This document shows, piece by piece, positions 1-64,000 of a DNA stretch of 64,000 bases. How positions within the stretch are numbered: the first letter of the stretch is position 1; every line of letters starts with the position of its first letter. The notes under the pieces are model-generated. The model worked only from the letters and a program-made list of their open reading frames with translations, ran no database searches and was not told the DNA's origin. The stretch lies in contig CADDZJ010000008.1 in assembly GCA_902812415.1 (NCBI GenBank), forward strand, positions 1 to 64,000, read 5' to 3'. The translations under genes and the position numbers were made by a program. The stretch comes from Acidobacteriota bacterium (GTDB lineage: Bacteria; Acidobacteriota; Terriglobia; UBA7540).

Positions 1-414
1 AGGGAATTGGGGCTCGGGGAAGACCTCATTGGCCGCCAGCCTTTTCCAGGGCCTGGGTTGGCGGTTCGGATTCTGGGCGAAGTCACGGAGGATCGGCTGC
101 GGGTGGTTCGTGAAGCGGACGCTATCGTTCAGGAAGAAATTCGCCGGGCGGGCCTTTACTATCGACTTTGGCAATCGTTTGCCGTTTTATTGCCGGTTTC
201 CAGCGTGGGGGTTATGGGCGATGCGCGAAGCTATGGCTTTGTGATTGCGATTCGAGCGGTGGAATCCGAGGATGGAATGACTGCGGATTGGGCCAAACTG
301 CCCGCTGAACTTCTTTCCCGCATCGCCACACGGATTGTCAATGAAGTTAAAGAAGTAAATCGCGTTGTGCTGGATGTGACTTCAAAACCGCCGGGAACTA
401 TTGAATGGGAGTAA
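1..414 (+). CDS. guaA: GMP synthase (glutamine-hydrolysing), C-terminal fragment
   Basis: The 3' end of a gene that enters from the left edge; the frame is open from base 1 to a TAA at 412-414. GuaA converts XMP to GMP using ATP and glutamine in the cytoplasm. The visible 137 residues cover the C-terminal dimerisation/XMP-binding domain: the [13 protein letters not shown] block, a GDARSYG segment and the terminal KPPGTIEWE signature, all typical of GuaA. The amidotransferase and ATP-pyrophosphatase domains lie outside the window. Identity is firm from these C-terminal blocks. Confidence 0.97.
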
Positions 415-483
415 ACGAGCAGATACACGCGCAAACAGGAGGCTCAACCCCCATACGTAATCTGCCTATACGCCAAAGCGCGC

Positions 484-858
484 TTATCGACTTGCCAATT
501 TCTGAGCCATGTAGAGCAAGAGCTGTCGGTCTTTTTCTTCAATTCTTTCGAGGACGCGCCGGACTTTCTCAAAAAACCGGACTTGCTTTTCCGTGTCCTC
601 ATCCAAGACAAGCTCTTCCGAAGATTGTCTACTGCTCAGATTCGGCAGAGGCGGAGGGTCATCCCCCTCGTAGAAAAGCTGATAAAGAGGGACTTCCAAG
701 GCTGATGCAAGCCTCTCCAGGGTCTCAAGAGAGGGAACCGTGTGACCATTTTCAACCCGGGAGATATAGCAGCGAAGCAGCCCTGTGCGTTTCTCAATAT
801 CGCCTTGGGACAGGCTTTTCTCTTCTCTTAGTTTCCGAAGCCGACGTCCTATGACCAT
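484..858 (-). CDS. XRE-family HTH transcriptional regulator
   Basis: A 124-residue cytoplasmic DNA-binding protein. Residues 3-60 form a Cro/CI-type helix-turn-helix (RRLRKLREEKSLSQGDIEKR, then CYISRVENGHTVPSLETLERLA), followed by a linker and a helical C-terminus ending LLLYMAQKLASR. The start is set at the ATG directly before VIGRRLRKLREE; an ATG 7 codons upstream (879) is possible, but neither has a strong Shine-Dalgarno. It is convergent with guaA and divergent from the ECF sigma gene at 1001, so the intervening 140 bp must hold both promoters. Target genes are unknown. Confidence 0.85.
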   Translation of the reverse strand: MVIGRRLRKLREEKSLSQGDIEKRTGLLRCYISRVENGHTVPSLETLERLASALEVPLYQLFYEGDDPPPLPNLSSRQSSEELVLDEDTEKQVRFFEKVRRVLERIEEKDRQLLLYMAQKLASR

Positions 859-1000
859 GATGCAAACATCATGACACATTGTACCTAATTAGTCAACTAA
901 AATTTCAATCAATGTTTATTTTGAACACTTCTAAGGTGTTGTAACTCTCAGGAAGTTTCTTTCGTCTCTCGTTGTAGGGACTGAAAACAATGGATATCGG

Positions 1001-1588
1001 ATGGAGAGTAACGCCCAAGAACGCCTGGAAGTCGAGTGGATCCGACGCGCGCAGCAAGGCGATCACGAGGCGTTTGGTCTCCTGGTGGAACAGTATCAAC
1101 GGCGAGTTTTCTCAACGGTTTTTCACCTGGTCCATCAGCAGAACGAGGTGGAAGACCTGGTGCAGGAGATTTTCATTAAGACCTTCCGAGCCATCCGGAG
1201 CTATAATTTCCGCGCTCCATTTGGAGCGTGGGTGGCTCGCATTTCGGTAAATCATTGCTACGATTATCTGCGTCGCAAGCGGTCCTCGCGGCTGAATTAT
1301 TACTGGCAGCTCTCAGAAGACAGCCGCAGAATGCTGGAAAGAGGTCTGGAACCCCAGCAGCGGGAATCGCCGCCGAGCATTGAAGAGCAGGCGGTTCTGA
1401 AGGATTTGGTGAAGAAATTATTGGATCGCGCTCCGGCGGAGGACCGAATGGTCCTGGTTTTAAAAGAGATTGACAATCTATCGGTCGAGGAAATCAGCGA
1501 AGTTCTGAATTGGAGCGTCAGCAAAGTGAAAGTGCGGCTACATCGCGCTCGCAAACGCATGCTCGCGGATTTGAAGCGCTGCCGCTGA
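1001..1588 (+). CDS. ECF (RpoE-like) RNA polymerase sigma factor
   Basis: A 195-residue sigma-70 family protein with only regions 2 and 4. Region 2 spans about residues 18-92 (VEDLVQEIFIKTFRAIRSY, then FGAWVARISVNHCYDYLRRKR, the core-binding and -10 recognition part). Region 4 spans about 130-190 (VEEISEVLNWSVSKVKVRLH, a helix-turn-helix for the -35). The next gene, 13 bp downstream, is a zinc-finger-like anti-sigma factor, and a CpxP-like periplasmic protein and efflux genes follow, so it probably controls an envelope-stress regulon including this cluster. A GGAAG (951-955) and a CGTT (970-973) upstream resemble ECF promoter halves, but the spacing of 14 is short. Confidence 0.95.
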   Translation: MESNAQERLEVEWIRRAQQGDHEAFGLLVEQYQRRVFSTVFHLVHQQNEVEDLVQEIFIKTFRAIRSYNFRAPFGAWVARISVNHCYDYLRRKRSSRLNYYWQLSEDSRRMLERGLEPQQRESPPSIEEQAVLKDLVKKLLDRAPAEDRMVLVLKEIDNLSVEEISEVLNWSVSKVKVRLHRARKRMLADLKRCR

Positions 1589-1601
1589 ACTGGAGAAGCC
1601 T

Positions 1602-2078
1602 ATGCGTTGCGGGAGGATTCAAAAGCTGCTCGAAGAGAGGGGTGAGACCAGCCTCTCCCCGGTTGACCGTCAGCATCTGGAGGCTTGTCCGGATTGCAGG
1701 CTCTATGCCCGGGATTGGTCAATGTTGACGCAAGGTCTGAAATTGATCTCCCAGGAGCCAATCCCCGAGCCCTCTTTGGGATTCAGCGCGAGACTTTTGC
1801 GGCGCCTGGACGAAGAGAACGCCCCAGGGTTCCTTCGTCCCGAGTTCTATGAAAATGCCGGTCGCCGCGTGATCTTCGCCACATTAGTCCTCGTTTTTAC
1901 CCTGCTGCTGGCGATGGCTCTGCCCGCCTCGGGGCCTGTTCGTCATAAACCGAATGTGGATACCTACTGGCCGCAGCCGGAAGTCCTCACCACCCGGAAC
2001 GCTCCCGTTTATGTGGGCAGTTTTCCTCCGGTCCCGGCTTGGGTCGAGGTGAAGTCGGTGAGCTATCACTGGCGTTGA
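1602..2078 (+). CDS. Putative anti-sigma factor with zinc-finger-like motif and one TM segment
   Basis: A 158-residue protein directly downstream of the ECF sigma gene. The N-terminal cytoplasmic part has a HLEACPDC motif (residues 26-33) like the HxxxCxxC zinc-binding site of ZAS-type anti-sigma factors. One hydrophobic segment at about residues 89-110 (VIFATLVLVFTLLLAMALPA) is followed by a short periplasmic tail. The arrangement fits a membrane-tethered inhibitor that binds the sigma factor and releases it on an envelope signal. The role is inferred from position and motif; overall sequence is poorly conserved in such proteins. Confidence 0.8.
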   Translation: MRCGRIQKLLEERGETSLSPVDRQHLEACPDCRLYARDWSMLTQGLKLISQEPIPEPSLGFSARLLRRLDEENAPGFLRPEFYENAGRRVIFATLVLVFTLLLAMALPASGPVRHKPNVDTYWPQPEVLTTRNAPVYVGSFPPVPAWVEVKSVSYHWR

Positions 2079-2085
2079 TTCAACG

Positions 2086-2448
2086 ATGACTCGACGGGCT
2101 TATCTTTATTTTATCGTTACTTTTATTATCGGGATCATTTTGGGCGGAGCGGGCGTCTACTACTATGCCTGGTCCACGGGCCACTGGCGGCGCAACTGGA
2201 GTGAAGAAAAAGCCATTCATCGGCTGACCCGCGATTTGAGCCTGACGCCTCAACAGGTTCAGCAACTTCGGCCCATCATGGATGATTCCATCAAGAAATG
2301 GAATAACCTTCAGGAACAGGTTCGACCGCAATTTGAAGCTTTGCATACTGAGACCGACAATCGCATCCGCCAGATACTGACTCCGGACCAGACGAGAAGG
2401 TTTGACGAACTGCTTCGCATGCGCCGGCAGGCGGCCAAGGGCAGGTAA
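2086..2448 (+). CDS. CpxP/Spy-like periplasmic metal-sensor or chaperone-like protein, membrane anchored
   Basis: A 120-residue protein with an N-terminal signal anchor (residues 7-28, hydrophobic and glycine-rich) and a helical periplasmic domain carrying two LTPxQ-type motifs (LTPQQVQQL at about 53 and LTPDQTRRF at about 98). This is the hallmark of the CpxP/Spy/CnrX heavy-metal-resistance superfamily. It starts 7 bp after the anti-sigma stop, so it is co-transcribed. In related systems such proteins sense periplasmic metal or misfolded proteins and act on the sigma/anti-sigma pair; that role is an inference here. Confidence 0.8.
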   Translation: MTRRAYLYFIVTFIIGIILGGAGVYYYAWSTGHWRRNWSEEKAIHRLTRDLSLTPQQVQQLRPIMDDSIKKWNNLQEQVRPQFEALHTETDNRIRQILTPDQTRRFDELLRMRRQAAKGR

Positions 2449-2534
2449 ATAAAACCTTACGCTTCAGCCTGGCGTCTTAATGGAAGGGGCTCGTCAATTT
2501 GTCCGCCTGAAATTTCGAGGGGAAAACAAGAATC

Positions 2535-3905
2535 ATGCCAGCAAAGCAAAACCTCAGACAGCGTAAAAAACTCATAACAGCTTTAATTATCATCGTGGTG
2601 GCGGTCTTTACCGTGGGGATGGTCATTCGCTCGCGTTCGGGCGATGTTCAATATTTTACCGCCAAAGTCACACGCGGGAATATCACCGCAGTGGTTCAGG
2701 CCACAGGCACGATTAATGCTTTGACCACCGTGCCCGTCGGTTCCAGCGTTTCGGGGATTGTGAAGTATGTCTTCGCGGATTTCAATACCCACGTCCAGGC
2801 AGGTCAGGTTCTGGCGCAACTGGACCCCACGACGTTCGAAGCGCAGGTGGTGCAGGCGCGGGGAAATCTCGCCAATGCTCAGGCTAATGTGAAGAATCTC
2901 ATCGCCAGCGTCACAGCCCAGGAAGCAGCGATTCAGACGAACAAAGCCAATCTGGCCCGTCTCGATGCCGCGCTGGAGTATTCCAAAGTGAACACTCAGC
3001 GCATTCTGGACCTCGCGGAGCAGCAAATCATCTCGCGCGATCAGAAAGACCTGGCCGAATCCAGCCTGGATCAGGCTGCGGCGCAAGTCCACGCCCAGCA
3101 GGCCCAACTGAATCAATCCATCGCTCAACTGAACCAGACCCAAGCTCAGTTGCAGGAGGCTCGCGCTCAAGTGGAAGTGATGCGCGGCGCGTTGGAGCTT
3201 GCCGAGAAGAATCTTCGGGATACGACGATTGTCTCGCCCATTAATGGAGTGATTGTTGCCCGGAACATCGACGTGGGCCAGGCTGTCGCCGCTGCCTTTC
3301 AGGCCCCGAATCTTTTCACCATCGCCCAGGATCTCAAGCACATGCAAGTGGATACTTCCACGGATGAATCCGACACCGGCAATATCAAAATCGGGGGCGA
3401 GGCGACTTTCCAGGTGGACGCCTTCCCGACTGAAACCTTTCGCGGGCAGGTCAGTGCCATCCGTTTGAACGCCACCACCGTCCAGAACGTGGTCACCTAC
3501 GATACGGTAGTTAATTTCGCGAATCCTGAGGAAAAACTGCTGCCTGGCGAGACAGCCTACGTGACCATTCCGATAGGTTTCGCGCGGAATACGCTCAGGA
3601 TCCCGAACGCGGCGCTGCGCTTTAAGCCACAACTTCCCGGCAAAGAGTTAGAGCAACTCTATAGCCGTTATCACATTCCAAGTGCCGCCACCAAGCCGCA
3701 CCTCGGCGGGATGCAGGTGGTATGGAAACAGGGACCTAAAAATCAGTTAATTCCTATTGCAGTAGAAGTTGGCATTACGGACTACACCAACACGCAGTTG
3801 CTGAAGGGCGACCTGAAGCCAGGCGAAGCGCTCGTCACCGGCGAGATTCTGCCGCAAGGCACCACCTATACTCCGGGCCAGCCGAGGTTTGGAGGTCATC
3901 GATAA
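2535..3905 (+). CDS. macA: MacA-type periplasmic adaptor (membrane fusion) subunit
   Basis: A 456-residue HlyD/RND-type adaptor. It has an N-terminal transmembrane anchor (about residues 13-31), a split biotinyl-lipoyl domain (GTINALTTVPVGSSVSGIV at the front, then SPINGVIVARNIDVGQAV), a long Q/A-rich coiled-coil hairpin (about 100-225), and beta-barrel plus membrane-proximal domains toward the C-terminus. It bridges the inner-membrane ABC transporter encoded immediately downstream to an outer-membrane channel; no TolC gene is in the window. The exported substrate (macrolide, peptide or siderophore in known MacAB systems) cannot be read from sequence. The upstream ECF cassette suggests stress-controlled expression. 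Confidence 0.92.
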   Translation: MPAKQNLRQRKKLITALIIIVVAVFTVGMVIRSRSGDVQYFTAKVTRGNITAVVQATGTINALTTVPVGSSVSGIVKYVFADFNTHVQAGQVLAQLDPTTFEAQVVQARGNLANAQANVKNLIASVTAQEAAIQTNKANLARLDAALEYSKVNTQRILDLAEQQIISRDQKDLAESSLDQAAAQVHAQQAQLNQSIAQLNQTQAQLQEARAQVEVMRGALELAEKNLRDTTIVSPINGVIVARNIDVGQAVAAAFQAPNLFTIAQDLKHMQVDTSTDESDTGNIKIGGEATFQVDAFPTETFRGQVSAIRLNATTVQNVVTYDTVVNFANPEEKLLPGETAYVTIPIGFARNTLRIPNAALRFKPQLPGKELEQLYSRYHIPSAATKPHLGGMQVVWKQGPKNQLIPIAVEVGITDYTNTQLLKGDLKPGEALVTGEILPQGTTYTPGQPRFGGHR

Positions 3906-3926
3906 ATTGCGAGAAGGAGCGTGAGG

Positions 3927-4736
3927 ATGCCTGAAGGATTGCTGCAATCTCAGGCCGGGTTTGTGCATCGGCTAGCCGGCTCGATGCCGGTGATTCAGGT
4001 TGAGAATTTGCATAAAACGTATGACCTGGGCGAGGTGCAAGTCCACGCTTTGCGCGGCATTTCGCTGGAGGTTTATCCCGGCGAATTTGTGGCCATCATG
4101 GGAGCCTCAGGCTCTGGTAAATCCACCTTCATGAACCTGATTGGATGCCTTGACCGCCCCACGCGCGGCAGATACCTGCTGGATGGGCAGGATGTCTCTG
4201 AATTTTCCAAGATTGAATTAGCTCATATTCGCAACCGGAAGATCGGGTTCGTCTTTCAAGGGTTCAACCTGCTATCGAGGACTTCAGCGCTGGAGAACGT
4301 CGAACTTCCCATGATTTATTCCGGCATATCGCACCAGGACCGCATCGAACGCGCACGGGAGGCGCTCCGTTCCGTGGGGCTGGAAGGCCGGGAGGAACAT
4401 CATCCCTCGCAACTCTCGGGCGGCCAGCAGCAGCGGGTGGCCATTGCTCGGGCGCTGGTGAACCATCCCTCTTTGGTTGTGGCTGATGAACCGACCGGGA
4501 ACCTTGACAGCCGCACCAGCGTGGAAATCATGGATATCTTTCAGCGGCTGAACGCCGAGCAGAATATTACGGTCCTGTTAGTGACCCATGAGCCGGATAT
4601 CGCCCGCTATGCCAAACGGATCGTCTTATTCCGCGACGGGAAGATCCGGCGGGATTCTGTGGTTGAGGATCGCCTTGACGCCAGCCAGACATTGCTTGAC
4701 CTTCCGGCAGTTGAAGACGACGATGAGGAGGCGTAA
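3927..4736 (+). CDS. MacB-type ABC transporter ATP-binding subunit
   Basis: A 269-residue ATPase of the MacB/LolD family that energises the FtsX-type permease next to it. Walker A is GASGSGKST, the signature is LSGGQQQR, Walker B runs into ADEPTGNLD, and the H-loop is VTHEPD. The ATG at 3927 is preferred because AAGGAG (3914-3919) lies 7 bases upstream; the conserved part begins later at [14 protein letters not shown] (3984), so there is an unusual 19-residue N-terminal extension. The stop overlaps the permease start by one base (TAATG), showing translational coupling. In E. coli MacB the ATPase and permease are one protein; here they are split. Confidence 0.95.
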
Positions 4737-5953
4737 TGGACTTTAGCGCTGTCTTTCGAGTCGCTCTCAAAGCTTTGGCGCGGAACAAGCTGCGCACGAT
4801 CCTGACGATGCTGGGCATCATTATTGGAGTGGGCGCCGTCATCTGCACCGTGGCGATTGGCGAGGGAGCTTCCAACGCCGTGCAGGAACAGCTTCGCAGT
4901 CTGGGCGACAACATGATTTTCATTTCCGCCGGCAGCGTCAACAGCCACGGCGTGCGCATGGGCAGCCAGGCCACCAAAACGCTTACGGTTGAAGACGCCC
5001 AGGCGATCGGTCAGATTCCTTTTATCAAGGCGGTGACGCCGGGAGTGGGCACTTCCGTACAGGTCGTCTATAAGGATCAGAACTGGTATACCTCGATCCG
5101 CGGCAATGCCCCTTCTTATTTCGAAATTCGTGAATGGCCGGTGGTTGAGGGAATTCCCTTCTCGCAGCGGGATGTGGAAGCAGCCGCAAACGTTTGTGTG
5201 CTCGGTCAGACTATCGTCGAGAACCTGTTTGTTGACGGGGAAAATCCCATCGGGAAGATGATTCGCATTCAGAATATTCCTTTCCGGGTGATCGGGGTCC
5301 TGGCGCGCAAGGGACAATCGCCCTGGGGCCACGACGAGGATGACACCATTATTGCGCCTTATACGACGGTTCAGAAGAAGCTCGCGGGCATCAGTTGGAT
5401 TCAATACGTGATGGCTTCGGCTACTTCGGTCAAGACCATCCCCGCCGCCGAGCAGCAGATTGAAGCTCTTCTTCGCCAGCGTCACCATCTGCGCCCCAAT
5501 GAGGACGATGACTTTATCATCCGGAGCACCATCGATATTGCTAATGCCAGAGCGCAATCGGCTCGTATCCTCACGCTGCTCCTGGCAAGCATCGCTTCAG
5601 TATCCTTATTGGTGGGCGGAATCGGCATCATGAACATCATGCTGGTTTCCGTGACGGAACGGACGCGCGAAATCGGCGTGCGCATGGCGGTGGGCGCTAC
5701 GGAAGACGATGTCCAGATGCAGTTCTTGAGCGAAGCGGTGGTGCTGAGCCTGCTGGGAGGAGCGCTGGGAATCGTTTTTGGCATATTCGGGTCCATGCTG
5801 GTTTCTGGCATGCTGCACTGGCCCACGCTGATTCCGCCCCAGGCCATCGCCATCGCCGTTTTGTTCTCAGCGGGCGTCGGAGTTTTCTTCGGATACTACC
5901 CCGCGCGCAAGGCCGCGCGCCTTGACCCGATTGAGGCGCTCCGATATGAGTAG
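4736..5953 (+). CDS. MacB-type FtsX-family ABC permease
   Basis: A 405-residue inner-membrane permease. An N-terminal transmembrane helix (about residues 18-42, IILTMLGIIIGVG-like region) precedes a large periplasmic MacB_PCD domain (about 45-270). Three C-terminal helices in the FtsX domain (about 275-400) contain the typical GGIGIMNIMLVSVTERTREI block. The protein ends ARLDPIEALRYE, a classic MacB-like C-terminus. Together with the ATPase (1-base overlap) and the MacA-like adaptor it forms a tripartite efflux pump that drives substrate out of the periplasm by mechanotransmission. Confidence 0.95.
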   Translation: MDFSAVFRVALKALARNKLRTILTMLGIIIGVGAVICTVAIGEGASNAVQEQLRSLGDNMIFISAGSVNSHGVRMGSQATKTLTVEDAQAIGQIPFIKAVTPGVGTSVQVVYKDQNWYTSIRGNAPSYFEIREWPVVEGIPFSQRDVEAAANVCVLGQTIVENLFVDGENPIGKMIRIQNIPFRVIGVLARKGQSPWGHDEDDTIIAPYTTVQKKLAGISWIQYVMASATSVKTIPAAEQQIEALLRQRHHLRPNEDDDFIIRSTIDIANARAQSARILTLLLASIASVSLLVGGIGIMNIMLVSVTERTREIGVRMAVGATEDDVQMQFLSEAVVLSLLGGALGIVFGIFGSMLVSGMLHWPTLIPPQAIAIAVLFSAGVGVFFGYYPARKAARLDPIEALRYE

Positions 5954-6044
5954 CGTCTGGGTTGATACAACAATCGCGCCGTAACGCAACGATTCGCAAC
6001 TGTTTGCAATGACGAAAGGCAATCTTCATCGAGGGGTTTCAGAA

Positions 6045-6431
6045 ATGACCAAGAAACAATCTATCCTGCTGCCAATAACCCTGGCGTTTCTCCTGCTCGG
6101 GTTGCTGCCCTATGCTGCTGTCGGCGCTGTAACGCGCAATGCGGGAAGCAATTATGAAGGCGATTTCTTTATCATTTCTTCAGTGAACCGGCGGAGCAAG
6201 GAGCTGTTTTTGAAGGCTCCGACAGAAGTTACGGAACTGATGCTGGTGAATGACCGGACAGTTTTTCTGAATGATCAGGGCAAGAGAATTCAATTTCAAG
6301 ACCTTCGCGCCGGCGATACGGTTTATGTCATTTCTCGCCGCGGATCCCCGGGCTTGCCGGTAGCCGTCCGAATTCAGAAGGGTCCCATGACCCTCTCCGT
6401 CCTGCACAATCGATACCTGGAGTTTAAGTGA
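6045..6431 (+). CDS. Exported small protein of unknown function (OB/DUF5666-like)
   Basis: A 128-residue protein with a signal peptide (MTKKQSILLPITLAFLLLGL, cleavage probably after a following AVGA). The mature part reads like a small beta domain: EGDFFIISSVNRRSKELFLK, a TVFLNDQGK segment, and DLRAGDTVYVISRRG, reminiscent of DUF5666-type domains. ATG 6045 is chosen because it begins the signal peptide; an in-frame ATG at 6009 would add 12 polar residues. It follows the MacB-like permease by about 90 bp on the same strand and may be the last gene of that operon. No function can be assigned. Confidence 0.65.
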   Translation: MTKKQSILLPITLAFLLLGLLPYAAVGAVTRNAGSNYEGDFFIISSVNRRSKELFLKAPTEVTELMLVNDRTVFLNDQGKRIQFQDLRAGDTVYVISRRGSPGLPVAVRIQKGPMTLSVLHNRYLEFK

Positions 6432-6841
6432 AGGCGCGATCCCCTGAACGGGCGCGCCCAGCCGGTTTTTGGATAACACCTTATACTCCTAACTGCGAAA
6501 CTCCGCTCGCTCTGCAAAGATCTTTTTTGGCGCGAACTGTCTGTTGTTTTCGTGAGTACTGCTTCTGAAATCTTGAATTTGAAATCTGGCTTCGGTTGCG
6601 GCTCGGCCGCGTTGTGTTCCTGGCCCTGCCGTCCGCAATGATCTTCCCTTGCTCCACCCTTTGGGTCATCTTCTCGATGTGATGAGCTCCGGGATGCGCC
6701 CTGGTCTTATACTTTTGGTAGAAAGACTGCCCGCTTTCTCTTGCCGTGCATAACCCGGCCCACATTTTCCGCTGCATCAATCAGAAACTACCATATCTTG
6801 TATTTATCCTAAAAATTTTACCTATCCGTTGTGGTTTTAAG

Positions 6842-6870
6842 TGGACAGACCTGGCATCTTGTGCTAATCT
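6842..6870 (+). promoter_or_regulatory. Candidate sigma-70 promoter for smc with extended -10
   Basis: TGGACA (6842-6847), a 17-base spacer, then TAATCT (6865-6870) preceded by a TGC extended -10. It lies in the gap upstream of smc on the same strand. It is supported only by motif match; the implied 5' UTR is about 230 bases. Confidence 0.45.
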
Positions 6871-7098
6871 GCCTGCGTAGCAAGGGATCCTCGCATGAAC
6901 GGTAGAGCAGTGCGCCAGCACGGATGACCGGAATCAGACCCGCACAGCTGAGAAAGCGCTGTTGCCCGGCCTCGCTTTGCGAGCGATCGAAGGCAGTTTC
7001 TCTCCGAGCCGAATCTTCAACTCCCTCCGGCAATCCGATCCGTGAGCGGACGGTAGATCAAAATCATCCGGCCTCAATCAGCAGGCGCGGGTGTGTTC

Positions 7099-7104
7099 AG
7101 GAGG
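7099..7104 (+). promoter_or_regulatory. Shine-Dalgarno that decides the TTG start of smc
   Basis: AGGAGG, six bases before a TTG at 7111. The longer open frame that begins at GTG 7093 would translate through this ribosome-binding site, so TTG is the likely start. It also yields the usual SMC N-terminus (LKLKEIELLGFKSFAD). Confidence 0.8.
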
Positions 7105-7110
7105 AACGAA

Positions 7111-10100
7111 TTGCTGAAACTTAAAGAAATCGAGTTGCTGGGTTTCAAATCATTTGCGGACCGCACCCGCTTGATCTGCGATGGAAGCACGGCGGCTATC
7201 GTGGGGCCTAATGGATGCGGGAAATCCAATCTTTCCGATGCCGTGAGTTGGGTTCTGGGCGAGCAGAGCGCGCGCATCCTGCGCGGCGAGCGAATGTCGG
7301 ATGTGATCTTCAGCGGCACCGGCACGCGCCCGCCTACAGGCATGGCGGAAGTGAGCATTACCCTGGTTGAGGGCGAAGAGACGACGGGCCATGGCGCCGA
7401 AGAACTGGAAAGGGTTCTAGGGGTTCGAGAACCCTCCGAACAAGATCAGCCGCAACAAAACATCGAAGCCGAGAATCAGGTTGAAAAAGCCTCACCTAAG
7501 ACGCGCCGATTCCCGGGCAGCGAGATCAAAGTGACGCGGCGCTTGTTTCGCTCAGGCGAGAGCGAATATCTGCTGAACGGCGAACTCTGCCGCTTGCGCG
7601 ACATTCAGGACCTTTTTATGGGGACCGGCCTGGGGCCTGAATCTTACGCCATCATCGAACAAGGGCGCATTGGCCAGATCCTGAGTTCCAAGCCCTCGGA
7701 CCGGCGCGCCATTATTGAAGAAGCGGCGGGAGTTTCCAAGTTCAAATCGAGGAAGAGGCTTGCGGAAGCCAAGCTCGAATCCTCGCGGCAAAATCTGGCC
7801 CGCATCAACGACATTCTTGAAGAAATCGCGAAGCAGGTGAACTCTCTCAAGCGGCAAGCCACGAAGGCCGGCAAGTATCGGGAATTGCAGAAGGAACTGC
7901 TCGCGCGCCAAAAGCGCGTGTTCACCTCGCGGCTTCTGCTGCTGGACGGCGAATGCGCAAAATTGCGGGAAGGTTTTGCGGCTATCCGGGAAGAGTGCCT
8001 GGCGGCAGCGCAAGATCTCGAGGGGCTTGAAAGCGAAAGGTCTCAGGCCGCCAGTCGCCACGAGCAACTGGAGGAAGAAGTAAGAAAGCTGCGCGAGGGG
8101 CTGGCGCAGGGCGAGCTGGAAGCAGAGCGCCTGCGCTCGGGGCTTGAAAAGGCCCGGCAGCAGTCGTCAACCCTCGAGATGCGCTTGATGGAAGCGTGGC
8201 AGGAGCAGACCCAGATCGAACAGCAGGCGCAGGCTCTCGACGAGGAAGCCCGGGCGGCCGCTGAAAGGGCAAGGCAAATACGCGCGGAATGGACGTCCGC
8301 GCAGGAAACCCTGGCTTCCCTGACCTCCTCGCAATTGAGGATTACGGAGGAACTCGCCGCCGCCGAAGGGGCCATGGAGGTCGCGCGTCAGCAGATGCTT
8401 CGAGCGGTCAGCCGCGTGGCTGAGCTTCGCAATGAAATGGTGAAGGCGGAGGAAATGCAATCGTCCACCCTGCGGCAACTTGCCAGGGTAGAGGCTGAGC
8501 GCCAGGCGGCAGATGCGGACTACCAGCGCATCACTGCGGAGATCGAGGCCGTGGAGGCTGAACATCAATCGAGTGAAGCCGCGCTCGCGCAATTGACTCA
8601 GGGGGCAACTCAGGCGAAGGAAGCGGTGGAAAAGGCGCGCCACCAGGAAACGACCGCGCGAGAAGAGGTGGAAAACCTCAGCCGCTCGCTTTCCCAAGCC
8701 TCAGCGCGCAAGCAGGCGCTCGAAGAGTCTCTGGCGCGGCACGCCTATTCCACCGAAAGCGTGCGCCGGCTGCTTTCCGCCTCGAAGGAGACTGATGGCT
8801 TTCAGCCTCTCGGCGTGCTTGCAGACTTTCTGGAAGTGACGCCAGGATACGAAGAAGCTGTGGAAGAATTCCTCAAGACAGAGCTCGATTGTGTGGTCGT
8901 AGAGCGGTCGGATGAAGCGCGCAGCGGCATTGCGCTTCTCAAAAATGAGAAGAGCGGACGATCGGGCTTCTTTGTTCGCAGCTTCTCCTCGAACGGCCAC
9001 TCCTGTGGAATGCTCCACGGGGACGCTCAGGACGCACGGCGGCAAGACGGGGTCATCGCCTCGCTTCAGGAGCTGGTGCGTTTTGAGCCGCAGCTGGGCT
9101 TGAACGGCGATCTGGCATTTCCGGCGCTGGCGAACTCGTTTGTGGTTGAAGATGCAGCCGCGGCCGAACGTCTGGCCGCCGCTTATCCCACTTGCCATTT
9201 TGTAACCCGCAACGGAGAGCACTACCATCACCGCCTGGTTTCGGGCGGCAGGATCTCCAACGCCGGCCCGCTGGCTTTGCGGCGCGACTTCCGCGAACTC
9301 GAACGCAGAACTTCCGACCTCGGTCGCGCGCTTCAGAATGCCGAAACGCGCTGGACAACCGCCGGGGAGCAACTCCGCCAATTCGAAGAGGAATTACAGC
9401 GATTGTCTGCCGAACGGCTTGGCGCGGAAAAGCAATCGATGCTGACGCATGAACGATTGCGGCACGCGCGGGAGACAGAGCGGCAGGCGCTCGACCGAAT
9501 CCAGGTGACTCAGCGCGAAACAGCTGCGCTCGCGGAAGAGCGGGAAAAGACCGAGCAGCTTTGCGTGGCGCTCAAGGGAGAGCTTGCGCGAGCCGCCGAG
9601 GAACAGCAAGCCAGGGAGAAGGCCAGCGTCTTATCGGCTGAGGGGATTCGACAGCTTCGCGGCGAGCTGGATCGAATGAATCAGGCGCTGACCGAAGCTC
9701 AGGTAAAATCCAGCGCTCTTGAGGAACGATGGAGAGCGTCCGATGCGGATTCAAACCGCATCATGGCTGAGGCTCGCCATGCGCGGGAGAGGCTGGCGCA
9801 CCTTGAAACTCAATCCAAGACGTGGGAGGAGGAGAGACAAAGGCTCCACTTGCAGGCTGAGGAAATTGAAAACGCGCTGGCGGCGGCAGAAACGCGCCAG
9901 CAAACCTTGCGCGAGCAGCTTCAGGCGCGAGAGGCGGAGTCCCTGGAGGCGCGAATCCAGCGCGATGAATTAAGCCCGCGAGTTGATGCCGCCCGTTCTG
10001 AACTGGAAGCGCGGCGGGAGCGACGCTCGGAAGCTGAGGTAGCCCTGGCTCGCGCAGAATCAGACCTGAATCACCACATCCATCAATGCCGCGAGGAATT

Positions 10101-10839
10101 GGGAACCGAGCCTGACGCACTTCGCGCCGAAGCTGCGCCCGAAGACCTCCTTCCAGGCGATCAGATGCAGGCGGCGGAAGAGGAACTCCGTGAGATCAAG
10201 AGCAGGATTGAACGCCTGGGTCCCGTCAACATGATGGCGCTTGAGGAGCTTCAGGAATCCGAAGAGCGCTTGAACTTCCTCGAAACCCAGCGGCAGGATC
10301 TGCTGGCGTCGATCCAGGATACGACGCAAACCATTCGTGAAATCGATGAGGCCTCGCGGCGCAAATTCATGGAGGCCTTCAACGCCATCAACCGATTCTT
10401 TGCCGAGTCCTTCCGCGCGCTCTTTGGAGGCGGCGTCGGCGAGATGCGATTCAGCGATGAGTCCGATCCTGAAAGCGGCATCGATCTGGTCGCTCAGCCG
10501 CCGGGCAAGCGCCTTCAGAACGTGCTGCTGCTTTCAGGCGGCGAGAAGGCGTTAACAGCTCTCGCCCTGCTGATCGCGGTCTTTCGCTTCACTCCCAGCC
10601 CCTTCTGCATCCTGGATGAAGTGGATGCCCCGCTGGATGAGTCCAACGTGGTGCGCTTCACGCGCATGATTCAGGAGATGAGCGAGCAGACGCAGTTTAT
10701 TCTGATCACTCACAATAAACGCACCATGGAAATCTGCCGCACGCTGTACGGGGTGACGATGGAAGAACCGGGGGTCTCCAAGCTGGTCTCCGTGCGCTTC
10801 GAGGCAGGCGAGCGCGAACCGGCTGCCGTGACAGCATGA
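7111..10839 (+). CDS. smc: Chromosome segregation protein SMC
   Basis: A 1242-residue SMC ATPase, slightly longer than the usual 1170-1190. The N-terminal head has Walker A GPNGCGKSN (about residues 32-40) and the QGRIGQILSSKP block. Long coiled coils flank a hinge at about residues 545-690 (FQPLGVLADFLEVTPGYEEA onward). The C-terminal head has signature LLSGGEKALTALAL and Walker B FCILDEVDAPLDESN. With ScpAB it forms condensin that compacts and separates chromosomes; no scp gene is in the window. An acidic insertion after the first head motifs (about residues 90-125, E/Q-rich) explains some of the extra length. The TTG start is supported by AGGAGG six bases upstream. Confidence 0.97.
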   Translation: MLKLKEIELLGFKSFADRTRLICDGSTAAIVGPNGCGKSNLSDAVSWVLGEQSARILRGERMSDVIFSGTGTRPPTGMAEVSITLVEGEETTGHGAEELERVLGVREPSEQDQPQQNIEAENQVEKASPKTRRFPGSEIKVTRRLFRSGESEYLLNGELCRLRDIQDLFMGTGLGPESYAIIEQGRIGQILSSKPSDRRAIIEEAAGVSKFKSRKRLAEAKLESSRQNLARINDILEEIAKQVNSLKRQATKAGKYRELQKELLARQKRVFTSRLLLLDGECAKLREGFAAIREECLAAAQDLEGLESERSQAASRHEQLEEEVRKLREGLAQGELEAERLRSGLEKARQQSSTLEMRLMEAWQEQTQIEQQAQALDEEARAAAERARQIRAEWTSAQETLASLTSSQLRITEELAAAEGAMEVARQQMLRAVSRVAELRNEMVKAEEMQSSTLRQLARVEAERQAADADYQRITAEIEAVEAEHQSSEAALAQLTQGATQAKEAVEKARHQETTAREEVENLSRSLSQASARKQALEESLARHAYSTESVRRLLSASKETDGFQPLGVLADFLEVTPGYEEAVEEFLKTELDCVVVERSDEARSGIALLKNEKSGRSGFFVRSFSSNGHSCGMLHGDAQDARRQDGVIASLQELVRFEPQLGLNGDLAFPALANSFVVEDAAAAERLAAAYPTCHFVTRNGEHYHHRLVSGGRISNAGPLALRRDFRELERRTSDLGRALQNAETRWTTAGEQLRQFEEELQRLSAERLGAEKQSMLTHERLRHARETERQALDRIQVTQRETAALAEEREKTEQLCVALKGELARAAEEQQAREKASVLSAEGIRQLRGELDRMNQALTEAQVKSSALEERWRASDADSNRIMAEARHARERLAHLETQSKTWEEERQRLHLQAEEIENALAAAETRQQTLREQLQAREAESLEARIQRDELSPRVDAARSELEARRERRSEAEVALARAESDLNHHIHQCREELGTEPDALRAEAAPEDLLPGDQMQAAEEELREIKSRIERLGPVNMMALEELQESEERLNFLETQRQDLLASIQDTTQTIREIDEASRRKFMEAFNAINRFFAESFRALFGGGVGEMRFSDESDPESGIDLVAQPPGKRLQNVLLLSGGEKALTALALLIAVFRFTPSPFCILDEVDAPLDESNVVRFTRMIQEMSEQTQFILITHNKRTMEICRTLYGVTMEEPGVSKLVSVRFEAGEREPAAVTA

Positions 10840-10903
10840 GACGCCCAGCCGGAATCCCGCGGCAGGAAATTCTGCAAACGAACGCCTCATCAAGACCCTG
10901 AAC

Positions 10904-13402
10904 TCAGTAGGTCGCAGTCGTTCTGCGGCCCTGATCTTCCCCCCGTAGCCAGATGTAAACCGGCGCTTCCGGCGCGGGGGGAGGCCACGGGAGTTCGATC
11001 TTCAGCGTCTGTTGCTGCGCATTTCCAGGCACGGGGGTGGGAATCCCCTGAACGGGATAGCCGGTTTTCGCGTTCCAGCCTGTCTTTGAGATCATTTGCA
11101 GATCCTGGCCGGTCAGCGTTCCGGCATAGAGCCCCTTGCCCAGCCGCTCATTGGTGAGCGAGAATTTGTCAATTTGCGGAAGACGAATCACGCGGCCCAG
11201 GGGGTAAGGGTCTGAGGAACCCGCATCCTGGGTTGCAACAAAAGCCTCCAGATCACAGCCCGTGTGCCCCACGCGTCCCGGATCAAATGACAGGAATAAA
11301 ACGTCCTCTCCGGCATAATCCAACTGCGCGGTTCCGTCCCGGTCGCCGGGCTGTAAGCTGAGCGCTTCCCGAGCATCGCCGGAGTTCGCGCAGGCAAGCT
11401 TGACGGAAGGCCGGGAATCCACATTCTCAGTTCGGATCGCAAAACTTACGGCAGTCCCGGCGGGTATTTCGTTGTCGTGGAGCGTAATATCCCCCGCCTT
11501 GGAAAAAGACTCTCTGACGCTCACAATGCGGGGACGAGGCCCGGCCACTTCGATCAGATCATCGACTGGAATGGGATTATTGAGTCCTTCGACGGCCATA
11601 TTCGCGCTCAGAAGATCGCCCTTCTTGACCCCCGATTGCAGTTTGACGACGGCTTTGCGCTCGGTTACATCCTCGCTGCCTGCGGGCAACGGAGATAATT
11701 TGAACAGCGCGCCCTTGCACTCCAGGCTCTTGACGCGCTCAAGCCGCGACCCTCGCAGCACAATGACCTGCTCGGGTTGGCCCAGGTTGGCGCGAAGAGG
11801 GAGGCCTTCAAGAGTGGGATTCGGCGGGTGGACGACAACCGGCACATCCTGCGTCTTGCCATTGGCCTGTGTCAGCAATAATTGGTAAGGCCCCGGCTGA
11901 AGCTTGGCCGTATCCACTTCCACTTGCATGCTCAGTTGGTCGCCATTCCCCTGCCCCTTGGGGAGAATGAAAGAAAGCTCTTCAGGCTTGGCGGAGGAGT
12001 CATCAGACGGCTTGATGGCTACCTTGTCCACGAATTCAAAATCCGCTCCAATCAACGTGAGTTTGACCGGGCCACGGCTCTGGATGAGATGGTCTTCAGA
12101 CTCCGGCGTGAGCTTGACGTTCGAGAAATCGCTGAAGGGATGCAGCCAAAGGGTTCCCGCCACCTGGAGCGGCTTCCAGTCCCACATCGCGGCAAGATGA
12201 TATTCTCCCGCCGGAAGTTTGGCCTGGCTAAGGTCAAGCTCCAGCGTGTCCTGGTTATCACCCACCGTAACGCTGGCCGGAACCGCCGCGCTGTGTGTGG
12301 ATGAAACCAGCTTCCAGTCTCGAGCGCGCGGCAACAGCCTCAGTTGATCGCGAGTCTCACACGTCACCTGCAGGCGTCCCTTCCAGCCCATGGGGAGATT
12401 TTCAGTCTGCGGCAGCGACACGGAAGGCGCTTCTGCATTCGGAACGCTCAGCATCCAGAGATAGGCAATCTGGGTTCGCGGTTTCGGCGGCTGATTCTGC
12501 GAGCAAAGCTCCATGCCGCCGGCCTGGTTATGCTCGACGAAAGCGGCGCGAAAATCGGTATTGGGCGACATCATGGACCGCAGGTTCTGAACCAGCGCCG
12601 CGCCACCCACAGCCAGCCCGACCGGTGTGCCGTAAAAGAGCGAGGCAACAGAGGCCGCCAGCCCCGCGGACTGCTGCACCAGCAGAGACCTCTCGGAAGC
12701 TAGCGGATCGTAATTGGAAAGCGCGGGAAGAACGGCCTGCAATAAGAGCGAGGCTTGCTCTCCTGTCGGGGCGTTCGCGGCAACTCTCGGCAGAGCAACC
12801 CCATATTCCGAAGAAAATCCGCGCAGAACGGCGTTCAGATCTTCGCTTCCAGGTTGTGACTGCTCATACTGAGATAAGGTTTGCACCAGCGCATTCACTG
12901 TGGCTGTCTTCTGAGCGTACTGGGCTAGTTCGGGGATCAGGTCCGGATCTTTTTTGACCAGCGAGTTGACCTTTTTGACGTCTAGCCCGTGTGGGCCGAA
13001 GACCACGCCCACGATGGAAGTTCGCATCGGAATAGGCCACTCGGCTGGCGACTTCGCAGGTTTTACGTCGAGCACCTCAAGATGTTTTCCCTTCTCTTCC
13101 GGGGCGGGAACAATCAGGACGGCAATCTTGGCCTTGTCCCGAATGTTGGAAGGAAGCTGGAGAGGTTCATATTTCAGCTTGTCGCCGGCCCGAATGACGT
13201 TAACCGTGCTGATCGGGAGAGGTGAGCCATTCTTCGGAGGCATCACCAGCAGCTTGAAGTTGCCCACCGCAAGATTGGTTCCCAGGCAAGCTGGCGGAAT
13301 AAGCGCAAGGCACGGCCCTGCCGTGAGAAGAACGACGAGAATGATGCCTGAGAGTCGTTCAAGCGCTCTCCGGCCGATTCGTAAACGATCCAACGCCATC
13401 AT
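10904..13402 (-). CDS. Large exported protein of unknown function (repeated beta-sandwich-like segments)
   Basis: An 832-residue protein with an N-terminal signal peptide (basic residues, then LSGIILVVLLTAGPCLALIP). The N-terminal third is mixed, with a helical part and a hydrophobic stretch at about residues 262-285 (LAASVASLFYGTPVGLAVGG). From about residue 350 on there are several repeated, IPT/Ig-like segments (for example PVKLTLIGADFEFVDKVAIK and QVIVLRGSRLERVKSLECKG), a pattern often found in surface or secreted proteins. The C-terminus ends VYIWLRGEDQGRRTTATY. It is convergent with smc with only 64 bp between them. I do not recognise the family; periplasmic, surface or secreted location is inferred. 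Confidence 0.75.
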   Translation of the reverse strand: MMALDRLRIGRRALERLSGIILVVLLTAGPCLALIPPACLGTNLAVGNFKLLVMPPKNGSPLPISTVNVIRAGDKLKYEPLQLPSNIRDKAKIAVLIVPAPEEKGKHLEVLDVKPAKSPAEWPIPMRTSIVGVVFGPHGLDVKKVNSLVKKDPDLIPELAQYAQKTATVNALVQTLSQYEQSQPGSEDLNAVLRGFSSEYGVALPRVAANAPTGEQASLLLQAVLPALSNYDPLASERSLLVQQSAGLAASVASLFYGTPVGLAVGGAALVQNLRSMMSPNTDFRAAFVEHNQAGGMELCSQNQPPKPRTQIAYLWMLSVPNAEAPSVSLPQTENLPMGWKGRLQVTCETRDQLRLLPRARDWKLVSSTHSAAVPASVTVGDNQDTLELDLSQAKLPAGEYHLAAMWDWKPLQVAGTLWLHPFSDFSNVKLTPESEDHLIQSRGPVKLTLIGADFEFVDKVAIKPSDDSSAKPEELSFILPKGQGNGDQLSMQVEVDTAKLQPGPYQLLLTQANGKTQDVPVVVHPPNPTLEGLPLRANLGQPEQVIVLRGSRLERVKSLECKGALFKLSPLPAGSEDVTERKAVVKLQSGVKKGDLLSANMAVEGLNNPIPVDDLIEVAGPRPRIVSVRESFSKAGDITLHDNEIPAGTAVSFAIRTENVDSRPSVKLACANSGDAREALSLQPGDRDGTAQLDYAGEDVLFLSFDPGRVGHTGCDLEAFVATQDAGSSDPYPLGRVIRLPQIDKFSLTNERLGKGLYAGTLTGQDLQMISKTGWNAKTGYPVQGIPTPVPGNAQQQTLKIELPWPPPAPEAPVYIWLRGEDQGRRTTATY

Positions 13403-13796
13403 TTCGGTCTTTAATAGAAAATAATAAATTCAGCAATACCAGGATGCAAATCAATCTAAATGGTCATGGTTCGAGCGATTGCGGATACTCACCCCCTCGC
13501 TTGGGTGAAGTTTAATCCGGGAAGAACCACTGCTCAAAATTTTAACAATTGGCAGCATAGAGCCGCGATCAGTCTTCAGCGTTCTGTCAAGCACTTCCCA
13601 TACTTCTTAAGATGCAAATCATGCGGGTTAGGAAGCCTTGTTTTCCAGCATCGCTGAAAACATCTATAATAACGCACAAAGTATGGAGTGTCCCACTCCG
13701 GATGTAAACCCGGACTTCACGCTTTATGAGCGGTGTTTATAGGGTGTGCCGGGCTTTTTCAATAAGCTCCGCGTCGGGACGGGTTACAATTTCCAA
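13403..13796. other. Intergenic region (394 bp) with divergent promoters
   Basis: It separates the large exported-protein gene (minus) from the peptidyl-prolyl isomerase gene (plus). The left part is A/T-rich near 13403-13455 and could hold the minus-strand promoter. The right part holds the plus-strand promoter candidate at 13642-13670. Open frames here are short and unconvincing. Confidence 0.5.
13642..13670 (+). promoter_or_regulatory. Candidate sigma-70 promoter for the PpiC-like gene
   Basis: TTTCCA (13642-13647), a 17-base spacer and a perfect TATAAT (13665-13670), about 120 bases upstream of the ATG at 13797. Motif evidence only. Confidence 0.5.
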
Positions 13797-14858
13797 ATGC
13801 GCTTATCAAAAAGTCTATCCCATAGAAGTTTCGTATTCTTTGCAGCGCTCGTCAGCGTTTTGTTGGCAAGCTCGTGCGCCCGCTGGCGTTCTTCAAAGCA
13901 GGAAGTATGGGCTCGCGTGGACGGGACGCCCATTTACCGCAGCCAGGTTGAGGCTGCTTACCGCCGCCGCGAGCCAGTCTTGCCGGGCGCCGATAAAGCC
14001 GAGCAGGCGCTCTCCTTAAAGCTGAATATTTTAAATGAGCTGATTGACCAGCAAATCCTGCTGGAGCGCGCTACCCAACAACAGATCACCGTTTCCGATA
14101 AGGAAGTGGATGCGCGCCTGGCTCAAATCCGCAGTCCCTATTCCGATGACGATTTCCGCAAAGAACTGGCCCGGCAAGGGCTGACGCCCGATGATCTCCG
14201 CCAGCAAGTTCGCAACGAGCTGACGATTCAAAAGCTTATCCAGAAAGAGATCACGTCCCGCGTCGTTGTAACCGAGGAAGAGATCGCCAGCTATTATGAC
14301 CGCAACAAAGCGGACTTCAATGTTCCTCAGACCGAGTATCACCTGGCCCAGATCCTGGTGACGCCGGTTCCTGATCCCCAAATTCGGAACCTGCTGAACG
14401 ATGATGCGCGCAATCCCAACGAGGCGCAGCGCAAGATCAAAGCGCTCTATGCATTGCTCCGCTCGGGCGAAGACTTCGCCAAGGTGGCGGAACAGTTTTC
14501 CGAAGACCCGCGAACAGCTCAGGGCGGCGGCGACATGGGCTTCATTCCCGAATCCTCGCTCAACTCGGACCGGGTCGTGAGCAAGGCTTTGAAATCACTC
14601 AGGCCCGGCCAGTTCAGCGGAATCCTGCGCGATCGCGATGGCTTCCGTATCATCAAACTCCTGGAAAAAATCCCTGCCGGGCAGCGCCAGCTTTCCGACC
14701 CTCAGGTTCGAAACTCCATTCGGCAAACCCTCAGCAACGAAAAGGCGGAAGTGTTGAAATCGGCGTATATCGAGAATCTGCGGAATCAGGCCCATGTGGT
14801 GAATTATCTCGCTCAACGAATTGTAGAGGCTGATGGGTCCACAAAAGGCATTCGATAG
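13797..14858 (+). CDS. SurA/PpiC-type peptidyl-prolyl cis-trans isomerase, probable lipoprotein
   Basis: A 353-residue periplasmic folding factor. The N-terminus carries a signal with a cysteine after LLASS (residues 22-27), a plausible though imperfect lipobox. A SurA_N-like chaperone domain follows (about 35-175: VWARVDGTPIYRSQVEAAYR onward, LNELIDQQILLERA). A parvulin domain (about 180-305) begins TEYHLAQILV and includes EQFSEDPRTAQGGGDMGFIP and RDGFRIIKLLEK. The ATG at 13797 is chosen because the open frame upstream (from 13746) would put 17 residues before the signal sequence. It likely assists folding of outer-membrane or exported proteins. Confidence 0.92.
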   Translation: MRLSKSLSHRSFVFFAALVSVLLASSCARWRSSKQEVWARVDGTPIYRSQVEAAYRRREPVLPGADKAEQALSLKLNILNELIDQQILLERATQQQITVSDKEVDARLAQIRSPYSDDDFRKELARQGLTPDDLRQQVRNELTIQKLIQKEITSRVVVTEEEIASYYDRNKADFNVPQTEYHLAQILVTPVPDPQIRNLLNDDARNPNEAQRKIKALYALLRSGEDFAKVAEQFSEDPRTAQGGGDMGFIPESSLNSDRVVSKALKSLRPGQFSGILRDRDGFRIIKLLEKIPAGQRQLSDPQVRNSIRQTLSNEKAEVLKSAYIENLRNQAHVVNYLAQRIVEADGSTKGIR

Positions 14859-14872
14859 CCTGACGTAGAAGC

Positions 14873-14975
14873 AGCTTTATGAGCCAATATGAAAACCGCT
14901 TTTGTAGCGGCGGTGTCCTCACCGCCGGTTCTATTTTCAATAGCTATCAGCAATGGGACATCGCCGCTGCAACAA
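14873..14975 (+). repeat. Double-hairpin dispersed repeat (copy A)
   Basis: It contains the stem GGCGGTGTCC-TCACCGCC (14909-14926), then GGTTCTATTTTCAAT, then a second arm GGGACATCGCCGCT. It aligns over about 100 bases, including the AGCTTTATGAG start, with the element at 29621-29720, and shares the stem core with copies at 20543, 26364 and 58927. It lies directly after the PpiC-like gene, a typical position for REP-like elements. Confidence 0.7.
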
Positions 14976-15545
14976 ATCTCCGGCCCTTTCACACAGACTT
15001 TTCATGCCTCCAACGGCAGGATAAACCCGGCGCTACATGCCCAAATTGACTCACTAATTCGATATCTGCCCCTTCTCGATTCTGCCCCCATTCGCGCTGC
15101 AAACTTCCACTACATGTTTCATATAATAAAAACCATCGATGTAAAATTTATATAGTTAGGGTTCGTTCCTGAAAAAACCATCTTGCGTGCAATGCTGCCA
15201 GGCCTCTTTTTTTCTTTAAAGTCTGAGCCCTCCTCCCGAATACGTTTTGTTGATTCCAAAGATTCATTAGAGTTCGTTGGGGAAAATTTTAGTTTTCGCC
15301 TCCTCTCTGAGTCCCCAAAATTCCATTCTCAGACGTAAGGATCATATGCCCGTCAATCCTTCGACTCTCCCTGTAGTGGAAGCTCTCATGCATGCGGCAA
15401 AGCCCTTCTGGGCCGGTGAAAAAAGCGACCGCCAGCCTGATAATAGTCTATATATCTAGTCTACATTGGTCAAGACATGAAGGATGTGGACATGAAGGAT
15501 ATGGGCAAGGGGCGCGCTTGGCAGATCGCGGAAAAGTTCAAAGCC

Positions 15546-15673
15546 TGTCATTCTGGGGAGCCGAAGGCGACGAAGAATCCCGGCATTTGTTTAATCCTGC
15601 AAAATATCGGGATGTTTCGCGGATTTATTCTGAGTTGAAACGCAGGGATTCTTCGCTGTCGCTCAGAATGACA
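15546..15673. repeat. 128-bp palindromic element with split inverted ends
   Basis: The left arm has TGTCATTCTG (15546-15555) and GAAGAATCCC (15572-15581). The right arm has the exact complements GGGATTCTTC (15645-15654) and CAGAATGACA (15664-15673). The central part includes GGGATGTTTCGCGGA (15609-15623). A partial copy lies at 43232-43333. It looks like a non-autonomous palindromic element. Confidence 0.7.
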
Positions 15674-15742
15674 GGTGAAGGGCACTGCATCCACCGATGA
15701 GGCTGGCAAGGGGAGGGCTCAACATAGCCTCCATGCTTCAGG

Positions 15743-16408
15743 CTAGCCTTCCACGTGACGTCGCGCCTTAATCTCCTCGAGCATCCGCTCGATTTCCTCC
15801 TCGCGTTCGAGAGCCGCCAGGCGATCCTCCAGATCGTCAGAAGCCAACTCCGCCTTGGCCTGGCTTGTTGCCTCGCCATGCATCACCTTATGCTTCATGC
15901 GATCAAAAGCCCGGGCTTTGGAACGATCGCCGATGGCCATTCGCGCGTCGCTCGCTTTGCCGAGAGCGCGAGCGCGGCGATGCTGCTCCATTAGCAGGTC
16001 AGCTTTCGATTGCGCTTCAGCCAGCTTCTGCTCCAGTTTGCCGAGCGCCGCTTTGAGGTTCTCCACCTGAATCTTCTGATCCGCCGCCTGCTCCTTGAAA
16101 CTCTCGGCCAGTTGCTCGTAGCTTTTGTGGCGTTCAAGCGCATGGCGGGCAAGATCATCCTGCTTCTTGTCAACCGCCCGCTCCGCCTTGCGCATCCACT
16201 CCGCCATTTTTTCTTCATTCTCTTTCTGTTTTTTTTCGAGCATATGCTGATCCGCAATGGCAATCGCCACTTGGGTCTTCACCTGGAGCAGTTGGTTTTC
16301 CATGTCAACAATCAACTGCTTGATCATTTTCTCCGGCTCTTCAGCCCTGTCGATCAGGTCGTTGAGATTGGCCCGGACGAGGGTTGTGACTCTCTCTAAA
16401 AGCGCCAT
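15743..16408 (-). CDS. pspA: Phage shock protein A (PspA/IM30 family)
   Basis: A 221-residue, almost entirely coiled-coil protein. It begins MALLERVTTLVRANLNDLID and contains EEPEKMIKQLIVDMENQL, the amphipathic N-terminal helix and first hairpin typical of PspA/Vipp1. PspA binds stressed inner membrane and forms ESCRT-III-like assemblies. The start at 16408 is supported by AAGGAG about 8 bases upstream; the longer frame to 16444 lacks a site. It lies 39 bp after a flotillin remnant and is the last gene of an XRE-DUF4019-membrane protein-flotillin-PspA run, consistent with a membrane-integrity locus. The C-terminus ends with an acidic LEEIKARRHVEG. Confidence 0.93.
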   Translation of the reverse strand: MALLERVTTLVRANLNDLIDRAEEPEKMIKQLIVDMENQLLQVKTQVAIAIADQHMLEKKQKENEEKMAEWMRKAERAVDKKQDDLARHALERHKSYEQLAESFKEQAADQKIQVENLKAALGKLEQKLAEAQSKADLLMEQHRRARALGKASDARMAIGDRSKARAFDRMKHKVMHGEATSQAKAELASDDLEDRLAALEREEEIERMLEEIKARRHVEG

Positions 16409-16447
16409 GACTTTTCTCCTTTCCTGAACTGACTCTGAAACCAATGA

Positions 16448-16925
16448 CTATTCCTGCTCCGGCCTCGGCGATTTATCGCCGATCTTCCGCACTTTGCTGA
16501 GAAGATCAGAAAGCTGCATTCCCGAAAGCGCCTCGACCAGGGCCGGAACCTAAGCGGCCACTTTCGTCATATCGCCCGTCACTTTGCTCAATCCCGTCGC
16601 GTCGCCATCGCCCGTGGAAACAACGGTAATCTTATCGACGTTCGCAAGCGGCGCAGCCATCGCGCGGATGACATCCGGCAGGCCACTGATGAGCTTGTCC
16701 ACCACGGCAGCCCGGTTATGCTTCTGGTAGGCCTCCGCCTTGACGTTCATGGCCTTCGCTTCCGCCTCGCCCTTTTTGAAGATGATTTCGGCCTCCGCTT
16801 CGCCTTGCGCGCGGATGGACGACGCTTTACCCTCCGCCTCGGCAATTAATCTCTGCCTCTCGGCGTTGGCCAGCGTTTCGATGCGCTGACGCTCGATTTC
16901 CGCCTGTTTCAAAACCGTATGGACG
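16448..16925 (-). pseudogene. Flotillin/SPFH protein remnant (C-terminal part, premature stop)
   Basis: Only the C-terminal part of a flotillin-like protein remains: VLKQAEIERQRIETLANAER, GEAEAEIIFKKGEAEAKAM, AAVVDKLISGLPDVIRAM and the typical NVDKITVVSTGDG. The frame hits TAG at 16550-16552 after KVTGDMTKVAA, but in the same frame the expected C-terminus continues (VPALVEALSGMQLSDLLSKV, then RKIGDKSP) to a stop at 16448. The SPFH domain and start are missing; at about 16920 the sequence joins the 5' part of another gene in a different frame. A deletion plus a nonsense change (CAG to TAG likely) explains this; assembly error is the alternative. Confidence 0.85.
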
Positions 16926-17154
16926 GAGCTTGCGCTGGGCCTGCCGAAGCGGAAGCAACTGAACCCCGCGCACCGGCGGATACAGATCCCGCGGCTCCCT
17001 GCGTCGCGGGAAGATGCGCGACGCTCCCGTGGGATGGCCCGCCATGCGGCAGGTGCAACTTGCCAGAAAAATGGAAATGACTGGTCGCGCCAAAGAACAC
17101 GGCCAGGAGATATCCCACCGCAAAGCAGATCAGATAGAACGTCGCCCAGTTCAT
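16909..17154 (-). pseudogene. N-terminal fragment of a membrane protein, fused out of frame to the flotillin remnant
   Basis: 81 codons starting with a transmembrane helix (MNWATFYLICFAVGYLLAVF), then a His/Pro/Gly-rich stretch (HFHFSGKLHLPHGGPSHGSV) and an Ala/Ser-rich tail ending at a TGA soon after entry into flotillin DNA. This resembles the start of the small membrane (NfeD-like or flotillin-partner) proteins commonly encoded upstream of flotillin genes. The rest of the gene appears to have been lost in the same deletion that removed the flotillin 5' part. It may still be translated, since it sits 51 bp after the DUF4019 gene in a clear operon, but it is unlikely to work normally. Confidence 0.65.
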
Positions 17155-17205
17155 ATACGTCTCTTCGGCTTCCAGCCGGGGTTTGGAATCCAGACTGGAA
17201 GAGTC

Positions 17206-17640
17206 TTATTGCGGCTTCTTCTTGATGTAGTAGCCCGACACACGCCATTTGCCATCTTTATCCAGCATGGGAACCACGGTTTCGATGGCAGATGGCAGAT
17301 TGGCGAACGAAGTCGAGTACTGAATGACCGTATAGTCGCCTCTGGGCGCGTTTGGCAATTCCGTGACGTGCTGCGCCCGCGCAAGTTTCCGTGAACGAAC
17401 GCGGCCCAGCGGCGACCGCACCGTGCCGAGCATCTCTTCCCACTGGGACTTGGTGACCTTGGACCGGAAAAACTCGGCCGCCTCGTCCCAGCTTGCCGCA
17501 TACTTTCCTGAATCAACCAGGTTGAGCCACGACTGCGCCGCAGCCTCCGCAGCGGCTTCCGTTTTCTGCGCATCCGCAGCTTCGACAAAAACGCTGACGA
17601 AGGCAATCAGACAAACGATTAGAATCAGACGCTTTCTCAT
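17206..17640 (-). CDS. DUF4019 domain exported protein
   Basis: A 144-residue protein with a signal peptide (MRKRLILIVCLIAFVSVFVE, cleavage near ADA-QK) and one DUF4019-like domain: AAQSWLNLVDSGKYAASWDE, then VTKSQWEEMLGTVRSPLG, then RGDYTVIQYSTSFAN, and the end KDGKWRVSGYYIKKK. The family is thought to be periplasmic and its role is unknown. Its ATG overlaps the upstream XRE regulator by four bases (ATGA), and GGAGGAAA precedes the start, so the two are translationally coupled. It is the second gene of the regulator-DUF4019-membrane-flotillin-PspA run. Confidence 0.9.
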   Translation of the reverse strand: MRKRLILIVCLIAFVSVFVEAADAQKTEAAAEAAAQSWLNLVDSGKYAASWDEAAEFFRSKVTKSQWEEMLGTVRSPLGRVRSRKLARAQHVTELPNAPRGDYTVIQYSTSFANLPSAIETVVPMLDKDGKWRVSGYYIKKKPQ

Positions 17641-18167
17641 GAATTTCCTCCTGGATGTCTCGCATCAGAGCGTAGGCCGCGACGGACTTCCCGCTCCCGG
17701 CGCTCGGGCTTGAGGACCTGAAGCAGCCGGTCCGCCAAGTCCGGCGTTTCAAGAATCGCTCCCAACAGGATGAGGCACTTCCTTGTGTCTTTATGCCTGG
17801 CGATTTCGAGGAGCGCGTGGCTGACTTCCGGATCGCGGCGGAAACGCTCGGCTCCCTGGATCAACCACAAATCAAGTTTCTCTTCCGGTTCCGGCAACGC
17901 CGACGTAAGCTCGTAATGAAAGCCCTCCGGGTCATCCACCAGATACCCCGGATGCACTTTGAAGAACTTTGCCAGCAGCATCCGCGTCCTGTTCGTAAGA
18001 TGGGGGCGCACGCCGCTTTCGATCTGCGAAAGATAAGACTGACTGATCGATTTTTTGAGCTCCCTCCCGATGGCCCTGGAGACTTCAAGTTGCGTCATTT
18101 CCCGGCCCAGCCCCCGAAGGGTTCCTTCCACGGACCGCAGATACCGGATTTTTTCTCCTAGCTTCAT
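17637..18167 (-). CDS. XRE-family HTH regulator of the PspA/flotillin locus
   Basis: A 176-residue cytoplasmic regulator. Residues 1-70 form an extended HTH (MKLGEKIRYLRSVEGTLRG, then MTQLEVSRAIGRELKKSISQ, then SYLSQIESGVRPHLTNRTRM). A helical C-terminal domain follows (FFKVHPGYLVDDPEGFHYEL onward). The start at 18167 is favoured because the HTH begins there and tandem operator-like repeats (18175-18210) lie immediately upstream; the open frame to 18281 would translate through them. No Shine-Dalgarno is evident, so the transcript may be leaderless. It is coupled to the DUF4019 gene by a 4-base overlap and probably regulates its own operon. Confidence 0.85.
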   Translation of the reverse strand: MKLGEKIRYLRSVEGTLRGLGREMTQLEVSRAIGRELKKSISQSYLSQIESGVRPHLTNRTRMLLAKFFKVHPGYLVDDPEGFHYELTSALPEPEEKLDLWLIQGAERFRRDPEVSHALLEIARHKDTRKCLILLGAILETPDLADRLLQVLKPERREREVRRGLRSDARHPGGNS

Positions 18168-18174
18168 TCGATTA

Positions 18175-18210
18175 CATATTGCGATTACGATATCGCATAT
18201 TGCAATTACG
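18175..18210 (-). promoter_or_regulatory. Tandem operator-like direct repeats upstream of the XRE regulator
   Basis: Two 15-base repeats, CATATTGCGATTACG (18175-18189) and CATATTGCAATTACG (18196-18210) on the plus strand, differ at one base and are spaced exactly 21 bases apart, two helical turns. They end 7 bases from the regulator's start codon. Spacing and position fit an autoregulatory site, by inference. Confidence 0.6.
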
Positions 18211-18322
18211 CTGTCGAGAAAAATGTTTCCTTTGAATTCAAGAACTTGGAGGCGCTTTAAAGCCTCACTCTGCTCGCCCAACAGGTTGGGGTCGGCAAAT
18301 GCGGTGCGGGCTTGCAGTTCGA

Positions 18323-18865
18323 TTAGGCCAGGCGCAACAGTTTGGCGCTGTTCTCAACGCCCTGTCCTTCCTGCGCGTAAATCTTCTCGACGCGGCCGGG
18401 CCGTGGCGCGCGGACTTCGTTCTGCATCTTCATGGCTTCAATCACCAGCAACCCCTGGCCCTGGCGGACGCTCGCGCCCTCGGCGGTCAATATCTTGACG
18501 ATCCGCCCGGGCATCGGCGCCAGGATTTCCTGCGGTCTATCCTGCGCATGGGACGCCTCTCCCGGGCGGCGCCTTCTCGGATCCTGCAATTCCACAAAAA
18601 AGACCTGGGCGTCGACGCTGACTTCATAGAAGCCGTTGGGCTGAGCCGGATTCCCGGCCTTTCGGATGGCGACTTCATAAGAGACGCCATCCAGGATCAG
18701 GGAATAGACGTCCGGCGCAACTTCCACCCAATCAAACTCACCCGTCTCGCCATCCAGAATGTAGGGAAGCCTCGTCCTGTCGGTTGAAGCGAGCTCGCGC
18801 GCGGCAAGATCGAGCGTATGTTCCGATTGCCGGGAACCGGACCGGGTTTTAACGTGAAACTTCAT
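18323..18865 (-). CDS. Biotin carboxyl carrier (biotinyl-domain) protein of an acyl-CoA carboxylase
   Basis: A 180-residue protein with a C-terminal biotinyl domain (about residues 112-180: LAPMPGRIVKILTAEGASVR). It contains the biotinylation motif EAMKM (143-147), with K146 as the expected biotin site. The N-terminal part (about 35-95) is a small beta domain like the linker in acyl-CoA carboxylase alpha chains. It starts four bases after the biotin carboxylase stop. Together they make the alpha half of an acetyl-, propionyl- or methylcrotonyl-type carboxylase split into two proteins. No carboxyltransferase gene is in the window, so the acyl substrate is unknown. Confidence 0.9.
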   Translation of the reverse strand: MKFHVKTRSGSRQSEHTLDLAARELASTDRTRLPYILDGETGEFDWVEVAPDVYSLILDGVSYEVAIRKAGNPAQPNGFYEVSVDAQVFFVELQDPRRRRPGEASHAQDRPQEILAPMPGRIVKILTAEGASVRQGQGLLVIEAMKMQNEVRAPRPGRVEKIYAQEGQGVENSAKLLRLA

Positions 18866-18869
18866 CCAT

Positions 18870-20381
18870 TTAACGGGGCTTCTGATCCATCAACTGCCTG
18901 CGACCAGCGGCTTTCCACCCACTCTCTTTACGAGGCGCAGACGGAACAGGCTCGTGCAAAGATCGTCGTCCGGCGGCGATGGCTGCGGCAAGCGCCGCCA
19001 CGCGTTCCGCATCCGCACTCGCGCCATCCAGCGCAAAGCCGTTTTCGAGCAGGCGATCGATGAACCCGGTGTCGAAGTTGCCGGAAATGAAATCCGGATG
19101 TTCCAGCACGCGGAGGAAAAAAGGAATATTCGTTTTAATTCCGCTCACTTCGTATTCCTCGAGCGCGCGACGCATCCGCGCCAGCGCTTCCGGGCGGTTC
19201 ACGTCCCAGACCACAAGCTTGGAAAGCAGCGGATCGTATTCAATCGGCACTGTCCATCCCTCAAAGATGCCGCTGTCATCCCGAATGCCAGGCCCGGAGG
19301 GAGTCCTTAAGCCGCGGATCAGGCCCGGCGACGGGAAAAAGTTGTTCTCAGGGTCTTCGGCATAAATGCGGCATTCCAGAGCATGGCCGCGTTGCCGCAC
19401 TTGCTCCTGCCGCCAGCGCAAGGGCTCCCCTGCGGCAATGCGAATCTGCTCTTTGACCAGGTCGACGCCCAACACAGCCTCCGTCACCGGATGCTCCACC
19501 TGCAGCCGAGTGTTCATCTCAAGGAAGTAGAATTTCCTGTCCTGATCGACCAGAAATTCGACCGTGCCGGCGTTCCAATAGCCCGCCAGCTTGCCAATCC
19601 GCGCGGCGGTCTCGCCCATCTGAGCGCGGAGAGAATCATCGAGGAAGGGCGAGGGAGATTCCTCCACCACTTTCTGATGGCGGCGCTGAAGCGAACATTC
19701 GCGCTCGCACAAGTGAATCAGATGGCCGTGCCGGTCGCCCAGAATCTGGACTTCGATATGACGCGGCCGCTCGAGATACTTCTCAATATAAATCGAAGGG
19801 TCCTTGAAAGCGTTTTGCGCTTCGGACCGCGCCGTGCGAAAGGCGGATTCCAGTTCTCCCTCATTGCGCACCCGCCGTAACCCTTTCCCCCCTCCTCCGG
19901 CTGCCGCCTTCAACATCAAAGGATAGCCAATCTCCCGGGCCACGCGGCGAACCTCGTCAAAACTTTCGAGGTTGTGATCCGTGCCGGGCACGACCGGCAG
20001 GCCCGCACCGATCAGCGCTTGGCGCGCCGCCGTCTTCGACCCCATCAACTCCATAGACCGGGCGGAGGGGCCAATGAAGTTCAGCCCTTCGGCTTCGCAC
20101 GCCTGGGCGAACTCGGCGTTTTCAGAAAGGAAGCCATAGCCAGGATGGATGGCTTCAGCCCCGCTGCGCTTCGCAGCCTCCAGAATTCGATCGATTCGTA
20201 AGTAACTTTCAATCGAAGGCGCCGAGCCCACATGAAAGGCTTCATCGGCATAGCGCACATGAAGGGCTTTGCGATCCGCATCGGAGTAGACAGCTACGGT
20301 GTGAATCCCCATCTCACGACAGGCTCGCATCACTCGTAGAGCGATCTCGCCGCGATTAGCGACCAGAATTTTTTTGAACAT
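18870..20381 (-). CDS. accC: Biotin carboxylase subunit of an acyl-CoA carboxylase
   Basis: A 503-residue ATP-grasp enzyme that carboxylates biotin on the carrier protein using ATP and bicarbonate. It starts MFKKILVANRGEIALRVMRA, has the glycine-rich ATP loop KAAAGGGGKGLRRV, the catalytic ERECSLQRRHQKVVEESPSP block and EMNTRLQVEHPVTEAVLGVD, followed by the C-terminal Biotin_carb_C domain. Length is that of acyl-CoA carboxylase biotin carboxylases (fatty-acid-synthesis AccC is about 450), with about 45 low-complexity residues at the C-terminus. It is the first gene of a two-gene operon with the BCCP. A TATAAT on the minus strand lies 27 bases upstream (20408-20413). Confidence 0.95.
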   Translation of the reverse strand: MFKKILVANRGEIALRVMRACREMGIHTVAVYSDADRKALHVRYADEAFHVGSAPSIESYLRIDRILEAAKRSGAEAIHPGYGFLSENAEFAQACEAEGLNFIGPSARSMELMGSKTAARQALIGAGLPVVPGTDHNLESFDEVRRVAREIGYPLMLKAAAGGGGKGLRRVRNEGELESAFRTARSEAQNAFKDPSIYIEKYLERPRHIEVQILGDRHGHLIHLCERECSLQRRHQKVVEESPSPFLDDSLRAQMGETAARIGKLAGYWNAGTVEFLVDQDRKFYFLEMNTRLQVEHPVTEAVLGVDLVKEQIRIAAGEPLRWRQEQVRQRGHALECRIYAEDPENNFFPSPGLIRGLRTPSGPGIRDDSGIFEGWTVPIEYDPLLSKLVVWDVNRPEALARMRRALEEYEVSGIKTNIPFFLRVLEHPDFISGNFDTGFIDRLLENGFALDGASADAERVAALAAAIAAGRRSLHEPVPSAPRKESGWKAAGRRQLMDQKPR

Positions 20382-20407
20382 CCTTTGCCGAATCCCCCGG
20401 AGTTTTG

Positions 20408-20413
20408 ATTATA
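20408..20413 (-). promoter_or_regulatory. Candidate -10 element for accC
   Basis: A perfect TATAAT on the minus strand, 27 bases before the accC start codon. The -35 region is poor, so this is only a tentative call. Confidence 0.35.
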
Positions 20414-20542
20414 CTCGTCTGTCGCCGACCGTTGGATGTTGGCGCAAGATGCTGGGCGCGCCTCGCGCCCGGCGCGCGCGAGCGACTGCATCGCTGCCGG
20501 CAAAATGCCGGCGCTATCAAGGCGCGAAGCGCCTATTGAAAA

Positions 20543-20649
20543 TTACAAATTATCGTGACAACGAAAACTGTAACGGCGCTGTCCCCAGCGCCGAAAAACG
20601 CCGGTGAGGACACCGGCGCTACACAAAACGACGTCACGATAATTTGTAA
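20543..20649. repeat. Double-hairpin repeat with 17-bp perfect terminal inverted repeats (copy B)
   Basis: The ends are TTACAAATTATCGTGAC (20543-20559) and its exact complement (20633-20649). Inside are two stems, GGCGCTGTCCCCAGCGCC and CGCCGGTGAGGACACCGGCG. It is the most complete copy of the family (107 bp) and fills most of the gap between accC and the sugar isomerase-like gene. The start of that gene lies only 24 bases further. Confidence 0.8.
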
Positions 20650-20672
20650 ACCTCAGTAATCCGAGGAATCGA

Positions 20673-21518
20673 ATGAAAATTTCCCGACGCCAATTGATGA
20701 CGAGCCTCGCTGCCGCAGCGGCGATTCCCGCCTGGGCTCGTGTAGGCCAGGTTGAAATCGGCGTCTGCAGCCGAACTCAGAATTTTCCGAAGGCTGTTTC
20801 CTATGGATTCGACTATCTGGAGCCATCGGTCTCCGAGATTGCTGCGATGAGCATCGATGCGTTTGAGCGCCTCAAACAGGAAGTGCAGGCTGCGCCGATT
20901 CGTTGCGAAAGCTTTAATGGCTTTATTCGCAGCTTGCGCGTGGTCGGGGATGATGTTAATCCGCAAGCGCTTCAGAACTACATGGAATCGTCTCTTGAAC
21001 GTTGCCACGAACTGGGCGGCACGACTGTAGTCTGGGGAAGCGCCAGTTCGCGGAACGTGCCGCCTGGATTCCCGCGCGAGCGGGCCTGGAAGCAGATCCA
21101 ATCATTTCTCCGGTTGGCGGATGAAGTGGCGGGACCCAAGGGAATCATCGTCGCGATTGAGCCTTTGCGAACGCAGGAAAGCAACATCCTGAATACCGGC
21201 GCGGAGGCGTTGCGATTGGTGCATGAAGTCCATCGCCCTCATATTCGGATGATCATCGATTACTATCATCTACGTGAGATGAACGAAGACCCTGAAATCA
21301 TCTGGCGCGCCCGAAAAGAAATTGTTCATTTCCACTTTGCCAATCCCCATGGCCGGGTTTGGCCCAGGAGCCCCTCGGAGGACCCGGAATATGGGCGGTT
21401 CTTTGAGTTGGTCAAAAGGATTCGCTATCGCGGTGGAATTTCCATTGAGGCGCGAGGAAGCTTCGAGAGAGACGCCAGGGCGAGCCTTGCTTTCTTTCGG
21501 GAAGAATTGGCGCAATAG
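20673..21518 (+). CDS. Exported sugar phosphate isomerase/epimerase-like protein (xylose isomerase-like TIM barrel)
   Basis: A 281-residue protein with a Tat-type signal (MKISRRQLMTSLAAAAAIPA, twin arginine at 5-6) and an AP-endonuclease-2/xylose isomerase-like barrel. Recognisable parts are IVAIEPLRTQESNILNTGAE, IRMIIDYYHLREMNED (a metal-binding Asp/His region), VHFHFANPHG, and GGISIEARGSFERDARASL near the end, placing Glu, Asp, His and Glu at typical metal-ligand positions. GAGGAA precedes the ATG. Substrate is unknown. Proteins of this type are frequent in Acidobacteriota carbohydrate loci, and a second, unrelated-in-detail member lies at 39546-40475. Confidence 0.85.
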   Translation: MKISRRQLMTSLAAAAAIPAWARVGQVEIGVCSRTQNFPKAVSYGFDYLEPSVSEIAAMSIDAFERLKQEVQAAPIRCESFNGFIRSLRVVGDDVNPQALQNYMESSLERCHELGGTTVVWGSASSRNVPPGFPRERAWKQIQSFLRLADEVAGPKGIIVAIEPLRTQESNILNTGAEALRLVHEVHRPHIRMIIDYYHLREMNEDPEIIWRARKEIVHFHFANPHGRVWPRSPSEDPEYGRFFELVKRIRYRGGISIEARGSFERDARASLAFFREELAQ

Positions 21519-21714
21519 TTCTTGAAAACTACCCTCATCCTGAGCGTCCCATGCGGGCGCCTCCGCCACCTCAAGGCCGAAACCCATGATCCTCGCTGAC
21601 TGATGTGGTGGTGCAGGACGCCCATTCTGCAAGAAAAGGCGAACATCCGCCAGCGGTCAATCGAAAGTTTGCAGGGCTTCACACTTCTGCCTTGCGCTGA
21701 ACTGCGAATTCCGA

Positions 21715-22014
21715 TCAGCCTGCCGTCGCGGTTGTCCGCCTTTGCTGGAAGCACTCCCGGCAATAAACCGGTCGTCCCTGAGTGAGCTTGAAAGGCACCG
21801 TAGTTTCTTTACCGCATTGCGAGCATACCGTGGTGGTCACAACACGAGTAGGACCAACCCCTCCCCCCGACTGGGTGCGCTTCGCCTTGCAATTCTTGCA
21901 CCGTTTAGGCTCGTTCTTGAAGCCCTTATCCGCGTAGAACATCTGTTCCCCGGCGGTGAAGACAAACTCGGTTCCGCACTCAACGCATTTCAGGACTTTG
22001 TCCTTGTACTCCAT
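21715..22014 (-). CDS. Small zinc-ribbon protein (CxxC-x17-CxxC type)
   Basis: A 99-residue protein with four pairs of cysteines: VLKCVECGTEF and RCKNCKAKR in the first half, VCSQCGKETTVPF and VYCRECFQQR in the second, i.e. two zinc ribbons. The first has the 17-residue spacing of the family named for it. Such proteins are common in Acidobacteriota and Chloroflexota and are of unknown function; nucleic-acid binding is often supposed. It is on the same strand as and 95 bp downstream of rpsU, so may be co-transcribed. Confidence 0.85.
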   Translation of the reverse strand: MEYKDKVLKCVECGTEFVFTAGEQMFYADKGFKNEPKRCKNCKAKRTQSGGGVGPTRVVTTTVCSQCGKETTVPFKLTQGRPVYCRECFQQRRTTATAG

Positions 22015-22108
22015 GGGGATTCCCCCTTGTGCTGACGATCTGTTTCGTTGCGCCGGGATAATGGGTGGGGCAAGACTCAGAACTTTTCGCGCTTATGGTC
22101 CAGAGCGT

Positions 22109-22306
22109 TTACTCCCTCTCCAACCGGGCCTTCTTGCGGACCCGCTTGCGCGCCAGCGCCTCTTTCACGCGGCGTTTTTCTCCTGGTTTCAAATAGTACG
22201 AGTGACGTTTAATCTCTTTGATGATGTCTTCCTGCTGCACCTTGCGCTTAAAGCGTCGCAGGGCATTTTCTAGAGATTCGCCTTCCTGAAGCCGAACTTC
22301 AGCCAA
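22109..22306 (-). CDS. rpsU: 30S ribosomal protein S21
   Basis: A 65-residue, highly basic ribosomal protein: AEVRLQEGESLENALRRFKR, then KVQQEDIIKEIKRHSYYLKP, then a Lys/Arg-rich end. A TTG at 22306 is taken as start because it yields the usual S21 N-terminus (M-AEVRL) and has GGGGGTG about 9 bases upstream; the open frame extends to 22459 but those residues are not S21-like. S21 binds near the 3' end of 16S rRNA and aids initiation. Confidence 0.93.
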   Translation of the reverse strand: MAEVRLQEGESLENALRRFKRKVQQEDIIKEIKRHSYYLKPGEKRRVKEALARKRVRKKARLERE

Positions 22307-22741
22307 GCTTAGTACACCCCCATTTCCTAGTGAGATCACGAAACCATCAGTGTGGTTATAGCTGTTGAGATTCTCGCCTTGCCGCCTCAATAAGTCAAGC
22401 CTTTTTTGGCTTTGCTCAGCGAACGGCCCGCGCTTTTTTCGATAACTTTCGGAATGCACAAACTCCGTTTAACTATGAATGAATAGCAAGTTGGTTATAA
22501 AACTCATGCGAAGAATTGCTTTCCCGCTGCTCCCATGCGATCTTCGACCTCTCTGAAACAGCTTGGAAATCGGCAAATGTCCCGCTCGGCCAAGCCGTTC
22601 ACGAGGGCATAGGATCGGACTAAACAGAACAGAAAACATAAATTCCTCTTGTGCTGGTCGCGCGACCATGATAAATAATCCTGCCTGATTGATCCAAACT
22701 CAGGAACTTCGCTCTGCTGATGAAGGAAAGGTGAGTCCCCA
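22307..22741. other. Intergenic region (435 bp) between rpsU and the GH78-like gene
   Basis: It must carry divergent promoters for rpsU (minus) and the glycosidase gene (plus). Translated frames here are not protein-like. No hairpin repeat, RNA gene or clear promoter could be singled out. Confidence 0.4.
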
Positions 22742-25126
22742 TTGAAGAACCCTTTGCGCCTTTTCTGCTTGATCGTACTATTTTCGTTCGTGCTTCAAAT
22801 TTTCGCCGCCACTCCGATAGATCCCACCCAGGATCTGCTCCATCATCTCTGGAGCGCTCATTGGATCACTTGCCCAAACGCGCCACAGCGCGAGTTTGGA
22901 GTTTATTTTTTCCGTAAATCTTTCACCAAAAGCGCAGCGCCTGCCCGGTTTGTGATCCACGTGAGCGCGGATAATCGCTACCAATTGTTTGTGAACGGAG
23001 TTCGCGCGCTTCTCGGTCCTGCCAAGGGCGACCTCTTCCATTGGCGGTTCGAGACTTTGGATATCGCGCGATACCTTCATCCAGGCAAGAATGTTCTGGC
23101 GGCTGTGGTCTGGAATTTTGCTGAAGAGGCGCCGATGGCCCAGATGACTTCACAGACAGGTTTCATCCTTCAGGGGAGCGGCGAGGGGACTGAAGTGGTG
23201 GATACCAATAACACCTGGAAAGTTCTGCGCAGTCGCGCCTTCCAGATGATTCCTGTCGGCAGCCAGACGCGCCATGCCTATACGGTGATTGGGCCGGGCG
23301 AACGAATCGACGGCTCGCTTTATCCCTGGGGATGGCAAGGAATTGACTATGATGACTCTGGATGGCAGCCTGCGAGCCAGCTTACTCCTGGCGGCCCGCG
23401 AGGAATCCAGGATTCCCCATCCCGGTGGATGCTGGTGCCGCGCAATATCCCTTTGATGGAGGAAAAGCCGCTGCGGCTGGCCCATGTCCGGCGCTACGAA
23501 GGGCCGGCGGGATTCCATCCCTCCGATGCGTTTCTTCAGGGTCATGCTCCCATCCGAATCCCTCCCCATTCCACAGTGACGATGCTTCTGGATCAAACCT
23601 ACGAAACCACGGCTTATCCTGAGCTTGCGGTAAGCGGCGGTCAGGGATCGGTGGTGACGCTCACCTATGCTGAAGCCCTGTTTGATTCGCATTTCCAGAA
23701 GGGCCATCGCAATGTGATTGAAGGCAAACACATCGAGGGTTATACCGATCAATTCCTGCCGGATGGCGGCGCGAATCGCCTCTTTCGCCCCCTCTGGTGG
23801 CGCACTTATCGTTACCTGCAAATCGAGGTGACCACCGCCGCAGCCCCTTTGGTTCTGGAAGACTTTCGGGGAGAATTTACGGCTTACCCCTTCACCCGCC
23901 GCGCGCAATTTGAAAGCGATGATCCTGCTTTGGAGAAAATCTGGCAAGTAGGCTGGAGAACGGCTCGTCTGTGCGCGCACGAGACCTACATGGATTGCCC
24001 TTATTACGAAGAGCTTCAGTATGTCGGCGACACCCGCATCCAAGCGCTGATTTCACTTTACATGACGGGCGATGACCGGCTGGTGAAGAACGCTATCGAG
24101 TGCATCAATGAGTCGCGCACCTCGGAGGGTTTGACACAAAGCCGATATCCCTCTCATCTTCCGCAATATATCCCTCCATTCTCACTTTTCTGGATCGGCA
24201 TGATGCATGACTTGTGGTGGTATCACGGAGACCAGGACTTTCTGTGCCAGTATCTTCAGAATGCGCGAGGCGTGCTCGGATGGTTTGCGGGGCGTTTGAC
24301 GGCATCCGGACTTTTGGGGCGGATGTCTTGGTGGGACTTTGTGGATTGGACGAAAGACTTCAAAAACGGAGTCCCCCCGCAGGAAACTGACGGCCAATCC
24401 TCCATCCTGAGCTTGCAGTTCGCTGCCGCTCTTTGGGAAGCCGCTGATCTGGAATCGGCTTTCGGAAGCGCCACGCAGGCTTCCCACGACCGGGAATTAG
24501 CGGCGCGGATCACCCAATCGGTCTACAAGAGCTGCTGGGACCCTGCGCGAGGACTGCTTGCGGACACCCCAGCTCACCGTCACTTCAGCCAGCATGCCAA
24601 CATCCTGGGTGTGCTCACCGATGCGATCCCTGTCGCGGGCCAGCATCGGGTTATGGAGACGGTTTTGAAAGACGCCACGCTCACCCAATGTTCGTATTAC
24701 TTTCGTTTTTATCTCTTTCGCGCCATGAAGAAGGCCGGGCTAGGCGACGATTACATCAGCCAGCTTGGCCCGTGGCGGCACATGCTGGACTTGGGGCTGA
24801 CCACTTTTGCCGAAACGCCTGAACCCACCCGCTCGGATTGCCACGCATGGAGCGCGCATCCCAATTTCGATTTGCTGGCGACGGTGGCTGGCATCGAACC
24901 CGCGGCGCCCGGCTTTCAGGAAGTTGCCATTCACCCTCATCTGGGTCCGCTCACGTGGCTTAAAGCGACTCTGCCTCATCCCCTGGGTGATATTATCGTT
25001 TCATACCGGAAACAGGGAAACGGACTCGCTGCCGATGTCACCCTGCCTGCCGGTCTGAATGGCCGTTTCTCTTGGAATGGCCAACAACGAGCGCTGCACG
25101 AAGGCACGCAGCATCTTGTGTTTTAA
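22742..25126 (+). CDS. Glycoside hydrolase family 78-like protein (alpha-L-rhamnosidase-like), exported
   Basis: A 794-residue protein starting with TTG after an AAAGGTGAG. Signal peptide: MKNPLRLFCLIVLFSFVLQI, then FA-A. Next come beta-sandwich domains like the GH78 N-terminal region (FVIHVSADNRYQLFVNGVRA; NVLAAVVWNFAEEAPMAQM). The (alpha/alpha)6 catalytic barrel starts at about residue 395 with the GH78-like acidic segment MDCPYYEELQYVGDTRIQ. A C-terminal beta domain contains EPTRSDCHAWSAHPNFDLL and ends with HPLGDIIVSYRKQGNGL. GH78 enzymes remove alpha-linked L-rhamnose from pectin, glycosides and gums. Family assignment is likely; the exact substrate is not determinable. Confidence 0.88.
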   Translation: MKNPLRLFCLIVLFSFVLQIFAATPIDPTQDLLHHLWSAHWITCPNAPQREFGVYFFRKSFTKSAAPARFVIHVSADNRYQLFVNGVRALLGPAKGDLFHWRFETLDIARYLHPGKNVLAAVVWNFAEEAPMAQMTSQTGFILQGSGEGTEVVDTNNTWKVLRSRAFQMIPVGSQTRHAYTVIGPGERIDGSLYPWGWQGIDYDDSGWQPASQLTPGGPRGIQDSPSRWMLVPRNIPLMEEKPLRLAHVRRYEGPAGFHPSDAFLQGHAPIRIPPHSTVTMLLDQTYETTAYPELAVSGGQGSVVTLTYAEALFDSHFQKGHRNVIEGKHIEGYTDQFLPDGGANRLFRPLWWRTYRYLQIEVTTAAAPLVLEDFRGEFTAYPFTRRAQFESDDPALEKIWQVGWRTARLCAHETYMDCPYYEELQYVGDTRIQALISLYMTGDDRLVKNAIECINESRTSEGLTQSRYPSHLPQYIPPFSLFWIGMMHDLWWYHGDQDFLCQYLQNARGVLGWFAGRLTASGLLGRMSWWDFVDWTKDFKNGVPPQETDGQSSILSLQFAAALWEAADLESAFGSATQASHDRELAARITQSVYKSCWDPARGLLADTPAHRHFSQHANILGVLTDAIPVAGQHRVMETVLKDATLTQCSYYFRFYLFRAMKKAGLGDDYISQLGPWRHMLDLGLTTFAETPEPTRSDCHAWSAHPNFDLLATVAGIEPAAPGFQEVAIHPHLGPLTWLKATLPHPLGDIIVSYRKQGNGLAADVTLPAGLNGRFSWNGQQRALHEGTQHLVF

Positions 25127-25445
25127 AGGATTATTCTCCGTTGCTAAAGCTCCGAGAAACGCTATCCAGTCGGATGTCAGATCAATAGCTGGACCAAACC
25201 CACGGGCGGGACGCCCGTGCCACGGTTGTGGCATGGCCATTCTGGCCATGACCACCCATGGTCCAGAAACGTTAGTGACACATGACTAAGGTTTTGGAGT
25301 CCGCCCAGAGCGCGCGCCGTGTGCCCCTAATTTTGAGCGAACGCCACGAGGCATATCGTGAATAATCCAGGCAGCGTTTTCAAAAACCTTGAGACTTCAG
25401 GCGGGGGCTGGTAGATTAAAGAGAGTTTGAATCAAGGAGCCATTT
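25127..25445. other. Intergenic region (319 bp) with a MITE-like element
   Basis: Most of it is occupied by the 125-bp element at 25166-25290. The remainder (25291-25445) is the upstream region of the TPR gene and ends in an AAGGAG ribosome-binding site before GTG 25446. No other gene is visible. Confidence 0.6.
25166..25290 (+). repeat. 125-bp MITE-like element (copy 1)
   Basis: It contains a long palindromic core (CGGGCGGGACGCCCGTG followed by CCACGGTTGTGG and ATGGCCATTCTGGCCAT) and the right end GTGACACATGACTAAG. It aligns end to end with the reverse complement of 50826-50950, with an unbroken identical core of over 35 bases. The left terminal inverted repeat is degenerate here. No open frame of note. 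Confidence 0.8.
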
Positions 25446-26168
25446 GTGGCCAGATTGACGCGTAAAGAACTTAAAAAGGATCCTTTTCTTTCCGTCTATT
25501 ACGACGACTTCGTAGAATTCGCGCAGAAGCACTACCAGAAGATTATCGTCGTCGTGATCGCGATCGCCGTGATCGTCTTTGCAGTCACGGCCTGGAAGCG
25601 TCACGAGCAACAGCAGGAAGTAAATGCAAACGCATTGTTGGGCGCGGCGCTAGCCACATTTCATGCTTACGTCGGCCAGGCTTCACAGGATGCCCTCGGG
25701 CCGGGCGTGCAAGCCTTCCCAACCGCCGCAGATAAATACAAGGCAGCGCTCAAAGAATTCAGCGCCGTCGTGGAAAAGTATCCTCGGCAAAAAGCCGCCG
25801 AGATCGCTCTCTATCACATGGGCATCTGCCAGGCCCAACTCGGCCAGGATCAGGCCGCCATGAAAACCCTGGAAGAGGCTGGCCGCGCTTCGGACCAAAA
25901 CATTGCTTCTCTGGCGCAATTCGCGCTGGCGGACGAGCTAGCCCGCAGCGGGAAAATCCCAGAAGCCGAAAAGATCTACCGGCAACTCGCCGAGCACCCA
26001 ACTGCGACCGTGCCGGCGCCCACCGCCTGGCTTGCGCTAGCGGACCTCTATCGCGCAAAAGAGCCTAACCAGGCGCGCGCGATTTATGAACGCGTAGCGA
26101 AAGAATACGGATCGAACGCCTACGTGGCTGAAACCGTCAAGCAACAACTTGCCAGCCTGCAACGATAA
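25446..26168 (+). CDS. Membrane-anchored TPR protein (YfgM/TPR_21-like)
   Basis: A 240-residue protein with a cytoplasmic N-terminal stretch, one transmembrane helix (about residues 34-54, IIVVVIAIAVIVFAVTAW) and a periplasmic TPR domain. Repeats include AAEIALYHMGICQAQLGQDQ, SLAQFALADELARSGKIPEA and PTAWLALADLYRAKEPNQA. This layout matches YfgM, which works with the periplasmic chaperone network and the Sec translocon. The GTG start has AAGGAG about 8 bases upstream. It stands alone between repeats, so context adds nothing. Confidence 0.83.
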   Translation: MARLTRKELKKDPFLSVYYDDFVEFAQKHYQKIIVVVIAIAVIVFAVTAWKRHEQQQEVNANALLGAALATFHAYVGQASQDALGPGVQAFPTAADKYKAALKEFSAVVEKYPRQKAAEIALYHMGICQAQLGQDQAAMKTLEEAGRASDQNIASLAQFALADELARSGKIPEAEKIYRQLAEHPTATVPAPTAWLALADLYRAKEPNQARAIYERVAKEYGSNAYVAETVKQQLASLQR

Positions 26169-26363
26169 GCTCGAATCCTGCTGTTTTCTAGTCACCCCTC
26201 TGCGGCAGCGCTCCCGAGAAATAACCTCGTCTGATTGCCCATGGCGATGCTCCCGCTTTACTTACCCTATTTGGGTCCGGCGGATGAAATAGCGTAAGCT
26301 GAAATGTTCCCTTATCACACGGCTTCGAGTATGCAGTACAAATCATGTTGGCGTTCAACTCTA

Positions 26364-26417
26364 TGGCGACATTGCCCTCAACGCCGAGATTGCCGGTGAG
26401 GAGGCTGGCGCTACAGT
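26364..26417. repeat. Degenerate double-hairpin repeat (copy C)
   Basis: The stretch GCGACATTGCCCTCAACGCC, then GAGATTGCCGGTGAGGAGGC and TGGCGCTACAG, matches the internal part of the 20543-20649 element with several mismatches. It lies 37 bases before the ETF-QO start codon. A decayed copy is the simplest reading. Confidence 0.5.
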
Positions 26418-26453
26418 AAGGTTCTCAATCTGATGTGTGATTCCCAGTAAGCG

Positions 26454-28157
26454 ATGAAAGGGTTAGAAGGGATGGATTCTACTCAGCGCGAAATCCTGGA
26501 AGCGGATATTTTGATTGTAGGCGCGGGTCCTGCCGGTCTCAGTTGCGCCCTGCGCCTTGCCGAGCTTTATAAGAACCGCCAGCCGAGCCAGGGCCAAACG
26601 ACATCCACAAAGCTGAGCCCGGAAAACATTTTTGTGCTGGAGAAAGCCGTGGAAATTGGCGCTCATTCTCTTTCTGGAGCGATTCTGAACCCGCGAGCCC
26701 TCCGCGAACTTATCCCGGATTTCGAGGCGGAAGGCGCGCCTCTTGAATGCGAAGTTAAAAAAGATGCGGTTTTCTATCTGACTCAGGAGAGGAAATTCAA
26801 ATTCCCCATCACTCCGCCTTTCCTGCACAATCACGGAAACTACATCATTTCACTGAACCGATTTGTGAAATGGTTAGGCCAGCGCGCCGAGCGCGCGGGC
26901 GTAAGCCTGTTCCCTGGCTTTTCCGGCATGGAAGCGCTCTATGAGGGCGATCGAGTGGTGGGCGTGCGCGTGGGCGATAAAGGCATCGATCGCGAGGGTA
27001 AGCACAAACCCAACTTTCAGCCAGGTTACGATCTGCGTGCAAAGGTCACGATTTTTGCGGAAGGGGTTCGCGGCTCATTAACCAAGGAACTCATTGCCCG
27101 GTTTGACTTGAATTCCAGCCGGAATCCTCAATCCTATGCGCTGGGCCTGAAAGAGTTATGGGAGATCCCGGCCGGACGCATTCGGCAGGGTCAGGTCATC
27201 CACACCGCCGGCTGGCCGCTCACTTCGCGGCAATTTGGCGGAGGGTTCATTTATGCAGCCTCAGACACGCGTCTCTTCCTGGGGCTCGTCGTTGGCCTCG
27301 ACTATGAGGACCCGCACTTTGACCCACACCAGGCCTTCCAACAATGGAAGTCCCATCCCTGGATGAAGCAGTTACTTGAAGGCGGCCAGATCGTTCGTTA
27401 CGGCGCGAAGGCTCTTCCGGAAGGTGGATATTTCTCCATTCCCTCCACCGCTCTGGATGGAGCTCTCATCATTGGCGATTCCGCCGGTTTCCTTAATTCT
27501 CAGACGCTGAAGGGAATTCACCTGGCCATGAAAACCGGGATGCTGGCCGCCGAGACCGCATGGGAGGCCATTCTGCATGAGGATTATTCACGCGATCGGC
27601 TTTCCGCCTTCGAGCGCACGTGGAAAGAAAGCTGGGTAGGGCGAGAACTGTGGAAAGTTCGAAATTACCATCAAGGATTTCAACACGGTTTCTGGCGCGG
27701 AACGCTTCACGCCGCCCTGCAATTCATCACCGGCGGCCGCGGACTATGGGCCCGCTACCGCTCGCAAGCAGATTACACTCACTTGCGCAAATTAGCGCAG
27801 CTTCCGCCCCAACCCCTGGCCAGGGTCAAACCAGATGGCAGGCTGACTTTCGATAAGCTTGCCGATGTGTACCACTCCGGAACGCATCACGAGGAAGATC
27901 AACCCCCTCATTTAAAAATTGCCGATACGAACATCTGCAACAATCTTTGTACGAAGGAATACGGAAATCCTTGCCAATATTTCTGCCCCGCCGCAGTGTA
28001 TGAAATGGAAGAGAATCCGGATGGATCTGGAAAGCTCCTTAGACTGAATCCGTCGAATTGTGTACATTGCAAGACGTGCGATATTGAAGATCCTTATCAG
28101 ATTATTACCTGGGTCTGCCCGGAGGGCGGCGGCGGGCCGCACTATGATGGCATGTGA
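26454..28157 (+). CDS. Electron transfer flavoprotein-ubiquinone oxidoreductase (ETF-QO)
   Basis: A 567-residue membrane-associated enzyme that passes electrons from ETF to the quinone pool, linking fatty- and amino-acid oxidation to respiration. FAD-binding GAGPAGLSCALRLAEL lies at about residues 23-38, the AHSLSGAILNPRAL block is typical, GDSAGFLN is the second FAD motif, and a C-terminal 4Fe-4S domain carries cysteines in NNLCTKEYGNPCQYFCPAAV and NPSNCVHCKTCDIEDP. The end matches the family (GGGGPHYDGM). ETF alpha/beta genes are not in the window. The start could also be the ATG at 26472; no strong Shine-Dalgarno decides. Confidence 0.96.
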   Translation: MKGLEGMDSTQREILEADILIVGAGPAGLSCALRLAELYKNRQPSQGQTTSTKLSPENIFVLEKAVEIGAHSLSGAILNPRALRELIPDFEAEGAPLECEVKKDAVFYLTQERKFKFPITPPFLHNHGNYIISLNRFVKWLGQRAERAGVSLFPGFSGMEALYEGDRVVGVRVGDKGIDREGKHKPNFQPGYDLRAKVTIFAEGVRGSLTKELIARFDLNSSRNPQSYALGLKELWEIPAGRIRQGQVIHTAGWPLTSRQFGGGFIYAASDTRLFLGLVVGLDYEDPHFDPHQAFQQWKSHPWMKQLLEGGQIVRYGAKALPEGGYFSIPSTALDGALIIGDSAGFLNSQTLKGIHLAMKTGMLAAETAWEAILHEDYSRDRLSAFERTWKESWVGRELWKVRNYHQGFQHGFWRGTLHAALQFITGGRGLWARYRSQADYTHLRKLAQLPPQPLARVKPDGRLTFDKLADVYHSGTHHEEDQPPHLKIADTNICNNLCTKEYGNPCQYFCPAAVYEMEENPDGSGKLLRLNPSNCVHCKTCDIEDPYQIITWVCPEGGGGPHYDGM

Positions 28158-28250
28158 GCACGATAATGAGAAGAAAGAATACCTGAAAAAACAAGCTCTG
28201 CTATGATAGAGTAAGCATACATTATGTTTTTTATCAGATGCTAGAATGAT

Positions 28251-28469
28251 ATGCGAACCACGATCAATATTGATGACAAGACATTGGACTTTGTGATGAA
28301 AGATACGGGCGCTGCAACGAAGACGGAAGCCATCCGTCGGGTTTTGGAGGAGTACGTTCGGCGAAGGAAAATCGAAAACTTAATTGCACTCAAAGGCAAG
28401 ATCAGGTTTGATATGGATTGGAAGACACTACGCAGAGGATGGACAAGGAACATCCGTGGTTCTCGTTGA
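28251..28469 (+). CDS. vapB: VapB-type antitoxin
   Basis: A 72-residue protein with an N-terminal ribbon-helix-helix: MRTTINIDDKTLDFVMKDTG, then ATKTEAIRRVLEEYVRRRK. The C-terminal tail (IRFDMDWKTLRRG) fits VapB proteins that wrap around the PIN toxin. It overlaps the toxin start by 14 bases in another frame. It would neutralise VapC and repress the operon. An A/T-rich region with TATGAT (28202-28207) upstream may be the promoter. Confidence 0.9.
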   Translation: MRTTINIDDKTLDFVMKDTGAATKTEAIRRVLEEYVRRRKIENLIALKGKIRFDMDWKTLRRGWTRNIRGSR

Positions 28470-28845
28470 CACGTCAGTGTGGATCGAATATCTGGATCGC
28501 GTTAATCCACTGGTCGAAAATGATCTTGAGAACCTTCTGCGGACCGGCCAAGTGGCCACCGCAGGTCTGGTGGTGGCGGAATTACGCCAAGGTTGCCGAC
28601 GACTCGACCAGGTCCGGCTGGTGACAGCAGCTCTGGAGCCATTGAAATACCTGGAAGTAGATCGCGCATGCTGGCTTCGCGCCGGGGAGTTAGTGGCCGA
28701 ACGGGCGGCAAAGGGGTTCGCGCTTGAAGTCGGAGATTGTCTTCTGGCCGCTCTTGCACTGCGTGAAAATTGCGAAGTTTTCACGCTCGATCGTGATTTC
28801 GAGCAGATTCCTGGAGTTAAACTCTACCGCCTTCGTAAGAACTGA
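28456..28845 (+). CDS. vapC: VapC-type PIN-domain ribonuclease toxin
   Basis: A 129-residue PIN nuclease starting at a GTG (VVLVDTSVWIEYLDR) with AAGGA about 7 bases before it. The four acidic residues expected for a PIN active site are present: Asp in VDTSVW, Glu in VAELRQG, Asp in EVGDCLLAAL and Asp in FTLDRDFEQI. VapC toxins cleave tRNA or rRNA when antitoxin is degraded. The longer open frame from 28384 overlaps VapB too far and is not used. Confidence 0.92.
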   Translation: MVLVDTSVWIEYLDRVNPLVENDLENLLRTGQVATAGLVVAELRQGCRRLDQVRLVTAALEPLKYLEVDRACWLRAGELVAERAAKGFALEVGDCLLAALALRENCEVFTLDRDFEQIPGVKLYRLRKN

Positions 28846-28862
28846 TCCGCGCTTGTCATTCC

Positions 28863-29630
28863 ATGAATGAACCGCATCTCAACCCCACATTAACTTTCCA
28901 GGAGTCGGAATCTGCGCCGCAGCTTCAGGAGAATCCGCGCCAATTCACACGATGGCAGCGCGCTCAGATTTTTGTAGCCGCCTGGCTGGGTTACTTTCTT
29001 ACCTGGGTTATCGGCCGAAGCCTTCGTTGGGAGGTTTTCGGTTGGGAAAACTGGGAATCCGCGAAGAAAGGCGGCAAGGGTCTGGTTTACACCTTCTGGC
29101 ATCGAGAAATTTGCGCGGCCACCTGGTTCTGGCGGAAGCGCGAGATTGTGGTGATGACCAGCCAGAACTTCGACGGAGAATATATTGCCCGCATCATCAG
29201 CAAGCATGGCTATGGCGCTGCGCGAGGGTCGAGTTCGCGCGGCGCGCGCCGCGCTCTGGTGGAAATGATTCAGAACTTACGACAAGGCCTGGATGCCGCT
29301 TTCACCATTGATGGGCCCCGCGGACCCCGCTTTGTCGCCAAGCCCGGGTCGGTGATTCTGGCAAAGGCGACAGGCGCCGCCATCGTGTGCTTTCACATCG
29401 CCCCGCGCCACGCTTATGTTTTCCAGAAAAGTTGGGACCTTTTCCAGATTCCTTTCCCCTTCACTCGCGCCGCCATCTTTATCGCCCCGCCCATCTTCGT
29501 CGCGGCAGATGCGGATGAGACCGAGCAAGCGCAAAAACTTCAGGAGGTGCAGAGCACCCTGGAAGGATTGCAACAACAGGGTAAGGCTTGGCTTGGTGGG
29601 GCCAAGAAATTTGTAGCGGCGGCTTTATGA
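28863..29630 (+). CDS. Lysophospholipid acyltransferase-like protein (DUF374 family)
   Basis: A 255-residue membrane-associated protein. The hydrophobic N-terminal segment (IFVAAWLGYFLTWVIGRSL) is followed by the DUF374 core: YTFWHREICAATWFWRKREI, MTSQNFDGEYIARIISKHGY, RGSSSRGARRALVEM and FTIDGPRGPRFVAKPGSVIL. The DGPRGP motif and upstream His resemble the acyltransferase HX4D-type site in lipid A-like acyltransferases of this family. It lies 17 bp after vapC. Its last codons run into a dispersed repeat (29621-29720), which may have replaced the original C-terminus. Confidence 0.88.
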   Translation: MNEPHLNPTLTFQESESAPQLQENPRQFTRWQRAQIFVAAWLGYFLTWVIGRSLRWEVFGWENWESAKKGGKGLVYTFWHREICAATWFWRKREIVVMTSQNFDGEYIARIISKHGYGAARGSSSRGARRALVEMIQNLRQGLDAAFTIDGPRGPRFVAKPGSVILAKATGAAIVCFHIAPRHAYVFQKSWDLFQIPFPFTRAAIFIAPPIFVAADADETEQAQKLQEVQSTLEGLQQQGKAWLGGAKKFVAAAL

Positions 29631-29720
29631 GTCTGCGTGAAAGCCACTCTGTAGCGGCGGTGTCCACACCGCCAGTTCTATTTTTCAATTGCTTCGGTGC
29701 TGAGGACAGCGCTGATACAG
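29621..29720 (+). repeat. Double-hairpin dispersed repeat (copy D)
   Basis: It aligns with 14873-14975 from GGCTTTATGAG through TGTAGCGGCGGTGTCC, the ACCGCC half-stem and GTTCTATTTTTCAATT, then continues into CGGTGCTGAGGACAGCGCTG like the second stem of the 20543 and 58927 copies. It overlaps the last three codons of the DUF374 gene. Confidence 0.7.
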
Positions 29721-29773
29721 CGCGTCTTCCAGTCGTTTTCAAGCAAACTCCTCGTGCCGCCACCCGCGTTTAC

Positions 29774-30184
29774 CTACTTACTGCACTCGCATCGGAACCC
29801 GTCGATCTTTCCATGGTGAACGGGATGTCGGTTATAAGTCCACTCCTTCCACCCAACATTGAGCTCTTTAGCCAAAAATCCTTTCTCTGCCAACTGCAGA
29901 GCTGCTTTCGCAGAGAGCTGTCAGTCGTGTCCCCAACAGTAGGTGACGATTTCTTTATCTTTGGGAAGTTGGGGAAGGATCTGATCGAACTCCTCCAAAG
30001 GCGCGCAGAGCGCCCCGGGGATGTGCCCGCTGGCGTAAGCCTCACGGCCACGTGTATCCAGCAGAACGAAGTCAAACTTCCCCGCTTCCACAGCCTTCAG
30101 CACGTCGGCTCTCTGCTTTTCGGCATGAAGTTTATGCGCGAAATAGTCGCGATTCGCGCGAATTTCATCCGCAGTAAAAGTCAT
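29774..30184 (-). CDS. Rhodanese-like protein with in-frame TGA at codon 88 (possible selenoprotein or nonsense mutant)
   Basis: The gene starts with AAGGAGGA and ATG 30184. It encodes a single rhodanese domain: FVLLDTRGREAYASGHIPGA, then KDKEIVTYCWGHD with the expected catalytic Cys83. At codon 88 (29921-29923) is TGA, after which the same frame continues with good homology-like sequence (QLSAKAALQLAEKGFLAKEL, then NVGWKEWTYNRHP, ending GFRCECSK) to TAG at 29774-29776. I expect Cys at this position in related rhodaneses (recalled YCWGPxCN-type motif). Selenocysteine is therefore possible, and a 7-bp stem lies downstream. A simple nonsense mutation (for example TGC to TGA) is the alternative. 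Total 136 residues, a normal length. Confidence 0.7.
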
Positions 30185-30442
30185 TAGTTCCTCCTTCTTT
30201 TAGGATTCAGGCGTCCTGCCACACCTACTTCGATTAGGGATGAACAATCGTCGATAAAGTTACACTGAAGCCGAAACCGTAACCGCCGGTGGCACTGGCA
30301 GGTACGTAGCTACCGCCACATTGGACGTTTTTATTATGTCGGCGATGTGTACCTTCTGGCGATAGGTTGGATGCATGAAAACTCCTGGATGGACTGCCAT
30401 TGAGGCGCATACACAAACCCAATGTATGCACCGCCGTGAGAA

Positions 30443-31015
30443 TCAGCTTCTCAGCTTCTGGTGAAGAATTTCCGCCATTTCATCCGCGGTATCTGCCAGC
30501 GTGATAATCTTCATGGCGGATGGCGGCTTTTCGGACTCGCCGGGGAGAAGTCGTGCTTCCTGTTCCAGGCACGCGATGACGGGTTTCCAATAAGAGGCCA
30601 TGACCAGCAATGGTTTTTGCCCGCCTATAGTTTCCGAAAGTCTCGATTTATTCATCATCTCCCACACCAACGCCAGCTCCGCCAGCGTTCCCGTTCCGCC
30701 CGGCAGCGCGATGTAGGCGTCCCCGCGCGCGATCAAGGTCATCAGGCGCTGCTCAAAGGAACAGGTGCGGACTTCTTCGCGGATCCAGGGATTGACGCGC
30801 GACGTCCAGATGTCGCAGGTCACGCCGATCGTATGCCCGCCAGCCTCATAAGCGCCTCGCGCCGAAGCCTCCATCAGCCCGCCGTATCCACCGTTGCAGA
30901 CTGCAAATCCTGCTTCGGCAAGGAGTTTTCCCAGTCTTAATGCATCCGAATAGATCGCGCTGCCGTTTACAGGCAGCGAGCTGCCAAAAATGGTGACCGT
31001 TCTGGTTTTGCTCAT
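30443..31015 (-). CDS. LOG-family protein (TIGR00730-type Rossmann fold, nucleoside monophosphate phosphoribohydrolase-like)
   Basis: A 190-residue cytoplasmic protein: TVTIFGSSLPVNGSAIYSDA, then GYGGLMEASARGAYEAGGHT, and the family motif ALPGGTGTLAELALVWEM (PGGxGTxxE). LOG enzymes release the base from nucleoside 5'-monophosphates, including cytokinin ribotides; in bacteria the physiological substrate is often AMP-like. It lies 85 bp downstream of fmt on the same strand and may be part of the aroC-def-fmt transcript. No Shine-Dalgarno is clear at the chosen ATG. Confidence 0.9.
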   Translation of the reverse strand: MSKTRTVTIFGSSLPVNGSAIYSDALRLGKLLAEAGFAVCNGGYGGLMEASARGAYEAGGHTIGVTCDIWTSRVNPWIREEVRTCSFEQRLMTLIARGDAYIALPGGTGTLAELALVWEMMNKSRLSETIGGQKPLLVMASYWKPVIACLEQEARLLPGESEKPPSAMKIITLADTADEMAEILHQKLRS

Positions 31016-31100
31016 GCGGAACTATTGCTACAAGAGATGCTTTGGAAACCTTCCTGTTTGCTTCAGAAAGTGTGGCAGGCTCCACTGGTTGTGAGGGTGT

Positions 31101-32042
31101 TCAACGTCTCTGAAGCATCTCACCAGGCTGTAACCGAAACCCATTCATGAAATCTCGCGCGGGAACTCGTCGCCGCCCCTCAAGTTGCAATTCAAGAATC
31201 TCAAGCAGGGTATGCCCGCCACATCCGACAATAAGGCTTGCACCTTCCGCTTTGAGCTCTCCTGGCTTCAAATCATGAGTCACGGCCGATTGCCAGGGCC
31301 GGGCAGCCCAGATTTGAAGGTTCTTGCCGCGGAAGAGGGTGTGAGCCACGGGCCAGGGCCGCAGCCCTCGCACCCAACGGGCAATTTCCTCCGCTGTCAG
31401 CGACCAATCCATCAGGCCATCCTCTTTCTTCAATATCGGGGCAAGCGTGGCCAGTTCGGGATTCTGCGGGCGAGGTTGAATCTTTCCCTCAAGAAGCCCT
31501 CGCAGGGTAGTGACAACCAACTGCGCGCCTTCGCGGCTCAGTCGTTCTGAGAGCGTCTCGGTGGTATCCTCGTTGCCAATCCCGACCTCCTTTTGCAGGA
31601 GGATGTCGCCTGTATCCAGACCCTGATCGATCTTCATTGTGGTCACGCCGGTAACGCGTTCGCCTCGAATAATGGACCACGCGATGGGCGCCGCGCCGCG
31701 ATAGCGCGGCAGAAGCGAGGCATGAAGGTTGATGCAACCGAGCGGCGGCAGATTAAACATCCAGGGCGGAATAAGGTGACCGTAGGCTACCACTACAATA
31801 ACCTCTGGCTGAACGCTGGAAATTTTTTCCTGAACGCCCGGATCTTTGAGGCGAGAGGGTTGAAAAATCTCCAGGCCGGCTCTGACCGCAGCCTCTTTCA
31901 CGGGAGAGGGTTTTGTGGCATAACCGCGGCCGCTAGGCTCATCGGGATTGGTAAGGACTAACGAGGGTGAGAAACCTTCGGCAATAAGCTTTTCAAGCGT
32001 AGGAACGGCAAATTGAGGGGTTCCGCAGAAAATCAGATTCAT
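31101..32042 (-). CDS. fmt: Methionyl-tRNA formyltransferase
   Basis: A 313-residue enzyme that formylates initiator Met-tRNA using 10-formyl-THF. It begins MNLIFCGTPQFAVPTLEKL. The catalytic region contains NLHASLLPRYRGAAPIAWSI with the conserved Asn-His pair, followed by TGVTTMKIDQGLDTGDIL including the key Asp. A C-terminal OB-like tRNA-binding domain ends with LEGRRRVPARDFMNGFRLQPG. It is 59 bp after def, the usual pairing, since peptide deformylase removes the group fmt adds. Confidence 0.97.
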   Translation of the reverse strand: MNLIFCGTPQFAVPTLEKLIAEGFSPSLVLTNPDEPSGRGYATKPSPVKEAAVRAGLEIFQPSRLKDPGVQEKISSVQPEVIVVVAYGHLIPPWMFNLPPLGCINLHASLLPRYRGAAPIAWSIIRGERVTGVTTMKIDQGLDTGDILLQKEVGIGNEDTTETLSERLSREGAQLVVTTLRGLLEGKIQPRPQNPELATLAPILKKEDGLMDWSLTAEEIARWVRGLRPWPVAHTLFRGKNLQIWAARPWQSAVTHDLKPGELKAEGASLIVGCGGHTLLEILELQLEGRRRVPARDFMNGFRLQPGEMLQRR

Positions 32043-32101
32043 CGTTGGATGACAGCGCTATCTGTGATGCCCGAACCTGCACAAGCGCCGCTTGTGTCAT
32101 C

Positions 32102-32611
32102 TTACCACTCTCCCGCTTTCACCATCTTTCGCACCTTCCGACGAATCGAATCGCGCTTCAGCATGCTGAGGTGTCGAATGAAGAGGATGCCGTTCAAATG
32201 GTCAATCTCGTGGCAAAAAGCGCGCGCAAGCAGCGCTTCGCCGCTCAGCATGATCTCCTTGCCATGAAGATCCTGCGCGCGGGCAGTGGCTTTCATGGGA
32301 CGGGTAGTAGGCGCGCGAAAGTTAGGCAGGCTTAAGCAGCCTTCCTCGTCCGTTTGTTTCCCTTCGGTTGAAACAATTACCGGATTGGCCAGAACGATCC
32401 TGGCGTTGGGATCCTCGCCGGAAGTGATATCGATGACGCAGAGACTTTTTGAGATTCCAATCTGAGGAGCAGCCAGTCCCACACCATGGGCAGCGTACAT
32501 GGTGTCAAACATATCCGCCACCAGCTTTTCAAGTTCAGCATCAAAAACCGTGACAGGCTCTGCAACTTTTTCCAGCACCGGCTGGCCGTATTTCACAATA
32601 GGATAAATCAT
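32102..32611 (-). CDS. def: Peptide deformylase
   Basis: A 169-residue metallohydrolase that removes the N-formyl group from nascent proteins. All three motifs are present: GVGLAAPQIG (about residues 44-53), EGCLSLPN (about 89-96) with the metal-binding Cys, and FCHEIDHLNG (HExxH, about 133-142). The start MIYPIVKYGQPVLEKV is typical. Adjacent to fmt on the same strand and preceded by aroC. Confidence 0.97.
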   Translation of the reverse strand: MIYPIVKYGQPVLEKVAEPVTVFDAELEKLVADMFDTMYAAHGVGLAAPQIGISKSLCVIDITSGEDPNARIVLANPVIVSTEGKQTDEEGCLSLPNFRAPTTRPMKATARAQDLHGKEIMLSGEALLARAFCHEIDHLNGILFIRHLSMLKRDSIRRKVRKMVKAGEW

Positions 32612-32698
32612 CGTTGGGTAAGAATCTTCAGGAATGAATTGTCCGTTACGGACCGAAAAAGATCTCCGATTGCAGGTTACAATCCCCAGGCAAAGGCC

Positions 32699-33874
32699 TT
32701 AATATCTCCGTACCTGATCCATGTAGCCTTCATAATTGCGCCTGGTTTCCTCGATCGAATCGCCTCCAAATTTCTCAAGGAAAGCTCGCGCCAGGATGAG
32801 GGCCGCCATGGCTTCCCCCACCACGCCTGCGGCGGGCACGACACAGACATCCGATCGCTCGTAGGCGGCCTTGACCGGTTCACGCGTTTCAAAGCTGACG
32901 GATTCCAGCGGCCGGCGAAGGGTAGAAATAGGCTTCAAAAATCCCCGCACGATAATTTCTTCACCATTGGTCATTCCGCCCTCAATCCCACCCGCGCGGT
33001 TGCTCTTGCGTGTGAAGCGCGACTCCTCCCGGCTGTAACCGATCTCATCCTGAACCTGAGAGCCAAAATGCGCGGCGTTTTCCACCGCGCTGCCGATTTC
33101 CACCCCCTTCACCGCCTGAATGGACATGATCGCCTGGGCAAGCTGGCCGTCCAACCGTTCATCCCACTGCGCGCACGCGCCCAATCCTGGCGGCACACCG
33201 CGGGCGCGGACCTCAAAAGTCCCGCCGACCGTGTCACGGTCCTGGGTGGCAAGGTCAACCTCCTGCTTCATCTTCTCCTCTACTGCAGGATCGACGCAGC
33301 TCAACAGGATATCTTCCTTGGCGCGCAAGGCGAGCACGACCTCAAAAGGCACGATCTGGGGCGGCAACGCGACTCTTCCTACCGCCACCACGTGGCTGGC
33401 TACCTCGATCCCGAATTCCCGCAGAAAAAGTTTCGCCAGCGCGCCGATTCCCACGCGAGCCGCGGTCTCGCGCGCGCTTGCCCGCTCCAGCACGTAGCGC
33501 GCGTCACGGAAATTGTACTTGAGGCATCCTGCCAAATCCGCATGCCCTGGCCGAGGAGGAGAAAGTGGTTTATACTTGGCGCGCGTCTCAGGGTGGTCGG
33601 TGACGGCCATCGAGTCTTTCCAGTTAGACCAGTCACGATTCTCAATGAGCATCGCGATGGGCGAGCCGATGGTCTGGCCATGGCGAATGCCGGATAGGAA
33701 CTGGGCGGAATCCGACTCAATCTTCATCCGTCCGCCGCGCCCATAGCCGCCCATGCGACGCTTGAGCTCAAAATTGACGTAATCAAAATCGATGCGAAGG
33801 CCGGCAGGAAGCCCCGACAGGATCGCAAGAAGCCCCTGGCCATGAGATTCGCCGGCTGTCTGGAATTTCAGCAT
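32699..33874 (-). CDS. aroC: Chorismate synthase
   Basis: A 391-residue enzyme for the last step of the shikimate pathway (EPSP to chorismate, FMN-dependent). It starts MLKFQTAGESHGQGLLAILS (the open frame extends 11 codons upstream to 33907 but the conserved N-terminus is at 33874). Signature regions: GRGGRMKIESDSAQFLSGIR, RPGHADLAGCLKYNFRDARY, RASARETAARVGIGALAKL, and the C-terminal EIIVRGFLKPISTLRRPLES. It is the first gene of the minus-strand aroC-def-fmt group; no promoter was identified in the upstream 220 bp. Confidence 0.97.
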   Translation of the reverse strand: MLKFQTAGESHGQGLLAILSGLPAGLRIDFDYVNFELKRRMGGYGRGGRMKIESDSAQFLSGIRHGQTIGSPIAMLIENRDWSNWKDSMAVTDHPETRAKYKPLSPPRPGHADLAGCLKYNFRDARYVLERASARETAARVGIGALAKLFLREFGIEVASHVVAVGRVALPPQIVPFEVVLALRAKEDILLSCVDPAVEEKMKQEVDLATQDRDTVGGTFEVRARGVPPGLGACAQWDERLDGQLAQAIMSIQAVKGVEIGSAVENAAHFGSQVQDEIGYSREESRFTRKSNRAGGIEGGMTNGEEIIVRGFLKPISTLRRPLESVSFETREPVKAAYERSDVCVVPAAGVVGEAMAALILARAFLEKFGGDSIEETRRNYEGYMDQVRRY

Positions 33875-34098
33875 AGAGTGCGCCGCGCCCAAGCTATTAA
33901 AAATCAAGGTCGGCGGTAACGGACTGCCAACGCAGCAGAGATCTTCACACAGACCACCGCCACACGTTTTTCAGCGCTCAGCTAGACCTCAGAATGGATA
34001 GACTTTAGATTCTAATGAAATTGTGACTTGAGGTCAAAAAGGGTTGAGTCCGCCAAATGCCAAGGATTAAAATAAAACTGACGAAAGAGGAGGAGTTT

Positions 34099-35478
34099 AT
34101 GGGTTCAACATTCATCCGAAGGTGGATCGTGCTGGCATGCGCGCTGGTCATAGCTGCCGCTGCCGTGCCTTTAATGGCGCAGACCGGAGGACTGACAGGC
34201 ACTGCAAAGGGGGTGGACGGCAAGAAACTGGCAGGTTACCCAGTTATCATCGAGCGGCAGGAAATTAAAGGTACTTATAAGACCAAGACCAATAAGCACG
34301 GGAGCTACGTCTATATCGGCCTCCCGATTGGAACCTACAAGGTGATTCTGGAAGACCCCCAAGGCCACCAGCTTTTTTATATTACTCAGCATGTTGGACT
34401 CGGCGATCCCACGGTTGTAGACTTCGACCTCCAGAAAGAAAAAGGAGCACAGCAAGCGCTCGAGGCGATCAAAGAACAGAAGCAGTTTGGCGCGCTTAAG
34501 GAACAGTTTGATCAGGCAAACGCGCTGTATAACCAGGGGAAATATGCTGAAGCAGGCGACGCTTTTGCCAAGGCCCTGCCCCTGGCTAACGGAAAAAATC
34601 AGGAAGCCGTGCTGGAAAACGAGGGCAACGCATACTTCAAGGCCGGCGAGTTTGATAAAGCTGCCCAGGCACTGCAACAGGCCATCGAGAAGGATCCTAA
34701 CAATCAACAATTGCATCTCGCGCTGGCGAACGTCTACGTAAAGCAAGGGAATATGGAGGAGGCGGCCAAGGAGTTCAAGAAGGGCGGCCAGCAAGTGAAT
34801 GAGAAAGCACTGGAGCAGGCTCAAAAGGCAAGCAAGGAAAATCAGGAATTCAAGAACCTTAAACAGGCTTATGATCAGGGCAATCAGCTCTATGCCTCGG
34901 GACAATATGCGCAGGCTGCTGAAATGTTCGATAAGGCCGTTCCTATGGCCAAAGGCAAGAACCTGCCTGTTGTTCTTTCCAGAGCAGCGGACAGCTATGC
35001 AAAAGCCCATCAGTACGACAAGGCCATTGAGGATTATCAGAAGGCGATTCAGGCCGACCCTACCAATGGCGGCTATCTGAATAATCTCGGCAGCATTTAC
35101 GGACAGATGGGCAAACCCGACCAGGCCGTGCAGGAATTTGAGAAGGCCGCACAGGTGGATCCGGCCAATGCCGCACGTTATTACTACAACATCGGCGCCA
35201 TCATGACGAACGCCGGAAAGCCTGATGAGGCGGCAGCCGCGTTCAAAAAGGCGACTCAACTGGACCCTAACTATGCAGATGCTTACTTCCTGGAAGCGCA
35301 GGCTCTGATGGGGAAGGCCAAGGTTGACGCCAACGGCAAAGTTGTTGCCGCGCCTGGAACCATTGAGGCTTTGCAGAGCTACTTGAAAGTGGCGCCGAAT
35401 GGCAAGTATGCCGCGTCCGCGCAACAAATGCTCGACACGCTCACCGGCAAGGTTCAGACACAGTATAAGAAGCACTGA
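34099..35478 (+). CDS. Exported TPR protein with N-terminal carboxypeptidase-regulatory-like domain
   Basis: A 459-residue periplasmic or secreted protein. Signal peptide at residues 1-28 (IVLACALVIAAAAVPLMAQ). Residues about 30-115 form a beta-sandwich (GTAKGVDGKKLAGYPVIIER; SYVYIGLPIGTYKVILEDPQ). The rest is tetratricopeptide repeats, e.g. YFKAGEFDKAAQALQQAIEK and YLNNLGSIYGQMGKPDQAVQ. This combination is frequent in Acidobacteriota. The ATG 34099 is chosen because AGAGGAGGAG lies just upstream and a signal peptide starts there; the open frame from 34057 would add 14 charged residues. Role probably protein-protein scaffolding; not known. Confidence 0.85.
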   Translation: MGSTFIRRWIVLACALVIAAAAVPLMAQTGGLTGTAKGVDGKKLAGYPVIIERQEIKGTYKTKTNKHGSYVYIGLPIGTYKVILEDPQGHQLFYITQHVGLGDPTVVDFDLQKEKGAQQALEAIKEQKQFGALKEQFDQANALYNQGKYAEAGDAFAKALPLANGKNQEAVLENEGNAYFKAGEFDKAAQALQQAIEKDPNNQQLHLALANVYVKQGNMEEAAKEFKKGGQQVNEKALEQAQKASKENQEFKNLKQAYDQGNQLYASGQYAQAAEMFDKAVPMAKGKNLPVVLSRAADSYAKAHQYDKAIEDYQKAIQADPTNGGYLNNLGSIYGQMGKPDQAVQEFEKAAQVDPANAARYYYNIGAIMTNAGKPDEAAAAFKKATQLDPNYADAYFLEAQALMGKAKVDANGKVVAAPGTIEALQSYLKVAPNGKYAASAQQMLDTLTGKVQTQYKKH

Positions 35479-35600
35479 TCGTTATTAAGAAATCGGCGGA
35501 GGGGCTGCTCCCATTCAGAGGATGGCCTCTCCGAGAGGGGTGGGTGCAGAAACCCTTTCCTTTCATTGCAAAATTTCTCTGTTTTCCTCATTCCATCTTC

Positions 35601-36278
35601 ATGAAATCCAGCGCCAACTGTTTACTCCGCGTGTTTGTCGCAGTGTCACTGATAACGGCTGTCTCCTCCTTTGCGGATACCATTCTTCAAACCAACGCGC
35701 AGGGCGAGCGCGTGGTGGTTCAAACCAGCGCCATTGTCATCCGCCAGGACTCGAACAACATCGTTTTCAAACACTTTGACCTGAAGCAGCGTCTCGTCGA
35801 AAAAGAGCAATTAAATCAAGGCAGCCTGCCTTACGAGGTGGTACGCACCAGCCCCGAAGGCAGACAGCAGATTGTGAACATCTGGAAACGGTTCGGATAT
35901 ACCGCTACCGTAGTAGACCAATCCGGAAAGACCGCGCGCGTCTATGACGCTTACCTGGACTTTTTTCCCGGCCCGGGCGTCAGTTCATTCCTTGAATCGG
36001 TGCCTCCAAGAACCAACCTGCCGATCCTGTTTGATGGAGGCGGCGCGGATGAAATTGAGTTTTCTGACATCGCCCGGATTGAGATTCAGGGCGATCACCT
36101 CAAATTGACCCTCACCAACGGCCGTATCAGAACCGGCAAACTTCTGATGCCCACGCGCGAACCCGCCATCGCTCATTTCATGGGAATCACTGACCATTAT
36201 TCTCCCGCCAGCGAAAACACCTATGACTTTTCCCTTCCTCTTTCTCAAATCAAGGAAGTGCGTTTTGAAGAGCAATGA
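35601..36278 (+). CDS. Exported protein of unknown function
   Basis: A 225-residue protein with a signal peptide (KSSANCLLRVFVAVSLITAV, cleavage near SFA-DT). The mature part has no family I recognise; it contains RVVVQTSAIVIRQDSNNIVF, a beta-rich middle (YTATVVDQSGKTARVYDAYL) and a segment FSDIARIEIQGDHLKLTLTN followed by GRIRTGKLL, reminiscent of small beta-barrel domains. The start is uncertain: GTG 35544 has GAGAGGGG upstream but would put 19 residues before the signal peptide. It follows the TPR gene by about 120 bp on the same strand. Confidence 0.6.
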   Translation: MKSSANCLLRVFVAVSLITAVSSFADTILQTNAQGERVVVQTSAIVIRQDSNNIVFKHFDLKQRLVEKEQLNQGSLPYEVVRTSPEGRQQIVNIWKRFGYTATVVDQSGKTARVYDAYLDFFPGPGVSSFLESVPPRTNLPILFDGGGADEIEFSDIARIEIQGDHLKLTLTNGRIRTGKLLMPTREPAIAHFMGITDHYSPASENTYDFSLPLSQIKEVRFEEQ

Positions 36279-36509
36279 CGTTCGTCAGAAAATGCGATTT
36301 TACAAATAAAATTCTTGAGTCTTGAATTCTGAACCCTGAACCTTTCCTACCGGGCGCGAGCCGCAACCCCCACATCTTGGCCCCAAGGCAACCCTTTCCT
36401 CTCCAAACCCTGCTTGAACGTTTAACTCTATGATATGATTCACCACGGCTTGTCTTTTAATTTCATTTCTCGATCTTTTCATGGATGGTCTCAGGAGGTC
36501 ATTGAAGGT

Positions 36510-37928
36510 ATGAGTCAAACTACATGGGGCGTTATCGTAGGCAACCGCGGCTTCTTCCCTGCTGCGTTGGCGCGCGACGGGCGCAGCGAGGTGCTGAAAG
36601 TTCTGGAGCAGGAAGGTTACCGGTCCATCTGCCTGAAAACGGAAGACACAAAATTCGGAGTCGTTGAGACGCTTCAGGACGCTCGCAAGTGCGCAGATCT
36701 TTTCAAACAACACCGCGATGAAATTGACGGCATTCTCGTAACCCTTCCGAATTTTGGCGACGAAAAGGCCGTTGCCAACGCGATTCGGCTCTCGGGTCTC
36801 GAAGTCCCGGTGCTCGTCCATGCCTTTCCGGACGAGCCTCATCACATGCTGATGGGGGGGAGACGCGACAGTTTCTGCGGCAAGATTTCGGTCTGCAACA
36901 ATCTCTGGCAATACGGCATTCGTTTTACGCTCACCAGCCGGCACACCGTGGCTCCGAGCGCCGACTCTTTCCGGAGAGATTTGAAAATGTTTGCTGCGAC
37001 CTGCCGCATCGTTAAAGGCCTGAAAAATGCTCGCGTTGGCGTGATCGGCGCGCGGCCTGCGGCTTTCAATACAGTGCGATTTAGCGAAAAACTGATGGAG
37101 CATGCCGGCATCAGCGTCGAAACCCTGGACCTCTCGGAAGTGCTTGGGCGTATTTCGCGGATGAAGGATGATGACCCCAGATTAAAAGCCAAGCTGGACA
37201 GCATTCATGGATACGTTCCCACGCAGGGTATTCCTTCGGCATCCCTCAACAAGATGGGGAAATTCGGAGTCGTCGTGGATGACTGGATGCAGGCCAACGA
37301 ACTGGCAGGCTCTTCCGTTCAATGCTGGACGGCGATGGAAGAATTCTTCGGCGTGGTGCCGTGCACGTTGATGAGCATGATGTCGAACAACCTGCTGCCG
37401 AGCGCCTGTGAAACTGACATGATCGGCATGATCGCCATGTACATCCTGCAACTGGCTTCCGGGACGCCCAGCGCCATTGTGGATTGGAACAACAATTACG
37501 GCGACGATCCGGACAAAGCCGTTATCTTTCACTGCTCCAATCTGCCCAAGCACTTTTTCGAGGATTTCAAGATGGACTTTCAGGAAATCATCGCCACTTC
37601 AGTGGGCAAAGAGAGCACGTTCGGCACTGTGGTTGGGAAATTAAAGGCCGGCCCTCTCACCTACTGCCGCGTCAGCACGGATGACCTGCATGGCCGCATG
37701 CGCGCCTACGTGGGCGAAGGCGAAATTACTTCTGATAAGCTCGAAAGTTTTGGCGGCTACGGCGTGGTAAAAATTCCCGCCTTGCAGAAGCTGATGCATT
37801 ACGTCTGCAAGAACGGCTACGAACATCACGTCTCGGTCAATCGCAGTCATTACGGGCGGGCGGTGGTCGAGGCGCTCGGGAATTATAAGGGCTGGGAAGT
37901 TTACCATCACCAGCCAGAGTGGTCATAA
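36510..37928 (+). CDS. L-fucose/L-arabinose isomerase-family protein
   Basis: A 472-residue protein starting SQTTWGVIVGNRGFFPAAL after ATG 36510 (AGGAGG about 11 bases upstream; the open frame goes back to 36435 without a site). It has the fold signs of ketol isomerases of the FucI/AraA clan: ILVTLPNFGDEKAVANAIRL, RVGVIGARPAAFNTVRFSEK, VQCWTAMEEFFGVVPCTLMS, a conserved ETDMIGMIAMYIL with candidate metal-ligand Glu/Asp, and DWNNNYGDDPDKAVIFHCSN. It would interconvert an aldose and ketose; the exact sugar is not determinable. It stands alone between an exported protein and an unknown membrane protein. Confidence 0.83.
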   Translation: MSQTTWGVIVGNRGFFPAALARDGRSEVLKVLEQEGYRSICLKTEDTKFGVVETLQDARKCADLFKQHRDEIDGILVTLPNFGDEKAVANAIRLSGLEVPVLVHAFPDEPHHMLMGGRRDSFCGKISVCNNLWQYGIRFTLTSRHTVAPSADSFRRDLKMFAATCRIVKGLKNARVGVIGARPAAFNTVRFSEKLMEHAGISVETLDLSEVLGRISRMKDDDPRLKAKLDSIHGYVPTQGIPSASLNKMGKFGVVVDDWMQANELAGSSVQCWTAMEEFFGVVPCTLMSMMSNNLLPSACETDMIGMIAMYILQLASGTPSAIVDWNNNYGDDPDKAVIFHCSNLPKHFFEDFKMDFQEIIATSVGKESTFGTVVGKLKAGPLTYCRVSTDDLHGRMRAYVGEGEITSDKLESFGGYGVVKIPALQKLMHYVCKNGYEHHVSVNRSHYGRAVVEALGNYKGWEVYHHQPEWS

Positions 37929-38088
37929 GGAAACAACGCGTCGCGGTCTTTCGTCGCAACCCAAAGCAGTTATCCTTGACGTGACGGTGTAACAGGCAAC
38001 TCCGGGGCCAACCGGCTTCGGCAAGGCAAACGCATGCCGGAAAACAGCATGTCTTTGCCATTCGCCGAAGTCCCAGGGAGGGGCAGCC

Positions 38089-38532
38089 ATGGAACATCTT
38101 CAGCAACTGGCGGTCTGGTCAGCAGTAATCGGAGCGGTCATCGCTGCGATCACGACGTTTCTGATGTACTTTCTGCGGGACATTATTCTTGAGGGAAAGA
38201 GGCAGAAGCGTCGCCGTAAGCGAGAACTTGTTGAGGCCAAACTGCGAGAAATTTACTCACCACTCTGGGTGCGCCTGGGAGGAGCAAATGGAGCGCTCAC
38301 CAACATCCTTGGCGACCGTGAGATGCGAACCCGCATTGGAGCTAACTTTCATCTGCTAAGCCCGGAGATGAAGACTCTCTTGGAGAAGATGTTGTTGCTG
38401 GGCAAAGTCACTGACAATGGGCTCACCTATAACGTCAGCGATGGAGAAAAGCTCATCAAGCTTCAGCCGGAATTTGTCGGCGCGTTGAGGAATGATCTCC
38501 AAAAGCTTCAGAAAGAATTTGAGAGCGCTTGA
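38089..38532 (+). CDS. Small membrane protein of unknown function
   Basis: A 147-residue protein with one N-terminal transmembrane helix (about residues 8-29, VWSAVIGAVIAAITTFLMYF), a very basic stretch just inside (GKRQKRRRKRELVEAK) and a cytoplasmic helical domain with LREIYSPLWVRLGGANGAL and LKLQPEFVGALRN-like segments. GGGAGG precedes the ATG by about 8 bases. I recognise no family; the layout suggests an inner-membrane-anchored cytoplasmic protein. Confidence 0.65.
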   Translation: MEHLQQLAVWSAVIGAVIAAITTFLMYFLRDIILEGKRQKRRRKRELVEAKLREIYSPLWVRLGGANGALTNILGDREMRTRIGANFHLLSPEMKTLLEKMLLLGKVTDNGLTYNVSDGEKLIKLQPEFVGALRNDLQKLQKEFESA

Positions 38533-38627
38533 TGATCCTCGCAAAGTCGCCAAGACGCTAAGATAATCTATTTGTTTTCTATGGCAGACTTTGCGCCTTG
38601 GCGTGAGGCCTTTTGTCTGGGGAGCCA

Positions 38628-39503
38628 TTAAGCCCTCACCGACTTGCAGAGATAAATGCCGCTGGGGTCGCCGGACGGAGGCGGGGATCCGCCTGCCTGA
38701 TTAAACGCCTCAACTAATCGGGCAACTCGCGCCTGAGGCACAGCCGCCACCTCGCGCTCGTAAGTGCGCGTGGCAATCGCCGCCCAGCCGCTTGCTTGCG
38801 CTGCATCCAAAATCCCCTGCCCCGCCAAGTGGTCTTTGGGGCGCAGATGTTCGATTGGGGTTTTATCGCCTCTCCACACCGAGCGCATCGCGTCCTCTGA
38901 AGATATATCAAGCAGCCAGTATCGGATACCCGAAAGCTGCGGCGCTTCCGTCGCCAGGGCCGTGAAGGCGGCTCGCGGAAGATACATCAGCAAGCCTTCG
39001 GTGATCATCAATGCCGGCGCAGTTCCGATCCACTCAAAAAGGCCCACGCGGTCTTCGGCCATTGTGAGGTCAGCGGAAAATTGCTCGAAGTGGCAGCGGG
39101 GCTTTTCATCAGCCAGCCGGGTGGCCTTATATTCCAGCATGCTTGGGAAATCAACCTCGAACCAGCGCAGAGTGGGCGGCAGGCTAAGCCGCCAGGGTCG
39201 AGTGTCCAGACCGGCGCCAAGATTCACCACGGTTTCGATCCGCTCGCTTTCAAGGGTCTTTAAGAGCAACTCGTCCATGAGGCGGGCGCGAAGCGCAACA
39301 AAGAAACACATCAGATCGAAAAGGGGCGCAGAACGGGCAATCGCCATGCCGCGCTCGCCTGCCAGCCGCTCCGCATACGGATCGCGGAGCAACCCATCCT
39401 CCCGTCCGGTTTCCATCGCGCGACACGCCGCCACCATCAGCGCCGTATCACCCACATGCTCGATTTGCTTTTCCATGACCGGTCTCTGCGCTCCTGACGT
39501 CAT
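38628..39503 (-). CDS. SAM-dependent methyltransferase of the TIGR00027/leucine carboxyl methyltransferase-like family
   Basis: A 291-residue class I methyltransferase. Landmarks are HVGDTALMVAACRAMETGRE, LLRDPYAERLAGERG, the SAM-binding VVNLGAGLDTRPWRLSLP and FEVDFPSMLEYK, and LMITEGLLMYLPRAAFTAL, all typical of the family related to protein phosphatase methyltransferases and polyketide O-methyltransferases. An internal ATG at 39476 (MEKQIEHVGD) is an alternative start. Substrate unknown. Confidence 0.9.
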   Translation of the reverse strand: MTSGAQRPVMEKQIEHVGDTALMVAACRAMETGREDGLLRDPYAERLAGERGMAIARSAPLFDLMCFFVALRARLMDELLLKTLESERIETVVNLGAGLDTRPWRLSLPPTLRWFEVDFPSMLEYKATRLADEKPRCHFEQFSADLTMAEDRVGLFEWIGTAPALMITEGLLMYLPRAAFTALATEAPQLSGIRYWLLDISSEDAMRSVWRGDKTPIEHLRPKDHLAGQGILDAAQASGWAAIATRTYEREVAAVPQARVARLVEAFNQAGGSPPPSGDPSGIYLCKSVRA

Positions 39504-39545
39504 AAAGCCTGGCCTACGGCGAATGACCGAGACTGCTTCTGCCCG

Positions 39546-40475
39546 CTACGCCCCCAGAACATACTTCGTCATGCGCTGGCTGACATCGCGCAGGTAAGCT
39601 TCGTCGCCTCCTTTCAATTCCGTAATCGCCGCGCCGCGATAATCAATTTCCTGGAACGCTTTGCGCACTTCCGGCCAATCGATGTCGCCATCGCCCAGAT
39701 TGACCCACTCGTAGCAGTCGCCCGTGCGTTTGAAACCCTTCACGTGCACGTCGACAATGCGGGAGCCCAGGGTGCGAATCCAATCCTGCGGATAGCCGTA
39801 GAGCACGACATTCCCAACATCAAACCAGGCTTTCACCCAGGGGCTTTTGAATTCGTCGACGTACCGCGCAAATTCCAGCGGGCTGAGCAGGAACTTATTC
39901 CACACTTCTTCCAGCGCAATCACCACTTTCAATTCTTCGGCCAGTGGAATCAGCTTACGGATTTGCCGTTGTGAGCGCACCCAGGCCTGGCGGTAACCGG
40001 TCTGTTCGTTCACCACAGCGGGAACCAGCAGCACGTAGTGCGCCTCCCAAAGTTTAGCGTTATGCAGGGAGGTTCGCATTCCCTGAAGGCTTTTTTCAAC
40101 CACAGCCGGATCAGCCGATGAAAGCGGATATTTCCAATGATCCATGTTTTCAACCGAGTCGATGGGCAAGCCGGACTTTTCCGCAGCCTCCTTGATTTCC
40201 TCGGCGGCGCGGGGGTCCGTCATGGTTTGGCACTGGATGGTTTCAAAGCCCACATCGCGCGCCATCTTGAAGCGATCCAGATAGCTGAGGTTGGGTGGGA
40301 GCATGCTGATCAGCACGCCCTTCTTGATCGGAAGGGGAGAAGCAGGATCACTCGCGGGCAAGGCAGCGGCATCTGCCGATAACAACCCGGACGCCAACGG
40401 CGTGGCCATTCCCGCGCCGCACGCCGCCTGGAAAGATTTTTTCAAAAACTCACGCCGATTAGAATGCTGAGTCAT
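39546..40475 (-). CDS. Exported sugar phosphate isomerase/epimerase-like protein (Tat signal)
   Basis: A 309-residue xylose isomerase-like TIM-barrel protein with a Tat signal (MTQHSNRREFLKKSFQAACG, twin arginine at 7-8). Barrel features include VGFETIQCQTMTDPRAAEEI, HYVLLVPAVVNEQTGYRQAW, VVIALEEVWNKFLLSPLEFA (metal-ligand Glu expected here), VKAWFDVGNVVLYG and DVHVKGFKRTGDCYEW, ending with GAAITELKGGDEAYLRDVSQ. Substrate unknown. It lies 43 bp upstream of the methyltransferase on the same strand. Confidence 0.88.
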   Translation of the reverse strand: MTQHSNRREFLKKSFQAACGAGMATPLASGLLSADAAALPASDPASPLPIKKGVLISMLPPNLSYLDRFKMARDVGFETIQCQTMTDPRAAEEIKEAAEKSGLPIDSVENMDHWKYPLSSADPAVVEKSLQGMRTSLHNAKLWEAHYVLLVPAVVNEQTGYRQAWVRSQRQIRKLIPLAEELKVVIALEEVWNKFLLSPLEFARYVDEFKSPWVKAWFDVGNVVLYGYPQDWIRTLGSRIVDVHVKGFKRTGDCYEWVNLGDGDIDWPEVRKAFQEIDYRGAAITELKGGDEAYLRDVSQRMTKYVLGA

Positions 40476-40558
40476 CTGGCCTCCATGGATTTGAATCGCT
40501 CGTAAGAAGCTCCGGCTTTGCTGTGTTTTGGCGGAATTTCCGCGCAGTCCGTTCCAGA

Positions 40559-40876
40559 CTACGAACTTCGCTTGGATTCGGGACGGCCAGTGTTAGAGTC
40601 GCCGCCAATCACCACTGTCCACGGGCGAACTTCCCATCGCTTGACTAACCCATTCAGCACGTAGGGATCGGTGCGCGCAAAGGCTTCCGCCACGGCCGGA
40701 CTCTCACCGCGAAAAATCAGCAAGGCCCGGTCGGCAGGCTCAGCCAACGCCCCTCCCAGCACCACCTCGCCGCGAGCATGGGCCTCCCGTGCAAGTCGCA
40801 GATGTTCCTCGCGGTAGATAGCGCGGCGAGTAAGGTAGTCATCCACCAGATCGTAGAACAGCGCATAGTATGGCAC
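40559..40876 (-). CDS. YciI-like protein
   Basis: A 105-residue protein that begins at GTG 40876 (VPYYALFYDLVDDYLTRRA) with a strong GGAGGAAA upstream; the longer frame to 40939 overlaps the neighbouring gene's end and lacks a site. Family features: HLRLAREAHARGEVVLGGAL, ALLIFRGESPAVAEAFARTD and the final KRWEVRPWTVVIGG. The YciI fold is a ferredoxin-like dimer whose enzymatic role, if any, is unclear. It lies 59 bp downstream of the molybdopterin oxidoreductase and is probably co-transcribed. Confidence 0.88.
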   Translation of the reverse strand: MPYYALFYDLVDDYLTRRAIYREEHLRLAREAHARGEVVLGGALAEPADRALLIFRGESPAVAEAFARTDPYVLNGLVKRWEVRPWTVVIGGDSNTGRPESKRSS

Positions 40877-40935
40877 GATAATTTCCTCCCGAAGCGTGTT
40901 AACGACGCAGCACAACACGGCCTGGCCGCATTGCA

Positions 40936-43143
40936 TCACAGCTTTTCCAGCCGCACGTAAACGTTATACTCCGGTTCCTTGCTGGCCGGGTCAAGCACGT
41001 GCGGCAACAGAACGTTCGCCTCAGGCCAATAAGCCTGGAGCGTGCGCGGCGCCACATCTTCCAGGCGACAGATGCCCTGGAATTCACCAACCGCCGACCG
41101 TAATCGAACTCGGTCGCCCTCGCGCAAGCCCCATTCAGCGGCATCTGCCGGGCAAATGAACACGTCGGTCCGGCTTCCGCCGGTCAGCACATCCTGCTGG
41201 CCAAGAATCATGGAGTTGAACTGCTGCCCGCGCCGCGTGGTGAGATAGAACATCGATTCCGGCAATTCAGGCGGCAGAACAAGAGGCGTAAAGACGGCGC
41301 GGCCATCCGGCGTGGGACATTTTCCACCGGTGCAAAGCATTGCGCCGCCATATTGCACCCAGTGCCCCTCTTTCTTCAGCCCGCCGATGCCGCGATACAT
41401 CGGAATGACGCGCTCCATTTCATCCCGAATCTGCTGGGCATGATCGAAATGGATCAGACGGCTCTTTTCAGCGCCGATCACGCGTTCAGCTATCAGCATC
41501 GGAATCTGCCATTCGGGCTTGGCCTCGCCGATCCTCGGCCCCGGAATTTCGGGTGAAAAGCGAATGCGACGCTCCGTATTTGTGATCGTGCCGCCCCCTG
41601 GCTGTTCATATCGAGTCTGACCCGGCAGCAGGAATACCGCTTCCCCCGGTTCAGCAAACATGGAACTGTTGAGAAAAATGTCCTGATGCACCCGGCAGCG
41701 GACGCTGGCAAGGCCCCTGCCTGCGCGTTCCGGCTCCGGCAAAGTTTCCAGGAAATTCCCGCCTTGAATATAAAACACGTCCAGCCCGCCCTGGAGCGCG
41801 CGATCCACCATTTCCGCCGCCGTAAGGCCGGGCAGGTCAGGAACAGGAAATCCCCAGAGTTCAGAAAACTTCCGCGCGTTTTCAGAGTTCACCGCGAGAC
41901 CGCCCGGAAACGCTCCGGGCACGCAACCCACTTCCGCCGCGCCCTGAACGCCGCTGTGCCCCCGAATGGGAACTAAGCCACAATTCTTGCGGCCCAGCAT
42001 GCCTCGCGCCAGAGCCAGATTCACCACCGCTTTCACATTCTCCACCCCAAAACGGTGCTGCGTGAGGCCCATGCTCCAGATAAAAATGGCCGTGCGCGCC
42101 CTGGAATAGGTCTCCGCCAACCGCCGCATTTCGTGGCGATTCAATCCCGATCCTCTTTCGAGATCGTCCCAACTCTGCGCGCTGACCGCTTCCTTCACTG
42201 ATTCAAAATCGCGCGTGCGCTCGCGGATGAAATCATGATCAAGCCAATCGCGTTCAATCAGCCATTTGAGAACCCCATTCAGGAAAGCGATGTCGCCTCC
42301 AACGCGCACCTGATAAAAATCATCCATCATCCGCGTGCCGAAAATGGCGCTGCGCACTACGGAGGGAACCCAGTAGCGCTCAAAACCCGGTTCGCGGTAC
42401 GGATTCACCGCCACAATGCGCGCGCCCTTCCGACGCGCATAATAAAGGTACTTCAGGGAAACCGGTTGATTGTTGGCCAGATTGGTTCCCAGCAGAAGGA
42501 TCAGGTCCGCGCCAATCCAATCGGAATAAGAGCACGTAGAGGCTGCTACGCCGATGGTCTGCTTCAGCGCGGTCGTCGAGGCCGCATGGCAAAGCCTCGC
42601 GGCATTATCGATGTTATTCGTGCCCAGCAGCCGGGCCGCTTTCTGCGCAACGTAATATGACTCGTTGGTGAGGCCGCGTGAGGTGTTGTAAAAAGCCATC
42701 CGGTCGGGCGGGCAATCTCGGAGGTGACCCGCGATGCCATCCAGCGCTTCGTCCCAGGAAATCCGCTTGAATCCCGGCTCGCCCTTGCGGCGCAGCATGG
42801 GATAGGCCAGCCGGCCCAGATTGCGAAGCTCCTGATTCCGAAGCTGGCGGAGCGGTTCGATGTTGTTCAGGCGCGCGTGATCCAGGGCCGGCATGGTATT
42901 CACACGAAGCAGCTTCAGCCGCGTCATGCAAAGATGAACGCCTCGGATGGTATTGTCGCGCAACCCCGCCGGGCCCAGAGAGCAGCCGTCACATACTCCG
43001 TGTCGCAGGATGCGCCAGGCGTAAGCCAAATTGTCGCGGTTCTCCCAGGCAACCTGGGCCATCTCCAGATAGTGATGAGGCTTCGTAAAGCCCAGCCCGA
43101 ATGGAATCCAGCTTACAGTGTCTTGTCTTCTCTCACCCGGCAT
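40936..43143 (-). CDS. YdeP/FdhF-like molybdopterin oxidoreductase (TIGR01701-type alpha subunit)
   Basis: A 735-residue protein of the molybdopterin dinucleotide-binding oxidoreductase superfamily. The N-terminus has VCDGCSLGPAGLRD, typical of the YdeP-like branch (fewer cysteines than ordinary formate dehydrogenases). It is followed by GFKRISWDEALDGIAGHL, DNAARLCHAASTTALKQTIG, LLGTNLANNQPVSLKYLYYA and a C-terminal MoCo-binding domain including TTRRGQQFNSMILGQQDVL and REGDRVRLRSAVGEFQG. YdeP is associated with acid resistance in E. coli and its reaction is undefined. No FdhD-like gene is in the window. Confidence 0.92.
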   Translation of the reverse strand: MPGERRQDTVSWIPFGLGFTKPHHYLEMAQVAWENRDNLAYAWRILRHGVCDGCSLGPAGLRDNTIRGVHLCMTRLKLLRVNTMPALDHARLNNIEPLRQLRNQELRNLGRLAYPMLRRKGEPGFKRISWDEALDGIAGHLRDCPPDRMAFYNTSRGLTNESYYVAQKAARLLGTNNIDNAARLCHAASTTALKQTIGVAASTCSYSDWIGADLILLLGTNLANNQPVSLKYLYYARRKGARIVAVNPYREPGFERYWVPSVVRSAIFGTRMMDDFYQVRVGGDIAFLNGVLKWLIERDWLDHDFIRERTRDFESVKEAVSAQSWDDLERGSGLNRHEMRRLAETYSRARTAIFIWSMGLTQHRFGVENVKAVVNLALARGMLGRKNCGLVPIRGHSGVQGAAEVGCVPGAFPGGLAVNSENARKFSELWGFPVPDLPGLTAAEMVDRALQGGLDVFYIQGGNFLETLPEPERAGRGLASVRCRVHQDIFLNSSMFAEPGEAVFLLPGQTRYEQPGGGTITNTERRIRFSPEIPGPRIGEAKPEWQIPMLIAERVIGAEKSRLIHFDHAQQIRDEMERVIPMYRGIGGLKKEGHWVQYGGAMLCTGGKCPTPDGRAVFTPLVLPPELPESMFYLTTRRGQQFNSMILGQQDVLTGGSRTDVFICPADAAEWGLREGDRVRLRSAVGEFQGICRLEDVAPRTLQAYWPEANVLLPHVLDPASKEPEYNVYVRLEKL

Positions 43144-43231
43144 CAGCTCTCCTGCAGCGTGGTTATCATAACATCATAAAGTATTCCGTTCACTCCCATC
43201 GCAGGCAGCTCAGACTCCGCGTTTTTTATTC

Positions 43232-43333
43232 TGGATTTCTTTTTAACAAAATGGAGGGATGTTTCGCGGAGTTTACCCCAGACTTAAATACAGGGATTCT
43301 TCCGCTTCGCTTGCGCTCTGCGTCAGAATGACA
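43232..43333 (+). repeat. Partial copy of the palindromic element seen at 15546-15673
   Basis: It shares GGGATGTTTCGCGGA (43256-43270), GGGATTCTTC (43293-43302) and CAGAATGACA (43324-43333) with that element in the same order, plus an upstream A/T-rich part. The left arm with TGTCATTCTG/GAAGAATCCC is missing, so it cannot form the long hairpin. Confidence 0.65.
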
Positions 43334-43354
43334 AGCGAGGGCTTCACAGTGAGA

Positions 43355-43956
43355 CTATTTGACGACATGCAGGGTGATATCCACTCTCAACACGCGCCCG
43401 CTGATAGGGTCTGTCGCCATGGTGCTTTCGATTGTCTGCCCGTCACGCATAACCAAATCAAGGCTGGTACTGAAATTGCTAAAAATAGGTTGAGGGGCAA
43501 GCCCGAAGGCCATGGATTTGTTTTCTTTTCCTGAGATCTCAGGTTGTTGAGTCACATAGGAATTCGTGTTAAACGTCGCATTTTTTGGCGAATAGAGAGA
43601 AGATCGTGAGAGCGTCAATTGAATCTTGAAAAGTCCTCCTCCCAATATGCTTCCTATGCAATCAATGTCGGTTCCAACATTTTGATAACCGAATTGCCCG
43701 TTTCCGTAAGGAATTGGCACACGGAGGCCCATCCGAAGAGTAGACTTACTTGGATGGTTGCTTGCGGGGGCTGGAATCGTATAGGGCAAGCTGCTTAACT
43801 CCTTTGCCCCCTTGTATTCCTTAAAGACCACCTGCACTTTGATGGGCACCATCGGGCTCGCAGGCTCAGCGAGGGCTTCCTTGTTTTAGCCCTCTGCCAC
43901 AATCCCAGGATCAGGAAGCTGAGAATCACCATCATTGAAATTTTTCTCGATCGCAT
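43355..43956 (-). pseudogene. Exported protein of unknown function with a frameshift after the signal peptide
   Basis: ATG 43956 with AAAGGAG upstream begins a signal peptide (MRSRKISMMVILSFLILGLW). After about 24 codons the frame must shift: the mature sequence (EALAEPASPMVPIKVQVVFK, SLPYTIPAPASNHPSKSTLR, GYQNVGTDIDCIGSILGGGL, ending SGRVLRVDITLHVVK) is in the -1 frame. The shift falls at an A-run (GCTAAAAC near 43885-43892); one lost A would explain it. The family seems to travel with ECF sigma/anti-sigma genes in acidobacteria, as here. Function unknown. A homopolymer sequencing error is the main alternative to true decay. Confidence 0.75.
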
Positions 43957-44005
43957 ATTATGCTCCTTTGCTGCTCCCCTTTTGTTGAAGCGCGGAGTGC
44001 AGCGC

Positions 44006-44759
44006 CTATAACTCGCTCGAACCGTTGCTGCTACGATGTCCAGCGGAACCGAGCTCCGCAATTTTAATCGGTTGAATCTCAAGCGGCGTTGGGAAGAGTG
44101 AGCCGTCGGGCTCTCGCTTAGATCCGGGCGGCGCCTTACGCAACGACGAACCCTCGATGCGGCCGGTACGAGAGCCCTCGTAAAGCGCGATGACGAGCGC
44201 CGCTCCATCCTTCTCAACTAAAACTTCCGGCTGCCGTGTCTGCCTGCGTCGGTGCTCTTTGCTTTACGGGACGTTTTGCGCTGGTATTCTGCACGGGTTC
44301 TTCTGGCCTGCCTTTGGGGGCGCCAGTCGCAATGGCTGGTGGGCCGAAGTTTGTATGTAACCCCTGTTGCATGCGGGATACTGAGGACATAAACGCAGGT
44401 CTGCCAGAAGGGGATAGCCACGCCTTCCAGACCCCCATCCCGGCTACAACCGCCAGAATGCCCACCGCAGTAACCACAGCCCACCGCGAGGCAGGCCCGA
44501 AGCGCCGCGTTTCAGCTTCAACCACACTCGCGGCCATTCTCTGCCGGACGCGAGCCACTAGTTGCGGAGAAGGGTCGACGTCCAGCATCTGCACAATTCT
44601 CCTGTCAACAGTCGTCTGCAAGTCTTGCGCGCGCTCCAATATCGACCGGCAATCCTCGCACTGCCCCGCGTGGGCGTGAAGCTCTGCATACCGGGCGGGA
44701 TGAAGCCCGCCTACAGCTGCATCGGTTATCCATGTCTTGTACTTTCTGCAATCCATCAC
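44006..44759 (-). pseudogene. Anti-sigma factor (zf-HC2-like) with C-terminal frameshift
   Basis: The open frame 44214-44759 encodes a zinc-finger anti-sigma domain (AELHAHAGQCEDCRSILERA with HxxxCxxC), one transmembrane helix (about residues 92-112, WAVVTAVGILAVVAGMGVW) and a periplasmic tail ending abruptly at TGA. In the +1 frame the sequence continues convincingly (RQPEVLVEKDGAALVIALYE, then GSRTGRIEGSSL, then FPTPLEIQPIKIAELG) to TAG at 44006-44008. So the natural protein was about 70 residues longer, and a single-base indel near 44220-44260 truncates it. It overlaps the sigma gene stop by four bases and precedes the broken exported-protein gene by 50 bp. Confidence 0.75.
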
Positions 44760-45301
44760 AACCTCTCGGCCAGTTTCTTTCGCGCCGCGTGCAGCCTTGA
44801 TTTCACAGTTCCTTCCGGCAGCCTCAGCAGCAGCGCGACTTCGTGGGTGTCGTAGCCTTCGATGCCTGCCAGCAATAAAACCATCCGAAGCATTTCTGGC
44901 AGCGAGTCCATCGCTGTGAGCAGCGATCTCTCAAATTCGTTCGACGCCGCGAGTTCTTCTACTCCCACCGACAGTCTCGGTCCAGCCGCTGTCAGCTCAC
45001 GCCGCTTGCGCCGGTCATCAGCGCGCCGATGGTCAATAGCAAACCTCCACGCAACACGAACTATCCACGCCCGCAGACGCTCGCGATTTCACAAACGATC
45101 GACATTCTGAAATGCGCGCAATACGGCTTCCTGGGTAACGTCCTCAGATCCTTCACGGTTGTGAAGCACTCCGAGCGCAACGCAAAAAGCCAGGCGGAGG
45201 CAGTCGGGAATCCGCTCTTCAAAGTCGCGCACCACCGCGTCGCGAGCATCCACCGCGGCCCTCGGCACTTCACTCAACAGCGCGCTCATTTCAGGTTTCA
45301 T
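44756..45301 (-). pseudogene. ECF sigma factor with an in-frame stop between regions 2 and 4
   Basis: Region 2 begins after MKPEMSALLSEVPRAAVDAR and includes EDVTQEAVLRAFQNVDRL, where TGA occurs (45089-45091). The same frame then continues NRERLRAWIVRVAWRFAIDH (end of region 2) and region 4 (LPEMLRMVLLLAGIEGYDTH, then EVALLLRLPEGTVKSRLHAA) to TAA-type stop at 44756. Both halves are in one frame, so only the stop codon interrupts it. The stop splits the core-binding region, so a working sigma factor is not expected without readthrough. The gene is followed by broken anti-sigma and exported-protein genes. Confidence 0.8.
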
Positions 45302-45505
45302 AAAGCAAGACGCCACGGCTGGGGTTCTGGTTCACTCGAATATACTACTGAACCTGTCCATCGCCGCCTCCAACCTCATAATCCGCGTCGCAGTTGATAT
45401 CCGCGAGCTAAAATCTGGTATCTTAACAACTCGACCAACATCCGCAAGCTCTATCACGGCGAGAATCCGGCTGAACGACGGTTTTTTTGAGACGGCGGAG
45501 ATTCC

Positions 45506-46906
45506 ATGGATAAGATCAAAGGCGGCTTAAGACTAATCCTCTGCGCTTTGTCTATTCTGGCTGCTTCCGTGGCATTATTTTCCCAAAACGAACCCCGCGC
45601 CGTCCCGCCCATTCCCGGCAGTGAAAAAATCGAGCACGTTATCTGGATCATTCAGGAGAATCATTCTTTTGATAATTATTTCGGAACTTTTCCGGGCGCC
45701 GATGGCATTCCTCCTTTCACCTGCCTCCCCAAAATGCCGGGCAGCAAGGACTGCGTGAAGCCTTTTCACATGCCTCCGGGCCAGCCGCTGATCGACCTTG
45801 AGCACAGTTGGGAAACCGCGCACGCCGCTTATGACAACGGAACCATGGACGGTTTTGTGTGGGCGGAAGGCTCTCCCTACACGATGGGCTACTACGATGC
45901 CACCGATATCCCGAATTACTGGAACTATGCCCGGCATTACACTTTGTGCGACCGTTTCTTTTCATCTGAGATGACCGGCAGTTCACCCAATCATGTCTTC
46001 ACAGTCGCTGCACAATCCGGGGAAATCAACAACGTCGGCTCATTGGCACAGCTTAAGCTAGTGATGGATGACGATGACGGTTTCAGTTTCGCATCCATCG
46101 TCAAGCGATTTCGCGGCAGGAACATCACGTGGAAATACTATGTGGAAACAAAGCCTCACCCGGCTGGCGGCTGCAAGGTGAACGCGCGACTCTCGAATCT
46201 TGCTTGTCCTGATCCCAGGAACTTTACGCTCTGGAATCCCATGCCGGGATTCCAGGCCATCCGCGACAACCCCGGCGAAATGAACCGGCTGGTTTCCCAG
46301 AACGAATATTTCCACGATCTTCGAGATGGCTCTCTGCCACAGGTTTCCTGGATCATCCCGGACTTTCAGGATAGCGAGCATCCGCCGGAGCCTCTTGCTC
46401 AAGGCATGTGGTACGTCACGCGCCTGATCAATGCTCTGATGCAAAGCCCCTATTGGAAGAACACGGTTATCTTCCTGACCTGGGACGACTACGGCGGCTT
46501 TTATGACCACGTTCCCCCGCCGGAAGTCGACGCCTATGGCTATGGGCCGCGCGTGCCGATGATCGTGATCTCCCCCTATGCCAGGCCGGGCTACATCTCT
46601 CACTACGCCTATGATTTCACTTCAGTTCTCAAATTCATCGAGCAGCGCTGGAACCTGAAACATTTGACGCCGCGCGATGATCACGCTGATAACATGGAGG
46701 ATTGTTTTGACTTCTCTCAGCCGCCAGCCCCGCCGCTGGTGATTCCGGTTCCTGCAAATATCCGTTCGCACTTGCTTCCTGTCCATATCACCTATCATCC
46801 TTCTGTGGAGCTACCCCATCAGTCTGGGGCAAGCATCCAAGGCACTCAGGCGATACCCTACATTCCGCCACTATCAAAGAAAGCGAATCCCGTAGCTGAT
46901 AGATAA
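45506..46906 (+). CDS. Secreted phosphoesterase (phospholipase C / acid phosphatase family, PF04185-like)
   Basis: A 466-residue exported phosphoesterase. Signal peptide: [20 protein letters not shown]. Metal-site and family motifs are clear: [20 protein letters not shown] at the start, [49 protein letters not shown] and [19 protein letters not shown]. These match phosphatidylcholine-type phospholipase C and AcpA-like phosphatases, which use a nucleophilic Asn/Thr or Glu-based site with divalent metals. It probably scavenges phosphate from lipids or other esters. Monocistronic in appearance. Confidence 0.93.
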
Positions 46907-47045
46907 AAATTCTAAGTCATTTAAAATTAATGGCTTATTAAAATAGGTGACAATTATACACTCAAGGATTATTATAGTAACGAACTAAGGGATATGTGCA
47001 TCTAACAATTTGAGATGTAGTACTTATACTTTGAGGAGAGCAAGC
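46907..47045 (+). promoter_or_regulatory. A/T-rich upstream region of dnaK with a HAIR-like half site
   Basis: A strikingly A/T-rich 139-bp gap. ACTCAAG (46960-46966) matches the right half of the HspR operator HAIR (CTTGAGT-N7-ACTCAAG), but the left half 7 bases before (GGTGACA) matches only at TGA. A TATACT at 47025-47030 and a TATAGT at 46973-46978 are possible -10 boxes. Because an HspR-like gene lies 4 kb downstream, regulation by it is plausible. No CIRCE element is present. Confidence 0.35.
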
Positions 47046-48986
47046 ATGGCAAAGATTATCGGGATTGACCTTGGCACGACCAACTCGGTTGTAGCCGTCA
47101 TGGAGGGTGGAGAACCGGTTGTGATTGCCAACCCCGAGGGGGCGCGCACAACCCCATCGGTGGTGGCATTTACCAAATCGGGCGAACGGCTGGTAGGCCA
47201 GACAGCGAAGCGGCAGGCCATTACGAACCCTGAGAATACGATTTATTCCATCAAACGATTCATGGGGCGTCGCTTCAATGAAGTGCAGAGCGAAATCAAG
47301 ACAGTTCCTTACAAGGTGGTTGAAGGGCCAAACGGCGACGTACGCGTAGTGGCGCAGGGAAAGGAGTATTCTCCGCCTGAGATTTCGGCTTTAATCCTCC
47401 AGAAGATGAAGGACGCTGCCGAGCAGTATCTGGGCGAGAAAGTGACACAGGCGGTGATCACCGTCCCGGCTTATTTCAATGACAGCCAGCGGCAAGCCAC
47501 CAAAGACGCCGGCAGAATCGCCGGGCTGGAAGTGCTGCGCATTGTCAATGAGCCGACGGCGGCCGCGCTGGCTTACGGCCTGGACAAGAAAAAGGACGAA
47601 ACAATCGCTGTCTACGACTTTGGCGGCGGAACCTTCGACATCTCGATTCTCGAGGTCGGCGAGGGCGTGGTGGAGGTGAAGTCGACCAACGGGGACACAC
47701 ACCTGGGCGGCGATGACATCGACAAACGGATCATCGACTGGATTGTGGATGAGTTTCGCAAGGATCAGGGGATTGATCTTTCCAAGGATCGCATGGCCCT
47801 GCAGCGACTTAAGGAAGCCGCCGAAAAGGCCAAGATGGAGCTTTCAACGCTGCTTGAAACCGACATCAATCTGCCTTTTATTACCGCGGACGCTTCAGGA
47901 CCCAAGCACCTCACCATGAAGCTCACGCGCGCGCGGTTTGAGCAGATGTGCGAGGACATCTTCCAGCGGTCTGTGGGCCCGGTCAAGCAGGCTTTGCAGG
48001 ATGCTGGCGTCGGCCCGGATAAGATCAACGAGGTTGTTCTGGTTGGCGGTTCAACGCGCATCCCGCGCATCCAGCAGATTGTCCGCGACCTGTTCCTGGG
48101 CAAAGAGCCGCACAAAGGCGTGAACCCTGATGAAGTCGTTGCGGTAGGCGCGGCAGTGCAGGCCGGCGTGCTCAGCGGGGAGGTTAAAGACCTGCTGCTG
48201 CTGGATGTAACTCCGCTCACGCTGGGAATCGAGACCCTGGGCGGCGTTTCCACTCCGCTGATCGCCCGCAACACCACGATCCCAACGCGCAAGAGCGAGA
48301 TCTTCTCAACGGCGGCTGATAACCAAACGTCGGTTGAGATTCACGTGCTTCAAGGCGAGCGGCCCATGGCCAGGGACAATCGCACGCTGGGCAAATTCCA
48401 CCTGGTTGGAATTCCCCCTGCTCCGCGCGGCGTCCCGCAGATTGAAGTGACGTTCGATATTGACGCCAATGGCATCCTGAACGTCTCGGCGAAGGACCTG
48501 GGCACGGGCAAGGAGCAGAAGATCACGATTACCTCCTCCAGCGGCCTCAGCAAAGAGGAAATCGATCGCATGACCAAGGAAGCTGAGGCGCATGCAGATG
48601 AAGATCGGAAGCGTAAGGAAGAAATCGAGTTGAAAAATCGCGCGGATGCGATGGTCTATTCCACTGAAAAAATGCTCAAAGAACATCGCAGCAAGATTTC
48701 CGATGCGGACGCCCGGAACATCGAGGCCGCTATCGAAGACGCCAAAAAGGCGATCCAGGGTAACGACACCTCTCAGATTACGGCCGCGGTGGACCGATTG
48801 ACACAAGCTTCGCACAAACTGGCGGAGGCGATGTACAAGCAGGCGCAGCCAGGAGCCGCAAGCTCCGCCTCGCACGATGGAGGCGCTCAAGCCGGCTCTT
48901 CCACAGGCGGCGGGCAGAGCAAAGCCCAGGGCGAAGGTGAAGTGATTGACGCTGAGGTAGTGGACGAAGATAAGAAGAAGGGTTGA
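47046..48986 (+). CDS. dnaK: Molecular chaperone DnaK (Hsp70)
   Basis: A 646-residue Hsp70. It starts [20 protein letters not shown] and contains [80 protein letters not shown] and the substrate-binding [18 protein letters not shown]. The C-terminal lid ends with the EEVD-like [12 protein letters not shown] typical of bacterial DnaK. GAGGAGAG lies about 7 bases before the ATG 47046; the frame from 47010 lacks one. It heads a heat-shock island with dnaJ, hspR-like and hsp20 genes. grpE is not here. Confidence 0.98.
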
Positions 48987-49073
48987 TCCAGGGCTGAAAT
49001 CTGCGCAGGAACGGCCAGGCGGTAACGCGACGCGCAGAGATTCAGCCGGGATTACCGGAATTCGAGGTGAAAC

Positions 49074-49295
49074 TTGCACAGCGAAACCCAGAGAGAAACC
49101 GCGCCGGTTAAACACCGGGCGCACGTAGGGGTGGAATGTCCTCAGTGCCATTGGAGACAACTGGTGGAGATCGATTTGGATAAGCCGGTCGTGGACAACC
49201 CTTTAGCCTATGAGATCCGCCGCCAATTGGAGGCTTGGATGGCCTCGCGTTGCCCGGACCACCTGAACATTATTTCGAACCTGAGTAAGAACTGA
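49074..49295 (+). CDS. Small CxxC protein between dnaK and dnaJ
   Basis: A 73-residue protein starting with TTG after GAGGTGA. It contains HVGVECPQCHWRQLVEIDLD and, near the end, WMASRCPDHLNIISNL, so two Cys/His clusters could bind one zinc. It is placed where some actinobacterial and acidobacterial dnaK operons carry grpE but is not GrpE. Unknown function; the position inside the chaperone cluster suggests a folding or stress link, by inference. Confidence 0.55.
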   Translation: MHSETQRETAPVKHRAHVGVECPQCHWRQLVEIDLDKPVVDNPLAYEIRRQLEAWMASRCPDHLNIISNLSKN

Positions 49296-49398
49296 AATGG
49301 AGAAGCATCCCTGAGTGACAAGTGGAAAGTGAGAAGGTGTGAATAAATTAATCCGCGCAGTTGTCGCGGCGAACTATGTTCGCCGAAGTTTTTCAAAA

Positions 49399-49442
49399 CA
49401 AAAACCCGGCGATCACAGATTGCCGCTACGGCGAGTTTTTTT
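49399..49442. terminator. Possible bidirectional terminator hairpin between dnaK group and dnaJ
   Basis: An imperfect inverted repeat: AAAAACCCGGCGA on the left pairs with CGGCGAGTTTTTTT on the right with two mismatches, giving an A-run before and a T-run after the stem. It lies about 105 bp after the small CxxC gene. A weak terminator would reduce read-through into dnaJ. Confidence 0.4.
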
Positions 49443-49593
49443 CACAACTTCTGATGAGTGACGAGCGAAACTAACCAGAACTTCAGATCGATTTTTTGCT
49501 CATCGCTCATTACTGACTACTGGTTTTTCTGATTTCTCGGAATGACAGTTCGCAAAGTTTTTTCAGCATCCGAGTAAGCAAATCTAATCAACG

Positions 49594-50802
49594 ATGCCTG
49601 TCGGAACTCAAAAAGATTACTACGCGATCCTGGGCGTAGACCGCAACGCCAAGCCGGAAGCGATTCGCAAAGCTTACCGCCACCTGGCGCGGAAGCATCA
49701 TCCTGATTTAAACCCGGGCGATAAAAAAGCGGAAGAAAGATTCAAGGAGATTTCCGAAGCTTATGAAATTCTGAGTGATGAAAAGAAGCGCAAAATTTAC
49801 GATCAGTACGGCTTCTATGCCGATAACATTCCTCAGGATGGCTTCCGCGCTGGCGCACAGACGGGAACTGGCCCGGGCGGAGGGGTTGGCGGCTTCGATT
49901 TCTCGGGCTTTGACTTCTCGAACTTCGGGACTGCCGAAGGCGCCGAGGAAGAGAGCCAGGGAAGGTTTGGCGGCGCGTTCCGCGATCTCTTCTCGCAGAT
50001 CTTTTCGCGCGGCGAACAACGCGCCCACGAACGCGAAGGGCCGCAACGAGGCAGCGATCTTGAACATCATGTTCGGCTGGGGTTCTGGGACGCTATCCGC
50101 GGCACTCAATTGCGCCTGACCATGGCGCGCAATGAGGAATGCACCATTTGCCACGGAACAGGGCTTGCCAGCGGTCCAGCCGTCACATGCCAAACCTGCG
50201 GAGGCACAGGCAAGCTCTCGCAGCAGATAGGCGCGATGCGATTCAGCGGCCCCTGTCCTGATTGCGGAGGCTCCGGCAAGCAGCGGCCAAAGTGTCCAAC
50301 CTGTGGCGGCTCGGGACTTATTCGGAAGCCGGAGACGTTTGAAGTGCGCATTCCCGCTGGAGTCAATACCGGCTCGCGCGTGCGGGTGGCAGGAAAAGGC
50401 AATGCCGGACTGAACGGAGGGCCGCGCGGCGATCTCTATATCATTACGGAAGTGGCCCCCCATCCTCTCTTTGAACGCAAGGGCGACAATATTTATGTGA
50501 AAGTGCCTGTCACGGTGACCGAGGCGGCCCTCGGAGCAAAAGTGGAAGTTCCCACGCTGGACGGATCGAGCGTCATCCGCATTCCCCCCGGCACGCAGAG
50601 CGGGCAAACTCTTCGGCTGCGCGGCAAAGGAGCGCCCTCGCTGCGCGGCGAAGCGGGATTGCGCGGCGATGAATTTATTGAAGTGCAAGTCGTGGTTCCT
50701 CGCGTGGCCGATGAGAAAACCAAGGAGATTTTGCGCGAACTGGCGCGGCTGAATCCGGAAGATCCGCGCGCAAATCTGAAAGCAGAAAGCAGTAGGCGAT
50801 AG
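49594..50802 (+). CDS. dnaJ: Chaperone DnaJ (Hsp40)
   Basis: A 402-residue DnaJ. The J domain ([20 protein letters not shown], then [20 protein letters not shown]) includes the HPD tripeptide that stimulates DnaK ATPase. A G/F-rich linker ([20 protein letters not shown]) follows, then a zinc-finger domain with [24 protein letters not shown] and CPTCGGSG repeats, and the C-terminal substrate-binding and dimerisation parts ([20 protein letters not shown], and [20 protein letters not shown]). It lies 0.6 kb after dnaK and 170 bp before the HspR-like gene. Confidence 0.97.
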
Positions 50803-50825
50803 GCACAAAACCATTCCGGGTTACG

Positions 50826-50950
50826 CTAGTCAAGTGTCACTAACGTTTCTGCGCAATGTGTGGCGATGGACAGGATGGCCATGCCACAACCGTGGCACGG
50901 GCGTCCCGCCCCGTGGATTCAGCTCAGGTATTGATGTGACATACGACTAG
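50826..50950 (-). repeat. 125-bp MITE-like element (copy 2, inverted relative to copy 1)
   Basis: It has 15-bp imperfect terminal inverted repeats: CTAGTCAAGTGTCAC (50826-50840) and GTGACATACGACTAG (50936-50950) pair at 12 of 15 positions. The core equals the reverse complement of 25166-25290. It sits between dnaJ and the hspR-like gene, so it separates two genes normally adjacent in heat-shock operons. Confidence 0.8.
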
Positions 50951-50970
50951 CTGAAGGCTGATGGCTCCTT

Positions 50971-51387
50971 ATGGCGAAAAGAGGCAGAAAAACTCGCGGC
51001 AAGGCCGGTTACATGATCAGCGCAGTGGCGGAGATGTACAATCTTCATCCACAAACCCTCCGTCTTTATGAGCGCGAAGGCTTGCTGACGCCCTCGCGGA
51101 GTGAGGGCAATACCCGGCTCTATACCGAAGATGATTTAGAGCGGCTCGAAATCATTCTCAAGCTGACGCGCGATCTTGGGGTGAATCTGGCTGGAGTCGA
51201 AATTATCCTCAATATGCGAGCACGGATGGCGGAGATGGAACGCGAGATGAAAGCTTTCATGGAATATGTGCATAGGGAATTTATGAACTCGTCTCCCGAA
51301 TCCGAGGCGCGAATCCAGAATGCCCTGGTGCGCGTCGGCCCCCCTACCCTCATCCCGGTTAACCGGCGAAGCCCGCATGTTTCCTGA
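50971..51387 (+). CDS. hspR: MerR-family regulator, HspR-like heat-shock repressor
   Basis: A 138-residue MerR-type regulator. The winged HTH reads YMISAVAEMYNLHPQTLRLY, then EREGLLTPSRSEGNTRLYTE, followed by DLERLEIILKLTRDLGVNLA and a coiled-coil helix. This is the HspR pattern (YxIxxxAxxxxxHPQTLRxYExxGLxxP). HspR binds HAIR sites with DnaK as corepressor and represses dnaK operons and hsp20. It follows dnaJ as in actinobacteria. The conserved RSEGNTRLYTEDD wing is intact. Overlap of function with a CIRCE/HrcA system cannot be judged. Confidence 0.88.
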   Translation: MAKRGRKTRGKAGYMISAVAEMYNLHPQTLRLYEREGLLTPSRSEGNTRLYTEDDLERLEIILKLTRDLGVNLAGVEIILNMRARMAEMEREMKAFMEYVHREFMNSSPESEARIQNALVRVGPPTLIPVNRRSPHVS

Positions 51388-51596
51388 GGGCTGAGCGCGT
51401 GGATTGCGCTCGCTACAATCAGGATTATAACTGCGTAGGCCGCCAGTTTTTACCTTGTGTTAGGCCATCTGCTTTTTTTCCATATTAGCTCAGTTTGATA
51501 TCCTTCGAATATGATAGCAGGCAACTCACATGATCTTGCCAGCATCTCTTTAAGTGAAAAATCCAAAAAATGCTCGAAATAAGGAGGTGACGCGCT

Positions 51597-51731
51597 ATGG
51601 CAATGAACGTTGACATTCGGCAATGGATGTCTTTTATGTCGGATAAAATCGTTCGCCGGGCGCGCGCCTTCCGATTTGGGCGGAACGCGCTCGGCTGTAG
51701 CCGGAGCAGCATGGGAGGCGGCAAGCCTTAG
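51597..51731 (+). CDS. Microprotein A (44 aa), member of a two-copy family upstream of hsp20
   Basis: A 44-codon gene with an excellent AAGGAGGTGA (51581-51590) 6 bases before ATG. The peptide begins MAMNVDIRQW, has a basic centre (IVRRARAFRFGRNALG) and ends SMGGGKP. It is too short for most gene finders, but its homology to the second copy at 52008 (shared MAM, RARxFRxG, N.LG.S and MxGGK) shows it is a real protein. It is very basic and glycine-rich at the end. No known family; see the matching finding. Confidence 0.75.
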   Translation: MAMNVDIRQWMSFMSDKIVRRARAFRFGRNALGCSRSSMGGGKP

Positions 51732-51780
51732 CCGTTGTTCTCAGCGTTCCAGTATACTTCTCCCCTTAACCTCGGGAAGC

Positions 51781-51815
51781 GAGCACACTTGGCCCTGTAG
51801 GCCCGGGTGTACGAT
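51781..51815 (+). promoter_or_regulatory. Conserved 3' motif downstream of microprotein A
   Basis: GAGCACACTTGGCCCTGTAG, then GCCCGGGTGTACGATT, aligns with the segment at 52188-52220. Its core GGCCxTGTAGGCC is self-complementary around a 5-base loop. It may be a small RNA hairpin or protein-binding site in the 3' UTR; see findings. Confidence 0.4.
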
Positions 51816-51908
51816 TCTTCCGAGGAATCCCTAGAAGAGACGTTCGGCTCATACCCCAGAGGTAGGGGGAGACTTCCCTGTATCTCAAAGTGGGGCAACT
51901 TAACACAT

Positions 51909-51932
51909 CACAACATACGCCAAAGGCGGTAT
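51909..51932 (+). other. Hairpin in the gap between the two microprotein genes
   Basis: ACATACGCC, AAA, GGCGGTATGT form a near-perfect stem with one bulged G and a 3-base loop. No T-run follows, so it is not a standard terminator. It may process or stabilise the transcript. Confidence 0.35.
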
Positions 51933-52007
51933 GTCGCACAACCCACAAAGACTTAAGTTGAGCATGGTCACTTGAAAGAACATCGGGGATAAAGGAGGTG
52001 ATGTGCG

Positions 52008-52136
52008 ATGGCGATGACTCGGAATCTTCGACGTTTTACAAGCCTATTGGGTCGTCTTATATGCCGAGCACGAAGCTTCCGAGACGGGAAGAATACGCTC
52101 GGCAATAGCGGGGGCATGGTGGGCGGAAAAGCCTAG
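52008..52136 (+). CDS. Microprotein B (42 aa), paralogue of microprotein A
   Basis: A 42-codon gene preceded by AAAGGAGGTGATG with 8 bases to the ATG. The peptide begins MAMTRNLRRFTSLLG, has ICRARSFRDGKNTLGNS and ends GGMVGGKA. Aligned with microprotein A with two small gaps it keeps MAM, R.R/Q.., S, RAR-x-F-R-x-G-R/K-N-x-LG-x-S and M-x-GGK. The gene lies 411 bases downstream of copy A and 334 bases upstream of hsp20, all in the same direction. Function unknown; DNA/RNA or membrane interaction is possible given the basic charge. Confidence 0.75.
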   Translation: MAMTRNLRRFTSLLGRLICRARSFRDGKNTLGNSGGMVGGKA

Positions 52137-52187
52137 AAGTCCGCCCTCACGATAAAGCTGTAGGCGCTGCCTGTGGCCTCTCGCACC

Positions 52188-52220
52188 GAGTACATGTGGC
52201 CGTGTAGGCCTGTCCTGGAT
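52188..52220 (+). promoter_or_regulatory. Conserved 3' motif downstream of microprotein B
   Basis: GAGTACATGTGGCCGTGTAG, then GCCTGTCCTGGATT: the second copy of the motif at 51781-51815, at a similar distance (about 52 versus 50 bases) from its stop codon. This repeat of position supports a duplicated transcription unit. Confidence 0.4.
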
Positions 52221-52341
52221 TATCGTTTCTCTTAAAATCTCCTAAAACAACATGCTGCTCGCAGTGATGGAGGCCAAAGGGTAGACCGCAGGCTTGAATG
52301 CCCTTCAAACAGGAATTTTCCGAGAAGGGAGGTGAAGAGCT

Positions 52342-52863
52342 ATGGCGATTCAACGAGTTTCCCAACGAGGGCGAGCACGACGGCATCCACGGCTGGCCGT
52401 GTGGGAGCCGTGGCGCGAAGTCGTCAACATTGAGAATCGAGTAAGCGATCTGTTCGGCGAAGCCTTCTCGCGTTGGTTCGATTCCGGAAAACGCGCCCCT
52501 AACCGGATGTGGTCGCCGCCGGTCGATGTTTACGAGACCGACAGCCATTTCATCCTTAATATGGACTTAGCAGGCGTGGATCCTCATCAGATTGAGGCTC
52601 GGATTGAGGGCCAGACGCTCTTCATAAAAGGCCATCGGAAACGCGAGGGTAAGGCGAAGGACTATTATCTTGCGGAGCGTGTCTATGGTCCTTTTGCGCT
52701 ATCCCTGGCGCTGCCGAGCTATGTGGATCCTGAAAGCGTCACGGCACAGTATCAAAATGGCGTATTAACGCTCACCGCGTCGAAACGCGAAGAGGCCAAG
52801 CCCAAGACAATTAAGATTCAACCGCAATTACCCGCAGCTCAAGCGACGGCCGCTCACAGTTAG
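52342..52863 (+). CDS. Hsp20/alpha-crystallin small heat-shock protein (1)
   Basis: A 173-residue small heat-shock chaperone that holds unfolding proteins for DnaK. The N-terminal arm is unusually basic (QRVSQRGRARRHPRLAVWEP); the alpha-crystallin domain spans about residues 55-150 (SPPVDVYETDSHFILNMDLA-like start PVDVYETDSHFILNMDLAG, then GPFALSLALPSYVDPESVTA and NGVLTLTASKREEAKPKTIK with the family's conserved NGVLxL motif). GGGAGGTGAA precedes the ATG in a leader that resembles those of the two microproteins. It is followed by a second hsp20 gene 88 bp downstream. Confidence 0.95.
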   Translation: MAIQRVSQRGRARRHPRLAVWEPWREVVNIENRVSDLFGEAFSRWFDSGKRAPNRMWSPPVDVYETDSHFILNMDLAGVDPHQIEARIEGQTLFIKGHRKREGKAKDYYLAERVYGPFALSLALPSYVDPESVTAQYQNGVLTLTASKREEAKPKTIKIQPQLPAAQATAAHS

Positions 52864-52951
52864 CGCGCCCCGTTTGAGCGGGTAGCCTTCCGCGGCTTCG
52901 GAAACAAGCCCCGGAAGGGAACTGAAAATTTTAACGAGGAGGTAAACCACA

Positions 52952-53404
52952 ATGGCGATCGTTCGATGGGAACCCTTCCGAGATCTCGTAGCGACGCAAG
53001 ACCGATTCAACCGCCTGTTTAATGAAGCCTTTTCGGGCTTTTTTGGTGATGAAGGAATGGGGACGCCGGCCTGGGCTCCGCCAGTGGATATCTATGAGAC
53101 GGATGAGAGCGTGATCTTGACGGCGGAAGTGCCGGGCGTGGACCCCAAGGATGTGGATGTCCGCATTGAAGGCAACACTTTGTATTTGAGTGGCGAGCGC
53201 AAGCTGGACTCTGGGATTAAGGAAGAGAATTATCGGCGCATGGAAAGAGTGTATGGGCCGTTTTCACGGACTTTCACCCTTCCGGCATCGGTCAATCCAG
53301 ATAAGGTGAACGCTGAGTACAGCAACGGCCTGCTCACCTTGACCATGCCCAAGCGCGAAGAAGCCAAACCCAAAACGATCAAAATTCTCGCCAGTAAGAA
53401 CTGA
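52952..53404 (+). CDS. Hsp20/alpha-crystallin small heat-shock protein (2)
   Basis: A 150-residue small heat-shock protein, closer to the standard form: AIVRWEPFRDLVATQDRFNR, APPVDIYETDESVILTAEVP, then ERVYGPFSRTFTLPASVNPD and NGLLTLTMPKREEAKPKTIK. GAGGAGGT lies 9 or so bases before the ATG. The two hsp20 genes share VDxYETD and REEAKPKTIK and are probably an old duplication; the first has lost similarity in the N-terminal arm. A strong terminator follows at 53412-53446. Confidence 0.96.
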   Translation: MAIVRWEPFRDLVATQDRFNRLFNEAFSGFFGDEGMGTPAWAPPVDIYETDESVILTAEVPGVDPKDVDVRIEGNTLYLSGERKLDSGIKEENYRRMERVYGPFSRTFTLPASVNPDKVNAEYSNGLLTLTMPKREEAKPKTIKILASKN

Positions 53405-53411
53405 CCTTTCT

Positions 53412-53446
53412 CGCCCGCCGCGCCAGAGGATCTGGTGTGGCGGGCG
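53412..53446 (+). terminator. Strong hairpin terminator after hsp20 (2)
   Basis: CGCCCGCCGCGCCAGA (53412-53427), loop GGA, and TCTGGTGTGGCGGGCG (53431-53446) form a 16-bp stem with two G-T pairs, followed by a T/C-rich tract (CTTCCTTGTCTCCTTTT). It starts 8 bases after the stop codon. Confidence 0.75.
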
Positions 53447-53575
53447 CTTCCTTGTCTCCTTTTACCAAACTGCCCAGTGGAGGTTTGTGGATTGCTCGCA
53501 AAGCTGTCGTGTGCATACCTGTGTCGGATTGGGGGAAGAGGGAATAGCACAAGGAAAGTTAATGAGAAAATTCAC

Positions 53576-53803
53576 ATGTATTTCATTCGTGTGTGTTTGT
53601 TGCTGACTGGGATTGTTCTCATATTAGGCACAACTTTGTTTCTTGTCACCATCGGAGCAATTCTGGTCCAAGAGGGAGTGCGGCGGGCAGCCATAGGTTT
53701 TCAGCGAGTGCTTGTGACATGGGCAGATCACATCCACTTGCTTCTCGAGCGGGAGACCCGCAAATGGAGGACCGGGCCGATGAGAGAAAAACTTAAGGGG
53801 TAA
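53576..53803 (+). CDS. Small membrane protein of unknown function
   Basis: A 75-residue protein with one strongly hydrophobic helix (MYFIRVCLLLTGIVLILGTT and on through FLVTIGAILVQEG) followed by a basic amphipathic tail (LLLERETRKWRTGPMREKLK). ATG 53576 lacks a clear Shine-Dalgarno (AAGGAA lies about 20 bases upstream), so the exact start is uncertain. It precedes the zinc-ribbon gene by 13 bp and shares its strand. Confidence 0.5.
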   Translation: MYFIRVCLLLTGIVLILGTTLFLVTIGAILVQEGVRRAAIGFQRVLVTWADHIHLLLERETRKWRTGPMREKLKG

Positions 53804-53816
53804 GGAGTCATAGAAA

Positions 53817-54182
53817 ATGGCAAGGTATCATAGCGCATTGAAATCAAAATACCGCGCCCGACATACGTCTTGTATTGTGTGCGGGAAACTGGTGTTCAAC
53901 AAGGGTTTGACCAAGTGTTCGAAGTGCGGAGGCGCGGTCAGCCATTTTTCCGATGCGGATTTGCAACTGTTGGGCCGGGGAGCGCGTGGACCAGTGCACC
54001 TACCCATCAGCGTTTTTGAGGAAAAGAACGCAACTCCGGCTGTAGAAACAGCCCATTCCAGGGGAAGAGCAGGGTTTGTGCATCCCCATCGTCGCGGCCG
54101 TCAAACAGATCGAGGAAAAGCCTATGGTCGACTTGATTCAAAGCGGAATACTTCTCGTCAAAGACGGCACGGCGGCGCCTGA
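53817..54182 (+). CDS. Zinc-ribbon protein with low-complexity C-terminus
   Basis: A 121-residue protein. The first 45 residues contain a treble-clef-like zinc ribbon (SCIVCGKLVFNKGLTKCSKC with the second CxxC in CSKCGG) in a basic context (SALKSKYRARHT). The rest is Arg/Gly-rich and overlaps the next gene (from 54124) by 59 bases. The C-terminal part could be artefactual: the +1 frame from about 54045 reads more like protein (KQPIPGEEQGLCIPIVAAVK) and leads into the next open frame, so a frameshifted fusion gene is possible. AAGGAG lies about 10 bases before the ATG. Confidence 0.6.
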   Translation: MARYHSALKSKYRARHTSCIVCGKLVFNKGLTKCSKCGGAVSHFSDADLQLLGRGARGPVHLPISVFEEKNATPAVETAHSRGRAGFVHPHRRGRQTDRGKAYGRLDSKRNTSRQRRHGGA

Positions 54183-54540
54183 GTCAGTCGTTTTTGAGCG
54201 CCAGCCTTGCCTGAAGGGCTGGAGCATCGTGTTGGGTCTTCCAGCCTCTGGCCTGGAGAGAAAGTTGAGCCAGGTGGGATGGACACTCTTTTATCTGGCC
54301 GCTGAGATTAATAGCTCGGCGTGGGGGCGGAATGAAGCTCAGGCGGCGCTGAAGGCAGTGCGACGACTCCTGACTCGTAAAGACGCGAGGAAATTCAACT
54401 GCCTTCAGATTACTGAAGTTCGCTCGAAGCGATGGCTGGGCATCACTCGGGTCCATCTGGTTGCACATTGGCGCCACATCCAGAAAGGGCCCGTGCTTTT
54501 CCAGCCAGGAAGTTCGAACACAAGCGGGGCCGCCCCCTGA
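54124..54540 (+). CDS. Conserved-looking protein of unknown function
   Basis: A 138-residue protein beginning MVDLIQSGILLVKDGTAAPE after GAGGAAAA. Later segments are SKxWxIVLGLPASGLERKLS-like (LKGWSIVLGLPASGLERKLS), QVGWTLFYLAAEINSSAWG, ARKFNCLQITEVRSKRWLGI and VHLVAHWRHIQKGP. I recall similar acidobacterial hypothetical proteins with a DGxxxPES...GW...AGEV pattern, but no function. It overlaps the zinc-ribbon gene and may be translationally coupled to it, or be the second half of a frameshifted gene. Confidence 0.6.
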   Translation: MVDLIQSGILLVKDGTAAPESVVFERQPCLKGWSIVLGLPASGLERKLSQVGWTLFYLAAEINSSAWGRNEAQAALKAVRRLLTRKDARKFNCLQITEVRSKRWLGITRVHLVAHWRHIQKGPVLFQPGSSNTSGAAP

Positions 54541-54580
54541 ACACGCATCCAAACTAACTCACTGCCCTGGCGGGCTTATA

Positions 54581-54611
54581 TTGCAGGGAAGCAGGATAAA
54601 ACAGTTATACT
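54581..54611 (+). promoter_or_regulatory. Candidate promoter for the VWFA-related gene
   Basis: TTGCAG (54581-54586), a 19-base spacer, then TATACT (54606-54611), about 90 bases before the ATG. Spacing is long; motif evidence only. Confidence 0.35.
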
Positions 54612-54700
54612 AAATCAGCTACAGTTCCCGCCGGCACTGCCACGCGCCGTGCTGAAGCGCAGGTTTTCAGTGGCGGGTTAGCTTCCAGAAAGGAGGGTTC

Positions 54701-55837
54701 ATGAGGACGAAGACAATCATCCAAGCGCTGGTGACGACGGTAGTGATGGTCTTTCTCTGGGCCAACATCTCCTGGAGTAGCGCTCCTCAAAAGGAAACCG
54801 CCGCAACCAATTCCAAGTTAACTTCAACCACAACAGGTCAGGTTGTCATTCCCAGCCGACCGGCAAGGCCGCTTTTCAAAAATCAGCAAGGCAAGCAACC
54901 GTCCGAAATTCACTTCTCGCCTTCGAATCGCATGGTTACCATCAAGCTGCGAATCGAAGATCCAAGCGGCTACTTTATCCCAAATATTCACCCTGACAAT
55001 TTTGCCGTCTATGAGGATGGGGTGCGCCAAAAAATCGTTTCCGCAGAAGTGGAACACGCTCCTGTTTCTATTGCTCTCTTGATGCAGTTGGGAGGCCGCT
55101 ATCACGAGCTGAACCAAGTTCTAGGGACTGAGGTTCCGATGGCAGGCGAGGCCTTGCTGAACGTGCTGGGCCCGGAAGACAGAGTGGCCGTCTTCACTTA
55201 TGCCGATCAGGTCAAAATGCTTGCCGGTTTCAACCACAAACACGAGGTCTTAAGCAGCCTGCTTCAGCAACTCGGCACGCCAGGATTCTCGGAGGCGAAC
55301 CTCTACGATGCCATCCTGCAGACGCTGAACTTCATGCAGAATGTCCGCGGACGAAAAGCCGTCATCCTAATCTCAAGCGGCATCGACACCTTCAGCAAGG
55401 CTACGTATGACCAGGCATTGCAGGCCGCCCAGGATGACGGGACGCCCATATACATCATTGGGCTCAGTCAAATGATGCGAGGCGAAACCCTGATGTATGG
55501 CTCCGAGAGTCCGCTTGCGCACATCAACTGGAGTAGCGCTGAGAAGAGGCTGGAGAAGCTGGCCACGGTTTCAGGCGGGCGCGCTTACCTGCCCGAAACC
55601 GACATTGAATTCCCTGCTATCTATGACGACATCATGGAAAATCTGCGGCTTCGCTATGTGATCACCTACATTTCCTCCAACCCCGCGACTTCAGGTCCCC
55701 CACGGCGCATCCAGGTGCAATTGATTGATCCGCAAACCGGCGAACCCCTAAGAATCTTCGATTCCAATGGCAAGCCCATTACGGCAAGGGTCCTGGTTCA
55801 GGGCGGTTACAGCCCCAACACGGCGGTGGGAGGATAA
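54701..55837 (+). CDS. VWFA-related acidobacterial-type exported protein
   Basis: A 378-residue exported protein. Signal peptide: IIQALVTTVVMVFLWANISW. A short Ser/Thr-rich linker and a beta segment (MVTIKLRIEDPSGYFIPNIH, then PDNFAVYEDGVRQKIVSAEV) lead into a VWFA-like domain (about residues 125-330): VLGPEDRVAVFTYADQVKML, NVRGRKAVILISSGIDTFSK, RLRYVITYISSNPATSGP-like end (LRYVITYISSN). This matches the VWFA-related domain named for Acidobacteria. The canonical DxSxS metal motif is replaced by LLMQLGGRYHEL, so metal binding is doubtful. GAGGG precedes the ATG. Function unknown; adhesion or cell-surface display is assumed for the family. Confidence 0.9.
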   Translation: MRTKTIIQALVTTVVMVFLWANISWSSAPQKETAATNSKLTSTTTGQVVIPSRPARPLFKNQQGKQPSEIHFSPSNRMVTIKLRIEDPSGYFIPNIHPDNFAVYEDGVRQKIVSAEVEHAPVSIALLMQLGGRYHELNQVLGTEVPMAGEALLNVLGPEDRVAVFTYADQVKMLAGFNHKHEVLSSLLQQLGTPGFSEANLYDAILQTLNFMQNVRGRKAVILISSGIDTFSKATYDQALQAAQDDGTPIYIIGLSQMMRGETLMYGSESPLAHINWSSAEKRLEKLATVSGGRAYLPETDIEFPAIYDDIMENLRLRYVITYISSNPATSGPPRRIQVQLIDPQTGEPLRIFDSNGKPITARVLVQGGYSPNTAVGG

Positions 55838-56214
55838 ATTCATTGGTGAGCTGGGTGGGACCATAAAGTTTTTGTGAATGATGCGCGCGGAACCGATGAA
55901 CCCATCTTCTATATCCGAAGCATCGACTCAAAGATTCGCGCGCGTCACTCTATTCCCATCCGAGTTACGCAGCGAGGCTTGCACATTCTGTAAGCGATGA
56001 GGATCTTCCTGCGATTTCCCACCCCGTGTCCACATGCGTTGCTTCTTTTACCTGCTTTCAGAACCCAACTTGGCCCTGATTCTCGCGCAAGAAGAGCTCT
56101 GCTTTTGAAGAGGGATTCTGCGCTCCAGCCCTGTGGTGTATCGGCATTGCATTCCAGCTAGCCAGGAAAGGTCTGCTATATTAACAGTCGGATTTGCTTC
56201 GGGAGCGCTTCCGA
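55838..56214. other. Intergenic region (377 bp)
   Basis: It separates the VWFA-related gene from kch. Open frames are short; one of 39 codons from 55878 has no protein-like features. No RNA gene, repeat copy or clear promoter is recognised. Confidence 0.4.
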
Positions 56215-57441
56215 ATGCCTGAGGAGAAAAACGTTCAATGGGCCGTGCATCCCGGCCGCTGGGCGCGCTTCAAGCGCCTGACCCGGCGAGTGGGGAGCGC
56301 GGTTCGGGCGCATTACTGGTTCCCGCACATCCCGCTCTCTCTGGCGCTCGCTTGCGCGGGACTCCTGCTGCTTTGGATCATTTTCACGCTGCAACGGCGC
56401 GTTCTACTCTCAGATTTTCCCAGGCACATCTTTGATTTTCGCCCCTCCAGCATGCCTTACGTCCTGATTGGCGTTGCCATGCTTATTATGTCTGTGGGCC
56501 TGCTCTTCCGCTCCCGGTTTGCCTGGATTATTGCCATTCTTCTAACCGCTTCCACCATTCTGAGCGCCATCATCATTGGGCGTTCGCATCATCGATTTCT
56601 TACCTACTATGATGGAATCCTGCTGGCGGCGCTCCTGCTCTCTTACCGCTGGTTTGACCGCAGCAGCCTGGCGGCAGGGACCTTGTTCGCTGTTACCAGC
56701 GCCTTGCTGCTCCTGATCTATGCCGTCTTTGGCAGTCTTTACTTTGGCGATCAGTTTTCACCCCCCGTCAAAGACCTCGTAACGGCTTTTTACTTTGCCG
56801 TGGTCACGATGGGAACGGTAGGCTACGGCGACATCACCCCCAAAGCCCCTGAAGCGCGGCTGTTTACGGTTTCTGTTATTGTCCTCGGCCTGGCCGTGTT
56901 TGCGACTTCCGTCACGGCCATTGCAGGGCCCATGATCGCACGCCTGACAACGCGGAAGGAGAAGCGAATGAAACGCGCGAACCACTTTATCGTGATCGGC
57001 GCAACTCCGCTGGCATACAACACCTATCGGGAGTTCAAAAAGCGCCGTCAAACCGTGACCCTGATCACGCCGCACGCCCCGGCATCGGGCGAAATTGAGC
57101 CCGACGACCTCATCGTAGGCGACGCCAACAGCCTTGAAACTTTGCGCAAAGCCGATGCAGATCAGGCTCAGGCGGTTCTTGCGATGCGCGCCGATGATTC
57201 AGACAATGCCTTCATTGTGCTGGCAGTCAAAGAGCTGAAAGGCCGGGCCAAGACAGTTGTCGCCATCAACGATAGTAAACACATCGAGCGCATCAAGCTT
57301 GTGCAGCCTGATTTCGTCATCGCTCCAGAGGTGCTTGGCGGCGAACTGCTGGCGATGATGCTGAGCGGAGAACCAATTACGGGCGATTTTTTAATGGAAC
57401 GCATTCTGCATTTTGACCGATCACCCGGCCATACATCCTGA
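56215..57441 (+). CDS. kch: Voltage-gated-like potassium channel with TrkA-N/RCK domain (Kch type)
   Basis: A 408-residue inner-membrane channel close in layout to E. coli Kch (417). Hydrophobic segments in the first 230 residues build the membrane part. The pore contains the K+ selectivity filter in TAFYFAVVTMGTVGYGDITP, followed by ARLFTVSVIVLGLAVFATSV, matching Kch block for block. A cytoplasmic RCK/TrkA-N domain (HFIVIGATPLAYNTYREFKK onward, with VGDANSLETLRKADADQAQA and AMRADDSDNAFIVLAVKELK) ends near the ILHFDRSPGHTS C-terminus. ATG 56215 is chosen because GGGAGC lies 8 bases upstream; a TTG at 56194 is less likely. Probably regulates membrane potential. Confidence 0.93.
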   Translation: MPEEKNVQWAVHPGRWARFKRLTRRVGSAVRAHYWFPHIPLSLALACAGLLLLWIIFTLQRRVLLSDFPRHIFDFRPSSMPYVLIGVAMLIMSVGLLFRSRFAWIIAILLTASTILSAIIIGRSHHRFLTYYDGILLAALLLSYRWFDRSSLAAGTLFAVTSALLLLIYAVFGSLYFGDQFSPPVKDLVTAFYFAVVTMGTVGYGDITPKAPEARLFTVSVIVLGLAVFATSVTAIAGPMIARLTTRKEKRMKRANHFIVIGATPLAYNTYREFKKRRQTVTLITPHAPASGEIEPDDLIVGDANSLETLRKADADQAQAVLAMRADDSDNAFIVLAVKELKGRAKTVVAINDSKHIERIKLVQPDFVIAPEVLGGELLAMMLSGEPITGDFLMERILHFDRSPGHTS

Positions 57442-57506
57442 AGCGCTTTCTCCTTGAAATCTGGCTTTTCCCCGCCCGAAGCGTGGCGGGAAACCGGGAA
57501 GTTCGA

Positions 57507-57530
57507 TATAATCATCTTTACAAATTTGTA
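57507..57530 (+). promoter_or_regulatory. Promoter -10 with a perfect palindrome at the start site of the iron-transport operon
   Basis: TATAAT (57507-57512) is followed 6 bases later by TACAAATTTGTA (57519-57530), a 12-bp perfect palindrome covering the expected +1. The -35 is weak (TGGCGG at 57484-57489), suggesting an activator-dependent or repressed promoter. The position is that of a repressor operator for the FTR1 operon; the regulator is not proven. Confidence 0.5.
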
Positions 57531-57609
57531 GAGATTTGATGAAATAGTCGACTAGCAACGTATAAGTCTCTATTTTTCAATCCTTTTAACGCTTGTTGCC
57601 GGACTTCTG

Positions 57610-58884
57610 ATGTTCGATTCCCTGGTCATCACGTTGCGTGAGGGCGTTGAAGCAGCCCTTATCGTCGGCATCGTCGCGGGCTATCTCCGCAAAACCGGAC
57701 GGTCGCATCTCATTCGATTTGTCTATTGGGGATTGGCGGTCGCGGTCGTAGCAAGCTGCATTGCCGGCTACTTTGTGGACCGGCTGCGCATCACCGAGGA
57801 TGCCTATGAAGGCTGGCTGATGCTGGTCGGGGCAGTCTTTGTGGCTTCGGTGGTGATTTGGATGTACAAGACGGCACGCCACATGCGCCGTGAAATTGAA
57901 GAAAAGCTTGCCAGCCTTGCTCAACAGATGGATCGCAGCGCCGCGTGGGGCATCTTCCTGTTTGTCTTCCTCATGGTCTTTCGAGAGGGCATCGAGACGG
58001 TGCTCTTTCTGGCCGCGGTTTCGTTCAATACGACGGAACTGATGAATTTCATGGGCGGCATTATTGGCCTGGCTCTCGCGGTGGGCCTCGGGATCGCGTT
58101 CTTCAAGGGCAGCCTGAAGGTCAATCTGCGCAAGTTCTTCAATGTCACGACGCTGGTGCTGCTGGTGGTGGCTTTGCAGCTTTTCGTTTCCGGCATCCAC
58201 GAACTCTCGGAAGCCATGGTGATCCCTGCAAGCCGCCGCGAGATGGCGCTTGTCGGACCTATTGTGAATAACGACGCCTTCTTTTTTGTAGTCATCATCG
58301 CCCTCTGCCTTTTCCTGATCATCGCCCAGAAGATACAGGGCGCGGTGAAAACAGAGGCGCAACTTGCGAGTTTGCCTGCGCCGGAGCGGCGCAAGACCCT
58401 GGCCGAGCAGCGTCGGCAGGCTTTCTGGAAAACGGCAGCCAGCGCCGTCGGTTTGCTCATCATCGTGCTCATCAGCGCGGAGTTCATTTATTCGCGCGTG
58501 GCTCAGGCTGTGACTCCCCCGGAGCCGCTGAAACTGGTTGAGGGCAAGGCGCAGATTCCGGCCTCGGAGCTTGCCGACCACAAGCTTCACCATTATGTTG
58601 TGAATGTCGATGGAGTTGACGTCCGGCTGATTGCCATCCTGGACGCCTCGAAAGTGGTGCACGTGGCGCTTGACGCCTGCCCGATCTGCGGCACACAAGG
58701 GTATTACCAGAATGGCCGCAACGTCATCTGCCGCAATTGTTCGGCTGCCATCTACGTCCCGACCATCGGCCTGCATGGCGGCTGCAATCCCATTCCCATC
58801 CATTTCCGCTATGAGAATGGAGCGCCCTCCATCACCGTTCCGCAGAGCGCCCTGGAGGAGGCGGCGAAGGTGTTTCGGGAATAA
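57610..58884 (+). CDS. FTR1-family iron permease fused to a DUF2318 (Fe-S-like) domain
   Basis: A 424-residue inner-membrane protein. The N-terminal half is an FTR1/EfeU permease with two REGxE motifs for iron transport (REGVEA at residues 10-15 and REGIET at 125-130) and six or seven transmembrane helices. A last helix (about 277-297) leads to a periplasmic domain with Cys in ACPICGTQGYYQNGRNVICR and NCSAAIYVPTIGLHGGCNPI (Cys357, 360, 374, 377 and 392), the DUF2318 signature. In other bacteria these two parts are separate genes of an iron-uptake operon. It starts the operon with two FtsX permeases and an ABC ATPase. Confidence 0.92.
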   Translation: MFDSLVITLREGVEAALIVGIVAGYLRKTGRSHLIRFVYWGLAVAVVASCIAGYFVDRLRITEDAYEGWLMLVGAVFVASVVIWMYKTARHMRREIEEKLASLAQQMDRSAAWGIFLFVFLMVFREGIETVLFLAAVSFNTTELMNFMGGIIGLALAVGLGIAFFKGSLKVNLRKFFNVTTLVLLVVALQLFVSGIHELSEAMVIPASRREMALVGPIVNNDAFFFVVIIALCLFLIIAQKIQGAVKTEAQLASLPAPERRKTLAEQRRQAFWKTAASAVGLLIIVLISAEFIYSRVAQAVTPPEPLKLVEGKAQIPASELADHKLHHYVVNVDGVDVRLIAILDASKVVHVALDACPICGTQGYYQNGRNVICRNCSAAIYVPTIGLHGGCNPIPIHFRYENGAPSITVPQSALEEAAKVFRE

Positions 58885-58926
58885 CCAGAAGGTCCCGCGA
58901 GGAGAATGGCAGCAATCTCTGCTGCA

Positions 58927-59003
58927 GGCCCGGTGTCCTCACCGGCCTCTTTCGGCGCTGGGGACAGCGCCGCTAGAGGAGATGCTGTCGTCATAATTTG
59001 TAG
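58927..59003 (-). repeat. Double-hairpin dispersed repeat (copy E) inside the iron operon
   Basis: It contains CGGTGTCCTCACCGGCC, then TTTCGGCGCTGGGGACAGCG, then GTCGTCATAATTTGTAG; it equals the reverse complement of 20543-20649 in its inner part, with the right terminal repeat conserved and the left one absent. It lies between the FTR1-DUF2318 gene and the first permease gene, ending 14 bases before the latter's ATG. Confidence 0.7.
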
Positions 59004-59016
59004 GGATCCATAATTT

Positions 59017-60285
59017 ATGATTCGTCGCATCATCAGTCAATCGCTTATGCGCCGGCGGGAGCGCAAGCTCCTGAGCCTGATTGCCGTGACGCTCGGCATC
59101 GCTGTGGCGACCGCCGTGGCGACCATCGCCATCGACGTGGGCGACAAGGTGAATCACGAGCTACGTTCGGTCGGCACCAACATCATCGTCACCCCCGCCG
59201 CCGATGGTTTCCCAATTTCAATCGGCGGGGTGGACTTTCGCCCCGCCGGGGCAGGCGCCTATCTGGCGGAATCCTCTCTGCCCGCTATGAAGAAGATTTT
59301 CTGGCGCAATAGCATTGTGGCTTTTGCGCCCTTTGTTTATCTCCCCGCTCAAGCCCACAACCGGCATTTTGTGCTGATCGGAACCTGGTTTGACAAGACC
59401 CTCTCGATCTCGCCGACCGAATCGTTCCAAACCGGAATCAGGCAACTCCATCCTACCTGGAAAGTTGAGGGCAACTGGCCTGCGGCCAACGACGCGGACG
59501 GATGCGTGGTAGGCTCGCAGCTTGCACGGGCGCTCGGCTTGAAAATAGGCCAGACGCTTTCCATCCAGGCAAAGACAGGTCTCAGAGAATTCAAGATTCG
59601 CGGCATTCTCGAAAGCGGAGGCATTGAGGATCAGGAAGCGCTGGCGCCGCTTGAATCCGTTCAGGAAATGGCCGGGTTTCAAGGCAAGGTGCGCCGCGTG
59701 GAAATAAGCGCGGTGACGAAGCCTGAAGACGACCTGGCGCGGATTCCGCCGGCGCGCATGACGCCGGATCAGTTTGAACGCTGGAGTTGCTCGAATTATG
59801 CCAGCACCGTGGCTTACCAGATTCAGCAGGCCATTCCAGGCTCTTCCGCACGTCCTGTCTACCGGGTCTCTGAAACCGAGGGCAAGATTCTGAATCGCGT
59901 GGGCTTGCTCATCAGCCTGCTGGCCGCGGCCGCGTTAATTACAGCGGCCTTGGCTGTCTCTTCCATGATGCTGGCCAACGTGCTGGAGCGCCGATCGGAG
60001 ATCGGTCTCTTTAGAGCCTTAGGCGCGGCGGATGCGCGCGTCGCAACCATTTTCCTGACCGAAGCCTCGCTGGTCGGCCTCGCTGGTGGAGCGCTGGGCT
60101 ATCTTCTGGGCAGTGTGCTTGCTGAGAAGCTGGCCCGGGCCATTTTCGGCTCGCCGATCGGAATTCACTGGGTGCTTCTGCCCGCAGCCCTGACGCTGGC
60201 GCTTGCCGTTACACTGATTGGCGGCGCGCTGCCACTCAGGCGCGGATTCAAAATGTCAACCGCAATGGCTTTGCGCGGCGAATAA
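59017..60285 (+). CDS. FtsX-family ABC permease (1) of the iron-linked transporter
   Basis: A 422-residue MacB/FtsX-type permease: an N-terminal helix (LLSLIAVTLGIAVATAVATI), a large periplasmic domain (about 50-275) and three C-terminal helices with GLLISLLAAAALITAALAVS, then MLANVLERRSEIGLFRALGA and GFKMSTAMALRGE at the end. It differs from the drug-type MacB at 4736 and resembles Cj1661/Cj1662-like permeases found with FTR1/P19 systems. It is encoded after a repeat that separates it from the FTR1 gene, and 24 bp before the second permease. Confidence 0.9.
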   Translation: MIRRIISQSLMRRRERKLLSLIAVTLGIAVATAVATIAIDVGDKVNHELRSVGTNIIVTPAADGFPISIGGVDFRPAGAGAYLAESSLPAMKKIFWRNSIVAFAPFVYLPAQAHNRHFVLIGTWFDKTLSISPTESFQTGIRQLHPTWKVEGNWPAANDADGCVVGSQLARALGLKIGQTLSIQAKTGLREFKIRGILESGGIEDQEALAPLESVQEMAGFQGKVRRVEISAVTKPEDDLARIPPARMTPDQFERWSCSNYASTVAYQIQQAIPGSSARPVYRVSETEGKILNRVGLLISLLAAAALITAALAVSSMMLANVLERRSEIGLFRALGAADARVATIFLTEASLVGLAGGALGYLLGSVLAEKLARAIFGSPIGIHWVLLPAALTLALAVTLIGGALPLRRGFKMSTAMALRGE

Positions 60286-60309
60286 ACCGCGCTCGGTTAT
60301 TTTTCACTA

Positions 60310-61533
60310 ATGCCCATTTCGACCCAGAAACCCCGCAACCCGCGCTCTATTTTCTGGCGGCTGTGCCTGCGCTCGCTCCAGGTGAAACGCCCCCAAGCAG
60401 CCTTGGGCATTGGCTCGCTCATGGTGGGCGCGGCTGTGTGTTCGCTGCTGCTCAATCTTTACGGCGGCGTTCAGCGCAAGATGACGGAATCGTTCAGCGC
60501 GTTTGGCGCAAACGTCATCCTGGCCTCACGGGAAGCTGCCGCGCATTCAAGTGATCTGCCGACCGTCATGCCGGAACCTTCGCCGCAGCGTCTTGAAGCC
60601 TTGCGCCGAGAGCAACCTTCCATCCTCACCGTTCCCGTGCTCTATGTCATCATGCGGCTTAACTCGCTCGCCCCGGATTCCCGTCTTCCTGAGGGAGAAG
60701 AAGTGGTGGCGGTGGGCACAAAGCTGGATGCGATCTCGGCCATGAATCCCAACTGGCGCTTCCAGAGCCTGAGCCAGGACTTAGGACCGCGCGATTGCAC
60801 CGTGGGCATTCATCTGGCCGAAGTTATGCAATTCCATTTGGGCGATCTCCTCCGGTTGCAAACCCTCGAAAAGGGTTCCGGGCAGGATCAACCCGCGCGA
60901 GAAACCTTCCGCATTGCAACAATTGTTTCGACGGGCGCCTCGGAAGATGATCAGGTTTTTGTTCCGCTCCCAGCCTTACAGCAAATGGCAGGATTGGAAG
61001 GGAAAGTGAGCGTAATAGAATTGCGCGTGCCCGGGGACGTTAAAACCATTGAAAGCGCAGTTCGCCAGCTTGCGAAGTTGTTTCCGGAAATGGACGCGCG
61101 GCCCGTGCGGCAGATCGTATATTCTGAAGCGAAGGTCCTCGGCACCGTCAGCCGCTTGATGCTGGCGCTCACGGCTCTGATCCTTACCATCATTGCCTTG
61201 TGTGTGGCGTCCACGATGACGGCCATTGTCCTCGAGCGTCGCAAGGATATCGCCGTGATGAAAGCGCTCGGGGCAAGCAACCGCGCGGTGATGGAGATCT
61301 TCGTAAGCGAGGGCGTGGCGCTGGGATTGATTGGCGGCTTGGCCGGCTTCTTTGTGGGCGCGCTGTTCGCCCGGGAGATTGCATTGCGGCTATTCGAAGT
61401 GGCGCTTGCGCCGAGTTGGTGGGTGTTTCCGGTGGTGTGCCTGTCAACCATCATTCTGGCGGTCGTCGCCACGCTCTTTCCGGTGCGCGTTGTGCGACGC
61501 ATCCAGCCAGCCGTTGTGTTGAAGGGAGCTTGA
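60310..61533 (+). CDS. FtsX-family ABC permease (2) of the iron-linked transporter
   Basis: A 407-residue paralogue of the first permease (FWRLCLRSLQVKRPQAALGI, one N-terminal helix, a periplasmic domain, then MLALTALILTIIALCVASTM, TAIVLERRKDIAVMKALGAS and a final RIQPAVVLKGA). The two would form a heterodimer. Start at 60310; no strong Shine-Dalgarno. The periplasmic domain differs between the two, consistent with binding a small asymmetric partner or metal-loaded protein. Confidence 0.9.
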   Translation: MPISTQKPRNPRSIFWRLCLRSLQVKRPQAALGIGSLMVGAAVCSLLLNLYGGVQRKMTESFSAFGANVILASREAAAHSSDLPTVMPEPSPQRLEALRREQPSILTVPVLYVIMRLNSLAPDSRLPEGEEVVAVGTKLDAISAMNPNWRFQSLSQDLGPRDCTVGIHLAEVMQFHLGDLLRLQTLEKGSGQDQPARETFRIATIVSTGASEDDQVFVPLPALQQMAGLEGKVSVIELRVPGDVKTIESAVRQLAKLFPEMDARPVRQIVYSEAKVLGTVSRLMLALTALILTIIALCVASTMTAIVLERRKDIAVMKALGASNRAVMEIFVSEGVALGLIGGLAGFFVGALFAREIALRLFEVALAPSWWVFPVVCLSTIILAVVATLFPVRVVRRIQPAVVLKGA

Positions 61534-61583
61534 CGGATTCCATCAGGCGCTTGTGAATTGCAGTTCAGCAGGAGTCTAACACG

Positions 61584-62660
61584 TTGCCTTTTATCAACGT
61601 TCAAGGACTGACGAAGCAATACGGGTCATCCATCTACGCGTTGCATGATGTCTCGCTCGCGGTCGAGCGGGGCGAGTGGGTAGCAGTGATGGGGCCATCC
61701 GGCTCCGGCAAGTCCACGCTGCTCAATATCCTGGGCTGCCTGGATTCTCCCACTCAGGGCGAGATTATCATCGACGGCCAGAAACTCAGCCATCTTTCCA
61801 AGGTTGATCTGGCGCGATTTCGCGCTGAAAAATTGGGATTCATCTTTCAGCAGTTTCATCTGGTTCCCTACCTGACGGCAATCGAAAATGTGATGCTGGC
61901 GCAATACTTCCATAGCCTTGCGGAAGAGAAAGAGGCCGCCGAAGCGCTACGGCGCGTGGGATTGGGTAACCGCCTGCACCACCTTCCTTCTCAGCTTTCC
62001 GGCGGCGAACAGCAGCGGGTATGTGTGGCGCGCGCGCTCATCAATCAACCCAACCTGATTCTGGCGGACGAACCCACCGGCAACCTCGACGAAGTCAACG
62101 AGGCGCTGGTGATGGGCCTGCTGGCCGATTTGCACCGCGAGGGACACACCATCCTGATGGTGACGCACGATCCGGAAATTGGCCGCATGGCCGAGCGCCG
62201 CGTGAATCTTCACCACGGCAGGCTCACGGAAGTCTCTGCCGCTCCGATCCAGGAAGATCTTCTCGTGGACAATCTGCTCCAGGCTGTCTGGAGGGCGGAG
62301 GAGGCTGCCGGAGAGAGATTTCTCCCTGCGGACAGGCTGCGGGAATTTATGACCAATCGTGCCACTTTCCTGCTGATGGCGAAGGAAGGTTCGATCAGTC
62401 TGGAGGGCGGGTTGATCTCCCTGACGCCCTCGGGGCAGAGGCGCGCCGACCAGTTGATTCGGCGGCACCGCCTCGCCGAACGATTTTTCTACGAGACCTT
62501 CGGCCTGGATGAAGATCGCCTGCACGAGAATGCGCTCCGCGTTGAGCCGCTCTGGACCGCGCCCGTCACCGATAAGATTTGCACGTTCCTGAATCACCCT
62601 CGCACCTGCCCGCATGGCGACCCAATTCCCATTGGCGACTGCTGCCTGAAAAGCCAGTAG
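61584..62660 (+). CDS. ABC transporter ATPase fused to a DtxR/MntR-like metal-responsive domain
   Basis: A 358-residue protein starting with TTG (GGAG nine bases upstream). Residues 1-220 are a full MacB/LolD-type ATPase: Walker A GPSGSGKST (37-45), signature LSGGEQQR (138-145), Walker B and D-loop [12 protein letters not shown] (158-169), His195. Residues 221-358 match DtxR/MntR regulators: a winged-helix part (LLQAVWRAEEAAGERFLPAD onward, LISLTPSGQRRADQL) and a dimerisation/metal domain (RRHRLAERFFYETFGLDEDR, LHENALRVEPLW, TCPHGDPIPIGDCC). Relative to IdeR, the ancillary metal residues His79, Glu83 and His98 are kept (His295, Glu299, His314) and Glu105 is Glu321, but Cys102 and His106 are replaced (Leu318, Pro322). 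Likely couples metal status to transport. Confidence 0.88.
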   Translation: MPFINVQGLTKQYGSSIYALHDVSLAVERGEWVAVMGPSGSGKSTLLNILGCLDSPTQGEIIIDGQKLSHLSKVDLARFRAEKLGFIFQQFHLVPYLTAIENVMLAQYFHSLAEEKEAAEALRRVGLGNRLHHLPSQLSGGEQQRVCVARALINQPNLILADEPTGNLDEVNEALVMGLLADLHREGHTILMVTHDPEIGRMAERRVNLHHGRLTEVSAAPIQEDLLVDNLLQAVWRAEEAAGERFLPADRLREFMTNRATFLLMAKEGSISLEGGLISLTPSGQRRADQLIRRHRLAERFFYETFGLDEDRLHENALRVEPLWTAPVTDKICTFLNHPRTCPHGDPIPIGDCCLKSQ

Positions 62661-64000
62661 TTACTGTTTCTGCCTACTGCCTTCTGCCTTCCCTGCCCCC
62701 GCAGTGGTCTGCCAGCTCTGATGCTGGTCAAGTGGCCATGCTCGAATTCAAGCTGGCCGTTTACAAAGACGTATTCAATGCCTTGCGAGAGGCTTGCAGG
62801 ATGCAAATAGGTTGCAGTGTCTTTGATCTCTGTGGATTTAAAAATCGTAATATCCGCATAAAAGCCGGTCTTCAACAGGCCACGACCGGTAAGATGTTCG
62901 CGATTTGCGGGCAGGCTGGTGACTTTGCGGATGGCATCCTCCAGGCGAAGCAAGCGCTTTTCCCGCACGTAGTAACCCAAGAAACGCGGCATCGATCCCC
63001 ACGCGCGCGGATGATCGTGCGGCTCATAAAGAAGCCCATCCAGATTGGTTTCCTGCGCGTCAAGTCCGATGCTGGTCCAGGGCTGCTTAAGACCGTATTC
63101 CAGATCCTGCTCGCCGGCCAGAAAATAGAGCGCTTCCGTCTGCGCGTTGTCCGCCAACACCAGGTCGAACAAGGCGTCCAGCGGGGACTTGTCTTCGCTA
63201 TGGGCGATCTGTTCGATGCTTTGCCCCTCGTATTTTTTCAGAGCTGGATTCATGACCGATGAAACGACAATGCCCGAGGGTCCACCGCTATCCAGGTAAA
63301 AATTTTCCGAGTCTGGCTGCTCCGTCAGCATTTCGGTCTTGATGCGCTTGCGGATGGCAGGGTCGCGCAATCGCGCGAGCATCTGGTTGAGGCCGCCATT
63401 CGCCACCCAGGTCGGCAGGCAGGAGGAAAGCGACGCGACGCCGGCGAGATAGGGATACATATCCGCCGTCACATCGATGCCTGACTGGCGCGCGGCGTCA
63501 ATTATTCCAACCACTTTCGGCATGGAACCCCAGCGCGACTTTCCACTCACTTTGAGATGAAAGATTTCAACCGGGATGTGGGCTTCGCGCCCAATGCGAA
63601 AGGCTTCGCGGAGCGCGGCCATCTCCGTCGCGCCTTCGCTCCGCATGTGGGTGGCGTAAATGCCGCCATATTGCGCAACCACTTTGGCGAGCGCAATAAT
63701 CTCGTCGGTCTTGGCATAAGAGCCGGGAGGATAGACGAGAGCGGTCGAAAGCCCGAGCGCGCCCTGCTGCATCGCGCGGGCCACAAGATTCTCCATGCGC
63801 GCCAGCTCATTCGCGGTCGGCGCGCGGTCTACGTCTCCCAGCACCGCTTCGCGCACTTGTGCCGCACCCACATAAGTGCCGATATTGAGCGGAATGCCCT
63901 GCCGTTCGAGACGCTGGAAATATTCATCGAGCGTTGTCCAGTCCACGTTCAAGTGATAGTGCTGAAGAAAAGGCTCAAGCGGCGCGAGCGTGAGCGAGTC
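62594..64000 (-). CDS. N-acyl-D-amino-acid deacylase (D-aminoacylase-like amidohydrolase), 5' end outside window
   Basis: The 3' part of a minus-strand gene; the frame is open through base 64000 (DSLTLAPLEPFLQHYHLNVD). Visible amidohydrolase features: GIYATHMRSEGATEMAALRE, VEIFHLKVSGKSRWGSMPKV, IDVTADMYPYLAGVASLSSC, IGLDAQETNLDGLLYEPHDH, and the C-terminal GRGLLKTGFYADITIFKSTE. These match enzymes that hydrolyse N-acyl-D-amino acids (beta-lactam- or peptidoglycan-like substrates). The expected C-terminus is about RAGRPLRGQ; here the frame runs 32 residues further, into the antisense of the ABC-DtxR gene end, so the original stop may be lost. Confidence 0.88.
   Translation of the reverse strand, partial: DSLTLAPLEPFLQHYHLNVDWTTLDEYFQRLERQGIPLNIGTYVGAAQVREAVLGDVDRAPTANELARMENLVARAMQQGALGLSTALVYPPGSYAKTDEIIALAKVVAQYGGIYATHMRSEGATEMAALREAFRIGREAHIPVEIFHLKVSGKSRWGSMPKVVGIIDAARQSGIDVTADMYPYLAGVASLSSCLPTWVANGGLNQMLARLRDPAIRKRIKTEMLTEQPDSENFYLDSGGPSGIVVSSVMNPALKKYEGQSIEQIAHSEDKSPLDALFDLVLADNAQTEALYFLAGEQDLEYGLKQPWTSIGLDAQETNLDGLLYEPHDHPRAWGSMPRFLGYYVREKRLLRLEDAIRKVTSLPANREHLTGRGLLKTGFYADITIFKSTEIKDTATYLHPASLSQGIEYVFVNGQLEFEHGHLTSIRAGRPLRGQGRQKAVGRNSNYWLFRQQSPMGIGSPCGQVRG

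Follow-up and report, generated by a model that had tools for sequence, protein, structure and literature searches.

A candidate selenocysteine-containing rhodanese with a conserved downstream hairpin in Acidobacteriota

Comparison with described rhodanese selenoproteins

Five forms of rhodanese selenoprotein have been listed, with the motifs UxxS, UxxG, CxU (NF041203), UxxG and UxxxxU (TsoB, NF045694), form 1 being the UxxS rhodanese-like selenoprotein WP_010941598.1 (PMC13188914). The DNA analysed here, a stretch of 64,000 nucleotides (the window), contains a gene for a 136-residue, single-domain rhodanese in which an in-frame TGA would place selenocysteine (Sec) at the end of the active-site loop while the catalytic Cys is kept. 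Judged by motif, this CxxxxU arrangement is not among the five forms listed in PMC13188914, and a literature search found no paper with the motif string CWGHDU.

The nearest listed form is TsoB, which shares the rhodanese domain and, as its motif implies, a Sec five residues past the catalytic position. By comparison, TsoB contains two Sec residues within a larger, rhodanese/DsbD fusion-like protein (model of 572 positions), whereas the window protein retains Cys83 and has 136 residues; it scores 24.2 bits against the NF045694 model, far below the curated cut-off of 805. The LYCAU rhodanese-related (seleno)protein, whose model NF041203 is the nearest in NCBIfam (56.7 bits, below the curated cut-off of 115), is likewise a rhodanese of small size whose Sec lies within the loop or close to it, but its listed motif puts Sec at C+2 rather than at C+5. 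The motif string of form 1 also fits U-Q-L-S of the window protein, and the two, compared by listed motif alone, could share the same site. Among Cys-containing proteins, the BH2092-like rhodaneses (PDB 3nhv, 3o3w) have the same fold and are about 33–37% identical to the window protein in structural alignment, with Cys in place of Sec in the loop YCWGPAC. Since CxxxxU is unlisted, although form 1 may represent the same site, we regard the protein as a variant not listed before or, failing that, as a separate clade of rhodanese selenoproteins. Acidobacteriota would thereby gain a further subfamily of selenoproteins, with genes that ordinary annotation would cut at the UGA.

Reading frame and conservation of the codon-88 TGA

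The gene occupies positions 29774–30184 on the minus strand, with an ATG at 30184–30182 located 5 nt downstream of a Shine-Dalgarno sequence, AGGAGG (30195–30190). The codon of the catalytic Cys83, the first residue of the active-site loop, lies at 29936–29938 and is invariant in Sec and Cys homologues; the in-frame TGA at codon 88 (29921–29923) follows five residues later in the motif YCWGHDU, and 48 further rhodanese codons lead to a TAG at 29776–29774. Translated with TGA as U, the protein is MTFTADEIRANRDYFAHKLHAEKQRADVLKAVEAGKFDFVLLDTRGREAYASGHIPGALCAPLEEFDQILPQLPKDKEIVTYCWGHDUQLSAKAALQLAEKGFLAKELNVGWKEWTYNRHPVHHGKIDGFRCECSK, and Pfam Rhodanese (PF00581) matches residues 27–116, on both sides of the TGA (E = 2.4e-15). 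The domain, the active-site loop and the catalytic Cys thus place it in the rhodanese superfamily. The Shine-Dalgarno sequence, the start, Cys83, the TGA and the 48 codons up to the TAG had been called in the first-pass annotation and hold up, with the strand specified as minus. An antisense open reading frame of 199 codons (29588–30187, plus strand) overlaps the entire gene; it is open in orthologues too and could lead gene-finding programs astray.

A search of 399 relatives identified 12 other genomes with a match at 68–78% identity containing exactly one in-frame TGA, and one further carrier (G081) in which the sequence reads N at the TGA site. A public genome scan added L054 and its near-duplicates, with all full-length matches titled Acidobacteria, and a phylum-wide search added L059 (59% identical) and L060 (56%), both from outside the class of the window and both with TGA at the same codon. 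The resulting alignment of 16 orthologues (13 genomes from the search of relatives, the window included, together with L054, L059 and L060) has TGA at codon 88 throughout, the 15 others being about 56–78% identical and all from Acidobacteriota. No intact close orthologue found has Cys or another sense codon at this position. By comparison, the aligned distant homologues (33–37% identical) have Cys in this column, as does BH2092 of Bacillus halodurans in its solved structures, in agreement with the Cys that had been expected at codon 88 in related rhodaneses. A UGA within homologous coding sequence, conserved in orthologues and replaced by Cys in other homologues, is a pattern used to recognize bacterial selenoproteins.

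Nei-Gojobori counts over twelve orthologues gave a pN/pS of 0.32 in the 27 codons upstream of the TGA and of 0.16 in the 37 codons downstream, or 0.15 past the hairpin described below. These low downstream values indicate that the region after the TGA is translated and constrained, and purifying selection evidently acts on it. Mutation, which the first-pass annotation had considered a serious alternative, is very unlikely because the TGA is conserved in the orthologues.

Selenocysteine machinery of the source genome

The source genome is a draft of 4.84 Mb (95.9% complete, 261 contigs). It encodes SelA (586 bits), SelB (372 bits), a tRNA-Sec (selC; 72.6 bits, anticodon TCA) and SelD (377 bits), so that selA, selB, selC and selD, on whose presence the first-pass annotation had made its reading depend, are all found. 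The selD frame (G000:C37:3685-4617, L020) itself carries one in-frame TGA, in the context KAAGUAAK, and by eye a possible hairpin, GAGUCC-AGGUAUUUU-GGACUC, whose loop is of the AGGU type, can be read after it; SelD of this genome is probably a selenoprotein as well. A formate dehydrogenase alpha-like molybdopterin oxidoreductase gene in the window (40960–42816, minus strand) has no in-frame TGA in the matched stretch and is therefore not evidently a selenoprotein gene.

Although selenoproteins of Acidobacteriota are little described in the literature found, selB is common, being present in 281 of the 399 relatives, and therefore is not specific to carriers of the rhodanese gene. All carriers among these relatives have selB except G033 (57% complete), which has tRNA-Sec, and G314 (73% complete), in which neither selB nor tRNA-Sec was detected at the thresholds used. 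At the strict threshold, tRNA-Sec was detected in 10 of the 14 other carriers searched; G117, G237 and G565 have selB and gave no tRNA-Sec at that threshold.

The machinery also bears on whether the UGA could be decoded as another residue, such as Trp, through suppression or an altered genetic code. We found no support for such decoding, and tRNA-Sec and SelB in the genome, Cys at the site in homologues and the conserved hairpin downstream of the UGA all argue against it, leaving it with hardly any probability.

A conserved hairpin downstream of the TGA

Downstream of the TGA lies a conserved putative SECIS hairpin, G-CUCUGC-AGUUG-GCAGAG (29885–29902, minus strand), whose core, CUCUGC-AGUUG-GCAGAG, spans 29901–29885 with its 5' arm at 29901–29896 and is often extended by one extra G-C pair. 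All 16 sequences carry the hairpin exactly or nearly so, the same 18 nt recurring with at most two changes, and the spacing from UGA to loop is fixed at 25 nt in all of them. Synonymous divergence falls to 0.13 in the six hairpin codons, +7 to +12 (spelling GCTCTGCAGTTGGCAGAG), the lowest of the windows of codons tested, compared with a median of 0.74 in six-codon windows, which is near saturation across the gene. In the published bacterial SECIS model, the loop has 3–9 nt, the stem 4–16 bp, the spacing is 16–37 nt and the minimum free energy is at most −7.5, with a G within the first two loop positions that is mostly followed by G or U (PMC13188914). The conserved hairpin fits this model, with a loop of 5 nt, a stem of 6–7 bp, the 25-nt spacing, a G as the second loop base with a U after it, and −7.8 kcal/mol when folded alone. 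A SECIS stem-loop shortly downstream of the UGA is a further hallmark of bacterial selenoproteins, and CUCUGC-AGUUG-GCAGAG is likely to be this element. The core stem shows no compensatory base changes, its variation being limited to G-U changes at two pairs, and the support is thus silent-site constraint, not covariation. Rfam SECIS_1 had no match, a result that is uninformative because no control genome gave a match either; an Rfam scan of the locus returned chance-level matches only.

The first-pass annotation had also proposed a SECIS-like hairpin downstream of the TGA, but from a different stem, UCUCUGC/GCAGAGA (29884–29916, minus strand), with its 5' arm at 29916–29910 and its 3' arm at 29890–29884. 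This stem does exist and occurs in the lowest-energy fold predicted for the window sequence; its 5' arm is formed by another copy of CUCUGC that lies closer to the UGA, and its 3' arm is shared with the conserved hairpin. In the naked window RNA it is the more stable of the two (−14.7 versus −9.1 kcal/mol), but it no longer folds when the 6 nt that follow the UGA, which would be inside the ribosome, are occupied or removed. It is not conserved, one of its central pairs (column 12 with 36) being broken in 13/14 aligned sequences. In the first-pass reading only the choice of stem needs correction, the conserved 5' arm lying at 29901–29896.

Several damaged copies were encountered. In L054 (3001–3414), a TTG within the hairpin loop, a short way past the Sec codon, has become TAG and adds a further stop in frame, presumably a recent loss or error. 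The parts of L056 (3001–3381) lie in two different frames, and in this decayed copy the hairpin and the single frame are lost together. In L035, the start and the C terminus are broken.

Since 15 related genes retain both the TGA and the RNA signal, the gene is best read as one for a selenium protein and not as a broken gene; with the machinery in the genome and Cys in homologues, the selenoprotein proposed in the first-pass annotation is very probably correct, the codon-88 TGA being read as Sec in a rhodanese. A pseudogene arising from a nonsense mutation, or an assembly artefact from a sequencing error, could be suspected from the draft state of the assembly in 261 contigs and from the decay of L054 and L056; the TGA common to 15 other orthologues, the purifying selection and silent-site constraint downstream of it and the complete Sec machinery make either exceedingly improbable.

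Predicted structure and proposed chemistry

An AlphaFold2 model built from 18 sequences, with Sec modelled as Cys, reached a pLDDT of 93.5 and a pTM of 0.86, and its best match among solved structures in Foldseek is the BH2092 rhodanese (PDB 3nhv/3o3w). In the predicted structure, residues 83–88 form the rhodanese active-site loop between strand 78–82 and helix 90–100. All 10 Sec orthologues in the alignment share Cys83, Sec88, Cys60 (codon 30005–30007, minus strand) and the C-terminal CxC motif of Cys132 and Cys134 (29783–29791, minus strand). Cys60 is absent from the five aligned Cys homologues, while CxC is also C-terminal in two of these five (L062 and L063).

In the cell, we infer, SelB carrying Sec-tRNA would bind the hairpin that lies 25 nt past the UGA, Sec would enter at codon 88 as the last residue of the CWGHDU loop, and translation would continue to the TAG. 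Termination generally competes with Sec insertion at Sec-UGA codons. A two-product gene, in which termination mostly yields an 87-residue form and Sec readthrough is minor or selenium-dependent, would be in keeping with this competition; however, a product ending at Asp87 stops within the active-site loop and lacks the last third of the fold, and the rest of the gene is under strong selection, so we give this reading a small chance at best.

For the full-length selenoprotein, the most likely chemistry is that the retained Cys83 accepts sulfane sulfur as a persulfide and that Sec88, in the same loop, resolves this persulfide or makes a reversible Se-S bond, with Cys60 and the CxC motif as relay or resolving thiols. 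Sec would sit at the other end of the rhodanese loop from the catalytic Cys, where a role of selenium in persulfide chemistry could be put to the test. More tentatively, the protein might belong to an unlisted, Acidobacteriota-centred family in which Cys and Sec bracket the loop and combine with Cys60 and CxC in a selenenylsulfide redox or persulfide relay, acting as a selenium-dependent reductase, not a plain sulfurtransferase. The short flanks revealed no conserved gene neighbourhood except among closely related genomes. Elsewhere in the window, an antitoxin-like small open reading frame overlaps a VapC-family toxin gene (28251–28845, plus strand; 77.2 bits, cut-off 80).

Follow-up and report, generated by a model that had tools for sequence, protein, structure and literature searches.

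The window, a stretch of 64,000 nucleotides of Acidobacteriota DNA, contains two related small ORFs directly before a pair of hsp20 genes. We propose, with a probability of about 0.45, that both ORFs serve as translated leader cistrons of an hsp20a–hsp20b operon with a structured 5′ leader, in which the start of ORF1, like that of its homologue in a second genome, is locked by the ORF's own codons, and that they influence hsp20a in cis.

Two paralogous small ORFs in a heat-shock island

ORF1 (51597..51731, + strand; 44 aa, MAMNVDIRQWMSFMSDKIVRRARAFRFGRNALGCSRSSMGGGKP) and ORF2 (52008..52136, + strand; 42 aa, MAMTRNLRRFTSLLGRLICRARSFRDGKNTLGNSGGMVGGKA) are located between hspR and hsp20a, with a start-to-start distance of 411 bases. 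Both are closely preceded by the Shine–Dalgarno (SD) sequence AAGGAGGTG (51581..51589 for ORF1 and 51992..52000 for ORF2, both + strand), and both are probably translated. The ORFs, their SD sites and the spacing are exactly where a sequence-only reading of this DNA had put them. That reading had also described the setting as a heat-shock island, in agreement with the identity of the flanking genes: an HspR-like MerR-family repressor (50971..51387, + strand; NCBIfam HspR 103.9 bits, cut-off 105), DnaJ, and two Hsp20 genes, hsp20a (52342..52863, + strand) and hsp20b (52952..53404, + strand). In homology searches, hsp20a belongs to a type with an Arg-rich N-terminal extension (RKREGKAKDYYLAER type).

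The two peptides can be aligned over their full length and have in common M-A-M, S12, RARxFR, G33, M39, and G-x-K. Their local alignment score is 77 (23 ± 5 for shuffled sequences, p ≤ 5e-5), so the proposed paralogy is confirmed and, on sequence comparison, homology of the peptides is beyond doubt. Exact copies of the start-region pattern AAGGAGGTGANGNGCNATGGC are confined to ORF1 and ORF2 (chance expectation about 0.1 matches); with one mismatch it recurs at hsp20a (52326). A 28-nt start block is present three times (ORF1, ORF2, and hsp20a), spaced 411 and 334 nt; since hsp20a has it too, this repeat is triplicated rather than duplicated. The duplicated unit runs beyond the stop codons, with a 34-nt repeat at 51770/52177. 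Neither peptide has a match in Pfam or NCBIfam at E ≤ 1, in line with the earlier impression that they belong to no recognised family, and Rfam, including its described RNA thermometer families (ROSE and fourU), gave nothing at E ≤ 1 across 51000–53600.

Homologues precede the same hsp20a subtype

Homologues were searched for in the genome of origin, in 39 genomes of the family, and in samples of 399 genomes of the class and 396 of the phylum. In a profile search of their own genome, ORF1 and ORF2 were the sole copies. The family contains one further homologue, a single-copy ORF (peptide MALLRKIHSMLSTVWKPVSCRARTFRLRQAPGCGRSMEGSKP) from a different genus (genome G011, contig CADDZE010000005.1), which is situated 203 nt upstream of an Arg-rich hsp20a. 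A homologue elsewhere, for which the sequence-only reading had suggested searching, was thus found in another genus, again before hsp20a. The remaining 37 genomes of the family gave no hit, which puts the ORFs in 2/39; the sampled class and phylum genomes yielded no credible extra copy, and plasmid and viral collections no homologue. At family, class, and phylum level, weak matches (E 1e-4 to 0.1) were rejected as not credible: the best of them (L104) falls within a larger ORF that is unrelated, and RNA-model matches at two further loci (L081 and L083) are dnaK starts. A named-genome collection was searched using hsp20a as an anchor. The conserved downstream gene at 54076–54540 provided a second anchor; of its relatives elsewhere, the three inspected have no such small ORF adjoining them.

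All three copies sit before the same hsp20a subtype, which upholds the link to hsp20 noticed earlier, and the distance from the last ORF stop to the hsp20a start is 203–206 nt in both genomes. The gene order 3′ of the ORF is also the same (hsp20a, hsp20b, a zinc-ribbon protein, and an uncharacterised protein). The genes 5′ of it differ, with a peptidase-like gene and uracil-DNA glycosylase in G011 and dnaJ–hspR in the window. The zinc-ribbon protein (53817–54182) and the uncharacterised protein (54076–54540) come after hsp20b in both genomes. The latter has no Pfam match at E ≤ 0.01, and its relatives occur elsewhere in the phylum without this hsp20a type, one of them (L127) near groEL and a different hsp20.

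The only genomes in which the RKREGKAKDYYLAER type of hsp20a turned up are G000 and G011, the two that carry the small ORFs, so that subtype and ORFs co-occur in 2/2 genomes. The N-termini of these proteins are Arg-rich (RGRARRHPR and RSRGRGGRRQRR), and the two genes (52342–52863; L041 2804–3349, − strand) encode, in addition to this extension, a basic stretch, RKREGKAK; neither element was seen in any other Hsp20 of that family.

The ORF1 start is predicted to pair with its own codons

Folded independently, ORF1 and the G011 ORF are predicted to form the same 17-bp helix, in which GGAGGUG-CGYGCU-UGGC (SD, spacer, and start) pairs with the (R/C)RARxF codons. In ORF1, the 5′ arm (51583..51601, + strand) comprises the SD, spacer, and ATGGC and is present in both MFE and centroid folds, and the 3′ arm (51655..51671, + strand) lies within the ORF, at codons R20-R21-A22-R23-A24-F25. 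In the three-sequence alignment, a weaker homologous helix of ORF2, formed by a 5′ arm at 51994..52012 and the CRARSF codons at 52063..52079 (both + strand), keeps 14/17 pairs. The predicted duplex energies are −28.6 kcal/mol for ORF1 and −23.5 kcal/mol for ORF2. Across the three sequences 94% of cells are paired, a count for which the shuffle control was uninformative. Covariation is minimal, with one two-sided change in three sequences, two of which are orthologues: alignment pair 17–86 is C-G, U-G, and U-A, with U-A in ORF2 replacing C-G. Further one-sided changes in the helix are compatible with pairing.

SD accessibility was ranked among 48 GGAGG-led starts from the window and related loci. 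The predicted mean unpaired probability of the ORF1 SD was the lowest of the 48 (0.002) and that of the G011 SD the second lowest (0.004), whereas the ORF2 SD ranked 33/48 (0.41) and is not sequestered in the model; an occluded SD, as in RNA thermometers in general, is therefore predicted for the first two (0.002–0.004) and not for the third. The pairing exceeded that obtained with random synonymous codons (p = 0.009 for ORF1 and 0.007 for G011) and with synonymous-codon shuffles (p = 0.002 and 0.04, respectively), both nulls being built on the codon usage of five window genes. The lock is also self-specific: ORF1 and G011 pair significantly with their own starts alone, and other start regions tested never fell below p = 0.05. 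We also considered whether the ORF cores might pair over a long range with the start of hsp20a, and rejected this, as such pairing was not above synonymous recoding (p = 0.08 and 0.64). In an unbiased fold scan of 501 windows, the ORF1 start window ranked 7th and an ORF2 window 3rd.

The ORF2 helix was not significant against synonymous recoding and is not part of the MFE fold; the preferred ORF2 fold differs and leaves the SD partly open, so that in these models the lock is largely lost. The anti-SD region of ORF2 has an alternative pairing, 52018–52030 with 52071–52083 (CTCGGAATCTTCG / CGAAGCTTCCGAG, 92% complementary), which could possibly free the SD.

Because the RARxF codons form the predicted anti-SD arm over their own start, this conspicuous motif would be at least partly an RNA feature. 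All folds are predictions for RNA free of ribosomes and proteins. In the thermodynamic model the ORF1 SD is unpaired with a probability of 0.00 at 20 °C, 0.03 at 65 °C, and 0.09 at 75 °C; since the lock does not open by 65 °C, ORF1 is unlikely to be a simple RNA thermometer.

A 70-nt block before ORF1 (51511..51580, + strand; TGAYAGCAGGCAACTCAYA...GTGRAAAAYCCAAAA), a conserved non-coding leader or promoter region, aligns with the G011 leader with a local score of 61 (maximum of 29 in 5000 shuffles) and is not common to ORF2. Long imperfect hairpins are predicted 3′ of ORF1 (51759..51872, + strand; z −4.2) and 3′ of ORF2 (52167..52284, + strand; z −3.8), both in hand-chosen windows. In the unbiased scan, the former scored z −2.8 to −3.2 and the latter was not among the top-listed windows. 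Other intergenic hairpins scored equally, and both are therefore given little weight. Hairpins with z −3 to −4.8 are predicted for the majority of gaps in this island, including those after dnaK (48941–49102), before dnaJ (49361–49522), after hsp20a (52781–52922), and after hsp20b (53321–53522). The HspR operator (HAIR) consensus, allowing ≤3 mismatches, was absent near the small-ORF unit. No sigma-70-like promoter emerged from a scan of both strands, and co-transcription with hsp20 is accordingly an assumption.

Constraint acts on nucleotides and on the reading frame

Comparison of ORF1 with its G011 orthologue shows 21, 12, and 15 differences at codon positions 1, 2, and 3, respectively, with dN approximately equal to dS. 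Third positions thus change less than first positions (p = 0.003 relative to neighbouring genes), and dS is 0.6, compared with 2.3–2.5 for hsp20a/b and saturation in two other neighbours. Conserved residues are encoded by the same codon in 13/17 cases, compared with 125/300 (42%) in neighbouring genes (hsp20a, hsp20b, and two neighbours from the same two genomes; p = 0.006). Residues 3–19 are almost unconserved between the orthologues, and the codons of the N-terminal loop are nearly free. The indels, although few, follow the frame: 3/3 within the ORF are multiples of 3, compared with 0/6 in the leader (p = 0.012), which argues that the reading frame still matters. The simplest reading of these patterns would be a dual constraint, on RNA and on frame, that falls mostly on the C-terminal 25 codons.

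The two window copies differ from each other in another way. Their substitutions are protein-like, as the sequence-only reading had anticipated (BLOSUM sum 94, null 30 ± 15), with dN 0.49 and dS 1.77, and the sense frame is clearly the best of six. The claim that retention of both copies implies selection on the protein therefore stands in part: the window copies are protein-like and the frame is kept, but between ORF1 and G011 the constraint is at the nucleotide level. The dN/dS comparison across homologues is divided in the same manner, 0.49/1.77 for ORF1–ORF2 and dN approximately equal to dS for ORF1–G011.

The antisense frame over ORF1 is long, open, and similar in both genomes (51485–51724, − strand; L041 3560–3868, + strand), which is probably a by-product of nucleotide conservation. 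An antisense protein was rejected, as the antisense frame of ORF2 has a stop and is conserved less than the sense frame.

A proposed self-locking leader ORF and its alternatives

In the mechanism we propose, the (R/C)RARxF coding sequence of the ancestral unit, represented by ORF1 and the G011 ORF, would pair with its own SD, spacer, and start codon. The ORF would be locked once transcription has proceeded about 75–90 nt beyond the SD. With the pairing arm some 55–90 nt 3′ of the SD, there would be a time window for ribosome loading, and initiation would need either a ribosome that arrives before the lock closes or something that opens it. A loaded ribosome would hold the arm open. Because the lock could form only after its arm is transcribed, translation of the leader ORF would be sensitive to the initiation rate, and this translation would remodel the leader and so affect hsp20a expression in cis. 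The window genome would have added a tandem second unit, ORF2, with a weakened lock. Opening or closing of the lock may be assisted by a protein; E. coli IbpA and the Arg-rich hsp20a invite such a comparison. As in leader peptides and uORFs, an ORF with its own SD lies directly upstream of the operon, at a conserved position in 3/3 copies, and selection on the reading frame is seen in the indels (3/3 versus 0/6). Position and nucleotide constraint would favour a role in cis on hsp20a; the protein-like substitution between ORF1 and ORF2 favours, at the sequence level, a working peptide and counts against the leader reading.

A working peptide is the core of a possible but somewhat unlikely alternative, in which the ORFs encode trans-acting microproteins of the heat-shock island, helical at the N-terminus and with a C-terminal half that is conserved and basic, that act on membranes, nucleic acids, or chaperones, and the start helix only tunes their synthesis. 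The protein-like divergence of the window copies (dN 0.49, dS 1.77), the kept frame, and the strong SDs agree with it. The peptides are basic (net +7/+8), residues 3–20 of ORF2 are amphipathic (moment 0.79, p = 0.004), and a low-confidence structure model places a helix at residues 3–34 (pLDDT 66, pTM 0.28). However, ORF1 shows no amphipathicity (p = 0.47), and that of the G011 peptide is weak (p = 0.10). The orthologues, with dN approximately equal to dS and residues 3–19 almost unconserved, retain codons rather than residues, and the ORFs are found in 2/39 family genomes, always in cis to hsp20a.

At the opposite extreme, selection could act on RNA or DNA sites only, with the ORFs being accidental. 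The excess of synonymous conservation, the conserved non-coding leader, the hairpins, and an antisense frame conserved as well as the sense frame between ORF1 and G011 all speak for this reading. We nevertheless consider this improbable, as all in-ORF indels are multiples of 3, a good SD and ATG are present in all three copies, and the sense frame is clearly the best of six between ORF1 and ORF2.

The leader might instead be a putative binding site for Hsp20a itself, such that the Arg-rich chaperone shuts the leader and is released when aggregates titrate it away. This idea draws on E. coli IbpA, which is reported to repress its own translation by binding its own 5′ UTR through an arginine (PMC10474464). 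The Arg-rich N-termini (RGRARRHPR and RSRGRGGRRQRR) and RKREGKAK, in a subtype confined to the two ORF-bearing genomes, are compatible with it. The key arginine of IbpA is, however, a specific alpha-crystallin domain residue, to which any equivalent among the arginines of Hsp20a is putative, and the retention of an ORF would be left unexplained, which makes this alternative rather unlikely as well. A type I toxin-like gene, in which SD sequestration holds the mRNA of a very small toxic peptide inert, would account for the size, the tandem arrangement, and the locking of the SD by an anti-SD of the same mRNA, a hallmark of type I toxin mRNAs (PMC6733600), but is very unlikely given basic peptides that do not span membranes (mean hydrophobicity −0.30 to 0.11 in the most amphipathic 18-residue windows), no promoter-like antisense site in the sigma-70-like scan of both strands, and loci that are not scattered but constantly linked to hsp20.

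If the leader-cistron reading is correct, the small heat-shock operons of one Acidobacteriota lineage carry an ORF that encodes both a peptide and its own translation switch. It is doubtful, though conceivable, that this constitutes a new class of chaperone-operon control, in which a translated leader ORF is locked by its own conserved codons, a tandem copy has a different lock strength, and ribosome traffic sets the output of small Hsps. For the annotation of small ORFs in general it matters that what the eye takes for a 'conserved peptide motif' can in large part be the pairing arm of an RNA.

Comparison with known systems

Type I toxins are a well-known case of SD locking within the mRNA of a small ORF; in aapA3 mRNA, for example, SD-hiding hairpins can be stabilised by mutations in the 5′ UTR or the ORF (PMC6733600). 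The small ORFs described here resemble hok and aapA in their size and in the sequestration of the SD by an anti-SD of the same mRNA, but encode a basic peptide without a membrane span and are linked to hsp20.

With ROSE and fourU RNA thermometers they share an SD occluded by base pairing and a location in the leader of a small-Hsp operon. In contrast, the pairing arm lies about 55–90 nt downstream of the SD, inside the ORF, and is very GC-rich, the lock is predicted not to melt by 65–75 °C, no Rfam family matches, and the locked SD is that of the small ORF, not of hsp20.

The self-regulation of IbpA through its 5′ UTR is alike in combining a small Hsp with RNA-level control in its own leader (PMC10474464). 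Protein binding is putative here, and the IbpA system, as described there, has no leader ORF, unlike the small-ORF unit.

The small ORFs also resemble leader peptides and upstream ORFs (uORFs) of bacterial operons, such as the ilvBNC uORF (PMC10272879), in being short, having an SD of their own, and lying in the structured leader of an operon; nucleotide constraint and a kept frame are further points in common. The unit described here matches no known leader peptide family, and no regulatory codons or stall motif were identified in it. It differs from leader peptides in its tandem arrangement, in the products of the operon, which are small heat-shock proteins, and in its conserved codons, which form the predicted anti-SD arm over the start of the very ORF that contains them.

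Follow-up and report, generated by a model that had tools for sequence, protein, structure and literature searches.

What a DtxR-type metal-sensor fold does on the ATPase of an iron-uptake operon is the question raised by the window, by which we mean the whole 64,000-nucleotide stretch of a contig from a soil-type Acidobacterium that was analysed. To our knowledge, accounts of how iron controls bacterial iron uptake deal almost entirely with gene regulation (Fur, DtxR). An uptake ATPase that carries a DtxR sensor domain without its detectable DNA-binding signature, in a conserved fusion, would be a direct, built-in feedback valve. The original prediction had proposed an ABC ATPase whose activity is tuned by metal binding or, alternatively, a moonlighting transporter and repressor. 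Our analysis partly supports it: metal tuning emerges as the best reading of the fusion, whereas the repressor reading is disfavoured by domain profiles.

Architecture of the fusion protein

As predicted, the window protein combines, in one reading frame, an ABC ATPase of the MacB/LolD type and a DtxR metal-binding/dimerisation domain (Table 1). Its open reading frame starts with TTG, contains no internal stop, and includes matches to both domain families. The ABC_tran match covers residues 20-165, and the ATPase proposed for residues 1-220 is complete: it contains Walker A (GPSGSGKST), the signature motif (LSGGEQQRV), Walker B (ILADEPTG), and the switch histidine His195, and its key positions are invariant in 31/31 fusions compared. 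The best NCBIfam matches of this part were LolD (E 6.5e-66) and MacB, both scoring below the curated cut-offs, so the ATPase is not LolD itself; by structure it matches MacB and MJ0796. The complete motifs, together with the two FtsX genes directly upstream, place it among the MacB/LolD-type ATPases.

Table 1. Features of the iron operon and of the fusion protein in the window.
Feature	Position	Strand	Basis or remark
18-bp near-palindrome CTTTACAAATTTGTAGAG	57516..57533		upstream of window operon; possible operator
FTR1 iron permease fused to periplasmic FtrD-like (DUF2318) domain	57610..58884	+	PF03239 E 2.6e-39, PF10080 E 6.8e-26
FtsX/MacB-type permease 1 (FetB/FetC-like)	59017..60285	+	PF02687, PF12704; order kept in relatives
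FtsX/MacB-type permease 2 (FetB/FetC-like)	60310..61533	+	PF02687, PF12704; order kept in relatives
ABC ATPase - DtxR-domain fusion, 358 aa	61584..62660	+	ORF reading, Pfam, PDB sequence search, fused relatives
ATPase part, residues 1-220	61584..62243	+	PF00005 E 2.2e-36
Degenerate winged helix, residues 221-280	62244..62423	+	fold predicted; PF01325 match absent
DtxR metal-binding/dimerisation domain, residues 281-349	62424..62630	+	PF02742 E 8.1e-24, IdeR structural match
Four-Cys/His signature: C333, C342-P-H344-G, PIP-x-G-x-C353-C354	62580..62645	+	invariance in relatives

The Fe_dep_repr_C (PF02742) match lies above the curated cut-off, and a profile search of the genome returned the same interval. 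Compared with PDB sequences, residues 221-358 matched IdeR at E 2.4e-13, and a predicted model of residues 215-358 (AlphaFold, 48-row alignment; pLDDT 94.9) agrees with IdeR/DtxR structures at a TM of about 0.75, which bears out the expected fold. The full-length model is good at the level of single domains (pLDDT 86.9), and its pTM of 0.61 makes the relative placement of the two domains uncertain. The window protein stops five residues past Cys353 and has no C-terminal SH3/FeoA domain.

The winged helix also claimed for residues 221-358 fared less well than the metal domain. The profile of the DtxR N-terminal DNA-binding winged helix (Fe_dep_repress, PF01325), proposed as a check alongside the other two, found no match in the window protein, which is why we describe this segment as a degenerate wHTH. 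We compared the domain in 48 relatives (26 fused and 22 unfused) and used 18 ordinary DtxR/MntR-like proteins of Acidobacteriota as controls. PF02742 matched 48/48 relatives, whereas PF01325 was significant in 0/48 (sub-threshold in 3/48, best E 0.01) and was found in 18/18 controls (best E 4.5e-21). The HTH region is also the least conserved part of the fused set: its mean majority identity is 0.39, while helix 4 reaches 0.74 and the C-terminal part 0.81; the HTH of the control proteins stands at 0.58. Judged by these profiles, the fusion is not a conventional DtxR repressor, and both results lower the probability of a moonlighting repressor.

Operon and genome context

The FTR1 operon setting was confirmed, with the FTR1-FtrD gene and the two FtsX genes directly upstream of the ATPase gene; the gene 3' of the latter lies on the opposite strand. 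FTR1, DUF2318, two FtsX permeases, and an ATPase are thus encoded in one operon, and together they form the core of a Fet (P19-type) cluster. The iron operon is directly preceded, on its own strand, by a gene for a TrkA_N-domain potassium-channel-like protein (56194-57441).

A profile search of the source genome found a single PF02742 protein, the fusion itself, and the genome encodes one Fur. Neither FeoB nor P19/FetP (PF10634) was matched in this genome, which is about 96% complete, so the absence of both is probable rather than certain.

Distribution and apparent loss of the fusion

The survey of genomes suggested at the outset recovered the in-frame fusion from about 40 loci in many families across the Acidobacteriota. 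The total is approximate because its two sources partly overlap: about 20 genomes of the family and class of the window have the same fusion in the same gene order, and the fusion occurs in 32 of the best 80 loci of a named genome collection, all 32 being Acidobacteriota records (subdivisions 1, 2, 3, 13, and others). Among named records, a MAG of Acidobacteria subdivision 13 is nearest. The order FTR1-FtrD, FtsX, FtsX, and ABC-DtxR holds in all fused relatives with a contig long enough to show it.

Of 247 genomes sampled evenly over the phylum and tallied by hand from two tables, 37 encode an FTR1-FtrD fused protein. A DtxR-type C-terminal domain lies on the same contig, about 3-4 kb away, in 18 of the 37; one further genome (G230) has a strongly diverged ABC-DtxR fusion; in three, the contig ends too early; and G045 and 14 genomes of genus g34 (family f10) gave no domain match beside the FTR1 operon. 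Five of these domain-less FTR1 loci were read directly, and the ATPase was unfused in all five. The diverged fusion of G230 (L118) has KRKRLAE in place of RRHRLAE, shifted Cys positions, and a long branch, and at another locus (L028, 1266-1672, in G022) an otherwise intact fusion has a frameshift in the DtxR part, due to either sequencing error or decay.

In the ATPase tree, which was obtained by a short search and has several weak branches, the unfused g34 genes are nested inside the fused ones, so a single loss of the DtxR domain in genus g34 is the simplest reading. Since this genus has kept the operon with a plain ATPase, the DtxR domain looks like a modulatory part of the enzyme. The g34 loci L113-L116 (G247, G128, G086, and G145) contain the same operon with an unfused ATPase and also lack the upstream box described below.

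A four-cysteine branch of DtxR-like proteins

The best loci that are not fusions mostly encode a stand-alone domain followed by FeoA, and they come from Nitrospirota, 'Deltaproteobacteria', Deferribacterota, Calditrichota, Krumholzibacteriota, and one archaeal MAG. FeoB adjoins these DtxR-FeoA genes in 22/47 loci from the list of best loci, and one locus (L097) has the order FeoB, DtxR-FeoA, FTR1. Among the relatives compared, the FeoA domain was found in the unfused proteins only and never in fusions. The tree unites fused and unfused members in a single branch with full support and separates them from ordinary MntR-like proteins. Relations inside this branch are not fully resolved, and a single origin of the fusion is therefore likely rather than proven.

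The cysteines at positions 333, 342, 353, and 354 of the window protein are invariant in 48/48 relatives, and H344 is kept in 46/48. Three of them (C342, C353, and C354) had been taken for extra cysteines and Cys333 had been missed; their invariance makes them the signature of the branch. Of the classical ligand positions, in IdeR numbering, the equivalents of R80, E83, and E105 are kept in 48/48 relatives and that of H79 in 46/48, and the window positions H295, R296, E299, and E321 are (near-)invariant. The residue numbers given originally were correct, and of the ancillary ligands named there, H295 and E299 are conserved in relatives, whereas H314, at the H98 position, varies (H/E/D/A).

The window protein itself keeps the equivalents of H79, E83, H98, and E105, and has Leu318 and Pro322 in place of C102 and H106. 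This replacement, correctly noticed, is not a trait of the fusion: the Cys102 equivalent is kept in 20/26 fused and 22/22 unfused relatives and the His106 equivalent in 23/26 and 22/22, respectively. The double Leu/Pro change occurs in the genus of the window and in L031, which belongs to another genus. Being mainly genus-level, the loss of these two residues was rejected as central to the fusion; without them, at least one classical DtxR site is probably damaged in that genus. On alignment, the conserved chemistry of the branch is the four-Cys/His set together with the H79, E83, and E105 equivalents.

Several unfused members (L042, L046, L049, L097, and others) combine the four invariant Cys with a non-significant PF01325 and often lie beside FeoB; judging from such features, the unfused four-Cys DtxR-FeoA proteins are possibly not transcription factors either. 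Our literature search found no experimental study of any of them. The C-terminal parts of L083, L090, L104, L050, L052, and L065 contain His/Cys-rich lineage insertions, for example HPPEAHDHKPFVNPCH in the wing and HPLACPLADTADCC before helix 1, which may be further metal sites.

Upstream palindromes and transcription

The 18-bp near-palindrome before the window operon was seen in the source genome only and was not found upstream of the operon in relatives of the same genus. A different, 17-bp palindrome, TTGMAANTSANTTKCAA, occurs within 300 bp upstream of the FTR1 gene at 3 or fewer mismatches in 27/45 loci, 12 of them exact, against 0 exact and about 0.7 at 3 or fewer mismatches in base-shuffled upstream controls; these counts are descriptive, as the motif was found on the same loci and near-copies are included. 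The carriers include L040, L031, L020, L021, L050, L083, L090, L091, and L105, with the box up to 160 bp upstream of FTR1. Over the same 300 bp, neither the window and its genus nor the g34 loci have the box.

Eight whole genomes scanned at 1 or fewer mismatches contained 0-3 sites each, and the other genomic copies formed no coherent regulon. Similar boxes precede FeoB in several of the unfused kin, and some of them (ATGAAAATGATTTTCAT and TTGAGAATGATTATCAA) resemble classical Fur boxes. From general knowledge of such boxes, we take the TTGMAANTSANTTKCAA-type box to be a putative Fur-family site. As an operator for the fused DtxR domain it was rejected, because loci with and without the box do not sort by their metal ligands: the box is found in L031, which lacks Cys102/His106, and is missing in L016 and L036, which keep both residues. 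With a Fur-like box before many of these operons, their transcription appears to be handled by a separate regulator.

Proposed function and alternative readings

We propose that a metal-sensing, DtxR-derived domain tunes the ATPase of a FetBCD-like complex that supports iron entry through FTR1, a reading to which we give about even confidence. The fusion would be the ATPase subunit of an ABC complex of two FtsX/MacB-type permeases and a homodimeric ATPase, supporting iron entry via FTR1-FtrD, and its C-terminal domain would be a cytoplasmic metal sensor without a recognisable DNA-binding region. Cytoplasmic Fe2+, another divalent metal, or an Fe-S cluster would bind at H295, E299, E321, and the four-Cys/His positions, of which the four Cys could hold Fe2+, Zn2+, or Fe-S. 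On binding, the two DtxR domains would pair differently across the ATPase dimer, which would tune ATP hydrolysis after translation, most likely as feedback inhibition at high cell iron, with activation possible. Metal binding, the identity of the metal, the pairing, and the sign of the effect are all our inference, and iron is probably the metal sensed. Much of the phylum has retained the fusion, which suggests that iron may throttle the ATPase directly and not through gene control. In favour of a metal gauge we count the complete ATPase motifs, the sensor fold with no detectable DNA-binding domain, the conserved soft metal ligands, the iron-uptake operon, the separate Fur-like box, the apparent loss in one lineage, and the iron-import context of the unfused kin (FeoB, FTR1); against it we count the missing Cys102 and His106 equivalents in the genus of the window.

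A wider version of this proposal, which is tentative and on the whole doubtful, is that the entire DtxR branch left gene regulation and became a post-translational iron gauge, attached to FeoA beside FeoB or to the ATPase of FTR1/Fet systems, with the four invariant Cys and the near-invariant His binding Fe2+ or an Fe-S cluster. Cell iron would then throttle two unrelated iron importers through one sensor.

The alternative that survives best, though we consider it unlikely, makes the domain a module for dimerisation or stability that senses nothing, its four Cys being permanently occupied by a structural Zn2+ or cluster. The invariant Cys set fits a structural site, and dimerisation is a known function of the DtxR C-terminal domain (PF02742 description); however, the classical ligand positions H79, E83, C102, E105, and H106 are also kept in most members, unfused kin adjoin FeoB and FTR1, and g34 apparently dropped the domain and kept the operon.

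Less probable still is a relay in which the Cys-rich tail takes up the iron that FTR1 delivers, or hands electrons or thiols on towards the permeases and FtrD, with no regulation of the ATPase. In favour of such a role, FetBCD of C. jejuni has been proposed to pass reducing power to FetM-mediated uptake (PMC10783030), the FtrD-like family, which is represented in the same operon, has conserved Cys (PMC6083913), and the fusion has its four invariant Cys. The DtxR fold and the ligand positions point instead to sensing, and the g34 operons do without the domain. A further point against the relay is that no structural precedent for one starting from a cytoplasmic domain is known to us.

That the ATPase also binds the promoter of its own operon through the DtxR part is very improbable. 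The predicted wHTH fold is retained, a conserved palindrome precedes many of these operons, and there is no second PF02742 protein in the source genome; the profile and conservation results for the HTH nevertheless speak against DNA binding, the palindrome is missing in the window and its genus yet present in a locus without Cys102/His106, Fur-like boxes of a similar kind also stand before FeoB operons in unfused kin, and the source genome has its own Fur. Finally, an assembly or frame artefact, conceivable in a draft assembly of 261 contigs, is rejected as practically impossible, since the identical in-frame fusion occurs at some 40 loci in other genomes from many families, and the join, as predicted, is real.

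Comparison with known systems

We found no published description of a DtxR-ABC ATPase fusion in the open-access literature, subscription papers being mostly outside the search. Sensor domains on ABC ATPases are already known, and what we rate as new here is a DtxR-type sensor fold in that position. If the proposed metal sensor is real, it would offer a handle on the role of the FetBCD complex, and the finding would mark out, in several phyla, a DtxR branch with four Cys whose genes accompany FeoB and FTR1.

The closest functional models are MetN and ModC, two ABC ATPases in which a C-terminal domain acts as a sensor of the substance transported (PMC10710835). The fusion resembles them in having a sensor-type domain C-terminal to an ABC ATPase, a match in position only; MetN (of MetNI) and ModC have other regulatory folds and belong to another ABC class, and post-translational control is established for them and putative for the fusion. 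Because FtsX/MacB-type transporters do not belong to the importers of the MetN/ModC kind, we speak of 'substrate feedback' by analogy. MacB/LolD/YbbA-type ATPases, in turn, are like the ATPase part of the fusion but lack a DtxR domain.

With IdeR, DtxR, and MntR (e.g. PDB 7b24, 2isy, 1fx7), the fusion shares PF02742, the DtxR fold, and the H79, E83, and E105 equivalents; it differs in having no detectable PF01325, no SH3/FeoA domain, an attached ATPase, and the four invariant Cys, which were not seen in the MntR-like controls. The four-Cys DtxR-FeoA proteins share its four-Cys/His signature, degenerate wHTH, and tree branch, and differ in being stand-alone and carrying a FeoA domain.

At the level of the operon, the counterpart is the P19-type fetMP-fetABCDEF cluster of C. 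jejuni, which likewise encodes an FTR1 permease, DUF2318/FtrD, two FtsX-like permeases, and one ATPase (FetD), and in which deletion of fetA, fetB, fetC, or fetD each weakens growth at low iron (PMC10783030, PMC6083913). The single FTR1-FtrD protein of the window unites the counterparts of FetM and of the DUF2318 portion of FetA. Unlike the C. jejuni system, that of the window has no P19 homologue found in its genome, and its ATPase carries the DtxR-derived domain.
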